A stretch of DNA of 64,000 nt from Pseudocercospora fijiensis CIRAD86 (taxonomy: Eukaryota; Ascomycota; Dothideomycetes; Mycosphaerellales; Mycosphaerellaceae). The notes below the pieces were generated by a model. The model was not told where the DNA came from. It did not search any database and was given only the letters and a program-made list of their open reading frames with translations. The DNA lies in contig NW_006921533.1 in assembly GCF_000340215.1 (NCBI RefSeq), positions 373,616 through 437,615 of the forward strand, read 5' to 3'. The translations under genes and the position numbers were made by a program. Below, in pieces: positions 1 to 64,000 of this stretch. How positions within the stretch are numbered: position 1 is the stretch's first letter; each line of letters begins with the position of its first letter.

Positions 1-15
1 GAGCTACTTCACCGT

Positions 16-1768
16 ATGCTCCTACCTACTGCGTGTTCTCAGATTTCGCTAACAGCTTTCAAGAGGCCTCAATCCATGGCTCCGGCGGTGAACATCAGTA
101 TAAGTGAAGATGGTCAAACCGACGGCCTGATCTTCCTAGGTCCATATGGAGCTTCTTACGCCGCAAGTGGAGCCCGGATCTACGATAAAATGGGAAATTT
201 GGTATGGGATGGTTTTGGTGCCATTCCTGCCACTGCTCATAACGTACACGTCTGCCAATACCGAGGATCGCCTCATCTGTGTATCAATCAGTGCATGGAT
301 CCGGTGGGATACGGCGTCTGTCAAGCTGCAATCCTGGATAGCAATTATCGCGTTGTACAGACTGTTCATACGGGAAGATCGGCTATGCCTGTGGATCAGC
401 ATGAGTTTCAGCTTCTGGATGATGGAAAGACTGCGATTGTCTCGTTCTATCATACGGTTCCCCATGATATGGCTTATTACAATTTTTCTGGCGGTTTGCC
501 GTATGTGATGCAGTCGGGTTTTCAGGAAATCGATGTTGAGTCTGGGGATGTGCTTTTTGAATGGTATTCTCTGAATCGTGAGTTTGCCCAATGCTGCAAG
601 GCGTCAGACACAGCAGTCTAGTCTCTGCGGTTCGCCGTGGAGCGGCATCTTATCTTCACACAGTTGCTAACCAATGTATCCTAGATGTCGACATATCCGA
701 AACTCACATTCTACCAAACTCCAGCGACGTATCAGGTAAGCAGAACGTGCTAATGCATTCTGTCAGCCTGCTCAATGAATACCAACAGGCTTTGGGACCA
801 GCGGCACATCTGGCTTCGATTATTTCCACATTAACAGTATCGACAAGTCTCCGTCTGGCAATTTTCTCGTCTCGGCCCGTCATACACACACAATCTACTA
901 CATCAACGCAACAGACCAAAACATAATCTGGAAAATGAGCTCCGAAGGGGATTCTACCTTCCCAATCGAACAAGGCTCCGCAAGCTTCAACTTCAGCTTC
1001 CAACACGATGCTCGTATCATAAGCGAAAATGCTACAACCATGGTAATATCATTCTTCGACAATGCCAGCAACGGATACAACCACGACATGGACACATCCC
1101 CAACATCTTCCGGAAAAATCGTAGCTATCGACTACGGAAAAGGCCTTGGAACTGCTTCCGCAAGACTCCTCAGTATAACTTACCCTCCACTAAGCACAAT
1201 CTCCGCATCCCAAGGAAACTCCCAAATCCTCCCGAACGGAAACATCTTCCACGGCTGGGGCGACGTCCCTGCCTTTTCCGAGCACACCCCAGACGGAACC
1301 GTCGTCCTCGCCGGCGAATTCTCTCAACCGGGTGGAGGAATGTTCAGCTACCGGGCCTTCACATTCGATAACTGGACATCCACTCCCTCCAACACCGTCC
1401 CTTCCGTCTACACCTACGCCCTCAACTCCACCGCTCCAACACACATCTACGCCTCCTGGAACGGCGCTACAACCGTCTCGACGTGGCGGTACTACGGCGC
1501 GCAAAAAATCGGGGATGATTTCGAAATCTTGGGGAATTCGAGTAAGAAGGGTTTCGAGACGGCGTGGGTTGCTCCGGGGTTTTATATGTGGGTTATGGTC
1601 GAGGCTGTAGCGGGGAATGGGTCGAGTTTGAGGAACTCTAGTTATCAGGCGACTTTTATGCCGAGTGAGCGGATGTTGCCTTCGTGTACGGAGTCCGGGT
1701 GCGATGTGCTGCCGACGAGTGGTGTGTATTTTGCTCCTGATGGGTCGGTGTATCGTGGTACGGATTAG
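16..1768 (+). CDS. Arylsulfotransferase (ASST)-family protein, 5' partial
   Basis: Family match is to fungal ASST proteins (Asst_2 type), beta-propeller proteins whose substrate in fungi is unknown. Three exons keep frame: 16-577, 685-735 and 789-1768, with introns starting GTGAGT (578) and GTAAGC (736). Visible family marks are a GLIFLGPYG strand near the start, IYDKMGNLVW, DQHEF, QEIDVESGDVLFEW, then after splicing an FHINSIDK segment, FQHDARI, FDNAS and a GWGDVP motif. Several N-x-S/T sites fit a secreted protein. The in-frame ATG at 16 is probably not the true start: family members have a signal peptide and another 50 or so residues, and an acceptor-like TTCTCAG at 36-42 suggests an upstream exon outside the window. 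The family call is secure; the function is not. Confidence 0.85.
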
Positions 1769-2159
1769 CATTGCTCGGTGGATGGGATAGAGGTAGTTCT
1801 TAATGTGATATCTGATAGAAAATTGGTGGATTGATGCAGTTTTCTCATCTTGCGTGATCACTGTGTCTGCGTCTGAGCATGAGCATACATAATGAAGCCG
1901 ATCGAGTGGGGCGAATTCTTCAGGAATGTACATGTGGGATGGGAAGGATTAAATGAGGTCGAGACATCCGGATTTGTTTCAGGCCAGCATGAATTCTATT
2001 CGACAGTCGTGAAACTAACGACTCTAGTCTGACCTGCAGACGCTGTATATTAAACAATACCCGAAATCTTCCGTCTCTTACCATGCCCGGACAAATTCTT
2101 TCCTCGAACATTTCCACTTCCGTGATCACCCTGGCGCCCATCCCATCTTTTGTCCCCGC

Positions 2160-2768
2160 CTAAAGCACACTAGACCTCCTCCTCCCCAACGTAGGCCTCC
2201 TACACCTCTGCTGCGCGGGCGTATCCTTCAACCTCTCCACAAAAGCCGCCTGCAACTGGCGATGCGAATTCTTCAAGAACCCCTTCACGAAACCCGCAAA
2301 CATCTTCTCCACTTTCGCATCACTCACAATCTGTACATACCACCCCGCCCCGGAATCTCCCACATGATCTGAATCTTTGGATCTGGTGCCTTCCCGTGAC
2401 GAATTGTCTCGTAACAACCTCCAGTGATTCGTACTGGTGAAACCTCCCGGTGCGTGCACGGTGATGGCGCAGCCGTTTTGTGTGGGGACGAAGTCGGCGC
2501 GGTATTTTACGCTGCCGGACCAGAGGGTTTTTGGGATGAAGGGGAGGTCGTCTTCGACTTCGTAGTACTTGACGGTTTCGGGTTCGTTGTTAAGGGTTTT
2601 GGGGTCGAGGTTTTTGGGTTGGGGTGGAGGGATTGGGCGACAGCCACGACAGTCGGGGGATAGGCGGACGACGAAGTCGAAGTCGTGGAGGAGCTCCAGG
2701 CCGGTGTCGATGGAGATGTTTGGAGGGAGGGGTGTTGATGAGGTGTGCTGGAATGTTGTTTCCCACAT
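2160..2768 (-). CDS. DUF7053 domain protein
   Basis: Single-exon gene of 202 residues starting at ATG 2768. It opens with the family pattern of a short beta strand then STPLPPNIS, followed by ELLHDFDFVVRLSP, a YYEV..DLPFIPKTLW motif, a VHAPGGF strand and a C-terminal helix FAGFVKGFLKNSHRQLQAAF. This fits the fungal DUF7053 family, which has a START/SRPBCC-like look; ligand and role are unknown. The C-terminal tail is rich in Arg and Ser. It is convergent with the ASST-like gene, 391 bp apart. Family assignment is from recognised motifs, not from a search. Confidence 0.8.
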   Translation of the reverse strand: MWETTFQHTSSTPLPPNISIDTGLELLHDFDFVVRLSPDCRGCRPIPPPQPKNLDPKTLNNEPETVKYYEVEDDLPFIPKTLWSGSVKYRADFVPTQNGCAITVHAPGGFTSTNHWRLLRDNSSREGTRSKDSDHVGDSGAGWYVQIVSDAKVEKMFAGFVKGFLKNSHRQLQAAFVERLKDTPAQQRCRRPTLGRRRSSVL

Positions 2769-4098
2769 GGTTGCTCTTGAGCACGGCCAATATCGAGATG
2801 TGGGAGGAGATAGGTGGTGGTAGGCGGCGTGTAGGTGAGGGATATGAGTTCTCTATGCTCTCCGACACATTTGTAATGCGTGCAGCATGATGTTGGAAGG
2901 AGTGGTCAACATGTTTCAAGCGGCAAACTCAGGTGTAGTGGTATCAGGTGGGGAGAACGTATGACGGAGTTGCTCGTTGAGTGCCGGCCGGCCATTGACC
3001 AATTGCATGTTGGCGCCATCTACGCCAGCGACCGCTTTTCGTTCGCTGCCACGCCGATGTCATGATGCTCATGACGGGAGAGATGCTGAGTGAAAGTGTG
3101 AGGTCCACAGCAGATGTCCCTCGAGATCTCGCATTGGCGGCTCGCCCCGAGGAGACATGGATGACCCGGCAAGGCTTGGCTGCCCAGGGCCTCCTTCTGC
3201 CAACATCGTCCTGCCGTGGTATCGATGTTGAGAGAATCGAGAGAATCGACATATGTGGACAATCCTGGCTGACCAGAAGAGGCAGTGCTCGATGCTACGC
3301 GTAATGGCGGACTGGGCGTATTGACGTGTGCTGCCTGGCCTTCGCGTGGGTCTTCGGCAGAACCACATGCTCACCGCACCATCAACGAACGTGTGCATCT
3401 GAACGAGCACCGCCTTTCCGATCGAGCCGAGCACAGAGGCAGCAACAGAGGGCCTGCTTCTTGGGTGGACGTGGACAGTAACGATGGCTGGAGATAGACT
3501 TGGGGGTGCTGGCTGAATAATGCGAGGAGATCAGAGCGGACAAGAGGTGCGGCAGGGAACGCTGTCAGCGAAGATGTTATACGACTGGGCCGAAGATACG
3601 CCTTCGGATCCTCAGCGTCCCATCACGATGAATCACTTCATGTCCTGCTTCGGACCAAGCGGCTGTTGGTAGACTTCTGTGGTATGAAGGGTAAGTCGAA
3701 TAATTTGCTGTGCCGCTCCTAGTTCGGAGTCCAGCAACCCCCAATGGAACGGCACTTGGAACATGCCGTACACCGCGCTACGTCCGGTAACCTCATGCCA
3801 TGCGGTCCCGTTTGTGATGTGCTCTACGTTGCTGGCTACCATCTGACTAACACCAGGTGACTTGGCGCGAACGTCACTTCGCTCGCATGACACCCGGATC
3901 GCACCGACATGCTTGGCCCTGGCGGTGTTCAAGACACTGAGAAGAACGTCAGCATAAAAGCAAATGAGCATCTCGTGGATATGGCTCTGATCCTGCTCAT
4001 AAACGAGCTGGAGAAGCTGGACACCCGGAGCTCATTACACCCCAAACCCATACACGGCCACGACTCCACATACTTCAACGACTTATCCAGCGAACACC
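2769..4098. other. Intergenic, no supported gene
   Basis: Overlapping short frames occur on both strands (for example 3062-3304 plus and 3633-3971 minus), but none shows a domain, signal peptide or convincing splice partner. I see no repeats or RNA gene. Confidence 0.5.
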
Positions 4099-4410
4099 AT
4101 GTTTGTCTGCTGCCAGTGCGGAAGTTGTATTACAAGCTGCTCCAACTGCACTCGTTGTACGCATCGCCAGTGTAGTGACTGCACAGGCTTCAGTGGCGAC
4201 TCTGCCAGCTTCGTAGACCGGAAAGATGTGACAGCTTTCGATGCCCCCGTGGTCACGGCCGTGGACGAACGTATACAGAAAATGACTGCCAGTCATACAG
4301 CCTTCTTAGCCGAGCATTGCTACTTGCAACACCAACATCATATACTTCGCAAGGGATTTGGAAAACGAAACGGAATTCGCGAACGCAGTGAAGTCAACCA
4401 TCAAAACTAG
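4099..4410 (+). CDS. Small cysteine-rich zinc-ribbon-like protein
   Basis: ORF of 103 residues with a good start context (ACACCATGT). The first 29 residues hold eight cysteines in CCQCG..C..CSNC..C..RQCSDC order. The closing C.HRxCxxC pattern is seen in many small fungal zinc-ribbon proteins of unknown role, where paired CxxC knuckles bind zinc. The remainder is helical and featureless and may include an unrecognised intron. It could be a remnant of a larger protein. Function unknown; reality of the gene rests on the cysteine spacing alone. Confidence 0.4.
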   Translation: MFVCCQCGSCITSCSNCTRCTHRQCSDCTGFSGDSASFVDRKDVTAFDAPVVTAVDERIQKMTASHTAFLAEHCYLQHQHHILRKGFGKRNGIRERSEVNHQN

Positions 4411-5004
4411 GACCATCCAGGCCGCCATCACGCGCTCACAAGGTATTGTAGACACACTGGTCCTGGTGACAGGCATCCTGTGAATTGGAAAAGTCGGCTA
4501 GCGATATAGACTCACGACGGCCACACAACAGGTTGGAGAAGCAAGGCCCAGTCCGTGGATGAGGAATTGAGATCTGTAACATGAGATGCATCGTCGGCGT
4601 GCCGAGACAGTGTTGTCGTTCGCCGTCTGGTTCTGGGAGCTCTAGCAACGATGTACAGAGCGCAACAAGGCTGTACGGCGATCCGCGAAGTCCCGGAAAT
4701 AGAGTGACAAGGCTCATCGGCATCTGCACTGTGTTTCTCGGTTGTCTCACAATCACGATTGGGGATTGACGGGCCGGCTGCGACTTTTTATAATCATTGG
4801 ATCTGACTCAGCTTGAGGGGTTTCTATGCCGCATTGAGGCCAGCAACGAAATGAGGCCAGCAATGAAATGCTGGCCATTCTTGCAGCAAGCTATATTCGG
4901 CCGATTGCGTCTCGAGTATCACTCCGAGTGTCCACAGCAAGCTGACGTGTTGGTTTAAAGCGAGCGACAAGCCGTCACCTCCAAGCAATGAGGAGATAAC
5001 AGCC
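4411..5004. other. Intergenic; TATA-like site and short tandem repeat
   Basis: A TTTTTATAA box lies at about 4784-4792, upstream of the F-box-like fragment. At about 4836-4869 a 17-bp unit beginning GAGGCCAGCAA is repeated twice in tandem. No gene is supported. Confidence 0.4.
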
Positions 5005-5382
5005 TTGCTAGACGTCGGGCCGGACCAAAATCGCGGTGATGTCGATTTGAGGCTAATACCATGTGAATTGCGCCAACACCCCGATCGGCGCCATTTCCCT
5101 CTCCTGTCCTTGCCAAGGGAGCTTCGGGACCGTATCATCAAATTCGTCATCGACGATGTGCCAGCGATCATTGGTCTGGATAGACACGATTGCACGCTTG
5201 CGCTACTCCATGCCTGCTCTCAGATAAGGAGCGAGACTGCCGAGATGCTGCACGGTGGCCAAACGATCCTCATGTCACGATGTCGCTATAACTTCCCCAG
5301 CCTCGACACAATGGACCGTCACCTTCGGAAATATGTAAGGGTCATCTTGAGCGATCTAGAGTCTAGACAAGGCTTCTTGTGA
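5005..5382 (+). pseudogene. F-box/2EXR-like gene fragment
   Basis: The open frame carries LLSLPRELRDRIIKFV followed 40 residues later by LLHACSQIRSE, the paired signature of fungal F-box-like/2EXR proteins. There is no ATG ahead of the motif in this frame (the frame opens at TTG) and it stops 60 residues after the second motif, far short of the usual 200-400 residues. It resembles the intact gene at 9819-10505 in order of motifs. Either a 5' exon is missed or this is a decayed paralogue; I favour decay. Confidence 0.45.
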
Positions 5383-5679
5383 TCCACGAACAAAAGCCTC
5401 ACGGAGGGATGAGCGACATGGGTTCCGAGATGGTACCTTCTTTATCAAGCGGATAATTGAGTCTGGTACACGTCAACCAGATTGCGACATGAACTCGAGA
5501 GGAAAATGGCATCCATTGCTGATCTTAAAAGGGGCTGATCATGATGTTTGGCACTTATGATTGCATGAGTGTCTGATGCGGGCAGCAACTCAATTTCCAC
5601 CACAGCAGCTATCGCCTCATTGCATCCTAGGCCTTCCTCGCAACCAGCTGTCGGTCTTCATAGCGATAACAAAACATCA

Positions 5680-6469
5680 TCAACAACTCCCAAATCCAAC
5701 TTGAATCTTCCTATTCAACACCCCTAAATCTCTACTCCTACTCCAATTCCCACTTTCCCCAACCCCAACCCCCGTCAAATCCCCCAAATGCAACCTCGAA
5801 CACTGCTCCATAACTTCCTCCATCCCATCCACAACCTTTCTCTTCCCATTCCCATTCCCATTCCCACCCAACAACCTCCCCGCCCTCCTCCCCAAAAACA
5901 CACACCACCCCATCCCAACCTCCTCCGTAGTCCAAACCTCCCCCAAATGCCTCCCCAGAATCTCCTCATGACTAATCCACTCCTTCCCCTCCGCCCCAAA
6001 ATACGGAAACCTATGCCTCAACCTCTGAAAACTCCAAACCCAATCCCGAAATTCCCGCTCCGTTTCCCTTTCGAAACAGCGTCGTGGGATCCACGCGTTG
6101 GATAATAAATCGAATTCACAACTTTTCGCTATCGCTTCGGATACCGAGGATCCGCAATTTTGAGGCGGCGTCGAAGGGGATGATTGCTGGCAGGAGAGGA
6201 AGCCCAGAAAGAAGACTAGGAGGAAGGAGGTGAAGAGGAGGCAGAGTTTCCAGAGGGTTTGGATTCGGGATCTTTGGGCGCGCAGGACGGTTTCGTGTTC
6301 GGGGGTGCCGGGGGAGGTGGTGGTTGAGGGGTCGTAGTCGTGGTAGCGGGAGACTTGTTTTCTGGGAAAAGGTGGTGGTGTTAGAGATGGGGAGCAGGTT
6401 TTGGGGTTGGGATGGTACCTACCGTGAAGGAATTGCTAGGCGGGCGGGCATTTTGCCGTCTTTTTTCAT
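5680..6469 (-). CDS. UstYa-related single-pass membrane protein lacking the His motifs
   Basis: Two exons: 6423-6469 (ATG at 6469) and 5680-6361, joined across a 61-bp intron with GTAGGT donor, CTAAC branch and CAG acceptor; product 242 residues. It has a basic N-terminus, one membrane helix at about residues 52-72, then CGSSVSEAIAKSC-FD-W-P-RCFE. That matches the fungal CGxSxxEAxxxGCxFDxxxxxWxPxxC family commonly found with UstYa-like (DUF3328) proteins. Typical members then carry EYHxxHC and HTxHC. Here the equivalent positions read VGMGWC and VMEQC, so both His pairs appear lost while the cysteines remain. A (Gly-Asn)n stretch comes from a CCCATT simple repeat at 5845-5870. Splicing and family are convincing; enzyme activity is doubtful. 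Confidence 0.75.
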
Positions 6470-7515
6470 GATGTTGCTAGGAAGTGTACTCTACGCGGGT
6501 CGTGTTTTGGTGTTGTTCATGATGGAAAGGCAAGGTGTTGAAGCTCCATGGCTGTGAAAGCTCGCTTGCAGGTGTCAATAGTCAAAAGAGACAATGGGCA
6601 AAGGAAGGGCTGTTGACTTTCAGGAAACAGGGCTTTGCTTCTCTGCTCTTTGTCTATAAGCGCTGCTTACACGCGAGGAGAACGACCTGTGGCTGCGTCC
6701 TCACAGTTCATAACGATCGCCAGGAATCAGTGACGTGACCAGTTCGAGGAGAGCACCGACTCTCCAGCAGCCACATGGAAAATCTATGGCAGACATAACA
6801 TTGCGTTCCGATTCTCCATGATGACTCCATGCCACGATCCATGACCTGCGAGCTGCCAGGTTGAATGGGCATTCGCAAATCCATGCGGTGCTCGCCCATG
6901 CTAAGGTGGAGGACATCGGCACCGCCAGAAATTCGAACATCGCTTAGCGTGACGCATGCCAGCTCCAATCAAACATGAAGGAGCTGCTGTTTCCAGCGCA
7001 CTGGACATGATCAAGCATCAATGCCTTCCGCGTGTGATAATGCTGCATGCCGAATGCGATCGATGTCATGGTCTGTGGTGGCCTGTTCGGCATCCACGCA
7101 TTACGCGCTGGTATCACGCTGCAAGACTTCCCATCTATACATTCCTGTACGCTGCGGCATAACACTCTGCGTCGTCAACGATATCTCCATGGTGCTGAGC
7201 GTTGTGAGAGTCACTCGGTAGCCTGCTGCAGATGGCAATTTTCACCGGCGCGCTGTTGTCTTGGCGGAGGTCGTGCCTGGTGCGGTTTCGTTATTGCATT
7301 TCCAGTAGAGTCAAGCTGATACTGGACTCTCCGTAAGGACGTTGCGTTGCGTTGGACCAGTTGCATTGCGATGCGACCTCGAAGCAGTCAGAGTCTCGGA
7401 GATGGCAATGCCATGATGCGCCCAAGCAATGATCCTTCACGGGCAGAAGACACCTGATGCGCCTTCACCCCAGAAACATGTAAGACTTTGGCAGGCAGTC
7501 ATGATAATATACCGC
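6470..7515. other. Intergenic, no supported gene
   Basis: Only short overlapping frames without domains. This stretch holds the promoter of the 5680-6469 gene and the 3' flank of the ARL3 gene. No repeats seen. Confidence 0.5.
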
Positions 7516-8172
7516 TCAGCGCATGACTGGTGGCCTGGCTTCCTTATTCCATTTGACTCTTGAGCACAACCACTCGACAGCCTCTTTGACTCCGGTACCG
7601 GTCAAGGCACTCAACGGCAGGACTCTGCTGTCTCGCACGTTCTGCCCCTTCTCGCCTTCGAATACCTTTCTGACTAAGCCTTCTTTGATCCTCACAACCT
7701 CTACGCAGTCTTCTCGATCTTGCTTGTTTGCGAGTACCAGCACGGGTACTCCTTCGGTCGATTCGTTTTGCAGCACGTCTTCCAACACCAACTTGCATTC
7801 TCCCAGTCTCCCTTCGTCGTCTGAAGCACCTTTCTCCGAAAGACGCGCAATGTCGGCGTCGCCAATGTCCGTGCTATCAATCACGAAGACAATCGCGTGA
7901 CAGCTGCTGTAGTAGCTGTGCCATAGATTTCGCAATGAATGTTGCCCACCGACGTCCCAGATGCGCAGGTAGAGCTCTGGCATATCGATCAAGCTGACAT
8001 TTTGGCCCACTGTCGGTACAGTCTTCAGCTTCGCTTCATGTGCTGGGTTGTACAATGCCTTGATCTGTTCGAGCAGGGTCGTTTTGCCGGCATTGTCGAG
8101 TCCGAGCAGGAGAATCGAATATTCTTCCTTGCTGGTCGCGTGGAGGTAGAGTGACTTGACGAGATGATACAT
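7516..8172 (-). CDS. arl3: ADP-ribosylation factor-like GTPase, ARL3/ARFRP1 type
   Basis: Small GTPase of the Golgi pathway; in yeast Arl3 recruits Arl1 and GRIP golgins to the trans-Golgi. The start is set at ATG 8172 because the product then begins MYHLVKSLY, matching the conserved Arl3/ARFRP1 amino end. The longer frame to 8250 opens only at GTG. The 218-residue protein has the P-loop GLDNAGKT (24-31), switch region PTVGQN, WDVGGQ (72-77) and NKQD (149-152), then SALTGTGV near the end. There is no Gly2, so it is not myristoylated; Met-Tyr fits a NatC acetylation start as known for Arl3 (inference). An acidic Asp/Glu-rich insert follows the VIDSTD strand. No intron is visible. Divergent from the eS25 gene, 253 bp apart. 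Confidence 0.92.
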   Translation of the reverse strand: MYHLVKSLYLHATSKEEYSILLLGLDNAGKTTLLEQIKALYNPAHEAKLKTVPTVGQNVSLIDMPELYLRIWDVGGQHSLRNLWHSYYSSCHAIVFVIDSTDIGDADIARLSEKGASDDEGRLGECKLVLEDVLQNESTEGVPVLVLANKQDREDCVEVVRIKEGLVRKVFEGEKGQNVRDSRVLPLSALTGTGVKEAVEWLCSRVKWNKEARPPVMR

Positions 8173-8425
8173 CTCTGCTATCGGTGATCGACGTATCGCA
8201 TTGCTGGTGAAAGCCTCAGTCAGCGAGACGCGGTTTGGTTGTACAGACACTTGGCTGGATTATCTCCGTAGAGCTAACGGCATGTGATTGCGAGCCTGAA
8301 TTCGTGCCTGACTTTCTCACTTCACGTGACGACTGCCCACTTGGCTTGGCGCTCGAAAATGGGAAGTCACTTCGCTTGATGTTGGAGCATCGACTTCTCC
8401 GACCACTGCACAAGACACAGCAACC
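8173..8425. promoter_or_regulatory. Shared divergent promoter of arl3 and rps25
   Basis: The 253 bp between the two start codons must hold both promoters. A CACGTG E-box lies at about 8323-8328. A pyrimidine-rich stretch just precedes the eS25 start. Regulatory assignment is from position only. Confidence 0.5.
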
Positions 8426-8912
8426 ATGGCGCCAGCAGCAACCGGAGGCAAGAAGCAAAAGAAGAAGTGGTCCAAGGGCAAGGGTACGACTCTCTCCATT
8501 CGATCACCAACGATCCCGCGCACCGCCAAATACTGCACTGCACTACACCGCACCGCACGCACATATCGCTAACACAGATTCTCTTCCACAGTCAAGGACA
8601 AGGCCAACCACGCCGTCGTGCTCGACAAGAACACCAACGAGAAGCTGCAGAAGGATGTGCAGTCGTACCGCCTCATCACCGTCGCCGTCCTCGTCGACAG
8701 ACTGAAGATCAACGGCTCATTAGCGCGCAAGGCCCTGAACGACTTGGAGGAGAGGGGAGTCATCAAGAAGGTTGTCGCTCACAGCGCGGGTAACATTTAC
8801 AGTGAGTACAATCTGTGTCATGCACATCGGTGCAATGTTCAGCGCTTTGGATGGGCTTTGGCTGACACTGGCCTTTTCCCCAGCTCGAGCTGTTGGCGGT
8901 GCTAGCGACTAA
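8426..8912 (+). CDS. rps25: 40S ribosomal protein eS25
   Basis: Three exons: 8426-8483, 8592-8801 and 8884-8912, with GTACGA and GTGAGT donors and CAG acceptors, giving 98 residues, the usual eS25 length. The lysine-rich head (KKQKKKWSKGK) is followed by the winged-helix body with AVVLDK, SYRLITVAVLVDRLKINGS and GVIKKVVAHS, and ends IYTRAVGGASD across the last splice. It is a structural protein of the small ribosomal subunit head. Both introns start early and late in the gene as is common for fungal ribosomal protein genes. Confidence 0.95.
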
Positions 8913-9818
8913 GCGATTCGTTTCGGGATGCATACTCTGAGCACAATGCAGTATCCATGGCGCAAGGCAATGGGAATGGGATTGCTTCCTACACTAGGAG
9001 CAGAGGTATGATGAGGCACGATGTCCAGCGTTCAGCCGTGATGGCGGCTCGAGACAGTGCCAGCCTTCGGTAGCCCAGACAGACAGCTGCCACGAAATGA
9101 AGAGACTTGATTGCTACGAACTTACGAGTGCCGGCCCCGATGGTTTCAGTATCAGAGCATACATCCGGTGGCGAGTTGGAGGCACTGTGGTGTACAGCAA
9201 CTTTCTGCAGAGCCCGCCATATCTACTAACCTTCTGGTCTTCGCTTCCGATGACGATTGTTCTGCTGATCAGGGTCACAGCCACCAAAGTTCCAGTATAA
9301 AATATGCTCTCTAGACCTGCACCATTTGCGGGGTTCAAGAGACCGCTCTTGCCTCTCCACGGATTGTAGTAGGCTTCCGTCGAGAAGCATCTCGCGACTA
9401 CAACAGCGGCCAGTGTCTCGTTACACCAAACCTTTCCGAGTTTGGACGTGCCAATGGTTGCTAAATCAAATGTCGATGATTAGAACCTGCTGAGTGCTAA
9501 CAGGAACTAAAGAAATGCCGGACCGGCGTCTTACTCCTCGCTTCTCAAGTCCCGAAAAGGCCCACGGCTCCCGATCGATGTGATTACGCCTAAGGACGCA
9601 AATAATAGGACTAGCCCACCAGCTTTGGAGACAATTAGAGGCTCGCAAATATACCAGACTCAAGCACAACACCGCTGCAACGCCAAGGAAACCCAAAGGA
9701 TCGATTCATCGGCAACCATGCACTGGACAATTGCTCGTAAATACTTTCTATAGTCTCAATACTGTCGATATCTCGAAAATTCTCCCCAAACCCCGAAGAA
9801 CGCAACAAATCAACCACA
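8913..9818. other. Intergenic, no supported gene
   Basis: Contains the eS25 3' flank and only short frames without domain signatures. Nothing else recognised. Confidence 0.5.
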
Positions 9819-10505
9819 CTACACACACCCAGCAACCCTAAACGTCCCAAAAGCATCAACATACCTCGCACACCTCTTCCCTTCCTCAATCCCAAACCCA
9901 TCAATATACCCCACCGTCCACGTCCCCTCTTGCATAAAACTCACCGCATCCAACTCCCTCGCCCTCGCCACAGCCTGTTCCTTCGTCCCATAAGAATCCC
10001 ACAACCAATGCACCCTCTTCACATACTTTTTATGCGCCTGACAAAAACCTTGGAAAAATTTCTTCTCGTACGAAGGAGATGGGGCGCCGCCCGCTAGGAT
10101 GAGTTTTCGCGAATAGAAAATTTGCGCGAATTCGTCGCGGAGTTGGGAGCTTACGGATAACAAGGAGGGAAGGGGAGACCGTCGGGCGTCTAAAGGTGGT
10201 GGGGAGGCGTCGGAGATGAAGGTGAGGATTATGTCTCGGAGTTCTCTTGGGAGGTGGAGGAGGGGGGATGTGAATTTGTTTTTGGAGCGGAGGGATTGGT
10301 ATTGGGAGTCTGGTTTGGGAATTGAGGGTTCCGTGTTGGAGATGTTTTCGATGTGGATTGGGAGGTCGATGTGGCGATTGATGTAATCCACGGCCCCCTT
10401 GCCGACGTTGCGATATGTTGTCTACGAGTTGTCATCATCAGTACTGTGTAAGGTCAAGTTGGATGGGTTCTTGGCGCTCACATGAGGTGCTGTCGTGACT
10501 TCCAT
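9819..10505 (-). CDS. F-box/2EXR-like protein
   Basis: Modelled as two exons: 10482-10505 (ATG at 10505, eight codons, GTGAGC donor) and 9819-10421 (acceptor CGTAG), giving 208 residues. Near residue 60 it has SPLLHLPRELRDIILTFI, then LLSVSSQLRDEFAQIFY, the pattern of fungal F-box-like/2EXR proteins that may serve as substrate adaptors of SCF ubiquitin ligases (inference). The short first exon is chosen because the long frame has no ATG before a stop. It resembles the fragment at 5005-5382 and the gene at 11396-11968, which suggests a local family expansion. Confidence 0.65.
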
Positions 10506-10979
10506 CTTCGGGTGAGAACGTGCCGGGCTATCCTCGCGGAATTGGTAAGGTTGCAAGTCAAGGTACTGAGCTGAGCATGTGTCTGGAAGACAAAGTCACG
10601 GATATGTGAAAGTTGATTGACTACACGACTCCTCTTCAGGGCAGGCGAGCACGCGGTCTAGAACTCCACAGCCTCGGTTCTCCACTCAGCTGAAAGTACC
10701 ACAACGCGAAGGAGGAGAATGGTCACAATCTGACTTGTACTGTTAAACACCATGTTGATTTCGGTAGTGGCGTTCCAAATGAAGTGCGTCGGGACTCCCG
10801 TGATAATGGAAGGGGCCTTACACACATTATTGTGTGCTCCTATTGCGCACTCGCTCCCTGATAGGCCGTGGTTATCTACACAGCTAATGTTGTAGATAGT
10901 GTCTTTGGAGGCGCCAAAGATTGGCATTTGAAGTTTGGCTGCTGCGAATCTACATAGTCTCCTCCCAACGCCTTCTTGC
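10506..10979. other. Intergenic with one weak frame
   Basis: A minus-strand frame at 10658-10927 (89 residues, four cysteines, several N-x-S/T sites, hydrophobic C-terminus) has no signal peptide and no family I know. I do not call it a gene. Confidence 0.3.
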
Positions 10980-11498
10980 CTACCGCATCGCCTCCTTTGC
11001 GTAGAATTTAGGATCAGTCATCAGGCATGCAATCAAGATCCCCCACCTCAAAGGCAGTAGCAAGAAGTAAGTTGCCCAGCGAACCAGAGGTCGGATGCAG
11101 TATCTGTCCAGGACCGTTTCGCTGATGTAGTTTTTCCGGATATGTTCACCGAGGAAGCATACCCCGAATAGCAACTGCAGGGAAAAAATATAAGCCCAGC
11201 TGAAGTGCCATACAAGTCTACGTGATACGACTCGGTAAGTCCATCGTGACCAAGGTTCCTGAGGTCGAATGTGAAGCCAGAGATTTTTAAGAAGTCGAGC
11301 TGCTTCCTGGCCATTTCTGACCGGGGTGACTTTGAAAGTGTTCAGTTTCGACACCATCCCACTGGAACAGGTCTCGCATTCGATCGCGTCGCTGTTCATA
11401 ATCTTCCGGGGTTGCATGGTGCAGGTGCCAAAGTTGATCTCGAAGGGTTCCATGTCCCTATCTCTGGACCAAGTCGTTCCTGGTGTTGACAATTCCAT
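10980..11498 (-). pseudogene. Possible frameshifted C-terminal part of the F-box-like gene
   Basis: This 172-codon frame overlaps the 3' end of the F-box-like frame at 11396-11968 by about 100 bp in another frame. It is open upstream of its own ATG to about 11540. It encodes a basic Trp-rich section, then hydrophobic stretches including FSWAYIFSLQLLFGVCFLG and WATYFLLLPLRWGILIACL. No canonical GT..AG intron that joins the two frames was found. Either a real frameshift divides one gene or this is an unrelated small membrane protein. Low certainty. Confidence 0.3.
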
Positions 11499-11968
11499 TG
11501 AGGGACGATCAGCAATCTCAATACTCCTATCGCTGCGTCAGGTCGGTTGCGAACCCAAGTTTCAAAATGTCGACTTGATCTATTGCCATTGCAGTCATCA
11601 CTCAAGTCGTCACCAATTCGCAGGAGAAAGATGTTGTTGCCATAGAAGTAACGCAAACTTTCGTCTCGGATTATGGGACATGTCTGAGTTAGGGCAATGA
11701 GGCGAGTTCGTTGTGATGGCGTTCCTGTGGAGTGGGACGGGTTTGTGAGAGTGAAGAGCCAAGGCCAGTAGATGCGATCAGATGCGTAGAACTGTAGATA
11801 TCCTGTACCCTCTTGAATTGCCGACTCGTACGTATAGATACTTCCAAACTCCACGTTGAAGATATTCTCTATTGGAAGAACGAGTCCGTAGATGCGGTTG
11901 CGTATTTCTGGAGGAAGGCGCAGGAGAGGATTTGAGCTCCGATTGTCGAAAGCACTAGCAGACTCCAT
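11396..11968 (-). CDS. F-box/2EXR-like protein
   Basis: Start set at ATG 11968, giving MESASAFDNRSSN then PLLRLPPEIRNRIYGLVL and, 70 residues on, LTQTCPIIRDESLRYFYGNNIF. This is the standard pairing of the fungal F-box-like/2EXR family. The frame ends after 190 codons in a low-quality Pro/Ser/Arg tail, and a second open frame (10980-11498) overlaps this end, so the true C-terminus may lie there. The protein is likely an adaptor or regulatory protein of unknown target. Third member of this family within 7 kb. Confidence 0.6.
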   Translation of the reverse strand: MESASAFDNRSSNPLLRLPPEIRNRIYGLVLPIENIFNVEFGSIYTYESAIQEGTGYLQFYASDRIYWPWLFTLTNPSHSTGTPSQRTRLIALTQTCPIIRDESLRYFYGNNIFLLRIGDDLSDDCNGNRSSRHFETWVRNRPDAAIGVLRLLIVPQWNCQHQERLGPEIGTWNPSRSTLAPAPCNPGRL

Positions 11969-12627
11969 TGTCAATGACGTGAAGAGGCATAGAATGTGAC
12001 TCGGCCTCATTAAACAAGTAAATAATGTGAAGGCTTGCCAGGCGTTCAAGTAATGAGAGGAGCTCTAAACACGTATAAGTTGTTGGTCGTTCTAGCTCCG
12101 CATCCTTTGGCGTAGGAGCTGCAGCCTTGTCGTTCTCGCATCAGGCATACATAATGCAGTCGTGGCAGCTACAGTACAAGTCAAAGCATTTGATAGATGA
12201 CCATTGGTCTATCTACCATCAGGCAGAAGGCTTTGTTCGTGGCATGCACAGTGCATACATGCAATTCTCGTGGTAACGCGAAGAAGCGCACCAAGAATCG
12301 ATTCTGCTCATTCGAGGCATGCTTGGCTTGGCGCTGGTGTCTGCGCTGAGCGTCCCGAAGGCAGGTGCATCCTTGCTCATAATGCACAACTCATAGACCA
12401 TGTCTAGCCTTCTTGTAGCCAATTTATCTATCCTCATCTGCTCATGAAAGCGCGATAGCATGAGGGATGCCACGCGATCGGTACCGCTCTCGTTCTGGCA
12501 ACAAGCCGCGCGAGCTGTGCCGCAGGACCTGGGTGGTACACAGCATTTGGCTGGTTTGATCCATTACTGTTGTCTTCGGTCCAGGGGATTGTAGAGAACT
12601 TTGGAGGTCATAAAGTCCAAAAATGTC
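11969..12627. other. Intergenic, no supported gene
   Basis: Promoter side of the F-box-like gene and 3' flank of alb1. Only short overlapping frames; no domain or repeat seen. Confidence 0.5.
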
Positions 12628-13265
12628 TCAAGTAATGTCCTCCAAATCTTCCGGCTGAGCGTGCTGCGACACCCAAGCCGGTGCTCCAGATATTGCTTGA
12701 GCTGGCTTTGATGGTTCTTCCTCAGCTCCAGACATCTCTGTACTTCGAATCGGCAGTGGCTGCTCCAAATCTGGCACCATCTGTTCGTCGCCGTCGCGAT
12801 CCCGTTCCTCCATGCCACTATCCTCTCTCAGCTTGGCAAGATTTGTCGCAAGAGCATCCCGCTGCGCCTCCTTCACAGCGACCAATTTGCCATTCAGCTC
12901 CTCCCAGTCCGGATTCCTGCTCTTGACAGCCTTTCCTCGCTTCTTACTATCCGCGATCTTCTTTTCCAGCTTTTCAGCATTTTCGTCGGCTCGCTCCATC
13001 CCCTTCTGCTGGCGCAGCTTCTGAGCTCTGGTAAGCTGCTGTTTCTTTTGCTTCTTCTGGATGCCTGAGTTCTGCACGCTGTGTAGCCATGGCTTGTAGT
13101 CGCTTTGCTCAGCAGGAGTCTTGCTTGTGAGCAGGTCCTTTGAAGGTGGTGCTTCACCGCGGCGGGCAGCGCGAGAGTGCACTGAGACTTCTGCGAAAAT
13201 GTTAGAGGTGTTCTCATAACGTTGTGCGATTTTAAATATCTACCTCGCTTCTTTGCCTTGGCCAT
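12628..13265 (-). CDS. alb1: Ribosome biogenesis protein Alb1
   Basis: Two exons: 13244-13265 (MAKAKKR plus one base) and 12628-13190, joined over a 53-bp intron (GTAGAT donor, TCTAAC branch, CGCAG acceptor); 194 residues. After splicing the protein reads VSVHSRAARRGEAP, NSGIQKKQKKQQLTRAQKLRQQKGMERADENAEKLEKKIADSKKR and SRNPDWEELN, the known Alb1 pattern. Alb1 works with Arx1 on pre-60S particles, from nucleus to cytoplasm. The protein is highly charged with a long coiled helix and an acidic C-terminal tail. The tiny first exon carrying MAKxK is typical of the family in ascomycetes. Confidence 0.85.
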
Positions 13266-13868
13266 ATCCGCTATGCTGGAGTGTGGATGACCATGTAGCA
13301 GCACAGGAAATGCAGGTTCCAGAAAATGTCGAGCCGGAGGAAAGCTCGGCTCAAATCCGGCCGAAATATTTCCGCAAGGTTCACTCCCTTTGCACTGGAA
13401 GCCGTCTTGTGAACCAACATGACCTTTCTCGATGCTCGACGCGAAGTCAGCGAAGCCTACGACGTATTAACGCTCTCAATGGGCACTTGAACTCTCCAAT
13501 ACAAGCCAGCTGGAAGCCTAGGCGTCAAGCCAGCATCGATAACAGTACGGCCATGACTTGGACGGCTATGGAGAAGAGCCCGCGAATGCACGCAGACACA
13601 AGCTTGAGGTTCCATCGACTAGGAATGATTTACTAGTGTTCATGATGGTCATTAAATGATCATCATCATTGGTGTCTAGCTGGGTGTGGTATACAAAAAT
13701 CGAAGGGTTCGGTATCCACCCAAACGCCGCGAATAAAGCATTCCCACGCCATGGACCAGTCATTTGCAAATGCTCTCGCAGGATACGACTGAGCCTCAAA
13801 GCTTCCATGCACCGCCAATGTTGCATCCTGTGCCAGCTGCTTGGAGCGTCCCCAACCCGGCTGACTCT
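13266..13868. other. Intergenic, no supported gene
   Basis: A plus-strand frame at 13253-13636 overlaps the alb1 start and has no domain. No repeat seen. Confidence 0.45.
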
Positions 13869-14258
13869 CTACTCGAAGATGGAATCATGCTCAAAGGCTA
13901 TACGGCTGCTGTCCCTCTTGTAAACCGCATCGGGATCAAACTCGGTAGTCCCGTCTCTCCTGTACACAGCATCTGAGGCACAGAGTCAGCATTCGATCCA
14001 ATTTGTTGCTTTGCGAGGCTCCATACCAGGATTAAACTCGGTCGTACCATCTCTCCTGGTCTTATAGACAGCATCAGGATCGAACTCAGTGGTACCGTCT
14101 CGTCTTGAAAGCGCATCGGAAGCTTGTGTATTGTCTTTGATGATCTTTAGCTGAATGTTTTCGAACCTCGAAATCGGCACGTTCTTACGGGGTTCAATGA
14201 CGACCGGCGCGGCCATGGCCACTTGGATCAACGCAAGCGCAAGCATGAGGAAGGTCAT
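13869..14258 (-). CDS. Secreted repeat precursor, candidate dikaritin-type RiPP precursor
   Basis: Two exons: 14027-14258 (ATG at 14258) and 13869-13972, joined across a 54-bp intron (GTATGG donor, CTGAC branch, CTCAG acceptor) lying inside an Asp codon; 111 residues. A signal peptide covers residues 1-17 (cleavage after AMA). A leader to residue 51 follows, then three cores of DGT-TEF-(D/N)PDAVY at 54-65, 70-81 and 84-95. The cores are preceded by Arg-Arg and followed by Lys-Thr-Arg-Arg, Arg-Arg and Lys-Arg, the sites expected for Kex2 plus Kex1 trimming. A 14-residue tail ends in acidic residues. Each core has one Phe and one Tyr, residue types cyclised by UstYa oxidases in known dikaritins. 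It is head-to-head with the UstYa-like gene at 15277. Product unknown; no known core matches from memory. Confidence 0.78.
13914..14105 (-). repeat. Three tandem core-peptide repeats in the precursor gene
   Basis: Units run 14105-14064, 14057 through the intron to 13962, and 13961-13914, each RR plus a 12-residue core. Comparing codons by eye, units 1 and 3 differ at eight synonymous positions with identical protein. Unit 2 differs from unit 1 at six synonymous positions and one replacement (Asp to Asn). This is a protein-level repeat, not a recent DNA duplication. Confidence 0.85.
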
Positions 14259-15276
14259 GATGGGCACTTTTGATTTGGTCTTACTCGGCAAGTTTGGTTG
14301 TTGCAATGCTCAAGTCGGACGGTGAGTGTGAAGATGAAGGTTCCAACGGAGCATCGGACAGTGAGTGTGAAGATGAAGGTTCCAACGGAGCATCGGACAG
14401 TGAAGAAGATACATAAGACATGCGGACCGCCAACGTCTACAAGTCTTATCTGAATAGCTCTCCCTCTAGCCGACCTTGCCACGATGGCAGACTCCACGCC
14501 GCCCACAACCAACTGGTTACATCGCCCTGATCGGCAGAGATTCGCGCTGACACGGCCCCAACCAAAGATGTAGCGGAAGTCCACTACCCACCTAGGAACA
14601 TGCGTCTGGAGCGCGTGGCCATCCCAAAAAATCCCAAATGACTTCAAGGCTCACCTACCTGGTTCAGCTTCTCCGCACTGGTAGCTGCATACCACTGTTA
14701 CGGCAACGGCGGCATTTAGAATACTTCTCAACGACATCCTGCATCAGGAACAAACAACGGGGATCTGAGGACTCGCGTGTGAATGGCGTCAAATAAGCAA
14801 AGCTGATCAATCCGACAGAAATATCCCACCGAGGCTGAAGTGGGTAAGGTGTAGCTTTGCTGGACGAAAAAGGCACAGCTTTTTCAAATGTGGCCAATGG
14901 CTGAGGGCAAATCGTGTTGATCCTTCGGTTTCGATCACGCAAAACTTGCCGTCATCGAATCCCTCGGTGTGCAACAGTCCCTGTTGCAACTTCCATCCAT
15001 GCCGAATCTGCCAACCGGAAAGTGAGAAACAGCCCGAAGGATCCAAGAGGATCTTCCGAATATGCCGATCTGAAGGATTCTTAGACTTCGCGCCGGTCCG
15101 CTTTATGCTTCTCCAGCAGCGTGCGGCTATGTCCAGCCACATGGTCATCAAACGGCTTAGGGTTGTTGCTCAGAGTTCGAGCTCGTGGTGCGGGCAAGAG
15201 ATGCAGGGGCAAAGTCGTGTAGCGGAGCTCGATTTCCAAGCTGCTAGGCATCGAACACACCCCAGACACAGTAAAG
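14259..15276. promoter_or_regulatory. Divergent intergenic region between precursor and UstYa-like gene
   Basis: The 1,018 bp between the two start codons would carry both promoters. It holds a 39-bp tandem repeat (14316-14403). Minus-strand frames at 14664-14942 and 14807-15151 have no recognised domain; I do not call them genes. Co-regulation is inferred from the head-to-head arrangement only. Confidence 0.45.
14316..14403. repeat. 39-bp tandem repeat, about 2.2 copies
   Basis: Starts of the unit (CGGAC) are at 14316, 14355 and 14394; the first two units differ at about one base. It lies 60-145 bp upstream of the precursor start codon. Because 39 is a multiple of three it also reads as a short plus-strand ORF (ATG at 14308) rich in Asp, Glu and Ser. 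Confidence 0.8.
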
Positions 15277-16097
15277 ATGGAGCTCGATGAGGAGATCCCG
15301 TTTCTTGAAGAAGAGAAGAGGAACAGACATCCGGAACTGGGAAGTGAGAGATCAGGATTGCCCAAATGCCCAAGAAAACAGCAAAGATGGCTATGGATAT
15401 CTGTCGTCACGAACGCGATACTCCTCAAAGCATGTCTCTTTCTGGTGTTCTTGCTGGCGTTTAAGCAGACGAATGACGATACATCCACAATTCCTGAACC
15501 ATACTGTAAGGCATAAATTACTGAAGTGACAGCCAAACTCTCCTAACACTCCATCCAGCTCCAGTCAACAATGCAATCGAATACGAATACCGCAGAATCG
15601 TCGCAAATGACACAACAATGGTCGGAAAACCAAACCCAGCCTGGGAATCCCGCATGTCCAACCTCCTCAACAACACCTTACTCTCAATCTCCCAAACCGA
15701 ACTCGACCTCGCCAACACAACCTCCATACCCTTGAAATCATCGACCCGGCAGTACGCCGGCGGTTTAGGCGTAGCACACAACATCCACTGCGTCAAAAAA
15801 CTCAAACAATTTTTGTATTTCCATCATTTCTACCCAGAAGTCGAAATCGGGAGTTCACATTATGAGTATCTGCAATATCACGCGGATCATTGTTTGAATT
15901 TCTTGTTGCAGAGCATGATGTGTCATATGGATACGAGTTTGTATACGCTTGTTTGGGTGCCTGGGGAGGATGGGGAGACAATGGTTGTGAAGCATCGAGA
16001 ACCGGGTGTGCAGAAATGTGTGAATTGGGACAAGGTGCAAGGGTGGATGCGGGAGAGGGCGGTGAGTAGCGAGATGATGGTTGGACCGGGTGGGTAA
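15277..16097 (+). CDS. UstYa-like (DUF3328) oxidase
   Basis: Two exons: 15277-15505 and 15559-16097, with GTAAGG donor, CCTAACAC branch and TCCAG acceptor; 255 residues. A charged cytosolic head is followed by a membrane helix at about residues 39-62, then the lumenal domain beginning EPYSPVNNAIEYEYR. The two HxxHC motifs of the family are intact: HNIHC at 150-154 and HADHC at 184-188. These His residues are thought to bind copper in the UstYa/UstYb enzymes that oxidise and cyclise ribosomal peptides. The intron position, just after the PYS motif, is shared with the gene at 20781-21844. It is head-to-head with the repeat precursor. UstYa-like proteins also occur in other secondary-metabolite clusters, so the substrate is inferred from context. 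Confidence 0.9.
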
Positions 16098-17057
16098 GTG
16101 AAGTGGTAGAAAGATCACGTCACATGTCCACGCAGCAAGAGATTCCAGCGTTCAGCAAGCGCTGTTGGAGGTGAAGGCCGGTGCCCGACGGCCAAACGAC
16201 CAGAAAGGCAGAAAGCCAGACGGCGGCACTGTCCCAGTTGGCAGTGCCGGAAGCTGAGGATCGAGGCACATCGCACTCATCACCACTTTCCTCGCGATGA
16301 AGGACGCGGGCGGCGGCACCCTTACGGCCATACCATACCAGCATACTGTATACAGAAAGCCGCTCTACGGAAGAATCCTTCAACTTCCCTTTGCCCAGCA
16401 AAGTTGGTACACATCTTGCTATAGAGAAAAGCACATGCAAAGTGGTCCCGGACTTACGGTGACCCTCTGTAGATGACTATCCGGGGTTGCGTCAGCCCAC
16501 TTCACCCCTCTTACTATCCAGCCTTGTCTCGGCTTCCTGTATATGGCAGTTTATGCACAAGAGCCTCTGTAGGTCCCCGCGACCGCGGAGTTGAGTGCGA
16601 CTGACGAAACCCCGGATAGGAGTCTGGTATACGAGTTGACTGTTGACGTTCCGTGCCCTGTGTCATCATCATAATGTATACAGGGTACCACCTGCATACA
16701 AGAAGATACCAACATCCCCAATGATCAGAAGTCTCAGCGTTGAGGTTTGCGTCCGCAGCACAAAGTTTGAACTTTGCATTCGACTGGTCATAGACGGCGC
16801 CGGAACGCCGCAACAAGCCCTGCGAGATACTGAAAGCTGCATGGCTACTCCTTCCCCTATGTGAGAGCTCTTCGTGTTCAACGTGTTGGACTTTGCAGAT
16901 GCTATCTTCCCCTAGTATCAGCGGTCGTAGCAACAGAGCATCCGCGGAAGGATCGCTTATGCCGGCCGTGCATCGAGTCATCGACCCTGTATCAAAATTG
17001 CAACAAGCCATGTCAATGCTCGTCTGGAATGGTACTTACGCGAGCATCTGTCAGCAA
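16098..17057. other. Intergenic, no supported gene
   Basis: A minus-strand frame at 16514-17011 (165 codons) has no domain, no start context and an unlikely composition. Nothing else is supported. Confidence 0.45.
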
Positions 17058-17136
17058 GCAACAACTAGTAATCTTAACCAGCAACAAATGGTAATCTTAG
17101 CCGGCAACACCTAGTAATCTCGGCCGGCAACAACTT
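17058..17136. repeat. 23-bp tandem repeat, about 3.4 copies
   Basis: Three full units begin GCAACA at 17058, 17081 and 17104, and a fourth starts at 17127. Each contains (A/G)GTAATCT followed by CC(A/G)GC. Copies differ at two to five positions. Confidence 0.8.
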
Positions 17137-17139
17137 GAG

Positions 17140-18240
17140 AATGATCTGAGATTATGCGCCAAGGCTACAGAGGCTCTTGGGCATAGACTGCCATATACAG
17201 GAGCTTGCGACGAGAGTTATAGCAGGTGTCTAGAGCGAGTGCGAAATAACGATCAGAATTCTGCCTTAGGTTGTGTAGGAGGCTAGGCGAGGGTTCAATT
17301 GTTAAAGGGCGCTCTCTTACAAAATCTAGCTCGGCCTCTAATTGGTGGAAATCAAAAAGAAACGTTACGTGCCGAGCTACTAATCCTACTATTAGTAGTT
17401 CTAGAAATCAAAAACACAAATTACGTGCCGAATGCGATAATATCATAATACAACGACGACAGCAAATACGGCGGCGGCACAATGTATAGCAGCGACAGAA
17501 TGCACGGCGGCGACAGAATAATAATGCACGGCGACACAATGGTAATACTTCAGAGCCACGCGACAATTCGCACTCTTCGCTAGACTATATAGGCAAGTTC
17601 CACTGGCTCTGAGAATATCCTTGTAATGCATACCTACTGTCCCCAAGGTTCTAGAACTATCGCAAGCTATAGACGGACTTTTGTTGTCCCCTTTCACCTA
17701 ATCGAGGTAGAGCTTCTGCGATCTGTCAGCTTCTACCATCTAGCTTCTGCGATCTGGGCACAACAAGACACGGTAACCCCCACTATTGATATACAGTATC
17801 AACTAGCATAAGCTCGGCAGTTAGTTCAAAAAAAAGATCATCGCTAGATATTGTCATATTGATCGATCTTGATCGATCAAGGCTAGGTTACAGAGACAAC
17901 GTGGAAATCACGACAGTGTCTGGACGTATCGGAAGGCTACCAATTTCTCCCTATTCTGGGCTGGCAAGGGCCTAGGCCAATTGACACCTCGGCTTGACTG
18001 TTACGCTGTTATATTCTAGCCCTTCGATTCGTGTATACGCTGTATGCTGCGCTTGCCGGGTGGTGAGCCGAACTTCCGGCCTGGTGAGTTCACCAGCATC
18101 CTTCACTGCAACTAACTAGGCTGCGACGTTCGACAATACGACGCGGACTTCGCGGACATTCACTTCCAGCCTGGAAAGCTGCAGGGGGGCCACACCGGCA
18201 CATCTCGAAGCTTCGGAACCTAGCTAACACGGCTGGTCTA
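17140..18240. other. Probable degenerate transposable-element relic
   Basis: Composition changes here to CTAG- and TA-rich sequence with no long frame. Two related segments (about 17340-17373 and 17400-17432) share GAAATCAAAAA and TTACGTGCCGA. A plus-strand frame reads arginine/glutamine-rich repeats like a retrotransposon gag end. A CTTCTGCGATCTG motif occurs twice (17712 and 17746). No element boundary could be set. Confidence 0.35.
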
Positions 18241-18582
18241 CCAGTTGTTCACCCCGTACATTACATCATCCTCGAGTGGTAGCAATGCATTGGTGTTCGA
18301 GTCGACATTCGTCCTACGCCTACAGGTCTCGAAATGTATACTTCACCATTCGAATCGACCGTCAATTGCTCTTCGAAACAGAATAGTAATGACGGAAAAC
18401 GAGTTAAGTAGCTATAGACAGACCATCGAGTTGAATTATTATACATATAAACTCAGGAGACAAAAAAACAGGGCGTGATATCTTAGAACTCGTCTCGCAA
18501 ACCAGCCTTCCTCTTTTAGGCAGTGCAAGATATTTGAAACCCTTGATATAGTGAAGTTGAGCATGCTAACTCGTGGAGCTGT

Positions 18583-18640
18583 ATACATACATATATATAG
18601 CTCTCTCTATCTCTCTCTTCCTCTCTTCCTTTCGTTCTAT
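18583..18640 (+). promoter_or_regulatory. TATA box and CT-rich tract of the small secreted protein gene
   Basis: A TATACATACATATATATAG stretch at 18582-18600 is followed by about 35 bp of almost pure C/T. The ATG lies about 100 bp beyond. TATA followed by a CT tract marks strongly expressed fungal genes. Confidence 0.55.
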
Positions 18641-18702
18641 AACAACAATATATCATCCTTTACGATTGCAAAGCCCAAGCACAACACAAGCAAAAACACA
18701 AG

Positions 18703-18948
18703 ATGCAGAACTTCTCGATCACCCTCCTCCTCACTCTCCTAGTAGCCTCCTTTACTAGCAATATCTTCGGTCTTGCTGCTTGCGGAGAGGCCGCTCCAAA
18801 CTGCTGCGGTAGTGGGTAAGTAGTATACCTCAGGAAGACGCACTGTAGTCGAGATCGTTCGTAAATTTACTAATGAGCCATCAGTTCATGCTCGTGCCAT
18901 GCTTATAAGTGTTCTCAGCTAAGCCTTCCGTCCTGCAGCGGCTGCTAG
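18703..18948 (+). CDS. Small secreted cysteine-rich protein, effector candidate
   Basis: Two exons, 18703-18815 and 18885-18948, flank a 69-bp intron with consensus GTAAGT donor, TTACTAAT branch and CAG acceptor; product 58 residues. A clear signal peptide (MQNFSITLLLTLLVASF...) ends near Ala25. The mature part of about 33 residues has eight cysteines spaced C-x7-CC-x4-C-x-C-x4-C-x7-C-x2-C and ends in Cys. That density implies four disulfides and an apoplastic protein. I do not recognise the family. A TATA box plus CT tract upstream supports expression. It lies between the two UstYa-like genes, so a link to that pathway is possible but unproven; an effector role is inferred from size, secretion and cysteines. 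It is too short and split for ordinary ORF calling. Confidence 0.8.
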
Positions 18949-20780
18949 GTATGAATTTTTGATCCGCAGCGTCTAGGCAGTGCTGACCAACTCTAGACTC
19001 GGCATCGTTCTATGAACAAATTTTTGTCGTACTATGGCAGGAACACACGGATTGGAGTTTAGGAGGCTCGTGGCCAACTGAATGAGTCCTTACAGCTAAC
19101 GGACGCTTCCGTTTGCCGAGTGGTTATTCTCGGTATTGTGCTTACCTGGGAGGATGCTAAGGAAATGGGGAGCAGGAAGATTGATGATGTGAATCTCTTT
19201 TCTGTATTTAGGAACGACGAGATGCACTTGTTGCATCGAGGCGCTCAACTGTGATTGAAATTAAACCAACCCTTCGTTCTCCTGAGACCGCATGACTCCA
19301 TTCATTCATTCATTCATTCGATCATACCTCGATGCAGCTCCCTTGCGTGCGGGAGACGCTTTGCTCTCATCTACCTCCTTGCAAGGAGGAAAGCTGTAGC
19401 AAATTCCCTGGTCAAAACTCTTTACACGAAGCACTTTCGCCAGTGATGATGTGAGACGATACCATGAGAGCCGTCTTTACTTCCGGCCGAAGACAACCCT
19501 CACCTGTGGTCGACGGCATTTGCCGCCCTCCTGCCTCGCACCTGGCTGTCGTCGCAGTGTTCGAGATTGCTGTTCGACGCTCTGCCTCGCTGTCGTCGTA
19601 GTTTACTGCTTCAATCACCTCCTCGGTGCTTAACATTGTCCTCAGGTCGCTCGTTGATGCCTTGTGGATCATCTTGTCACAATCTCGTTCGTCCCAGCAG
19701 AACCAAACAATGTACTTCACGTTCTGCTGTCTCTGGCAACACTGACAAAGTGGGCTCGGACGGTCGAGGGGCCTCTCTTCTCGCCAATTCGTCGTTGAGG
19801 CTAATATGTTCCGTCAAAGCTCATCGTAACGGACAGACGTCACCCTCAGAAGATCCTGCTCGAGCTCTGTCTCCACTCAGACCTCCAGCGGAAGGCATAA
19901 GAGGCTCCGTTGGAGCCGTTCTTGCAAAACAGGCACCTACGGAGCGTCTGAAAGGAGTCGAGGGAGATCAGAAGAGTCCAGATAACAACACAGTCAAGCC
20001 GGACACGCGCGACATCGACCAGCCTACGTCGGTGACTTGCGCAAGGCACAGGAAGAGCAGAAGGAGATGGATGTAACATTACACCGTTCGACGCTCTCCT
20101 CTCCTCATCGTCCAATCGATCCTGTCAGCTACCTCCTTCTCGAGCTCTTCTTGTAGACTTCCTTTCACCCTCCACCTTCCACTGTAACTTCCATCTCCAT
20201 TTGACGTTTGACGTCAACTTTAGCGTCGATCGGCACTTTCGGGATCTTCTGCATATACCTAGTCTAGTGTGTAGAAGGAGTGGGCGCAAGGAGTTTAGTG
20301 TCGATGGCGTGGATGTCCGATATTGAACCGAATGGTTGGACGGAAAGAGCTGAGCCTACCTATCTGCCACGCTAAGAAGCACGCTGAGAATGGTTGGAAA
20401 GAGCCCATCTACCACAGAAAAAAGCTCCTTGCGCTCAAAACAGCAAGGGACTAGCTGGAATAGAGATGGCCTGGCAGCTTACACACACACGTTTTTCAAC
20501 CAGGCTCGAGCCTTCGATGGATCGAGATGTGGCAGGAATACAACTCGTAGGCCTTGTGACTTACCCTTCGATGGAGGATCAAGATTTGGCAAAAATACAT
20601 GGCGTACACCTTACGACTTTCCCTCAGAAGTCCTGTCGATCCATCCAGACACAGACAGCTTCCATCCACCTTCGATATCTCATCTTGAATCCTTCACATT
20701 CACAGTAGGTAGCATATATCATTCACATCGCCAAACTACACATCGCTAAAGCACACATCCCCATCGCAAAACTCACTCCC
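18949..20780. other. Long intergenic stretch with weak frames
   Basis: Contains an ATTC microsatellite (19300-19319) and overlapping frames on both strands (for example 19567-20076 plus, 19412-19720 minus) without domains or signal peptides. A plus-strand frame at 20390-20749 holds two imperfect 18-residue repeats (see findings). No gene is called. Confidence 0.45.
19300..19319. repeat. ATTC microsatellite
   Basis: Five tandem ATTC units, 20 bp. Confidence 0.9.
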
Positions 20781-21844
20781 TCAAACCCCCACCCACCCAT
20801 CACTCCCCCTCCCCAAAAGGCCCAAAACCCCCACCCCACCCCTCTCAACAACAAACTCCTCCAACGGACTAGGGATCGCCCTTTCATCCGCAAAACTTTT
20901 AAAACTCTCCCAATTCACACAACGTCTTTGATGCCGCGTAAATCCATGCAAACCAGTCGGAGCTTCGGCGTCCCAGACCACCGTATTCAACGTAAGGTCT
21001 GGTTTACACATGAGACCTTGGCGGAGGACTGAGAGGCAGTGTTCTGGAATAGAAGAGCGAAGGTTAGGATTAAGATGAGGGTGTATGAGGGTATGATATG
21101 AGGAGGGTGGTTGGATGTGTGGAGGCTTACTTACCCCAATGTGGAAGCGTCAAACGACCAGAGTTCAAGAGGTCGGGGTAATGGGATTGATGGTGCATTT
21201 GGTATATACGTTTCTAGACGAATGACCAACTATCATTAGCCTTTAACTTCTATGGAAGGGTGATTGTGTTGATGAGGTATTTACCAAACAATGCAGTTGA
21301 TGGAAAACTTCAAAATATCCCACATAACCCTCGGAATTTTTTAATTTGACGGAGGTTTTGTTCATGGTTTGCATTTCGCGTTTGGAGATTTCGACCATGC
21401 TTGGTGCGAGGAGGTTAGACCATGCTTCATCGACTTCCCGTCGAGGTAAACCCAGGAACGGACTGTCTTTTGGTTCGAGATCGAGGGTTCGGAGTTCGTG
21501 TTTGATGATGGAGTGGGCAGGAGCTGTGAGGTCACACGGATGTCAGTTGAAGTCGAGGAATTCCGATATGATATGTTCTAGTTCTACTCACAGTATGGGT
21601 CTTCGACTTCATCTCCGGCCAAGGGTACATGTACTTTGCTTGTTGAGCTTGGAACTTCGCTATAGGTATTGAGAACGAAGAGTCCGACATTGGCAGCGAT
21701 GAATGCCGCGTGGATAACGAAGAGGATGTAGTGGAATGTGCTCGAGTTGGTCCATGTTCGTCGTTTCGGAGGGTTTTGCGGAACGTATTGCTCGTCGACG
21801 GGTTCAAGAAAAGGTTTCTCTTCATCGTGCTTGGTAGTCGCCAT
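20781..21844 (-). CDS. UstYa-like (DUF3328) oxidase
   Basis: Four exons: 21592-21844 (ATG at 21844), 21285-21523, 21135-21213 and 20781-21043, with donors GTGAGT, GTAAAT and GTAAGT; 277 residues. A charged head (EEKPFLEP) precedes a membrane helix around residues 35-58. The lumenal domain opens DPYSPAHSIIKHE. Family motifs are intact: HQLHC at 159-163 and, across an exon junction, HWEHC at 189-193, followed by LRQGLMCKPDLTL and RRCVNWESF. The predicted role is oxidative tailoring or cyclisation of a peptide, anchored in the secretory membrane system. Intron 1 splits the same PYS codon as in the gene at 15277-16097, so the two are true homologues. It sits 230 bp from the end of a MULE transposon. 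Confidence 0.9.
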
Positions 21845-22199
21845 GATTGTTGATGAGGAGTAGCAGTAATTGATCGATTGATGATTGACTCGTGCAATAC
21901 TCTGGTCTGGACAACAACGTGGGTGGTACAAGATCATATGCAATGCACTCGTGGCTCTTAGGATACTTGCTCCTCCATGAGTTTCCAACTATACCTTGGC
22001 CATCCTCTTGTGACGCCAACGGATCTGCTCCAACAATACATGCAGGGCACACCATTTGGCAAACCGTATAATACCTAAAGCGCTAGGATACGCTACGCCG
22101 GCAAGTTCCTGCCGCAGCGGACTCGGTGAGATATAGAAGTCCGCGCCGTAGTATACGTGACTATAGAAAACGTGATCTCGTCGTCGCTACGCGTCGTAG

Positions 22200-24330
22200 T
22201 TGCTAGGTCGACCGTAGTAGCAGTAAGAGTAGTAGTGCGATTTCCGCTAGTATACTAAAGGTCGATAGTAAGAGGTCGTACGGTCGCAATTTAATAGATT
22301 TCGCACTGTTTTAAAAGACTTTAACGACCCCGCATTCTCTACTAATAGATACTAGGTATATTACTAGAAATATAGCTAAAGTTTGTTAGCAAAACAGCGG
22401 TATAGCTAAATCTAAGGTATTATTTATGTTGTAGTAGAAATATATATAGAAGTATTACTTATAGACTATAGACTTAATAGATCTGTATAGTAGGCGCGCC
22501 TATTAATACCCTAGTAGTATATAATACTATAGTTGTCGTAGAACAAGCCTATAGGCAGAGGTGCGAGCTAGTACTACTACTGCTACTATTAGTTAGAGGG
22601 CAGCGCAATACTATATAGAATACTAGGCGCGATTTAAGTCGCGTTTCTATACAAATTTATATAGACATTCGCGTTAACTAGCGCTAGCGGCGTTCGCTAA
22701 GGTATTGTCGCGTTCTCTATCGCAATCTTAGGCTCCTACCTCGCGTTCTTACTCTTCCTCTTACTACTACTACTACCCTACGCCCTCCGCTTATTCTTAC
22801 TCTTGCCGACTATCGCGTCTACGGCGGTCGCGTTAATAGTAATATTTTAGTTAATAATCGGACGGCAGAAGGACAATAGTATTTCTAGAGGTATAGGAAG
22901 TTGTAATAGTATAGGATTCGCGCGCGCGGTAAGGTTAATCTTAGCGCCGGTCGTAGTATTATTATAGTCGTCTACTAACAGCGATAAGGCGCGTTATCTT
23001 AACTCGCCGCTAATATTGTAGACAAGACTAATAAAGTTGTTAATAACGCGGTCGCGACGAGGACTATCGAGCGGCTTACCTTTAGTAGTTAGTCGCTCTT
23101 TAATCTTATATAGCAGTTGTCGCATATTATTATAAAGCTTACAGAATTGAAGCTAGTAAGTAGGTACGGTCGTATAGTCGCAATTTGAGGGCGCGGTTAG
23201 CGTACGAAGGTTATTATAACAGTTAAGTCTACCGTCGTTAAATATAGCTATCTAGCGGTCGTAATTACATGTCTTAATTAGCCTGTATTCTATTGCTTTA
23301 TAAGCGGACTAAATATAGCGATAAAGGACACTATTTTAACGGAAGAATTTGTAGTCGCAGGTTAGGTCGTCGGATATAGGCTTCTACTTATAATATACCT
23401 CCGGATCTTCGGCGTAGTTAATCTTAGCGCTAATTACCTACTAAAGCTTCTACGGAAGTCGTAGAAAGAAGTAGGCAATCTCGTTACTATCGGTTGTCCG
23501 TAGATAGACCTTCGTACGCGCTACGAAGGCATCGTTATCGGCTCGAAGGTCGTATTTAGCTAACTTCTTAATCACTCGCATTGCCGTCCCTTTAAGTATA
23601 TAATCGCGCTTTATAATAGCCTTAAACTCGCCGTATTTAAGCACTAAATGCTAGCCTTCGAGCTAGTTAGTATTTAATATCTGTTCGACGACGGTAGGCG
23701 CGCTAGAGACAGCGCAACGATAGTGCTTACAAATTAGCGCTATATTGTCTTCAAGCTCTTTCTATAAATAGCGGAGGTCTAACTAATAGTCGTCGTCGTC
23801 GCTCTCTAGTACGAGGGTGCTATCTTTACGCGTAGCGCGTAGAAGACTCGCCCTTACTAAATTAAGTAACTCGAGAGCGCCTTTACGGCTTCTTCTCGAG
23901 AAGGCGAAGGCATATAGGTACCGCTTCGTATCTGTATATTTCTCGCTCTTAAATCGCTTATCTAACGTCCGTTTAATATATATATAGTAAAGAAGGTACT
24001 TTATAGTAGGAAACGCGATTGTAATAGTACGCTGCTCTGCCGCCGAGTCGTCTATAAGGAAGAAGATTACTATCTAACTATAGTCGTTTAGATTAGTAGC
24101 ATCGACCGTCTAGGCTTGTATTTGCTTTAGCGCCGCGGCGACAATATTACCGTCGTTAGTCTTCGTAAGGAAGAACGCGACCTATCGTAGAGAGCCGTAT
24201 TTGTCGCGTACTATAAGGGTATAGAGCTACTAGCCTAGATAGTTAGAATTATGCGTCGCGTCTATCTGCACTAAAACACGACTACGTAAAATTCCTAAGC
24301 TATATTTTAATACAAATACGAGTATAGTAG
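22200..24330 (-). pseudogene. MULE transposase relic, catalytic and C-terminal part
   Basis: Minus-strand frames, broken by TAG codons, carry VQIDATHNSNYLG, YLYTLIVRDKYGS, VAFFLTKTNDGN and IFFLIDDSAAE. These are the first catalytic Asp and following strands of the MULE DDE domain. Further on is an undamaged stretch (23450-23644) with EFKAIIKRDYILKGTAMRV. The far C-terminus is too damaged to delimit. The domain is joined to the part at 36667-38150 once the Gypsy insertion is removed. Confidence 0.7.
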
Positions 24331-24610
24331 TATTAGCTAGTAACTGGCCCTATATACCTAGGCTGAGTTTTAAGCCTATATAAGAGGCCTCCTTCTGCAT
24401 TGTAGATAGAGCACTAACCTCGTATAGCACATTGTTTATATTACACTTCCATAATGCCTATATTGTAGGGCTCTAGTTATTAGCCTAAGCAACCGTCTTG
24501 TTATCCTATTATACTAAACATAGCTGCCTATATTGCTATAGGTTATATTACCCTCGGTAGCCTATACTATTACTATAGGTAGTAGTAGTGGTTTTGGTTT
24601 CCGTCCTTTA
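24331..24610 (+). repeat. 5' LTR of the Gypsy element
   Basis: 280 bp, starting TATTAGC and ending CCTTTA (TG..CA expected before RIP). It matches the 3' LTR over its full length with 16 differences counted by eye, all C/T or G/A. Confidence 0.9.
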
Positions 24611-25449
24611 TTAGAGCCGAAGGTAGGGCCATCTCTTTATATCTAATAGGTTCGGGTATGTTAAAGGTAGTCTCTAGGCACGAATAGCTATAACTAAAGC
24701 GAGGGCACGATAAGAGCCTACGATACGGACGATACCGAAGTATCTTAAGGGGCTATTACGACAAGCAGAGAAACCTCTTAACGAGGGCATTACTTTGACC
24801 CCGAAAAGCTACAAACCCTTAGGACTGTTACAGCTTAGGGCCTAGTCTATAGCTATAGCTAGCTTCTAAGGACTCGGCTCCGGGTCGAAGACCTATTTAG
24901 CACCGCTTGCTCGAGATAAGCCCCGCCTAAGGAGGAGATAGACTAATTACCTATCGGCCTTGCTTGGTTTGCTAAGACTATTAATTAATAGCAAATACGG
25001 ATTGTAGGTCGGATAGCCGGGGAGTCCCCTATTAATCGGGTAGGGCGTTCCTAGATTCGCAGCCTCGCTTAGACAGTACTTAGCCTTCTACTAGAAAAAG
25101 AAGGCTACCGCCCCCCCCGCCTAGCTAAAGGAGATACGAGCTAGTTTCTAGGATCTAGGTATAAATAGAGATTGCAGTCTCTCCCTCCGAGCGGCTTTTG
25201 TCTAAAATCTACTAAACTAAGCTCCTAGAGGTAGTTAAGCGACCCCTAGGAGGCTAAATCCTAATGCTACCCTAGGGGTAATACTAGGAGAAACAGCCTA
25301 ATATACTACTCTCTCGCATAGCAATATCACAATAAACTAAACAGACTAAAGTTACTAAAAACATATTTATATAGCATTCTATTTCAACTTTATATAGCAT
25401 TCTATTTCAACTTTATATAGTATTCTATTTCAACTATTTTATAACAATC
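24611..25449 (+). other. Leader region of the Gypsy element
   Basis: Non-coding stretch between LTR and gag. It has a TATAAATAG box at about 25160 followed by a C/T-rich segment, which looks like a promoter separate from the LTR, and ends in an imperfect 29-bp palindrome (25260-25288). No primer-binding site could be assigned. Confidence 0.4.
25260..25288. repeat. Imperfect palindrome, copy 1 of 5
   Basis: Core GCTACCCTAGGGGTA flanked by CCTAAT and ATACTAGG; marks the border between the leader and gag. Confidence 0.7.
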
Positions 25450-27000
25450 GAATAAGCTCTAGCTCTAGCGAAAACGAACATCGAGAATTAGCGGAATCCT
25501 CTAAATCCGAAAACGCCCCTAATCCTATTAACGAAGAAATTAGGCGGCGACTAGTTAATATAAGTAAGCCTCCTACGCCCTCTACGCTAGAGGCGCTCTA
25601 TACTGTCCTTATAAAAATAATAGAGAAGCAAACTAAGCTTCTCCGTTAAAACAAGCGTCGCCCGCTAGAGCTAGGGAGTAGGGCAAATCCCCTATTCGAA
25701 GGGTAGAACGCTATAGCATATGTTAAGCGCTTTAAGGAAGGCTTAGTTAATTACGAGCTTAATAGAGAATCCGACTAGTACAAGATTCGGTCCTTTACGA
25801 GGACTACCTCCTCTAAGCTTTACCGAACCCTTAAAACCCTAGTTAGCTACCTAGAAAAGGACGACAAGTCTAATACTAACTAGGAGACCTTTAAGATAGC
25901 CTTTATAAGGGAGTATCGGGAGCGCGATAGCCGTCGTATTAAAGGCAGTCGTACGTAGCTCGAGTCCCTCTGCTTAGTAAGGCGCACTAAGGATAACGAC
26001 CTAAAGGGGTATATCCGCGAGTTTGTCGAGTTAGCGGATAGCATCGAACAGAGTAACCTCGAAAACTCTTAGAGAACAAGGCTGCTCCTCTAAGGGTTGC
26101 TATAGCCTATAGCTTAGCGTATCTTCCGTCGCTATAAGCTTAGCGAGGCCGATCCTAAGAGCTTTAGGAAGTACAAAGAGGTCCTAGTGTATGTTAAGGC
26201 CGATATTAATAGCATAGCCGATACGAGGAAGTTCATCTACGGCGAAGACCGGAATAACCTAGCGTAGGTTAGGAAAGAAGCCTTAGTAAGCAAGGGACCT
26301 AAGTTCCTTCCTAAATCGTAAAGTAGTCCTAAGACCGTAACTCCTACTGTTACTAAGCACTCTTAAGATGTCGCGGACTTGGCTAAATCCCTAGCCTAGC
26401 TAAACCTGAATACGAAAGCATTATAGCGAGTTAGGGAGGTTATTAATGCTACTATACTAGGCGATATACTACTAGTCTACTAGGTTTCAGATCCTAACTA
26501 CCCTAAAGCACCTTTAGTAGATGTCTACGCTATGCGGAAGATCTATTCTAACTTAGATAGCAAGTGCTAGATATATAGCGGGTTTAAGTATGTCTAATCG
26601 TCCTACCCTATCTAGAAAGAGCTTCTTAAAAGGAAGCTTATTATGCAAGTGAATAGCCGATTCTACTATATAGACACCGGCGACAAGATTGATTTCGAAT
26701 AGGATCGGAGAGCCCCGAAGCTGCCTTAGCTAAAGACCCTTCTAGAAAAGAAGTATAGCGGCAAGATCGAGTTTAAGGACACTAGGAATAGTACCCTCGC
26801 CGCTATTACTAAACGAGAAACTTAGAAGGTTAGGGTAAAACAGGTTAAGGAGCGAAGCAGTAACGGTACTACTAAGCCTATTAAAGTCAACTTTGTTTCT
26901 TAGGATCCGGACGCAGTTACTAATGTTTACGCGGTTACTAAGAATAGTGTAGATGTCTACGCTGCTATACGGTCTTAGACCTAGTCCTAAAACAAGGGCA
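25450..27000 (+). pseudogene. Gypsy gag relic
   Basis: The frame includes a Ser/Glu-rich head, LEALYTVLIKIIEKQTKLL, then a capsid-like section with YIREFVELADSIEQSN and KYKEVLVYVKADINSIADTRKF. Breaks are TAG or TAA where Gln or Trp is expected. No zinc knuckle could be read with certainty. Confidence 0.6.
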
Positions 27001-30000
27001 AGAGCCCTTAGAACCCTACTCGCCCTAGTACGGTAGCCCCTACTAGGGTACTAAAGAATAAGGCGGCCGACAAGGCTAAGCAATAGCGAGAGTTAACCGC
27101 TAAAACTAAGACTCTCTAGATAGCTACGGACCGCGCTACCCGATCTAGCACCGTACCTAGCACCCTACCTATAGAAAGCCTAGTCGTCCTAGAGACTCTA
27201 GAGGTCGATATAGAGGATATTACTACCGACATTAGTAGTACCCTAGGCCTAGCTAACCTACCTGCCTACAAACGGAAGTTATCCGACCTAAAGAGCTTTC
27301 GCTTTAATAGGTACATAAAAAAGTATAGTACTAGCCTAGCTAACTCCTTAGACACAAAGGCAAACGCTCTCTTCTAGGCTTTATAGTTCCTAGACCTTAA
27401 ATCTAATGTATCTATAGGAGAGCTACTAGTATACGGTTTGCCTACTAACCTATTCTAGAGCCGAATCCCTAACGATGCTATCTTTATAAAAGACCTCGCT
27501 ACCCTCCGAAGGAAACAGGGACGAGAAGACTATATCGACGTCTCTTCCCTATAGTTCCTTCCTAAATTTTCAGATACCTAAGAGTTAGTAGAAGGCGAAT
27601 CGGTAACCTACGAGAACTAAGAGACTATCGATAATGCTAACGAAGAGGGAGTTAAGGAGATAGGCCGAGGGGATAGTAATAATCCCGACCCTACTCTAGT
27701 TTTAGTCTCTATTAAGGCTGTCCGGTTTACTAGCTAACAAATCGGTCGAGTAGGACCTCCTCGACCTAAGGAACTTTATTCTATCCCTAATAATATAGAC
27801 CTTTCCGCAGTTACCCGTTCCTTCGCCGTCGTTCCCGCTATCTATATTCAAGTTACTATCGGGAGCTATAGTTAATAGATACTAGCAATGCTTAATAATA
27901 GTTCGGAGTCACTTATTATAAGTAAGCGTTAGGCTAAACAACTTAGGCTACTAATAAACAGAGATATTTCCCTAGGTATATAGGGAGTGAATAGAGAGGT
28001 TGCGCTAGTAGGTGCTTGCTATAATATTATAGTAGACGCCTTCGGCATATGCTTTTCCTTTACCTTCTAGATCGCCGCCGACCTAAACACGCTAATTATT
28101 CTAGGTCGGCTATAGTCTCGCATAACTCGTAGTATCTAGCGCAACTGCGACGATAGTTCCTAGGAGGGAACTATTACTAACTAGAAGGGCAACCGAGTCG
28201 TATTTACTAGTTATATCGGCAACACTAGCTACAAGTCCTACGAGGATATCCTTGCTACTTCTAGACGGTCTTCGGGAAACGCTATAGCGCGGTTATAAGA
28301 CCGGCAATCTGCGCTATAAGTTAGTATAGCTTAAATAGGTTATTTCTAGAAGTGCGCCGCTCCGTACATTAAGGCAAGTTTCTAGGTTCTATACTAAGAA
28401 GACGAGTGCTCGAAGCGATAGCGAGTATAATATAACGACTACCTATACCTACTATACGAGTTAAGGTAATAATACTATCTTATACGTCGTCGCTAGAGGC
28501 ATTACTACCGGACGCGGGTCTACCCGAACTAACTAATTAGAGCGCGAGTCTAATGCTACCCTAGGGGTATTATTACGAATCTAACGTTTTCGCCGGCGTT
28601 ATAAATTAGGACTACTAGTTGCATACCTATCGACTTAAGGAAACTTCTAAAGAGGTTTACGCGCTGTTTTGTTACGCTAATCTCTAGGCCTAGCGACAAA
28701 GGGAGAGAGCTCGGGTTCGACAATCGATTAGTATACATACCCTATATAAGAGGGTAGCTAACAAGATTAAGCCCGTAAAGGGCAGCGTATATATTACCGA
28801 TAGGTCTAATCCTAGCGGGAATCCTAACTAGCGATAAAAGTGCCTTAATTAGGAGGCGACACTACTACCTAGGGATAGTCCGTACGATTAGAAGTATATT
28901 ACTAAAAAGTTTTCTACTATCCCTAGGGGGTTAAGGCTAATAGAGGAGAGGCTTGCGAAAATCAAACCTAGTATCGAGCTTTCGGATCGTAAACTAGATT
29001 TACTATACGAGCTTCTATACAATCGCGAGGCCGTATTAGCATATAACTTTACTTACCTAGGTAGAATAAATCCGGAGGTTGCGCCTCCGTAGAAGATCCG
29101 AACGATCGAGTATAAGCCTTAGGCCTACCTAGGTTTTAAGCTAAACCTAAGCCTACGAGGTATAGTTAAGGATATAATACGACAGCGTGTAAAGGCTAGC
29201 ACCTTAGAACCTTCCTATGCCTCGTATCGCAATCTATACTTCCTAGTTTAGAAGAAGACAGCTCCTAGGGAACTAAAGAAGTACCGCCTAATTAACGCTA
29301 TATAAAAGTTTAATACGGTTACGATTAGAGATACTAACCTTCCTCCGGAGACTAATAGGTTCTCGGAAGCCTTTGCTAACTGTGTTGTAGCCTTACTAGT
29401 TAACGTTTTCTCGGGCTACGACCAAATTCCTCTCTACCCTAACAGCCGGGACCTTACTAGTTTCGAGACACCTCTTAGGCTATATAGACAAACTACCCTT
29501 CCCTAAGGGGCAACCAACTCCGTAGCCTAGTTCGTTCGCATTATAAACTAAGTCCTCGCGGCCTATATCTCCTATATAGCGATGCCTTTCCTCGACGATA
29601 TCGGTATTAAGGGCCCTAAAACCAGGTACGATAATAAAGAAGTAGAGCCTAGCATCCGTAGGTTCTTTCTCGAACACATTTAGAACCTCGATAGTGTCCT
29701 CTACGACCTAGAGCGAGCTAACCTAACGGTATATAGGGAGAAGCTTTAGCTCCTATACAAACGAATAAACATTATCGGGTTTGTAACTAATAAGAACAGC
29801 CGCTATCCTAATAATGCACGGGTCCTAAAGATAGTGTCCTAGCCGGATCCTACCTATTAGAAGGATGTCCGAACCTAGCTTAGAGTAGTCTCCTACTTCC
29901 GTATCTAGGTCGAGAACTTTATATTAGTATACAAGCCCTTATACGCCTTACTTAAGAAGGATGCTAAATTCGAATAGACCTCTGTTTACTAAGCGGCTAA

Positions 30001-32298
30001 GGACACGGTAACTAAGGCGCTCGTTAGCGTACCTATACTAACATCTATTGACTACTTAGAGGGTGCGGGTTTGATAATTGTTGCTATCGACTCGAGCGGG
30101 GAAGGCTATAGCGAGATACTAATATAGTGTAACCGTAAGGAGCTATCCTTGCGTTATCCTATTAGGTACGACTCCGGACTATAGAAACCGATCGAGGCCC
30201 GATACGATACTAGTAAGCGAGAATGCCTTAGAGTCTATAAGGCTCTTAAGAAGTTCCGACTATAGCTCTTTAGTATATTCTTTCGTCTAGAAATCGATGC
30301 TTAGACGCTAGTCTATTAGCTTAACCGTATAGCCTCCGACCTACTAAACTCTACGATAGCTCGGTAGGTTGCCTAGATCTATTTGTTTAACTTCGACGTC
30401 TTCTACGTTCCTAGTAAGAAGCATACTAGACCGGATAGCCTTTCTAGAAGGCCCGCTATAGAAGAGGATATCGCCGAGATAATAGAAGAAGAGGATGTCG
30501 ATACGGTAATTAACCGTACCTTCTTCGCTACCTTCTATATTAATGCTATACTAGCGATTACTAGGCCTACTGCTAACGACTAACCTAGCGACTAATCTAG
30601 TAACTAGCCCGACGAGAGCCCTACTACTAACGGTAACGACTAGACTAAAGCTAAGGCGGATAAACTAGAGAGGGATGATATCCTTAATAGGGTCTACTCC
30701 GACGACTCCTATTATATCGCCTACTTCCTAACCTATACGAAGAAAGCGCCTGCTCTATTAAAGAGTTAATACCGTCGGGTTATTCGCTATTCTCGACGAT
30801 TCCTAGTTAAAGATCGAATCCTTTAGCGACAAACGATAGTTAATATACCTCTCTAGCGTATTATTAACGACCTAGCAGCCCGATAAGAGATCCTTCGTTC
30901 CGTTTACGATAAGCTCGGCTACCGGGCGGCGGAGGGTACCTTCGATGTCCTTCGTCGGTGCTACTAGTAGGACGGCGTATAGGCTAATGTCTCCCGTTAC
31001 TATAAGAGCTGTCCTAAGTGCAATTTTAGGAATAGCTACCGACGTCTAGGAGAGCTACGTATTCCTATAGCCTAATTAGTCGGGGAGCGATAGTACGGCG
31101 ATAGTGTCTATCTTAGCCGCAATAATAGCTTATATATTATTCGAGAGGGTCTTTCTCGATAGCCGGAGGCCTATTATTTCTATAAGGGCTGCGGCGCTAT
31201 TAATGCTCGTAATATAGCTACCTTCCTATTTAAAGATCTGTTTTGCCGCTAGGGAACACCTTACGAGATTATCTTAGACAACGCTACGAACAATATAGCT
31301 AAAGAAGTTTAAGCGCTACTTATTTCGTATAGGGCGAAAAACGTTCGTATCTCCCTATACTATCCCTAGTCGAATGCTATTGTTAAGCGTAGCTATCGGT
31401 CTTTAATCGATGCCCTATCTAAGATAACTAATAGAGGGGACAGGTCCGTTCCTATTTCTACCCGCGTTCTAGCCCTTCTCTAGGCGGATCGAACTACTAT
31501 TATCGACACGACTAGACTTACGCTAGTAGAGCTTATAATTAAGAGGGACGCCGTTCTTCCTATTAAGTTGTCCTATCGCACGTATAGCGTTTACGATTAG
31601 GGGTCTGTTCGTACTAGGGCAGATCTCCTTGCCCTACGCGCTAAGGCTCTTAAGGATATAACGACTACTTCTTAGGAGGGACTTGCTCGATAACGTCGCC
31701 TTCGTAAGGAGGCTAAGTAGTATTTCGACGACTATAATACTATTAACTAGGAGCCTCTAAAGGTTAGCGATATAGTCCTCCTATACCGGTCGGAGCTAGA
31801 ATATAGTTACTCCTATAAGCTAGCCTTTAAATAGAAAGGGCCTTATAGAGTATAGGAGGTCCTTTACGATAGTTCTACGTACCGACTTTAGGAACTTAAT
31901 AGTGCTACCTTAAAGCACTCGCACCCCCGGGCTAACCTAAAGAAGGTCGTCGAGTTAAGAGAGCCTACCTATCCTCCCTCGACCGAGGAGGAAGTTAATA
32001 CCTCTATAGACCCTCTACCGACCTTAGATACCTATCGAGAGGAGGATCCTACCGCGATTATAGATCCTATTCTGCCCGACAACTATACGTATCTCTAGAT
32101 ACATCTTAGTAAGCTATTAGGAATAACTTATAAACAAAGGGAGGGTTATATACGTATTAATTACGCGTAGAGTATTTCCGATATTAATTCCGATAGTAAA
32201 CTAGACTTCTAGCTATCTAACTCTAACTCCGAGGAGGAGCTCGACTAGTCTAGCGACGAAGACCGCCTAGAATTATAGCTAGATCCCGAGACTAAATG
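27001..32298 (+). pseudogene. Gypsy pol relic: protease, RT, RNase H, integrase
   Basis: In order: aspartic-protease-like part at about 27840-28150; reverse transcriptase at about 28950-29850 with KYRLINAI, ANLPPE-type NLPPETNRFSEAFA, VFSGYDQ and the catalytic FLDDIGIKGP; RNase H at about 30050-30580 ending FYVPSKKHTRPDSLSRRP; integrase at about 30880-31660 with LGYRAAEGTFDVLRR, SCPKCNF and a LDNATNN segment. Stops are almost all TAG at Gln/Trp positions. The last 600 bp encode an acidic tail (SNSNSEEELD). An ORF at 32296-32547 beyond it is a hydrophobic chance frame. Confidence 0.85.
28550..28577. repeat. Imperfect palindrome, copy 2 of 5
   Basis: AATGCTACCCTAGGGG followed by TATTATTACG, identical in its core to copy 5. 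It lies between the protease and RT parts. Confidence 0.7.
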
Positions 32299-32542
32299 AT
32301 TGCTTATCTTTCCCTACCTCTACTACGTTGTTTTCCTTGCCTTCTCCGCGCTATTAATATAGTACCGCCCTATAGCTTTAGTCCTTACTACTTGTTCCTA
32401 CGGATATTAATGCTTATAGTTATTGCCCTCTTTTGCTTTTGCTTTGTCTATTGTATTGCTCTTTTACCTTCGATTAATATTGCTATAACTTTATTCCTTT
32501 GCTTTTGTTTTTCCTTAGATAGAACTATACGAGGCGTGTTTT

Positions 32543-32571
32543 CCTAATAATACCCCGGGGGTAGTATTAGG
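32543..32571. repeat. Imperfect palindrome, copy 3 of 5
   Basis: ATACCCCGGGGGTAGTAT core with CCTAATA / TTAGG arms; nearly perfect dyad, placed just after pol. Confidence 0.7.
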
Positions 32572-32988
32572 AAGATAGCCGAACCTAACCCCTCTACCCT
32601 TCTAGGACTACTTCCCTCTAGATTCCTAGACTCTAGCAACCTTCCTTAAGTAATAACGACAATAAGATACTCTACTAGAGGATGTTCCTGCCCTAATTAG
32701 TACTAGCTACGTAGGATACTAAGAAAGGGAGGATCCCTCTCCCTTCCTAGCCCTTAGATAGATACAGCAACCTAGGCCTATAGCCTCTAAGAATAGGGAC
32801 CTTAGGCTATTAAGCTTAGTGTTTAGAAGAAGGAAGAAGGTAAACGTATAGACTACCTTTACGTGCTTGCTAATATAAAAGGTAATGCTGCATCTATAAC
32901 GGTAGTGCTATAGGCTAACGCATCGGCGAATTAGCTACGCTAGGCCTAGGCGGCTTGCTCCTCGTCGCCGAGCATCTCTAGAGAAAAG

Positions 32989-33015
32989 CTAATACTACCC
33001 CGGGGGTGTTATTAG
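32989..33015. repeat. Imperfect palindrome, copy 4 of 5
   Basis: AATACTACCCCGGGGGTG core with CT / TTATTAG arms, 446 bp after copy 3. The segment between copies 3 and 4 has no coding frame. Confidence 0.7.
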
Positions 33016-33329
33016 TCCCGCTAGCTTTACTACTATAGATTTCTACTAAGCACTCGAACTAACTAGTTATATTTCGAGTGCGCGAGAGTCTACGATAGCT
33101 AAAGGTTAATAAAGGCGCGCAGTCGCTACTAGCAATTAGCTAGATCGATTGTCAAACTTTAGCCTGCCCTAATAACAAAGAGGTCTCGTATATAGCTTTA
33201 CTTTTATATACAGCCGTTATCCGTTTGCTTTACCGGCGCGGAATATATAGACTACGTTACCTTCGTACTATATTTAAAGCGAGCTTCCTAAGCTCCTTCT
33301 TCTACTCGATTACTAACTAACTCGCTACT

Positions 33330-36190
33330 ACCTAACTACCCCCCCTTCTATCCGAACCCTTTAATTATTATTATTAAGCAACGAATACACTTATAAACTT
33401 GTTTACAACCTACTTCCGCTTCGGTCGACTATATCTTCCGGCGCCCCGAATCCGCTAGGCGCTAGTAGTAGCAACGACCTACCTGCCCCTATTAACCTAA
33501 GCCTAGCCGTCCTAGTTCCGATCGAAGCCCTATCCGATAGCGCCTTAGCTGCTGCAACTAGCCTTAAGCACTGTTTCTAGATCGTTACCGCCCTTAAAGA
33601 CCCTTAAGAGAAGATCTAGAACGCTCGTACCCTACTACGCGTTATTAATAGGAATATTAAGAAGGCTGCTGTCTTAGTTATATACGGTATAAATAACTTG
33701 CGTTAGTCTATCGGTAAGCGTATCTTCAAGCGCGAGGTTCTTAACGATATAGATATTAAACAAGCCTTTCCTATCGTCTATAGCCTCGAGACTGCCGGCA
33801 CCTAGATTCGTTTACGCTTTAAGACCCTCGACTAGGCCTTCGAATATTAGGGAGGACTAAGCAGTCTTCCTAAGAGCCTTATTAACTTCGCCTATAGTAG
33901 ACAAGAGCGTGCTAAGCAGGTTTCTTCGTTCGTTAATAAGTATAAGGTCCGTCGTTAAGGCGCCGAGCATCTTTCCTATACTATAATCTATTGTATATCT
34001 ACCGCTAGCAAGAAGGTAGGCAAGTAGTTACTTAACCTGTCCTTTGCGCTTAACGACTTTACAATAGCCTACTAGAAGAAGCACTACGATGCGATTATCT
34101 AGGTCGATCTTAACGTATAGATAACTAAGGATCTACTAAAGGAGAAGGGCTATCGCATTAATAGTATAGGCTTTATTGTTAAAGGTTAAGAGGCGCCTAT
34201 CGTTAATGTTCTTAAACGTAAGGCTCTTCGCCTAGAAACGGAGGCCGACACGGCTACTAGTCTCGCGCTCGCTACGGAGATATAGGCTAAGGATCGTCGC
34301 TCGACCCGTAACTATAAGGTCCCTTAAGAAGTTTAAGACGAGCGCGCTAAGGCCGAAGCAGCGCGTAAGAAGGCATTGTATACTCGCTAGGCCCTCTATA
34401 AGGCTACTAAGAAGTATAGCGCTCCTTCTAGTACCGACTATAGTACTAACTATAGTACTAACTATAGTAACTCGGATGTTAATATACTAGATGCACTACT
34501 AGAAGATGTCTCCTCCGAAGGCTCCTTTAGCGAGCGTAGAAATAGAGGCCTCTCGCCGATCCTATTAACTAAGAACATTTATAGTTCTTACAAGGGCGAC
34601 TCTATCGCGCACCTTATTACCGATATCGATATAGTTCCTAAAGCCGTAATAGGCGAAGCTCCTACCGCCCTCTCTATCTATTAATAGCTCGACGACCTTA
34701 GCAAGCTAGGAGAAGAGCTGTTCTCTATATATGCTAACTATGTTAAGAAGGCCGCTAAGGTCTATAGTCTCTATGCTAGTGCTAAGGCGAGTGTCCTCGT
34801 CGGTCGCCTATTAAAGATTAGTCGCGAGGTTCCTAATTAAGACGCCTTCGCTGCCCTTAAGGCTAATTAGGCCTATACTAACTAGTTTCCTAGACGCCCT
34901 ATTGCCGCCCCGATATCTCTAGGACTCTACGCGTTTAACCCTACTAGTACTATTACTCGCGCCCTTACGCTAACGGATCGCTAGAGCAAGTTCGTTACCG
35001 GTATTCTTAGCTAAGGCACCTCCTTCGATCGCTTTCGCTAGACTAGTAATACTATCTTCCCTTAAGTCTTTAGTTAGTTATAAGAGCCTCGTAGAGTATA
35101 TCTTCCTTTCCTTATCGACCTAATATAGGAAGAGTTTAAGATATACCTTTAGTATATGCGTAATATGCCTAAGTCTAAGCAAGAAGGCCGCAATGCCCTT
35201 TAAACTTATAGTATAAGCAACCAAATCGTCCGCTAGTACCCTGCCCTATAGCTCTTAGCTGTCGCCCTTCGACCTAATTACGTATACGAGCTTATCTCCG
35301 TCCCTAAGCCTGCTAAGTTCTTTAAGGTTAGCGGTACTTACGAAAACTGTCCTTTTAAGGAGTCTGCTCGTCTCGGACAAGATATAGTTAAGCTCGTAGC
35401 TAGCGAGGGTGCTAGTTACCTACGTATTAAGGTCTGTCTTATGTCTAAGGATAAGACTAGCTACTCTACTATTATCGAAGGTATATATTAGCCCGAGGTC
35501 TTTGCGAACTAGGTTAAGAAGCTTAAGGCTCGTAGCCTAGTCCCGCTAAGCAAGATCGGCAAGCTTACTAATAAGCACCTTACCGGCGACGACCTCGACC
35601 GTATATTCGATAGTTAGCCTAATAGTAAGGGGCGCAAAGCGGAGTAGATCCTTAACCCTCTAAAGGAGTGCGAGGTCTCTATTTAGATGCTATATCTACT
35701 ATATAGTAATCTAAAGACTAAGAGCAACCGTATATTAATTAACCTAGGCTACTCTCGCGTTATTAATAGCACTAAGGTTGAGGGTTACGAGAACTTAACA
35801 GTCTCCTAGGTTGCTAAAGCGTACCGCAATCTAACCGCCCTCCCGGCCTCTAACTCCTTCGTACTATTCGCTTTCCCTACGGCGATCTTAGTCAAAGGCC
35901 TCGGCTATATCTCCGACGCTCTAGTTAGTAGGATTCCTTAGTTAAGTTACGTTATTTAGAACGAAGTTAAACAGATCCTCTAGCTTAATAACGAGGGACT
36001 TAAGGAATATCTATATAATTAGGAGAATGCTACGACGGAAAAGGCTATTAACCTCCTCGTTAATCAAGCTTTCTACGAGGGATAGTACTTCGGTACTAAC
36101 AGCTTTAACGTATACGGAGGAGATTTCGAGAGCCGACTAGTAGATAAGGTTATTGCTAGTAAGGATTACGGTATATTAAAGTAGCAGTAA
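33330..36190 (+). pseudogene. Unrecognised ORF downstream of integrase in the Gypsy element
   Basis: One plus-strand frame, broken by TAG stops, runs about 2.8 kb and includes YRINSIGFIVKG, NSDVNILDALLEDVSSEGSFSE, NIYSSYKGDSIAHLITDIDI, SISREVP-type KISREVPN and SFNVYGGDFESRLVDKVIA. It has no feature of gag, pol or a viral envelope (no membrane helix or signal peptide seen). It could be an extra gene carried by the element or the ORF of a second, nested non-autonomous element. Function unknown. Confidence 0.5.
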
Positions 36191-36250
36191 GTTAGCGTAG
36201 TAGATTAGATGCTTAGGAAGTTGTTTTTATATATTGATAGAATCTAGGAA

Positions 36251-36277
36251 CAATGCTACCCTAGGGGTATTATTACG
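36251..36277. repeat. Imperfect palindrome, copy 5 of 5
   Basis: AATGCTACCCTAGGGG then TATTATTACG, placed just after the unrecognised ORF. Confidence 0.7.
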
Positions 36278-36386
36278 GAGTCTCTAAAAGATAGCCTTAG
36301 CTAAGATGCCTAGGGTTACTGCATAACTGTTTGTTTTGAGCGCGCAATGTAAAGCGTATCTAGTTAGATACAAAGAAAGGGAGGGA

Positions 36387-36666
36387 TATTAGCTAGTAAC
36401 CGGCCCTATACACCTAGGCTAAGTTTTAAGCCTATATAAGAGGCCTCCTTCTATATTATAGATAGAGCACTAACCTCGTATAGTATATTGTTTATATTAC
36501 ACTTCTATAATGCCTATATTGTAAGGCTCTAGTTATTAGCCTAAGTAACCGTCTTGTTATCCTATTATGCTAAATATGGCTGCCTATATTACTATAGGTT
36601 ATATTACCCTCGGTAGCCTATACTATTACTATAGGTAGTAGTAGTAGTTTTGGTTTCCGTCCTTTA
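36387..36666 (+). repeat. 3' LTR of the Gypsy element
   Basis: 280 bp, preceded by the polypurine tract at 36372-36386 and followed by GTAG, the target duplication. All differences from the 5' LTR are transitions. Confidence 0.9.
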
Positions 36667-38150
36667 GTAGTATCCTCGCCGTCGATCTGTCTTTTTACGT
36701 ACACTTTAGCGCAAAAGAAGCCTTCTATTTAGTAGTATTAGCACGTTGTTTATATAATTAAAACAATAGAATTCTAGGAATTCTAGGAATTCCGGGGTTC
36801 GGGGATTCGAGCGGGGTTTGCCGACGGGCTAATCCGTATAAAGCGGAGATCCGTAGTTAGCTAAAACCGTGCCTCGGCTATGCGGAAGCTCCCGATTTCG
36901 AACTTCGAGTAGTAAATAATACTAACTTAGTAATGTAAACATACCTTTTTCGAGCTATTTCCGATACTCCGCTATCTATTACTCCTATATTAACGTGCTT
37001 CTACTAAGCCTACTATTCTTAAATACTTTGCGGTACTATCGGCCGCAGTTAATAACGTCGTCGCGCAATATTTGCTCGCCGCCGGTAGCTTAGAAGGTCT
37101 CGTACGCGACTTTATAGTCCTTGCTACGTATTCGATCCTATACTTAGTACGGCCGCTAGCTAGTATACACCTACTAACTAACCGCGTTCTAAAGAGCGCT
37201 ATATAGGCGATATATATCTATTTTTTACAGGTAATAGCCCGGATAGTACTCGACTAGGCGCCGATTATTATAGAAGATAGTATAGCTAACTACTACGCGA
37301 TTGCCGTCCGGTTTATCTTTATTCTCGAGCGCTATATTCTTATTAACGCGTATAGTTAGCGGATACGCTACGGCTTCTTCTATCTTCTTTTCCTTCTTCT
37401 TCTTATATCTACTATAGTGCTTCTACCTCTACTAATGCGCTTTAAAGCCAAATCGACACTTATATAATATATACTAGCGACTAAGTTTATCCGCTCGGCG
37501 CGCTATATATACCTAGAAGTTGTTAATATATAGCTAAATTATATTAAACTCCGCCGCTATTACGGTAAAGCCCTTCTCGCTATTATTATTGTTAGGGTCG
37601 TCTAGAATAGCTAACTACTTCTTACGTAGCGCTCTTAGATTAGTAGGCGCGCGTAGAATAGCATATCTATCTTCGATAACTATTACTTTAATACGCTTTC
37701 CGCGGCGACGAGGTATCGGCGCGCTATCGACTTTACTACTACTACTATTACTATCGACCTTACTACTACCGCTATTACTATCGACCTTACTACTACTACT
37801 ATTACTACCTTCTTTATCGCGTTCTTTAGCGCCTTCTTTACTATAGCCGCTATCGACCTTACTACTACTACCGTTACTATCTTCCTCGTCGCGTTCTTTA
37901 GCGCCTTCTTTACTATAGCCGCTATTCTTACTATCTTCTAACGCCTAGTCCTTATTACTAGTATTTAGTAACTAAATATACTCGACCGAAGGAGGCTTTA
38001 ACGCGTTATAGTTATTAACGAGATAGTCGATAATATCGTCGCGTTCCGCCGGATTTAATAGACTCGAAATAGATAGCCGCTCGGTCGTAGAAGCAACGAT
38101 TAACGCGACTCTCGTAGTACTAGGTAGTAGCGGCGGCGGCGGCGGCGACA
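36667..38150 (-). pseudogene. MULE transposase relic, N-terminal part
   Basis: On the minus strand an N-terminal segment (SISSLLNPAERDDIIDYLV) leads into a serine- and acid-rich repeat, SKVDSGYSKEGAKERD in two copies plus shorter ones (37720-37960). A basic RRRGKR, a YPLTIRVNKNIALENKDKPDG strand and EGFFCAKVYVKRQIDGED follow. The last reads directly into the catalytic segment on the far side of the Gypsy insertion. Stops are RIP-type. Confidence 0.6.
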
Positions 38151-38414
38151 ATAAGGTCTTAGAAGCTATAATATAATAGAGATAGTACTATTTTAATAAA
38201 AGCGAGTAAATACAAGGCGGCGACAATAATACCTCCTATAAAGCGTATACTACTACGAGCGATAGTAAGGGCAATAATATAGGAAATAATAAATAAACGC
38301 GTCTATGCGCCGGACGGCTATGGCAGTAGAAACTACTGCTCTGTGTCTTAGTTAGCGATATTCTATTTCGGGTTGACCTAGGGTAGCTGACTGCTAGCGC
38401 TTTAGGTATTATAC

Positions 38415-38960
38415 TGGCAGGCCACCATTTTAGCAGCGACGATCTTCGCTGATCTTAGCAGAAGCCACATGCAAAGCTTAAAGAAGCTTATTATGTACCC
38501 ACTTTCCCGCGAAGGAAGCAGATCCCCACCACAGCGAATCACAAGTTTCAAAACTGCCCGAACAATGTGTGCCTCGTTTCCGGCTCTCGCGGTGAAAATC
38601 TGAGGTCCGATATTGCAGATCCTTTCAGCTGCCTCACCAATTCGTGCCAGCCGCGGGCAACGGAGAACAGCAGCGTGGGATCGACATATATGTTCACCAC
38701 TCAAGGCATGGAGCGGAAACTCTACAGTATTGCCATGAGGTGGGCTTTGCATGGTTACAGCGCTTGCGTGCTGCCAAGATACACCAGTAGACCGAGTAGG
38801 ATCGCACATCGCAGCGAAGAGCACTCGAGCTTAGGACTACAATTCCAACATCTTGCCCACGTGGAGTTGCTATTCTCATTCATCCTCCCGCTCCTCTGTG
38901 TCTCAATCCAGGCCTTCAAATCTCTCTCAACTCAGCCTTTGATCGGATTGCCAAATCAAG
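38415..38960. other. Flank between the MULE and the receptor gene
   Basis: Normal base composition returns within about 50 bp of the transposon end. No gene; presumably the promoter of the rhodopsin-domain gene. Confidence 0.5.
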
Positions 38961-40225
38961 ATGGGTTATGTCAATCATGGCAGCGTGACTGCTGTTGGTA
39001 TTGTGTTCCCAGTCTTGGGCTTGATAGCCCTGGCGACACGATTTTACGCACGAGTCAAGTACATGAACAGCAAGTTTGAGGTCGATGACATTCTCGTCGT
39101 GCCAGCAGCTCTGCTCACAATCGCTGGCGGTGTGGCGATGATTCTTGGGGCTCAGATGAGGTTCGTGGGAGGTCACACTCTCGATGAGACTCAGGAGGAA
39201 TTCCTGCACACGATGGAGGAACGCCAGACGATGTTGGAAAAGGTGAGTCGAAATTCCTGCTGGCGTATGATATGAGTGCTGATCATCTCGACCTTAGTTC
39301 GAATATGCTTTCTGGATTGGACATGTCATGGCTATTGGATTCATCAAGCTTACTTTCCTGTTCTTCTTCCGACGCATCTTCAAGGGCCGTGGCTTCCGGA
39401 CTGTATTCGACTATGTCAACTGGTCCCTCATTGGGCTTGTCACTGTCTGGACCGTCGCTTACGTGTCCTTGGAGATCTTCATGTGCGGTCTCAACTTCGA
39501 CGCGGCCTGGACGACAGTCTATGCGCTCCGGCACTACTGTATGAACACTTTCGCTCTGTTGACATCTTGTGCAATTACCAGCTTTGCAATGGACCTTGCC
39601 TGTCTGGCGGTGCCAATGATTATGGTCAGCACTCTACGCATGTCGTTCAAGCGCAAGCTTCAAGCTTCCCTCGTGTTCGCACTAGCTATCTTGTGAGTGC
39701 TCGTGTGTTGCTTGGAAGCTCGACTGAAGCTGACTTTCTTTACCTAGCTCTGTGACTGCAGGTCTGCTGCGCATGATCGTCCTGATCCAGGTGCTCGAGA
39801 ACAGCCTTTCATCTCCGATCATCGACCTCCTTGGCGAGAAGTTTGGAGTGGCTGACGACGAAGGGGTCATTTCACTCGTACTTTTCTGGACGTACGTTGA
39901 GATTGGCGTCGGCTTCCTGGTGGTGTGCTTGGTGGCGTGTGGAAGAGTGTTCGACGATGTCTCGACACCAGTCATTGCCAAGATCAAGTATGTCGCACGC
40001 TCAGTGGCGTCTCGGGGGTCCAGTGTGGCTTCCCACAAGAGTTCCAGCAAGTCGTCGACGTACTCCAACAGCTCGAATGGCAAAGAGAAAAGCAGCATTG
40101 TTGCGTCAACCAAAGTGGAGGTCCGATGTGAGAAGCGATCGGAGGCGGACATCTCGGCTGTTCCAGACTGGCTCATGGCGAGCAGAAGAGGCACTCTGGG
40201 TGACATTGGCATTGACATTGTGTGA
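38961..40225 (+). CDS. Fungal rhodopsin-domain (Pth11-like) integral membrane protein
   Basis: Three exons: 38961-39242, 39298-39692 and 39748-40225, with GTGAGT donors and TTAG/CTAG acceptors; 384 residues. The first helix (VTAVGIVFPVLGLIALATRFYARV) and following FEVDDILVVPAALLTIAGG are the hallmark of the fungal rhodopsin domain. Six further hydrophobic helices follow, including GFIKLTFLFFFRRIF, ACLAVPMIMV..L and VLFWTYVEIGVGFLVVCLVACG, so seven in all, then a Ser-rich cytosolic tail. Relatives of Pth11 act in surface sensing, but ligand and partner are unknown here. No CFEM domain is present. It starts 547 bp from the end of the MULE transposon. Confidence 0.88.
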
Positions 40226-40813
40226 TGTGTTGAAGGCGGGCATGGTTGTTTTGAAAGTTTTTGATACCCCAACGCAGTTTTGACGTTACCAATGAGTGCT
40301 TGGAATGAGAACGAAGACCTGTTCGTCTTGCCGCCATGGACCTCGAGACCGGGTCAGCATTATCCAACGTACTAGCACGTAGTAAAGCCATAGCGCCAGA
40401 CAAGACAGAATGTCGGTATAACAAGCCATCGCTTCCAGCATAGGGGTAGGTGTCGGTGCCATGCCATCGCTATTAGCTGCCGCATCTTCAGCGCCTTATT
40501 GATGCCATACCCAACGCCGGCGCTGGCAATGATTTCTGTGAGCGGCGAAGAAGGTGATGCACATTGGAAGAGATGGAGTGATTTTGGGGTGAGAAATGAG
40601 CGGCGTCACTGCCAAGCGAAACGTCTGAGGCTCCGCTCCCTTGTTTGCTTTGGAGCAGGGCTTGTGAGGACAGCGACACCTCTACCACGCCTCCTAAGAC
40701 AATTTAACACATGCGCCGCCACCTCCACCTCCACCTTCCCTCCGACTTCTCACGATATCTTCTCAAGCACATCTCGCAGATGTCACACGTCAACGCCAAC
40801 GTAGCCTCGGATC
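40226..40813. other. Intergenic, no supported gene
   Basis: Promoter side of the deubiquitinase gene; short CT- and CACC-rich stretches at 40700-40800 only. Confidence 0.5.
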
Positions 40814-42850
40814 ATGGACCAACCACTCCACCACCACCCCAACCTTGAACCGCAGCCAGTGCAACTACCAAAACCCTCGATCGCGACCTCCTTAGCAGGC
40901 ACTGTACTCCTCATCTACCTGCTGAATCTCGTCCTTCAAACTTTCGATGCTCCAGTTCTGCCCTTCCAACAGATCATCTGGAATGCCATCGTCTACATTA
41001 TTCCCACGCCACTGCTCCTCGATCCATCCCGGAGACAGGAGTTGAAGGCTAACGATATGCTTTCTCAGACACATGCCGCAAAGAGCGATGCTCTGCGTAG
41101 AATGCTGGGCCTCGGCGGACATGCCATTCTGCAGAGCCTGCCGCAAGCTGGAGTGGCCATCGGGCTTGGAAGCGTTGGCAGGAGACTGAGCATGGCCGTC
41201 AAGCCTGCAGTAACGAGTAATGCGCCTGCGGGACTTGGAAACTGGGACAACAGCTGCTATCAGAACAGCGTGCTTCAGGCGCTGGCGAGTCTGGGAGGCT
41301 TGAAAGATTGGCTACAGCGGACAGAACCACCGGAGAGCGATGCAGACAGCACAACGAACACAGCACTTCAGCGATTGCTTGAAAGGCTGAGAAACCAGCA
41401 GAATAATGGCCGACACATCTGGACACCCGCGAAACTGAAGAATATGAGCAGCTGGCAGCAGCAGGATGCGCAGGAGTATTTCTCCAAAATCATGGACGAG
41501 CTGGACAAGGAAGCAAAGCGTGCCATCGGAGCGCAAGAGGACAAACCGGGACTGGAGACGATTGTAAAGCGTGACAGGAACGGACAGGAGCAGGAGTCGA
41601 ATGAGGCAGAAATGCAAGCAATGACGATGCGAAACCCACTGGAAGGCCTGGTAGCCCAGCGGGTGGCATGTACGAGCTGTGGCTTCTCGGAGGGATATTC
41701 AATGATCCCTTTCAATTGCCTCACAGTACCTCTCGGCTCGTCGTTTGCCTATGACTTGGAGGACTGCTTAGATGAGTACACCAAGAGCGAAGACATCGAT
41801 GGTGTGGAGTGTCGGTGCTGCACGCTCATGCGCGCGGCAGAGAAATTGCAAAAGCTGATTGCAGCACCGCCGACACCGCTCAAAGTTCTCGCCACGCCTA
41901 TCTTGGAGGCTCCAGTCAGCGATGCAGACAGCTCAGATCGCGCTGTGCAAACGCCTGCGACGTCTTTATCACCACAAATTATGGCCCTGCCACCGGAGCT
42001 TCGCACTCAGATAGTCGCGCGCTTGCAAGCAATCCAGCAAGCTCTGGATGAGGACGACTTTTCCGACAAGACTCTCAAGCAAGCCTGTGCTATCCCGGCC
42101 AAGGCATTCGTGAACGCCACAAAGTCGCGTGAAGCGGTCATCGGTCGCACGCCGCAAACATTGGTCATCCATATCAATCGGAGCGTGTTTGACGAGATGA
42201 CCGGCGTGCAGAGGAAGAACTATGCACAAGTCCGATATCCAATGCTGCTAGATTTGCGACCTTGGATGCTGGAAATTGGGGATGCACCACCACAGTATGA
42301 GCTTACCGCAGTGATACAGCACTATGGACGACATGAAAACGGGCACTACATCTGTTATCGAAGACATCCAGAAGTGCCGTCTGAAATTGAGCCAGAAGGA
42401 GACTCCCCGAAGTGCGAAGAGAGATGGTGGCGTCTGAGCGACGAGGATGTCACGGCTGTCTCGGAGCAGGAAGTGCTCGATCAAAGTGGAGCATTCATGC
42501 TCTTCTACGAGCGACTGCCGCAGCACGGGCCGCCACAGCCTTTCAGTGAAAACATTGAAGAGGCTGCTGCGATACCACTGCCACCAGACGAGGCTGCCGA
42601 TTGGGACATGATCAGCGTACAGCCATCGACCGAAGCGACGCCTTCATTGGTGACGTCTTCTACCCACTCTGTGGTCTCAGAGTCAGATGTCGACACGGAA
42701 ATTGATGAACCAGACCCGGAGGCAGTGATACCAAGTGCTGGAAAGCTGCCTCCTCTCTCACAGCAGGCTCCGATCTTGAAGACTGCAGGCCCGGCGGTCA
42801 TGGCGCTGCAGGATGATATGAAAGTAATGAATAGAATGATGAGAGTGTAA
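40814..42850 (+). CDS. Ubiquitin carboxyl-terminal hydrolase, Ubp16-like, membrane-anchored
   Basis: Intronless gene of 678 residues, a cysteine protease that removes ubiquitin. The USP Cys box GLGNWDNSCYQNS places the catalytic Cys at 148; the His box YGRHENGHYICYRR gives His511, with the downstream WWRLSDEDV completing the fold. A zinc-ribbon (CTSC at 286-289 with CRCC at 333-336) is in the fingers. QQQDAQEYFSKIMDEL is the QQDAxEF motif. An N-terminal membrane helix at about residues 24-43 matches yeast Ubp16, which sits on the mitochondrial outer membrane (known for yeast; inferred here). The C-terminal 120 residues are acidic and disordered. Confidence 0.93.
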   Translation: MDQPLHHHPNLEPQPVQLPKPSIATSLAGTVLLIYLLNLVLQTFDAPVLPFQQIIWNAIVYIIPTPLLLDPSRRQELKANDMLSQTHAAKSDALRRMLGLGGHAILQSLPQAGVAIGLGSVGRRLSMAVKPAVTSNAPAGLGNWDNSCYQNSVLQALASLGGLKDWLQRTEPPESDADSTTNTALQRLLERLRNQQNNGRHIWTPAKLKNMSSWQQQDAQEYFSKIMDELDKEAKRAIGAQEDKPGLETIVKRDRNGQEQESNEAEMQAMTMRNPLEGLVAQRVACTSCGFSEGYSMIPFNCLTVPLGSSFAYDLEDCLDEYTKSEDIDGVECRCCTLMRAAEKLQKLIAAPPTPLKVLATPILEAPVSDADSSDRAVQTPATSLSPQIMALPPELRTQIVARLQAIQQALDEDDFSDKTLKQACAIPAKAFVNATKSREAVIGRTPQTLVIHINRSVFDEMTGVQRKNYAQVRYPMLLDLRPWMLEIGDAPPQYELTAVIQHYGRHENGHYICYRRHPEVPSEIEPEGDSPKCEERWWRLSDEDVTAVSEQEVLDQSGAFMLFYERLPQHGPPQPFSENIEEAAAIPLPPDEAADWDMISVQPSTEATPSLVTSSTHSVVSESDVDTEIDEPDPEAVIPSAGKLPPLSQQAPILKTAGPAVMALQDDMKVMNRMMRV

Positions 42851-43344
42851 TAGCGGTAGTGTAAGAGCAACGTCGCGTTCATGGTCACGAAGCGTTCGAA
42901 CATCAAACAAAATCACAATACCCCGTGATGAGCTCTTTTGAATGTCAAACATGCCTTCACAATAGTGCGAACGTAACGTCCTCTCCTTGCTTCGCTTCAC
43001 TTCACTACAACTCTATCCCACGTCGTCAAATGCCAACAAAAGTCCTTCGGGGCGGTTTATGATGATACGTGTAGAAGAGTCGGTGGAAGGATCAACCAAC
43101 GGGAAATGTACTGAAAATGTCTGGTCGACTACAAAATGTAACGAGCAAAACGCTGCTGAAAGGATGGAAAGCCCTCCAAATCCGGGCAGAAACAAAGCGA
43201 TATTTTCCTACGATCAAAGGAGACTGATGCGCCATTGTTGAAAACGCAGCAACATTGTCAGCTCTTGGTCCCCAAAAATTTCACTGAAAATCTTGTGGCA
43301 TGCATGATTCTTCCGTCATTTTTTAAGAATGCTCGTTTTGCAGC
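42851..43344. other. Intergenic, no supported gene
   Basis: 3' flank of the deubiquitinase gene; only short frames. Confidence 0.5.
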
Positions 43345-44807
43345 ATGTGGCGACGAATCCAAACCGATTCGTTTCGTGGGCCTGTACAGTCGTCAAACAA
43401 AGCAGAACCTGCTAGGCTCACATCACAAGGTATCCTCACTCCCTCGAGAACTCGTGCATCTGACCGGGACAGAAGAACAGATTTTGCATGTCAGATCATC
43501 TTGAAATTTCGACTGACTTCTTTCCTTCTCAAACGGAGCCAGGGTCGGCAAGAGAAGACGCAGTCAATCTCGATCGGCACTTCATCATGACTATGTTTGG
43601 AAGCTAGAGCGACTCGTGTTCGGCATCGATCAAATCGAAGACGATGAAAACTTATCACACGCGGTATGTCAGCCATGATCCGCTGGCGCTTCATGTGGAA
43701 GACATGTGTGCTGGTTTACGTATGCATGTTCTAGATCGAGAACGCACTCGATAACGCCAAATGCGAGGATCATGGCGTCCACGAAGCCAGACTGGAAGAA
43801 TTTGTCGCAGAAAAATGTCAGGCGGAGGAACGCATCCAAAAGGGTCTCGTGAAGTTAACGGCGAATGCCACTGCAATCCATAAATCTCTCCATGCCGAAT
43901 ATCAGCATCTTTCGAATAGTATCCTGCCATTGGGGTTTCGCGAGGCACTCGAAGACTGGTCAATGAAGAGGAGAGTCTATCAGGAGCGACAAGCCATGTG
44001 TACCAGGAAAGAGAACCTCCGAGACGTCGGTCAGCGGCTTTTGCAGGCGAAGAAAGCACAGATAAAAAGAGGGGTGGGAGACCTACGGCTTCGTATTTGG
44101 GGAGGCTACAAGACTCTCGAAATAGGCTCCTCAGGCTTGCGGCTGTTTCCAAAGTCGCAAGGCGGAAGGAAATGAATACTCTGAGAAGGCTCTGTAAGGT
44201 GCATGCAAGAAAGGCGTGGCTTGATATCAGAACCGAGGGGGAGAGAGCTACCACGGACCGTCAGGAAGTGGAGGAATGTTGGTGAAAAGTTCGTGCCTCT
44301 ACGGGACGAGGCGATGCGTGCAGGCTTCAGTCCAGTGACAATTGGAGACGAGGCATGGGGCGAATTCCCAAAGCATCGAGACGATGGTAATACTTCTTCA
44401 GAGGCTGCAGACGAGAGAGAGGAGAGAGCGGAGTTGGCTGGGGAAAAGCATCCAGATGAGGACGTGCTCAACTTCGTCGAGGAGCAGCAGCAGCGAGTGA
44501 TGCCTGGTGGAGGGTGGAAAGATGCTGACATGTGTGCTCATGATGCACGAACGCCGACCGCGGAGCTCAGTGTTCAAGAACTGGAGTTTGGCGAAAGCCA
44601 AGCAGGTGGCCTGACGAGCTCGAATGTCATGAAGGACAAGGTATGTGTTGTTGTTTTGCATGACGGCGAACGACCGTCAGAATCAAAGCCATTTGCTAAT
44701 CTACTCTCCTCCTTCCGTAGATTTCCACATGGCGTCGAGCTTGTGAGCAGACTCGTGCTGATGCAAGCGCAATCTACCGGCAAGCCATGCACGGTCTAAG
44801 CATCTGA
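43345..44807 (+). CDS. Hypothetical coiled-coil protein, multi-exon, model incomplete
   Basis: Parts that read as coding: a first exon from ATG 43345 to about 43430; about 43544-43658, ending DDENLSHA before GTATGT; a helical exon from 43736 (acceptor TCTAG) carrying IENALDNAKCEDHGVHEARLE and GFREALEDWSMKRRVYQERQ; a later frame from about 44203 to 44640 with VRKWRNVGEKFVPLRDEAMRAG; and a last exon 44721-44807 (acceptor CGTAG), ending MHGLSI. The join between about 44060 and 44280 could not be fixed because two frames look coding. The protein is highly charged and mostly helical. I do not know the family. The last intron (44641-44720) has canonical signals, which is the best support for a gene. 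Confidence 0.45.
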
Positions 44808-44954
44808 AGAGCCCAGCAGTATAAGATCAGTAACAACGCCCAACCAACCGCGACGCCACTCCTCTGTTCCTTCAGAACTCATGTATCAAGTCAATGGCAA
44901 AGACGCCAAGTCTGAAACTCCTGCGTCGAATCTTCGATAATCGTCTTTTGTCGG

Positions 44955-45349
44955 TTATGCCGCTGTAGCCACGCGGCTGTCCTTCGCCACTTTCAGTGCG
45001 CCCTCACCTCCTCCCAGTCCTCCTCCCTCTTGCACTCCAGCGAAGGCAGCGTGGACTTTCTCAGCCAAAATGGTGCCGTTGCCCTTCTTTTTCTTCTTCT
45101 TGGCTTGCTTAGTAACCTTGGCCGGGTCGAACTTGACCTTGGCAACACTGTCGTCGTAGTGACTACCATGCTGGCCGCTAGCGTTGTGGGCGCAGTTATT
45201 GACTGCAGATTGGATGTTGTGTCCGAATTCCTTAGAGGTTCAGGTGGTGGTGTCTCGATATCGCCGTACTTCACCCGATTGTTGCCTCGTGAAGTGTGGC
45301 TGGGGGGTTTGTGCATGTCGCCAGGACGCTCAAAAGGGCTGTGGGCCAT
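44955..45349 (-). CDS. Small lysine-rich hypothetical protein
   Basis: Best model: exon 45275-45349 (MAHSPFERPGDMHKPPSHTS) joined over a 44-bp intron to 44955-45230, which encodes SVAKVKFDPAKVTKQAKKKKKKGNGTILAEKVH and a Gly-rich tail; 116 residues. The alternative is no intron and a frame that reads VKYGDIETPPPEPL and ends at 44993. Both cannot be right. The lysine run and the AEKVHAAFAG helix favour the spliced version. The 44-bp intron is very short, so confidence is low. A nuclear or nucleolar location would fit the basic run (inference). Confidence 0.35.
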
Positions 45350-46123
45350 TGAATTCTCTGCCCATCTATATCCCAAGAGACGGTCATTGTGCCCAATCCT
45401 ATGCAAGATTCAAACTTGGAAAGGGAAGCCGATACAGCTCGCGGGGGCATTGGATAGAACCAGGATGCCAACAGAAGAGTCTGAGGAGATGATACCGAAC
45501 AGGACGAGTCAGCTGCAGTCGCTTTCGTGATCGTGGTCATTTGATAAAATCACGACTGCGCTCTCAACAAACACGTCGTCCAAAATCGGCACCCATGCCC
45601 ATCGGCAAGACTCGGGCCGAAGCACGCGCAATCCGCCCCTCCAAACCTTCACCTGACCTCTCTTCCTCCTCTTCGTCTCGACCTGCCTCTTCTCCTGCTG
45701 ACATACAGAAAATCCTCTTCCACCTCCATTTCGCTACAGTATGTACACGATAAGCACCCTCAACGCACCCCGTCACCCGACAGAACGGCTTGTGCGTGTG
45801 ACCAAAAGCATGCATGCATCGTCATCCAACAGATTCGCATGCAGTATACAGCACAGTATACATTTCCATCTCGAATCTTGATGCGAGCCCCGGTCAACAA
45901 CCACGCAGGGCAGGCATACGTACGTCAAAGCTCGATCGTCGTCTGACACTGTTCATCAGTGCACCCAATAAGGTGATCGAGTATTGTCACATGGCTCCCA
46001 GGGCATGTTCCTTGATAAGGAGGTCGTACGGCAGCTTCTAAGTAGTAAGTATCTACCTAGCAGCTTTTCATCTTGCCTTCGTGTCTCGAATTCTGCTTTT
46101 CTTCAAAACGGAAACATATCATC
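45350..46123. other. Intergenic or 5' leader, no supported gene
   Basis: Frames at 45541-45753 (Ser/Pro/Arg-rich) and 45814-46041 lack domains. It may include 5' untranslated sequence of the gene at 46124. Confidence 0.4.
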
Positions 46124-46605
46124 ATGTCGGAGCAGAAAGTCGAGGAGCAGATTGCTTCGACTGGAGGAGGTATGTCTTCTGCTTCGAACTCAGGTATCTG
46201 GTAGCGTCTCTGACGAGTTTACTTAATTGCAGGAGCACCGAGTGACATCAACGCCGCACCAGTCGAAACTTCAGTCAATGAACCGACTGTAAATGGAAAC
46301 CCTGCGACTGAAGCAGTAACCTCTTCCTCAGGTTCGCAAAAAAGCGTCTTCCATCCTAAATCTCAAAAAAAGAAATCTAACGGTCATCTGCTCCAGCCCC
46401 AGCAACTTCTGAACCCGCCGCTACGGAAACCAGCAAGACAGACGCAGACCTACCTACGAAGAAACTCGTCAAAGACGTCACTGGGCGAGAGAAGAAAAGC
46501 ACACTAAGTGGAATTCTCAAGAAACTTATGTTTTGGAAGAAGGATAAGAAGAAGCCTGCGGAAGCAGAAGCTGAGGCTGTGACTGGAGGTGCTACGACTG
46601 CATAA
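46124..46605 (+). CDS. Small charged hypothetical protein
   Basis: Three exons keep one frame: 46124-46169, 46233-46331 and 46397-46605, with donors GTATGT and GTTCGC and acceptors TTGCAG and CTCCAG; a TCTAAC branch lies in intron 2. The 117-residue product has a disordered Glu/Thr/Ala-rich first half and a basic helix KKSTLSGILKKLMFWKKDKKKP near the end, a pattern seen in many small fungal proteins of unknown role. That amphipathic Trp-containing helix could touch membranes (inference). The GTTCGC donor is weak, so the second intron is less certain. Confidence 0.6.
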
Positions 46606-46860
46606 GAAATGGATGTGAGCGAGCGTGCTTTTGAGCGGGATACCCTGAAAGACATAAGACACATGGCGGATTGTGAGTGAGTGGAGGAAGTAATGTAATG
46701 TGTAGTGAATGCATTGGATACCCAACCCTTGATGTGACTGCGTATGATAAGTGTTTTGTTTCAAGATTCGCATGTTGAGACTTTTGCAGGTTCTTCTTGA
46801 GATCTCTAGAATGAGCACCTATGTGTAGTAGCACCCTCTTATTCAATTGCTCGGATTCTC

Positions 46861-48448
46861 TCACTCGCCCTGCTCCAACTCATCCAGCTGATTCAAAAGC
46901 TCCAGCTCTCTCTTTCGAATCTTAAGCATCTCCAGATCACGCTCGATTCTAGCTCTCTTCGAGCTCGAGCTCCCACGATGGTGTCCAGAGCTAGATGATG
47001 AGAGCTCGTGCGAAGAATTTGGAGATTCTTGATTTGACGTCTGGGGTGAAGGTGCAGTTACAGCAAACTTCTCCGTCTTGATGACTTGTGGGAGGAACTC
47101 TTCGTCGTCCTCATCCTCGTCGTTGCAGTCATAGAGTTTGCGCTTGATCGCAGCCGATGGTGGCATTGGCAAGCGGGATAGAGTTTTCAGCCGGAGATCA
47201 TCGCGGCCCAGGCCGCGAAGGCTCTGCTTGCCTTTGCTTCGCGCTTTCGGTGCAGTCAATCTCTTCGAGCCTTGAATGTCGGTCTTAGAACCTTGTTTCG
47301 ACTTGCTCGCAGCAGCATCGGACAGGATGGCGGTGCCCGATACTTCGTTCTCGGAGCCGCATAGTGATATGTCATCTTCCTCGTCGTCCTCGTCGTCCTC
47401 ATCCGAAGACTCCTCGTCCGAAGAGGGATAAATCTCGCGGTAATTAATTCGCTGACGCGCGTTGGCTCGAGCTCTCAGCTTCCGGGTGTATTTCACAGGC
47501 GAGCCATCTTCAGTAGACAGAGTTCTGCGATGATCAATGATTGCCTCCTCTTCTCCTGAATCGGACTGTTCAAATCCGGTGTCCTCGTCAGCAAGACTGT
47601 TCTTCTCAGTAGCGTCGAAGTCGTATAGTTCTGCCTCCTTGAAGTTCAGCTCGCCAGCCGTAGTATAGTCGACTTCATGTGGGCGAAGATTGCGGAATTC
47701 GAACACGTAGGGCTCGCCATGTTTTCCGCCCTTCGAGAAGAACCAACTTAGGCGGATAGGATACGATTGCTCGAAATTGCTTTGGCTGTCATGTTGGTTA
47801 GCTGAATTAATCACGCGAAGACCACGGCTGAAGCTTACAGAGCGTTACGTCTAGGCTCGACATTGGTTTTGGAACTCTTGAAGTCCTCGATACGCTCGCG
47901 AGCGGCCCTTTGAAGATCGACTTTCCCACGCTGGACATGTACGGATACACAGCCGTGGTTCGCCTGGTAGACTGGGTCCTTCAGCCACTCGTCGCTTGCA
48001 TTTTGTGGTCGTTCTAGTTATAAGGATCAGTTTCAGCATCGAAATAAAAAGCGGATCACTTACTCGCTGGCGCTGGCATTTTTAAGGGAAAGAGCTGTGC
48101 TGCTTGAACGCCGTCATGCCATACCATAGTGTGCCCGAAAGTGTATTTAGACCCAAGTGTTGCTGGTTTGAGTGGGATCCAGAACACTTGGGCGTACTCA
48201 GTGCCCTGCTGAGCGTAGTAATCTGGGTGGAAAGCAATGACTACGCTGACGCCACTTGCATTTTGGAGCTTGAACGACCGGTCAAGCTCGAGGAGCACTT
48301 CGAATTGCGAGCCGGCGGGAAGTATGACGCTGCGACTACCGATAGACCGATCAAGATAAAAGGTCTTTTTGCAGTATTGATTGCTGTACTCCGTCAGATC
48401 TTGGCCGTTGCTCTTGAGCGCCACGCGCACGCCGTCGAGATGGCGCAT
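46861..48448 (-). CDS. DUF7918 domain protein
   Basis: Three exons: 48064-48448 (ATG at 48448), 47839-48013 and 46861-47785, with GTAAGT and GTAAGC donors and ACTAG / GACAG acceptors; 494 residues. The first 180 residues form the beta-rich DUF7918 domain (LDGVRVALKSNGQDLTEY, SIGSRSVILPAGSQFEVLLEL) and close with YPIRLSWFFSKGGKHGEPYVFEFRN. A long disordered tail follows, with two strongly acidic runs (EESSDEDDEDDEEDD and DEDEDDEEF), several basic patches and a C-terminal coiled coil (DLEMLKIRKRELELLNQLDELE). The composition suggests a nuclear or chromatin-linked protein, but no function is established for the domain. Confidence 0.82.
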
Positions 48449-48952
48449 CTCGGAATGACTGCGAGGAATGGAGTGATGAGAAAATTCGTAACTTTTGGCC
48501 GAGCCATCCTGCCGACATTTGTACTTCTTGTCACCGCCAGTCCGCCATGGCCATCGAGTGGGTCCATTGTTTCATAATGCAAGTGAACCGCAAGTTGATA
48601 GTGCAAGTATGGTTGAATAGACCAATAAGCTGCGAGCCTCACTTTCCAAATTGCAAGTGAGGCATGTCCGGAAAACCTTATGCATCTGTGAGTCTTGAAG
48701 TGAGTTGGACTGCCACAAGACTGAGGAGGTGGGAGAGCTGAGCTGGTTTCGTAGACTATACATCCATCCCGGCGTGACCTATGTGCAGTAGCAAAGCAGC
48801 TTGGGGGATGTACAATATGGAAAATCTTACTACAATGGCGGGAGCTGACACGCCATGTTCCAGTGCCTACGCTTGCGCTGTACGCGGACAACCCGTCTAC
48901 CTTTCCTTCTTGCGCCGAACGCCCTCCATGCTGTGATCTTGAACAAACGCTC
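48449..48952. other. Intergenic, no supported gene
   Basis: Promoter side of the DUF7918 gene and 3' flank of the carrier gene. A minus-strand frame at 48394-48891 has no domain. Confidence 0.5.
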
Positions 48953-49794
48953 CTACATAATCTTGTTGAAGGCTGGTATCAATGTTTGTGCCAACCAGAA
49001 CGAGAAAGTGAGCTTTGGTCCGGTCATCAGAAGCTTTGGCACCAGACCCTTGAAGAAAGCGCTGAAGCCTTCATATCGTGCCATCTCTCCGATAATCTTC
49101 AGTCCAGACTTCTTGACCTCAAAGTTTTGGTTCTGTATACGGGTCTTGATAACATCGAGCGGCGCGGATACAATCAGTGATGCACTTGAACCGGCGATCG
49201 ATGCGACGAAGTTCTGGCCCCAAGTGGCCTTGTTGTAGTCTTCCAGTGCGAACAGGTATTGCTTAGCAGCAGCAGAACCCCCGAAGAGCGCGAACGATCC
49301 AGGAGCGTTACGTGCGGCGGTCCAGCCCCAGCCTCGGTATAATCCAAATCCCTCATCTGCAACAATTCGCAGTACACCACGGCCGCGGAAAGCCTCTGGG
49401 TTTGTCTGTCTCTTGATCTTGAGCACGTCCAATGGCAGTAGAACGATCTCACCGATTCCGATCAATGAACCAGCAGTTGCGTGCATTATCGCCTTGCCAT
49501 TGCCCTTGCCAAAAGTCGCGTCGAATTGTGCTCCGTGGTGGGTAGCGAGGTAGTCTCGTACGAAGGGCTGACCGCCATATTTGTACACTCTTTGCAGAAC
49601 CTTGTATGCTGCTGCGTATCCGAGACCAGGGAAGAGGGTGAAAAACCGCTTGACGACGGGTTCGGAGGCGTGCTTTCGGAAAATGACTTCGTTGAGATGA
49701 CTCGCACCAGAAATCTTGCCCTGGTTGGACATCAATCGCTTGGCTATCGTATCGACTGGGTGGAATATGATGAGCTCGGCAATACCAGCAGAGC
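48953..49794 (-). CDS. Mitochondrial GTP/GDP carrier, main exon
   Basis: Member of the mitochondrial carrier family, closest to yeast Ggc1, which exchanges matrix GDP for cytosolic GTP. The exon starts after the acceptor CTCAG (49795-49799) with SAGIAELIIFHPVDTIAKRLMSNQGKI, the Ggc1 signature. The three PX(D/E)XX(K/R) motifs are HPVDTIAKR, LPLDVLKIK and APLDVIKTR, followed by GLYRGWGWTAARNAPGSFALFGG. The 280 codons make an almost complete carrier. The first exon, which should carry about 15-20 residues, lies upstream; an ATG at about 49938 with MSPPMAVTKSGASNVE is a candidate, but I could not fix its donor site. Confidence 0.88.
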
Positions 49795-50427
49795 CTGAGG
49801 CATTTTGTCAGCTGAAAGGTCAGTACGAAGTGAATTCTAGCGATCAGGTCACGTTACAACACATCGTTAACAAAAATACTCGCTCGACATTTGATGCGCC
49901 GCTCTTCGTCACTGCCATTGGAGGCGACATCTCGAATATTCAATGCCTTGGACGTGTTTGACCACACCCTATCTATTTGGAGACCCGTAGCAAACGCTGG
50001 AGCGAGGGAAAAGCAAAGAGGAAATATCGAGAATTGGTGTCGCGCGATGCTCCTTTGATACAAAAAGTTGATCTGCTCCTCGCACTAACAAAGCTCAATC
50101 ATCCCTGCACATCAGCGCACAGGCCAGTGCGGGATTGTCCTCCGAGCCCGACTCGGTCTTCAACTGGACTTCACATTGTCTTCCGACAAGCAATTCGCTG
50201 ATCTGTGCGAAGGCAAGAACCCTAAATATGTAGGATGAATGACTCGGGAAGGTCGGAATTGAAGCATATTAGGAGATCAGTCTCAAAAGTGTTATGCAAA
50301 TTTCATGTCAGACCGATCTCACTCTACCCTGGGTATATCCAGTATGACGCCTTTGCTGAAACGCTGCAATGTCTTCGAACTCGATCTGCAATGCAACCGA
50401 GTGGGCCCTTAGAACGCAATCCACCTT
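49795..50427. other. Carrier 5' end and intergenic
   Basis: Contains the probable short first exon of the carrier gene near 49890-49940 and then no supported gene up to the MED6 stop codon. Confidence 0.45.
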
Positions 50428-51588
50428 CTACGATGCGGCAGGCGTCTGCACAGCAGTTGCGCTGCTTGGTGTCGTTGGGGTTACAAGCGAGCCACCTTTG
50501 CTCTTTCGTCGTTTGGACTTTTCACCACCTTTGCTGACTCTCCGCTCATCTTTGCTGCTCTTCGCCTCCTTTCCAGGCTCCTTGATCTTCGTCTTGAATG
50601 CATCAGCACCTGACGACTCGACCTTTGGCGAAGTTGCTCTTGATGTAGACGCCGAGTCTTTCTCAGCTCGAGCCTTGGCAAGCGCCGCTTCCTCGTCTGC
50701 TCTACGTTTCTTAACTGTAGCATGGGACGAGGAGAACTTGAAGCTGCCAGGTTCGCCGATCAAAGGGTTCTCATCGGTAAAGTCATCTCCATAAAAGATT
50801 GCCATTCTCAGAGAATCTGCCAGCAGACGAGTCTCTTCATAGTTGGACGAGTTTGCGGAGGTCGTGATTTGCGAGGCCGGCTGGACTGAGCCTGAGCGAA
50901 GAGATTGCGAATCTGTTCCAGGAGCAAGGCTGCCTTCGCGCGAGCGTATTGGGGATCCCGCTACCGACCCTGATGTGGTCGCCTTCGCAGTCTGACTTTG
51001 AGGGAGATAGCTGTGTCCCAACGCCGGATCATAGACTGGTAGGTCATGAATTCTCTCGATAACCTTGTTGAGACTACTGGCCGCAGCGAGCAAGCGATTG
51101 CCGATGATGTCGAAGACATTTGGAGCCTGGTAGACATTTATGCCGACAATGTAGTACGTCGCCAGAATTGTGATCTCCCACTGCCCTTCGATGATCACAC
51201 CCGCCGGTCGTGGCGCATTGTCCTGTATTCTCTGCCTGTCCTGCTTGCGAACAACGTATATACCTGTCTTGACGCCTTGAGCAGCCAACTCCTTGTCCGC
51301 CACAGGCTGCGGCTCTGCTACGATCATGAATTCGAGGCCGTTGCGCGATCGAACGAGGTCTTCAAAGCCCTTGCGGTTGTTGCTGAGCTCATACATATTC
51401 CAGTCGTTCTGAGCCTGTGAGAGGTACATGCCATTCTTGGAGCTCCAGTCGAAGAAGGGCGATTCAGACATGTATCGATGTATCATGTTCTCGTCCATCG
51501 GCTGACCGTTCATCTCATTGACCCACCAGTCAACAATTTCTGGGCGCGCGTGGATCACCTCGTCGATAGGAGGAGCTTTGGACGCCAT
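50428..51588 (-). CDS. med6: Mediator of RNA polymerase II transcription subunit 6
   Basis: Intronless gene of 386 residues. The N-terminal 170 residues form the Med6 domain, with NENMIHRYMSESPFFDWSSKN-like spacing, QAQNDWNMYELSNNRKGFEDLVRSRNGLEFMIVAEP, TGIYVVRKQDRQR and a WEITILATYYIVGINVYQAP strand, then the helix GNRLLAAASSLNKVIERI. Med6 is a core head-module subunit that contacts RNA polymerase II. A fungal extension follows with Ser-rich sequence, GDDFTDENPLIGEPGSFKF and a basic KxK tail. Start at ATG 51588 gives MASKAPPIDE, the usual start of the family. It lies about 340 bp from the second RIP block. Confidence 0.93.
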   Translation of the reverse strand: MASKAPPIDEVIHARPEIVDWWVNEMNGQPMDENMIHRYMSESPFFDWSSKNGMYLSQAQNDWNMYELSNNRKGFEDLVRSRNGLEFMIVAEPQPVADKELAAQGVKTGIYVVRKQDRQRIQDNAPRPAGVIIEGQWEITILATYYIVGINVYQAPNVFDIIGNRLLAAASSLNKVIERIHDLPVYDPALGHSYLPQSQTAKATTSGSVAGSPIRSREGSLAPGTDSQSLRSGSVQPASQITTSANSSNYEETRLLADSLRMAIFYGDDFTDENPLIGEPGSFKFSSSHATVKKRRADEEAALAKARAEKDSASTSRATSPKVESSGADAFKTKIKEPGKEAKSSKDERRVSKGGEKSKRRKSKGGSLVTPTTPSSATAVQTPAAS

Positions 51589-51989
51589 CTTGTTTGACGC
51601 GATTTGCTCTCGAGGTTTGAGGATTGTCTGTAGACAGCGGTAATGGACTCGAGACGCGTGACAGGGTGTTCAGAGACGGAAGTGAAGCTTGCTCTTTACT
51701 CATCTGTAAAGGATTTCAAGGGCGATCTTAATCGGACCATGTCAGATGTAAGAGTGCTCAGACCCGCTAAATATTCACTGCAGCAGCAAGGGAATGTGAG
51801 GTAGATCGTTGTTGGTGGTTGATGTTCACAAGAAAATAGTCAAGCAGCTTGTGCTGAGCTCACGGCAATGTCGCATGCGCCGGCTCGCTGGACGGAGCTC
51901 TATACATACCAGATTGTCAATGGAGGGTTAGCTTCACTTTAGTCTATTGTCGCTTCCTATTCTTCCTATACCTTCCTTACTAACCTTAC

Positions 51990-52880
51990 TATGCCTATTA
52001 TCGCGACAAACCTTACTTAGACTCGCTATACTTTCGCGCCTTGCCTCGTAATATTCTTCTTCTATCGATAATACCGATAGCGATACCGATACCGATACCG
52101 ATAGTAGTAGCCGCTATAACTAGTATTCCGCGAGACCTTATTCTTAGCGCAGCTTTAGCAGCTTTAGCTTTAACTTTAGTAGCGTACTTACTAGTAGAAG
52201 GAGGAGAATATTTATCGTAAGTTACGAGGCGTATCGCTATAGACTCGCTACTAACTCGCTCTAGACTTCGACGCCCTACGACTATAAATACCTACGATTT
52301 CTAGTATTATAGCGCGTAGATATAGCAAGAGCTACTCGATTAAATAGCGATACTAGATAAGAAGAAGGCGGTATTAAATAGACTACGGAAATATAAAGCT
52401 ACTAGACTTATTATAGAAACGGACTCTAGTAAGCTTATACTAGCGCTATACTACTACTATATACGCTCTAATAACTTTAAGTGTCGTATACTTAATACTA
52501 AGGGCGAGCGAGTCTATGCTTATTATAAGTATAAGGGCAAGTCTAGCTATACGGCTAGTATAGAAGAGGTTAAAGAAGACGATAGAAATAGCGAGCTAGC
52601 CGCGATATAGGCGCGAGTCGAGGCTATAGAGGCAAAGAATGCTATATTAGAGGTAAAGATTAAGGTATTAGAAGCTAGGTTCGATAAGTTAGAAGGATAT
52701 TGCCTCTCGTAGTTTAAATAGCTTAAGAATAAGGCTATTATTAAGTCTAAGGATATATATACGATATAGAAGGAGCTATAGCTAAATAGCGATCGCGAGC
52801 TACTAGTAGATAATGTTTAAAGAGCGAGTCTATAGCGAGTCTATAGCGAGTCTATATTTTAATTTCCTTTCTTCTTCGAT
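51990..52880 (+). pseudogene. RIP-broken coiled-coil protein relic
   Basis: One frame with TAG breaks reads LYYYYIRSNNFKCRILNTKG, AYYKYKGKSSYTASIEE, then a heptad-like helix VEAIEAKNAILEVKIKVLEA. Such small ORFs with a knuckle-like Cys segment and coiled coil occur next to fungal transposases. Not identified further. Confidence 0.35.
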
Positions 52881-54199
52881 CGTGTCTCTATAGATAATAG
52901 ATTAACTAGCTTCTAAGTACGCTTTAGCTTCTAACTCTTCTAACTATCTTGCTAGCTATCTTACTAACCTTGCTAACCTTACTAGCCTTACTAGCCTTAC
53001 TAGCCTTGCTAGCCTTCTTACTAGCTATCTTGCTAGCCTTCTTACTAACTATCTTACTAACTATCTTACTAACTATCTTGCTAACTATCTTGCTAGTCCT
53101 TAGCTTCGCTCGACTCTTTTAGAATAGGCGTAACTCGCGGTAGCCTCGCGGTGTCCTCGCTACTTAGGTTAATAAACTTAGGCGGCTTTTTTATATCGAT
53201 TACCTTCTCCTTCTATAGCTTCTCTTACTTAATCTCTATAGATAGAACAACCCTATCCTAACTCGCTATAGCACTCGCGCTGCTACTCGTAGTAGGAGTA
53301 CTTAGCCGGTACTTCCGCTTTAGTTGCTTTTATTACTATAGCTTCCGCTATTAGATATAGATTTTAAGGTAATAGATTAGTAGCTGCTTTGTTGCTTTCC
53401 CTATTTGCGGTTTAAAGAGTATAAGAGCCTCTTTAACTAGTCCTAGGCCGAGTGCTTTAGATGCGACTTTATCTAGTAATAGGCGCTTATTATCGAAATT
53501 AGTATAAAAGAAGTACTTTGTATAGTCGTCGACCTAATAGACGCTACCTTACGGTAGGTCCTTAGCGTTAATCCGACTAAGAACCTAGTCTATAAGTAAT
53601 ATATTAGCTTCTTCGAAGTCTTTGTTAGACTAGATATTAGTAATAGAAGTCTATAGGACTAGCTAATTATATTCCTATAGGTCGACTCTACCCCTATAAG
53701 AAACCTCTACTCGCTAGCTAAAAACTGAATAGCGGTAGGTAAATAATACCTTTGTTAGCTCCCTTAATGCTTGTATAGGTATTAGTAGACGTTGCGAGAG
53801 GCTCCGAGATCTAGCATTTAGTCGAGAAGTTAGCTTATACTGCTAAATAGTAGCATTGCGTATAGTATTCGCCGCCTTAGGTAGAGAAGGGAACGTATTA
53901 AAGCCTCGTACTATACTCGCAGTTAAACTCGTAGCAGTAGTAGTAGTAGCTGCTACTGCTACTAACGGCTCGCGTATAAATCGCTCGGTTAGTAGATTAG
54001 GGTTCTTAAGACTATATTAGTTATAGAATGCGTATGTTTTTAATAGTGTTATATAGTTAGCGCCGGTAATAGTATAAAAGGTACCCTAGACAGGCATTAT
54101 TAGCAGTAGAACTAAGGTAGAACAAGATAGGAATTAAAAGATTAAGAAGGAAATAGAACTAAAATAAGCGACTCGCGGCCGGCTCGCGGCCGGCTCGTA

Positions 54200-55830
54200 G
54201 ATCCCTTATTTTAGATTAGTATATATTATTTATAAACTTAATTAATCTAGCCCCGGTATTCGCCCTACCTAACGTCTAATTACGAGCTGCTAATAGCTTG
54301 TCTAACTCTATTAGTTTAGGCCCTAACCCTATAGCTATATACTCGGCAATTAGCTATCGAAGAAGTAAGTATACCTAGCGGTAAACTCGCTCTCTATCGC
54401 TATTATTCTCGCTACTACTAACTAGATACGAGAAGCCGCGAGTCTATAATGCTATCTAACACTAAGTAAGCGTAGCCTCGGGCAGGTAGGCTTTAAGATC
54501 TAGGAGCGAGTCTATTAGCGAGTCTATAGCGAGTACTATAGAATCTAATATATACCGAATCCTTAAAGGTCTTCCTCTATATTATTAAGTACGCCGTTAG
54601 GTATAGGAATACCTTAATAAGAATGCCCGCTTAGCTCTAGATAATAGTATAGAATATGCGGAATACCTAGTACGACGTATAGTCGATTAGCCTACTTCCT
54701 AATCCGATAGCTATTCTAGAGGTAAACAAATTCGAGGACTTTATAGCGTATAATTAGTATATAGACTATAAGGAAGGTAATCCGATCGGCTAGTAATTTA
54801 GCATCGTATAGTAACTCGCGTAGCAACTTATAAAAATAGCCCCTCTAGCTATTTAATATAAGTGCTTGCTAGCGCTACTATACCTCGATCCGCTAGTTTA
54901 TCTTACTCGTACCGTATTTAAAGCAGTCTTCGAAAGCTAGTAGTTCTAGTTCTAGTTCTAGTTCCGGTTCTAGGTTACTACGAGTCGTAAGGCGAGTCGT
55001 ATAGTAAGCGTCCGCAGCTAGAATCGTTTCCGCCCTACGGTCTAATCGGATAATCTATAGCATTATACTACTATTCTTAATTATTATAATATATTAAGCG
55101 AGTACGGATATAGCTATATAGCTAGTAATCCCTACGTAGACCTAGATAATATAACGCGAGTAGATATTAATAGCTACGTAGATCTATATCCCCTAATGCT
55201 CGAATTTATAGTAAGCATCTATTAATATTACGTAGCTAGGGCCTAGTATAATAATCGCTCTATAGTACTCTCGCGCCTACTCGTAGCAAACTCGTAACCC
55301 TTTAGGATTTAGTAAGCAAGCTATACGATATAGCCGATCTCTGCTAATAATGTTGTATTTAGACCTAATATAGGTATATAGGTACCGTCGGCCGAAGGAC
55401 TCTACTATAGACTTCTCGAGCTCTTCCTATAAGACCTCTACTATCTCCTCTTCCGCTTCTATCTATCTATCTCGCGATAATACCTTCTTTAATCTAAGCT
55501 CTTAACGTATCCGTTAATATCTCTACTAGCTAATATTAAATCTATCTATCTTTAGTACTTTAACCGCTTCTTTATTAGTTAAGTGTAAAGCGGAGAAGGT
55601 ATATACGACTTAGATCTTTAGTACCTCGATATTATTAACTTAGTTATAGTAAGCGTAATAGCTATAATTAACCCTCTATTCCTTAAGCCTCCGACAAAGC
55701 GTAGAAAGAGCTATCTAGTAACTAGTCTCTTATATAAGGTACTATAGGATTTCGCCTTATATAGTACCGCTATTAACCTATAAGGTTATCTAAGCCCTCT
55801 ATAGCGAGAGATCGATACGTAGAGGCATTT
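54200..55830 (-). pseudogene. Integrase-core-like (DDE) transposase relic
   Basis: Minus-strand frame with TAG breaks carries RSKYNIISRDRLYRIACLLNPKG, VILIDAYYKFEH and AINIYSRYI. This is the pattern of the fungal integrase-core proteins that read DGxxKL..WG.xIY..IDAYSR..xW.YVG. A preceding helical zone (ALHLTNKEAVKVLKI) fits. The remaining C-terminal half is too damaged to place catalytic residues. Confidence 0.5.
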
Positions 55831-56229
55831 TGCGAGTTAATAGCGAGTATAGTGCGAGGGCAAATATAGAAAGTTGGTCGTAGAGGTAGGTTAGTAGAGG
55901 CGGTGAGAACCTCTATTAACAATCTAGTATATATGGGCCTCCCTATCGCTGCCGCAACTCAATTCGCGGGCCACCTTCCTCGTCTGTTACTGCCGTCTAA
56001 TATCCTTACCCTGCTCTAATAGCTATGTCTTGCTATTCGCCCTCTTAGCCTGTCTTTCGAGGTGTCTGTATTCTAGCAACGCGCTAATTCTCGGGTAGCG
56101 CATTCCGTAGAGATCTACAATTGAATAACGTTTTGTATGCCCCGCTAAGACTATGAAATTCGTATATACTCGAGCTATAATTTTGGGAATTTTGAAACTA
56201 CTACTACCTCGTCGCCTCTGTTATCGCCC

Positions 56230-59060
56230 TAATAGAGGAACTACCGGATATTACTGTACCTGACGGCAATGGTAATGCGCTTAGCAACCTTAGCGTCCTT
56301 CGCGACAGGCTCTTCCTCATCGATAAGGATATATCGCTGTCCTATACTAAATAGATTATTGCTATCAAACTGATGTCTAATATATATAGCTATACTCGTA
56401 CAACAGTGCCTAAGGAAGACCGCAATAGCTATATTATCTCTAGGTCCTATTACAAGTATATTGAGGCTAAGAGAATAGAAGCGGCGGAAACGAAGAAGAA
56501 GAAGGTCGAAGATATATCTAGTCGCTAGAAGCTAGAATACGCGCCATTCGAGCCTTATAGAGTTAGTCTTATTATATTGCGATACTACGACAGTATCGAC
56601 GACAATAAGCCTACGAGGGTTGTTATTTAGCGTACCGACTATCGACATAGACATACCTATACCTTATAGCAGAGCGACGCGCGGCGGACTAACGCATACC
56701 TAAAAGAGATAGGTTAAGAGAAGTTAGATAGATCACCTCGAATTAGCCGTACGAGAGACTTTTTAAAGGATAACTATAGCAATATTAGTAGCAATGCTGT
56801 CTAGTATTAGACGTTATATAACCTAGCAAGAAGCTCCCTACACTACAATCGAGATAAGCGCTATATTGTCCCCGGCAAAAGCGCTATTCTACGGTAAATT
56901 AAAGAGGCGAAAGAGCGTGCGATTAAGCGTAGTTATTATTGTAAGGTGTACTAGGTGCAGACGTCTAAAGGTCTTAAATGGGGCATTGTATATACTACTA
57001 AGAAGGGCATTGAGTTGCTAAAGAGGTATAGCGAGTTCTTATCGCAAGACGCTACCTACGATACTAATAATACTAGCTTCTTCCTCGTTAACCTATTCGT
57101 ACGAGACGAGAACAACTTCTAACGCCCTATTGCTTATATGCTTATCGAGAGCCAGTATTCTATCGTTATTGCGACTAGCTTCTACTACTTGTCTTCGTAG
57201 GCCGATTACAAGAAGCCTAGTAGTTAGAACCTTAGATAGACGATTGTTGATAACTCTATAAGCGAACAGGCGGCTTTCCGGTTAGGGTTTAATAACGAAG
57301 TTGTAGTATATCTATACTAACGACACGTTGTCGAGACTATTCGAAAGAAGTTTAGTATTAAGCGTAGCTATAAGAAGACACAACAGGCTCTATTTAGTGC
57401 GCTCTACTTCGTAGAAGACCGTAACGAGGCTCTTTAATATATATAGCTTGTAGAAGCCTCGCTACTAGGTAGCTAGCAGGATCTACTAGCGGCCTATTTC
57501 AAACGAGAGTAGTCTATCGAGTATGCTAAGCTCTAGTATATATACGCTCGACGGGGCAATCTACGCGTTTTGTAGGTAAATATAGCTGTTTCTTCCTAAC
57601 TGGTGTACTATAGTTTAAGCTGACTTTCCTTATAGGACCGTACGACTAGCTATATTAAGGGCTATTATGCCTATTACAAGCGCGGTAACGAGACGACAAT
57701 CTACAACTAGTTATTAGCAGGCGCTCTTATATACTCTCTCGATATCGACGACTACTAGTATAACAATGCCGACGTTGCTAAAGCTTCTATGCTATAATTG
57801 CTACTCTTCCGCAGTCTTAGCTATTCGAGGCTTTAAGAACTACTATACTATCTACAGAAGAAGATTGCTAAGCAGTATAAGATTGCTCGTTTACGGTATA
57901 AGCGAGGTGCTATTGCCTAGTCTCGTTTTGAGCCTACGGTTAACGAAGAGACGCTATCTGAGTGCCCTTGCCTGTTCTTCCTTAGCTAGTATTAGCCCTG
58001 CTGTTATATACTATTTAATAGCGAATTTAAGGATAATCAGTTGTCTCGGAAGCAGGTAGATAAGTATATAGACCGCTAGAAGGCAATAGATAGTAGACAA
58101 GGCTCAAATAACGCCTCTACGGTCTACGAGGAGTAGTTTAATAGCAATCGTATACTAATCGATAACCTAGCTGTTATAGAAGGCTTAGAAGGAGGCGGCA
58201 GTAGCGTGTTAGAGCGCAATTACTATATTCTTCTTTACTACGTTATTAACAACTTTAAGGAAGACTTCTATCGCCTAGCGAGGGCCGCTTAGTTAATAGA
58301 TAACCTATCGAAGAAGGACTATAACGACTATATACAGTACCTCTACGAGCACTATTCGAAGGTCGTTAGCGAGGCTGTCTACCAACTGTCGATAGAATAG
58401 TAGCTCGAGAAGGTGAAGTTAGATAACGATTTCTAACGTTAAATTAACTAGACTCGCGACAACTTTATTAATAACGATATAGTAGACGACGACGACTATA
58501 TCGATAACTAGGTTCTTAGCACAATAGCTAATCTACTAGATACTAGTTATATTAGTGAGACGAGGCTTAGTTAGCGACCGCTATTTAGTTAATAGGTACC
58601 GCCGCTACCGCCGCTATTGTTCTCGTTATAACCCTTCTTTCCGACTTAATATACGGCGCGCGTGTTAAACGACTTCTAATCTACCGCCGGCGGCTATAAC
58701 GTGCAGTATAACGGCAATAGCGTATAGAGCGACTACTTACTAACTCGCTACCTCGAGCAAATGCTACCTTCTACGCCCTTCGTACCTTCTATACCGAGCC
58801 GTTTGCGATATAACACTACTATCGACACTACGAGCGACAGCTAGTCCGAGAACCTTCTATAGAATACACTAATTCTACTACCGCCTAACGCCGACGTATA
58901 GCTATTTAACCGTAGCTTTAAGCTATACTATAATCTATAGATAGGCGCGTAAGAGCGATATAAAATAAGGCTATAATAGGCGCTAACTAATGAGGTATTA
59001 GAAGATTAGGTATAGCGACTGCGACAACAGCGACAGCGATAGCAACAGTAAGGTAGATAG
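56230..59060 (+). pseudogene. MULE-type transposase relic
   Basis: Plus-strand frame of about 2.8 kb with TAG breaks. It reads DATYDTNNTSFFLVNLFVRDENNF, IAYMLIESQYSIVIATSFYYL, a TIVDNSISEQAAF segment and RHVVETIRKKF, the order seen in MULE-superfamily transposases (first catalytic Asp, strand pair, second Asp with SxxE, then CxxH/RH). It is a different family from the MULE at 22075-38405. The C-terminal part is rich in Asp, Asn and Tyr. Confidence 0.55.
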
Positions 59061-59210
59061 GGCAAGAGCGCGTTAATAATACCTAGAATTTGCTATACTA
59101 GTAACCTATTACCTATACTTTAGCTTTATTTATCGCTATTGCTGGCGGCAACGAGGTTTTGCCAGCGTTGCTAGCGTTGCCATTATCTTACTCAGTTCCC
59201 AGCAATATGT

Positions 59211-59473
59211 TGCTATAACGTGGGTTTTGCGTCATTTTGTGGGACCCGCGTACTTCCGGAGGTACGTGCGCTGCCAAGCGTTGCCAGAATACAGACACCC
59301 GTCTTTCGGCTCGGGAGCTCTTCTCATTTGTCTCACGCACTCCTTATGCCTCATGCTATCGCTACCGCTACTAGTAGCTCTGCAATCGTGAACTTCTGCG
59401 CCGGCTGAGCATTCTGATCCTGGTCCGCGGCTCTCCAAGAGGAGGGAGGCCCACCCGTGAGACATCCTTCGCC
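59211..59473. other. Flank and promoter of the SDR-like gene
   Basis: Normal composition resumes here, 264 bp before the next start codon. No element ends recognised. Confidence 0.4.
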
Positions 59474-60649
59474 ATGTCTTCCGCCGAATCGAAACTTCCG
59501 CGCGTTCCCAAATTCCCTACGCACAATGCTCCTCGTGTCTGGTTTCTTACTTGCGCAAATAGTCCAATCGGTATATCGCTGTGCAGACACTTACTGGCCC
59601 ATGGAGACTACGTGACAGCTGGAGTTCAGCCTGTGGAATTTGAGAGGGAGGAAGAACGGAGCCGCGACTTCAAGGAGTTCTTAGAGGAGCTAAGTGCTCC
59701 TGCTTCAACGCGAGACGATGTGGATCATGGCAACGACAAAGATGGCCTGAGCGAGAAGGACAGGGAGAAACAGGAGAAGGAAGAGAGGGAGAGGGAGCTG
59801 TGGAAGAGCCGGCTACGAGTCGTCGCATTGAACGTTAAGATCATGGGCCAGTGTCAGTCTGCTGTGGCTGAGGCCGTGAGATGCTTTGGGAGAGTCGACA
59901 TTCTATTTTGCTGCCACTCGGAAGTTGTTGTGGGAACCGTCGAAGAGCTGTCGCAAAGTCCCAGGACGCTGAGTCTGGTCAAGGACCAATTCGAAACCAA
60001 CTTCTTCGGGCCAGTCAATGCCATCAAAGCTACTCTACCAATATTTCGCCAGAAGAAAAATGGCCATATCGTTCTGATGACTGCTGTGACTGGACACTTG
60101 GGCACACCTGGACTCGGCATGTACTGTGCCAGTCAATGGGCAATCGAAGGCTATTGCGACAGTCTGGCATATGAAATTGCTCCCTTCAACATCAGGATGA
60201 CCATAGTGCAGCCAAACATGGAAGTCAATGTCTTGACGCACCGAATCACTTCTGCTCCTCCTATGGCTTGCTATGCAGACGACAGTAACCCGGCACCTCT
60301 GTCACGCAACATTCTATCGTCGCTCTTGGACCGGATTGATGGAACCGCCGAGCCTACCACTGGCGATCAACTACATTCAAGTGAAGTGACGAGTCTATAT
60401 CCACCTCTGAGCAGAGGCATGAAGGAGCGTCTAGTTGCAGAGACAGTGCATGCCGTCGCAGCCATCGGCGGACATGACAATCCTCCGGCTCGTCACATCG
60501 TGGGTTTGGAAGGTGTCACGACAGTCAAAGAGAAGCTCAAGACAGTGAGCGAGGAGCTTGAAGAGTTCGTCGAATGCAGCAGTGCGGCCGACATTGAAAG
60601 GCACGAAGAGATCCTCACACCCAGCCAAACCATTGCAATGCCAGGCTGA
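59474..60649 (+). CDS. Short-chain dehydrogenase-like protein with degenerate active site
   Basis: Intronless gene of 391 residues with an NAD(P)-binding Rossmann fold of the SDR superfamily. The nucleotide loop reads LTCANSPIGISLCRHLLAHGDYV, where TGxxxGxG would be usual. The NNAG-type strand is replaced by LFCCHSEVV. The helix FETNFFGPVNAIKATLP keeps the structural Asn. The catalytic strand reads IVLMTAVTGHLG, without the usual Ser pair, and YxxxK becomes YCASQ, so the catalytic Lys is Gln. A highly charged insert (KDREKQEKEERERELW) splits the first half. It is probably a binding or regulatory protein rather than an oxidoreductase (inference). It is followed in the same direction by a Zn2Cys6 regulator. 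Confidence 0.85.
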   Translation: MSSAESKLPRVPKFPTHNAPRVWFLTCANSPIGISLCRHLLAHGDYVTAGVQPVEFEREEERSRDFKEFLEELSAPASTRDDVDHGNDKDGLSEKDREKQEKEERERELWKSRLRVVALNVKIMGQCQSAVAEAVRCFGRVDILFCCHSEVVVGTVEELSQSPRTLSLVKDQFETNFFGPVNAIKATLPIFRQKKNGHIVLMTAVTGHLGTPGLGMYCASQWAIEGYCDSLAYEIAPFNIRMTIVQPNMEVNVLTHRITSAPPMACYADDSNPAPLSRNILSSLLDRIDGTAEPTTGDQLHSSEVTSLYPPLSRGMKERLVAETVHAVAAIGGHDNPPARHIVGLEGVTTVKEKLKTVSEELEEFVECSSAADIERHEEILTPSQTIAMPG

Positions 60650-61178
60650 ATAAGGAGAAAGTTTCCTTCGATGCCAGGATGATGCTGTTGCCCGATGCGG
60701 CGATGCGCCTGGGCAATTGACGACGGACAGCCTTGCGATTCACACCTCAACTTTGCGGACATTGAGCATTGACTTCGCGTGCAGGGCGCGATCGAGTCTT
60801 GTACGTGCAGCATTTGCTTCGAGAAAGCGGCGGCCAAGGCACCAAGGCACGTCGTGAGATCGGCCCCGCCCCGCTTCGCTGATCTCCACACCTCTTGCAG
60901 TGAGTCCGCTTTGCACTCCACAGCACAGCCTGTGGCTCCTCCAAACCTTTCGAGTGCCTGACGACAGCCGCCGCCGCTGCTGGTCCACGAGCTTTCTGCA
61001 AGTTCCAATGTTTCACGACCGACCGCCCACGTCATCGCATACCACGATCTTGCCATTCTCGCAATTGACCGCACGCAATATGGAGTGGCACCAGCAGTGA
61101 TATGGTACGCAAAGAACGACCTGAGAGAAGGCCCGAATACAGCGCCGAAGAGCAAAGGCGCACCCTTTGCGGAAAGAG
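60650..61178. other. Intergenic, promoter of the Zn2Cys6 gene
   Basis: 530 bp between two same-strand genes. Short minus-strand frames are shadows without domains. Confidence 0.5.
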
Positions 61179-63338
61179 ATGGCCGCAGAGACACAACGTA
61201 CACAATTGCCGCCGACTACCTCCAACCCTTCGACGAATGCTAGTAGCGGAAGCGGCGGCGGAAGTAAGGCGCCGACCAAGCAGCTTAAGCGAGCATGTGA
61301 TTGTTGCAGAAAGAGAAAGGTTCGATGTGATGGGCAGGATCCGTGTACACCATGCAGAAAAGCCAGCATACGATGCGCGTACCTGCAACCGCCGAAGAAG
61401 AAGGGCCCGAAAGGTTTGCGCAGTGCTCGGGTCCTGCATGCGCTTCGTCGCATTGACGACACCGCCTCGCAAAGTCCAACAAGTCCACATAGTCCCAGTG
61501 CACCGTTTGGTAATTGGGAATGGGGTCAGAATGGCTCAGTACCACCGGGTGCTTCATACTCCGGCCAGATGAATGCGCAGACGTCGGATCCCGCGTACGG
61601 ACAACAAACGAGCGTAGCACCCGATCAGCAGCCTTACTATCAACCTATGCCGCCACCTCAGCACCAATATCCTCTTCCACCATACCGACCACAACCGTCG
61701 CATGCACCGCAACGTAGTTGGACTCAATCGACCCAAGCTGAGTCAGTCCCGGGGAGCGATGATGTTCCACGAGTCATGTCGCCATCATCTACAGAGTATG
61801 GCCACCGGATGCTGTCTCCCGAGACATTTCTACCCTACGTGCAGCTGTTCTTCAACCACATGTTTGCCATCATGCCAGTCATCGATCGTACCCAATTCAT
61901 GGACCCGAGCCTTTACACTAGTCAACGCGCCATGAGTCCGGAACTGTATGCCTTTCTGTGTGCACTATGCGCCGCGACCCTTGTGCAACTCGATGACTCT
62001 ATTCCCACGCCGCCACGACTTCATCCCGCAAGACCGACCGATTCGGTATTCGTTGAGGAATGCTTGCGGGAGCGAAAGACTTATGACTATGTTGGGCATG
62101 TTACGACAACGAATCTCATGACTTCCTTTTTCCTCTTTGCATACTACGGAAATCACGAGCATCACGACCGCGCTTGGTTCTATTTGCAGGAGAGCATCAC
62201 GATCAGCGAGAACTTGAACATGGATGACGAGGAGTCTTATGAGAAGCTCGATCCCACAGAAGCGCAGTGGCGAAGACGATTATATTGGCTGCTATTCATC
62301 ACAGAGCGAGCATATGCTGTCCAACGGCGAAAGCATACGCGATTGCATGCTATGACCGTTGCATTGCCTGCTGTTTTCGAAAGCGAAGATCCGCAGCTGC
62401 TGACAGGTTTCGTCAATCTCGCAAACCTGTTCAGTGCAGTGGACGACTCTTTCGTGAGCGCATGGCGTGGCTCTAGACGAGCTAGCTTGTGCGATGAAGC
62501 GTGGTTGGTGAAGACGCAGAAGCAGCTTGATGCCACAGCCAATGCGGCTGGGCTTGGAGAATTGACAGAAACGCAACGCCTCGACATTAGCGTAACGAGA
62601 GAATGGCTGCACGTCTTAGCTTGGCAGATGGGAGTGAGCAACGGCTTGATCTGGGGCCAAGGAGAAGGAGGGATGAGGCTAGATTACCCAGTCGAGCTGG
62701 CCCGGAAGGTAGTTGAAATCACATCCGGCGCAAGTGCTTTGGCACTTGATAGCCACGGAATTGGAATGGTGAGTCAAGAAGCATCATCTTTGACCAGCAG
62801 CGCAAAAGGCTAACTTGTCGTGCAGGAACAGAAGCTTTCCGACATTGCTGGATGTCTTGCCGATGTTCTGAAATGTACTGCTGGCGATGCATCCTCGACA
62901 TTCCTGGAAGGCAAGCAGTACCTCAATATCCTGCTCCAACGTCTTTCCAGCATGCGTGGGAAAGAGTCGCGTTACCTGCGTCCTCTGATGGCCAAGATGG
63001 ATGGCTTGATGGGCTTCGAATTAAGCAATGCGACACTTCCACCACCACAGGAAATTCAACAGGCCTTGGACGCGAAGCAACACGCCTTTTCTCAGAGCTT
63101 ACAAGCCCCAACAGCACAAGGCGAATTTGCAACGTCATCCGGTCAGTGGTCGATGAGAGACTCCGTGTCGATGCTTCGGACTTTGTCCATGTGCGGCAAC
63201 CTGGGCATGCCAAGTCTTTCAGTACCCACTGATGATTGGGGTCAAAGGCGCCCCAGCGGACGAGTGATACCTGTTGAAGAAGAAGAACTCGATCTGCTTC
63301 AGCCTTGGCTACAGCAGACCGCCGTCCAGAGCATGTAG
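61179..63338 (+). CDS. Zn2Cys6 transcription factor with Fungal_trans domain
   Basis: Two exons, 61179-62768 and 62826-63338, with GTGAGT donor and GTGCAG acceptor; 700 residues. Start set at ATG 61179 since the longer frame opens at TTG. The binuclear zinc cluster is at residues 40-66 (C-x2-C-x6-C-x5-C-x2-C-x6-C), followed by the basic linker LQPPKKKGPKG typical of Gal4-type regulators of sugar use. A Pro/Gln/Ser/Tyr-rich linker leads to the Fungal_trans domain (about 210-560) with LPYVQLFFNHMFAIMPVIDR, a FLCALCAATL helix and RRRLYWLLFITERAYAV. The C-terminus ends in acidic EEEELDLLQPWL, a possible activation patch. Target genes are unknown; the upstream SDR-like gene is a neighbour in the same direction. 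Confidence 0.92.
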
Positions 63339-64000
63339 GCGGGCGTGACGAAGAACATGAGATGACGAAGTGACTGGATGAGATACGGCTGCATTCGAGG
63401 GAGCGCATAGTTGTTTCTGGGCAAGGCGATGGCTTCAGTGAGCGTTACGTACAGACCATATCATACCCATCAATCCTTTTTCAAGCAAAAGAAGTATTTG
63501 ATCACCATACGGGCTGCATATATTATTCATCCACCTCCCAAATCGCCTCGGCATATCTCCTCAAACTCAATTCCCATGCCGCTCCCGTCTCCTGCACCTC
63601 CGACCCGGTTGAACCGCTTTCCCGGCTCTCTTTCTTTCGCACAGTACCATGGCAACACTGAGATTATTATACATTCTGCGCCAACCTTCTCATACCAAGT
63701 ATTCTCACGGGCATGGGTTACACGGCGAGACATTGGATGCTTATGGTCTGAGACTAATGGGAGTCCCTTCTAGCGTGCGCGCCGGCGGAAGTAACGTGCC
63801 TTGACTCGGATATTCGTGGATGTGGGATCCTGGCGAATATGAGGGACAACTTGACAAGGAAGGAGTTGGAGTTGGAGTTGGGGTGGATTATAGAGTGGCA
63901 CTTGCGTGTAGGAACTTTAGGAAGATGCTCTATAGTACGGAAGAATCTTTCAATTATTACTTAGATAGGAGCGTCGCTTTGAATAAAGAGCTAGGGTGTC
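63339..64000. other. 3' flank, no supported gene
   Basis: Frames at 63411-63773 (plus) and 63527-63733 (minus) have no domains. A short GGAGTTGGAGTTGG repeat occurs near 63863-63880. Nothing else recognised. Confidence 0.45.

Follow-up and report, generated by a model that had tools for sequence, protein, structure and literature searches.

The 64-kb stretch of Pseudocercospora fijiensis DNA analysed here (hereafter the window) contains a small gene whose predicted product carries three copies of a 12-residue repeat, together with two nearby genes of the UstYa/DUF3328 family. An earlier note on this DNA had placed the repeat gene at 13869-14258 without assigning it a strand; it lies on the minus strand and comprises the following features:

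14027-14258, minus strand: precursor exon 1, with the ATG at 14258, a hydrophobic N-terminus (predicted signal peptide) and the leader
14135-14188, minus strand: possible second intron, in the leader, 54 nt and frame-preserving, which fits the P. musae model AC579_3888
14064-14099, minus strand: core 1, within exon 1
14027-14051, minus strand: first part of core 2, within exon 1
13973-14026, minus strand: precursor intron of 54 nt, inside core 2, with GT..AG ends and a CTGAC branch motif
13869-13972, minus strand: precursor exon 2, with the end of core 2, core 3, the tail and the stop codon TAG
13962-13972, minus strand: end of core 2, within exon 2
13920-13955, minus strand: core 3, within exon 2

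Joining the two exons yields a 111-amino acid protein with a hydrophobic N-terminus, a leader and three 12-residue cores that begin at residues 54, 70 and 84. The cores, in order DGTTEFDPDAVY, DGTTEFNPDAVY and DGTTEFDPDAVY, share the consensus DGTTEF(D/N)PDAVY and are arranged as RR-core1-KTRR-core2-RR-core3-KR. The earlier note had proposed this plan, namely a signal peptide, a leader and three 12-residue cores that appear once a 54-nt intron is removed and that are framed by RR or KR, and the two-exon frame bears it out: RR precedes each core, and KTRR, RR and KR follow in turn. Splicing is predicted from the sequence; the intron splits core 2 and, if retained, places an in-frame stop inside itself. 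The N-terminus is strongly hydrophobic (score 2.73, by a hydropathy heuristic alone) and can be read as a signal peptide. Excision of the possible second intron, which has no CTRAC-type branch motif, would give a 93-amino acid precursor whose alignment with P. musae AC579_3888 contains one 1-residue gap; the cores are unchanged whether or not it is spliced. The sole Pfam match of the precursor, to AbfB, fell short of the cut-off (13.1 versus 22.8 bits) and was rejected as a domain.

Automatic annotation had been expected to miss this gene, an expectation that failed: a protein database search found it annotated as MYCFIDRAFT_133152, a 97-amino acid model that joins the exons at the identical intron and has identical spliced cores. 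This model begins at an internal methionine, Met15, and the predicted signal peptide is therefore missing from it. As the survey outlined in PMC7329392 starts from SignalP predictions on annotated proteins, MYCFIDRAFT_133152 would be expected to drop out of it. In this way a single misplaced start codon can deprive a gene model of its signal peptide and leave such genes hidden from secretome-based screens.

The repeats were evaluated with a six-frame scan for any 8-mer that follows a dibasic site and recurs within 60 amino acids with at most one mismatch. The sole such pair in the window is the precursor, and no match was found in 60 first-order Markov sequences, each 64 kb like the window; the repeated pattern is therefore not due to chance. 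Repeats 1 and 3 differ at 8 of 36 nucleotides, all of them synonymous, whereas repeats 1 and 2, like repeats 2 and 3, differ at 7 of 36, comprising six synonymous codons and one non-synonymous change. When the same number of substitutions was placed at random, none of 200,000 trials kept every residue for the pair 1/3, and at most one residue was changed in 74 of 200,000 trials for the pair 1/2 and in 84 of 200,000 for the pair 2/3. The peptide is thus what is conserved among the repeats, and selection acts on the cores. A protein-level search of the P. fijiensis genome recovered the core only at the precursor locus, in two parts that correspond to the exons. Position 8 is Ala in each of the three P. 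musae cores and Pro in those of P. fijiensis, a parallel change that points to concerted change among the copies.

Two UstYa/DUF3328 genes lie to the right of the precursor:

15277-16097, plus strand: UstY1, 255 amino acids, exons 15277-15505 and 15559-16097, with the motifs HNIHC and HADHC; PF11807 in the spliced protein at E 2.2e-34
20781-21844, minus strand: UstY2, 277 amino acids, with the motifs HQLHC and HWEHC; PF11807 in the spliced protein at E 7.3e-38
21592-21844, 21285-21523, 21135-21213 and 20781-21043, minus strand: exons of UstY2, with predicted joins

UstY1 and the precursor are divergently oriented across a gap of ~1.0 kb, and UstY2 lies 6.5 kb from the precursor. Each encodes two HxxHC motifs and, by inspection, an N-terminal hydrophobic segment. 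Genome-wide, 46 PF11807 matches merged into 37 genes at 27 loci. The share of the genome that has one of these genes at a distance of 8 kb or less is 0.64%, and the share that has two is 0.13%, so that by position alone the precursor would stand beside two UstY genes with one chance in about 770. DUF3328 has been suggested as the class-defining dikaritin enzyme, with the double HxxHC as a marker (PMC12048977), and in CctR, an enzyme of C-H bond hydroxylation, this double motif makes up a two-copper site (PMC12435403). The family also carries out hydroxylation and desaturation (PMC12435403; PMC10512285). CctR is membrane-associated and shares the double motif with UstY1 and UstY2, but it works on a non-ribosomal cyclic peptide (PMC12435403), whereas UstY1 and UstY2 are known from sequence alone. 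A PDB sequence search with P0004, a relative of UstY1, returned no match, and an AlphaFold model of P0004 built from 9 sequences (pLDDT 48.8, pTM 0.33) was too poor for fold comparison. Elsewhere in the genome, a Kex2-type P-domain (P_proprotein) is encoded at C8:2374995-2375255.

Relatives of the precursor are widespread. A first protein search found 3 proteins, the precursor included, and a profile built from these found 35 proteins at E<=10, of which 34, the precursor and 33 others, were at E<=1.3e-4. An organism name is attached to 25 of these 33, representing one unplaced Xylariaceae and 16 genera: Pseudocercospora, Septoria, Cercospora, Podospora, Aspergillus, Cytospora, Xylaria, Astrocystis, Paecilomyces, Hypoxylon, Ustulina, Poronia, Triangularia, Monosporascus, Cladorrhinum and Biscogniauxia. 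These genera belong to the Dothideomycetes, Sordariomycetes and Eurotiomycetes. The P. musae relative has three cores in a layout like that of P. fijiensis. A sexual role, sought among mating-type-regulated Podospora genes, was set aside: Pa_4_4500, the guessed counterpart of QC761_404500, does not occur in the searched text of PMC3125171.

Cores were counted in the spliced P. fijiensis protein and 34 further sequences, 35 in all, including the weak match P0043 (E 4.2), one degenerate copy (P0013) and two seeming intron read-ins (P0003 and P0032). In the latter two, the last core ends at DGTTEF and is followed by unrelated sequence, as if an intron lay within the core. The 35 sequences contain 91 cores, with at least two in 33 of them. 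Across the 91, D1 is found in 91, G2 in 90, T3 in 84, T4 in 91, E5 in 89, F6 in 87, D7 in 85, P8 in 67 and D9 in 85; conservation at the first positions is partly a search artefact, since the search requires shared words. Arg stands before 89 of the 91 cores, a dibasic pair stands before 67 of them, and position 13 is Lys or Arg in 76 of 81; a hydrophobic N-terminus was scored by the heuristic in 30 of the 35 sequences. N-termini and basic sites were not search criteria as such, although the profile does reward basic sites. The cores are kept, whereas leaders and tails differ among the relatives. The check on homologues proposed in the earlier note thus came out in its favour, as the relatives retain both the repeated core and basic cleavage sites, with the Septoria and Cercospora relatives departing from the strict dibasic plan in having a single Arg ahead of the core.

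There are also hints of linkage in other fungi. A protein search with UstY1 found 8 relatives, three of which lie on a contig equal in size to that of a precursor relative (Septoria linicola, 2612956; Cercospora zeae-maydis, 241103; Xylaria longipes, 95120); equal size indicates at most one and the same contig, not closeness. In Xylaria longipes, the precursor and UstYa relatives have consecutive protein numbers, 584092 and 584093. The other five match no precursor relative in contig size, including that of P. fuligena, the closest.

Taken with the gene structure, the repeats and selection on their cores, the P-domain gene and the relatives, the presence of two double-motif UstYa/DUF3328 genes 1.0 and 6.5 kb away gives good support to the view that this is a dikaritin-type locus, evidence that the earlier note, which had named the gene a dikaritin candidate, did not use. 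We consider it probable that P. fijiensis has here a compact RiPP locus of this type, whose precursor would be expressed, spliced, cleaved, oxidised by UstY enzymes and secreted. Entry into the ER, Golgi Kex2 cleavage, trimming and UstY oxidation are the established dikaritin pathway (PMC9233826, PMC10512285). By analogy, the signal peptide would take the precursor into the ER, Golgi Kex2 would cleave after RR or KR, and a carboxypeptidase would trim the Lys and Arg residues. The products would be three copies of DGTTEF(D/N)PDAVY, of which the first might retain a KT tail. Calculated [M+H]+ values of the unmodified peptides are 1329.5481 for DGTTEFDPDAVY, 1328.5641 for DGTTEFNPDAVY and 1558.6907 for the form with KT; each oxidative bond would lower these by 2.0157 and each hydroxyl would raise them by 15.9949. 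One or both of the putatively membrane-bound UstY copper oxidases would then oxidise the core by crosslinking, hydroxylation or desaturation, perhaps at Phe6 or at the C-terminal aromatic residue, and the peptide would be secreted, probably in leaf infection.

The known dikaritins, ustiloxin, phomopsin, asperipin-2a, epichloecyclin and victorin, have the plan predicted here, namely a secreted precursor, repeated cores flanked by Kex2 sites and UstYa/DUF3328 genes (PMC10512285, PMC9233826). In contrast to these, P. fijiensis has a different core sequence and only three cores, and most relatives lack Tyr. The usual mark of a dikaritin locus is an UstYa/DUF3328 gene with two HxxHC motifs alongside the precursor, and two such genes are present. 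Among all 45 open frames of 150 amino acids or more in the window, which were scanned with Pfam, we saw no tyrosinase, methyltransferase or secondary-metabolism peptidase domain, nor any further tailoring domain typical of known dikaritin loci, unlike in ustiloxin and phomopsin but as in asperipin-2a. Such genes are not required of dikaritins, because the asperipin-2a cluster and an Ustilaginoidea ustiloxin cluster have no peptidase gene (PMC12048977). Victorin is nearest in one respect, being reported as closed through Phe (PMC9233826).

Which residue would be modified is narrowed by the family. Tyr is the usual crosslinked residue in dikaritins. The P. fijiensis cores have both Tyr12 and Phe6, whereas across the family Tyr occurs in 24 of the 91 cores and is lacking from the other 67, so an ether through Tyr is improbable as the modification of the family as a whole; the aromatic position that is retained is Phe6. 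The suggestion in the earlier note that each core carries aromatic residues for ring closure is borne out only in part. A tentative reading, which we hold to be possible and no better than that, is that the motif DGTTEFDPDxx(F/Y/L) is one old, nearly invariant secreted peptide, preserved in distant Ascomycota, pathogens and saprotrophs alike, modified by UstY copper oxidases without need of Tyr, for example at Phe6, and serving as a signal or binding a target instead of being a fast-changing toxin.

The same lack of Tyr, and the retention of the core over many genera, as would befit a signal, could also mean that the peptides of a Kex2-processed repeat protein act unmodified, as linear hormone- or pheromone-like signals; UstY1 and UstY2 might then act on another substrate. 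In the survey of PMC7329392, 78% of the known Kex2-processed repeat genes lack a DUF3328 neighbour. We regard this alternative as unlikely, given the improbable position of two UstY genes adjoining the precursor, the linkage hints in three other species, and the report that pheromone-type repeats almost never occur with DUF3328 genes (PMC7329392). Ascomycete alpha-type pheromone precursors do resemble our predicted precursor in their signal peptide and Kex2-cut repeats, but they have a Trp-containing repeat and as a rule no DUF3328 neighbour (PMC7329392), whereas our cores contain neither Trp nor Cys and have two such neighbours; the precursor does not qualify as an alpha-type mating pheromone.

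Far less probable is a repeat-containing secreted protein that acts whole and uncut, as an effector-like or wall protein. In another plant pathogen such precursors were mistaken for secretory proteins (PMC9632046), so the two kinds resemble each other, and a search of the PDB by sequence paired P0002 with the repeat protein Scone-E (E 2.2e-6), a match of which no single stretch passes and which, together with a match to a PQQ protein (E 0.0063), we put down to repeat coincidence. The basic residues ahead of nearly all cores, the constancy of the cores between variable leaders and tails, and the UstY neighbours all argue against it. A chance reading frame or dead gene, to which the small size of the gene and the GC content of 38-46% from ~22 to 38 kb, adjoining the locus, might point, is hardly credible in view of the Markov result, selection on the cores, the relatives in P. 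musae and elsewhere, and the open frames of the UstY genes.

On the reading we prefer, a dikaritin-type locus, the earlier description of the precursor as undescribed is half right. The class is already known: PMC7329392 reports 7,878 Kex2-processed repeat proteins (KEPs), 22% of them (1,758 genes) with DUF3328 nearby, and requires at least three tandem repeats of 8-100 amino acids between KR, KK, RK or RR, such as the three 12-residue cores found here. The core turned up nowhere in the printed text searched and is unusually widespread. Neither the core motifs nor six locus tags occurred in a full-text literature search of 5.39 million papers, which covered article text as distinct from figures, supplements and subscription papers; the motif is likewise absent from the printed text on KEPs, and is not among the conserved motifs in the list of Le Marquer and others (PMC6339444) as far as that text gives it. 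The dikaritins described up to 2022 number just five (PMC10512285). With one precursor, two UstY genes, exact predicted masses and a Podospora relative, the locus offers a small test case, and a mostly Tyr-free core would reveal the substrate range of UstY enzymes.

Published expression data provide a lead. PMC5006380 reports 11 DUF3328 genes that are higher in infected banana leaf than in medium, and none with the reverse pattern; nine of the 11 sit in four clusters, on scaffolds 12, 2, 9 and 3, with one to three in each. UstY genes at P. fijiensis loci number at most 3 on C12, 3 on C9 and 1 on C3, so the scaffold-2 cluster should hold two. UstY1 and UstY2 are the only UstY pair on C2, and relaxing the threshold brought up no others on C2, C3 or C12. 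By this count, which presupposes that contigs and scaffolds bear the same numbers and that the set of UstY genes is complete, our locus is probably the scaffold-2 cluster, and may thus explain one infected-leaf DUF3328 cluster of hitherto unknown role. A 2022 review (PMC9002641) mentions the DUF3328 induction, and the terms RiPP and Kex2 do not appear in its searched text.

The dibasic-repeat scan was also applied to 30 UstY loci (L001-L030), six of which were positive (L006, L007, L016, L019, L023 and L029); L019 and L029 represent a single site, and the precursor gene itself recurs as L031 and L032. Repeats after dibasic sites were seen at L019/L029 (C3, ~3.92 Mb; TQEDVAKP, four copies), L023 (C3, ~2.71 Mb; LPQW(A/D)NSS, four copies) and L006 (C5, ~5.67 Mb; (D/E)PYSPKTE, two copies), making these three loci candidates for further RiPP precursors.

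The surroundings of the locus include the following:

14315-14392, no strand: a 39-nt sequence present twice in tandem (97% alike), in the interval from the precursor to the divergent UstY1
12631-13239, left of the precursor: Alb1, by Pfam
7519-8259, left of the precursor: Arf-type GTPase, by Pfam

The tandem copies may belong to a control region shared by the precursor and UstY1. Between 13 and 38 kb, UstY1 is the sole Pfam match among frames of at least 150 amino acids; the exons of UstY2 are shorter, and it was scanned spliced. Pfam matches at 40-52 kb are a ubiquitin hydrolase, a mitochondrial carrier and Med6, and those at 59-63 kb a short-chain dehydrogenase and a Zn2Cys6 regulator. Low-GC blocks (~38-46%) at ~22-38 kb and 52-59 kb contain no frame of at least 150 amino acids and resemble mutated repeat-rich stretches. 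An Rfam search of 12500-22000 gave no matches. Between UstY1 and UstY2, a predicted two-exon gene on the plus strand (18703-18815 and 18885-18948) encodes a 58-amino acid Cys-rich protein with a hydrophobic N-terminus. Finally, 16535-17202 is bounded by 38-nt terminal inverted repeats that are 95% complementary, with 592 nt between them; its full length occurs once in the genome, with matches of just 40-48 nt at 13 further sites, and it looks like a lone MITE-like element.
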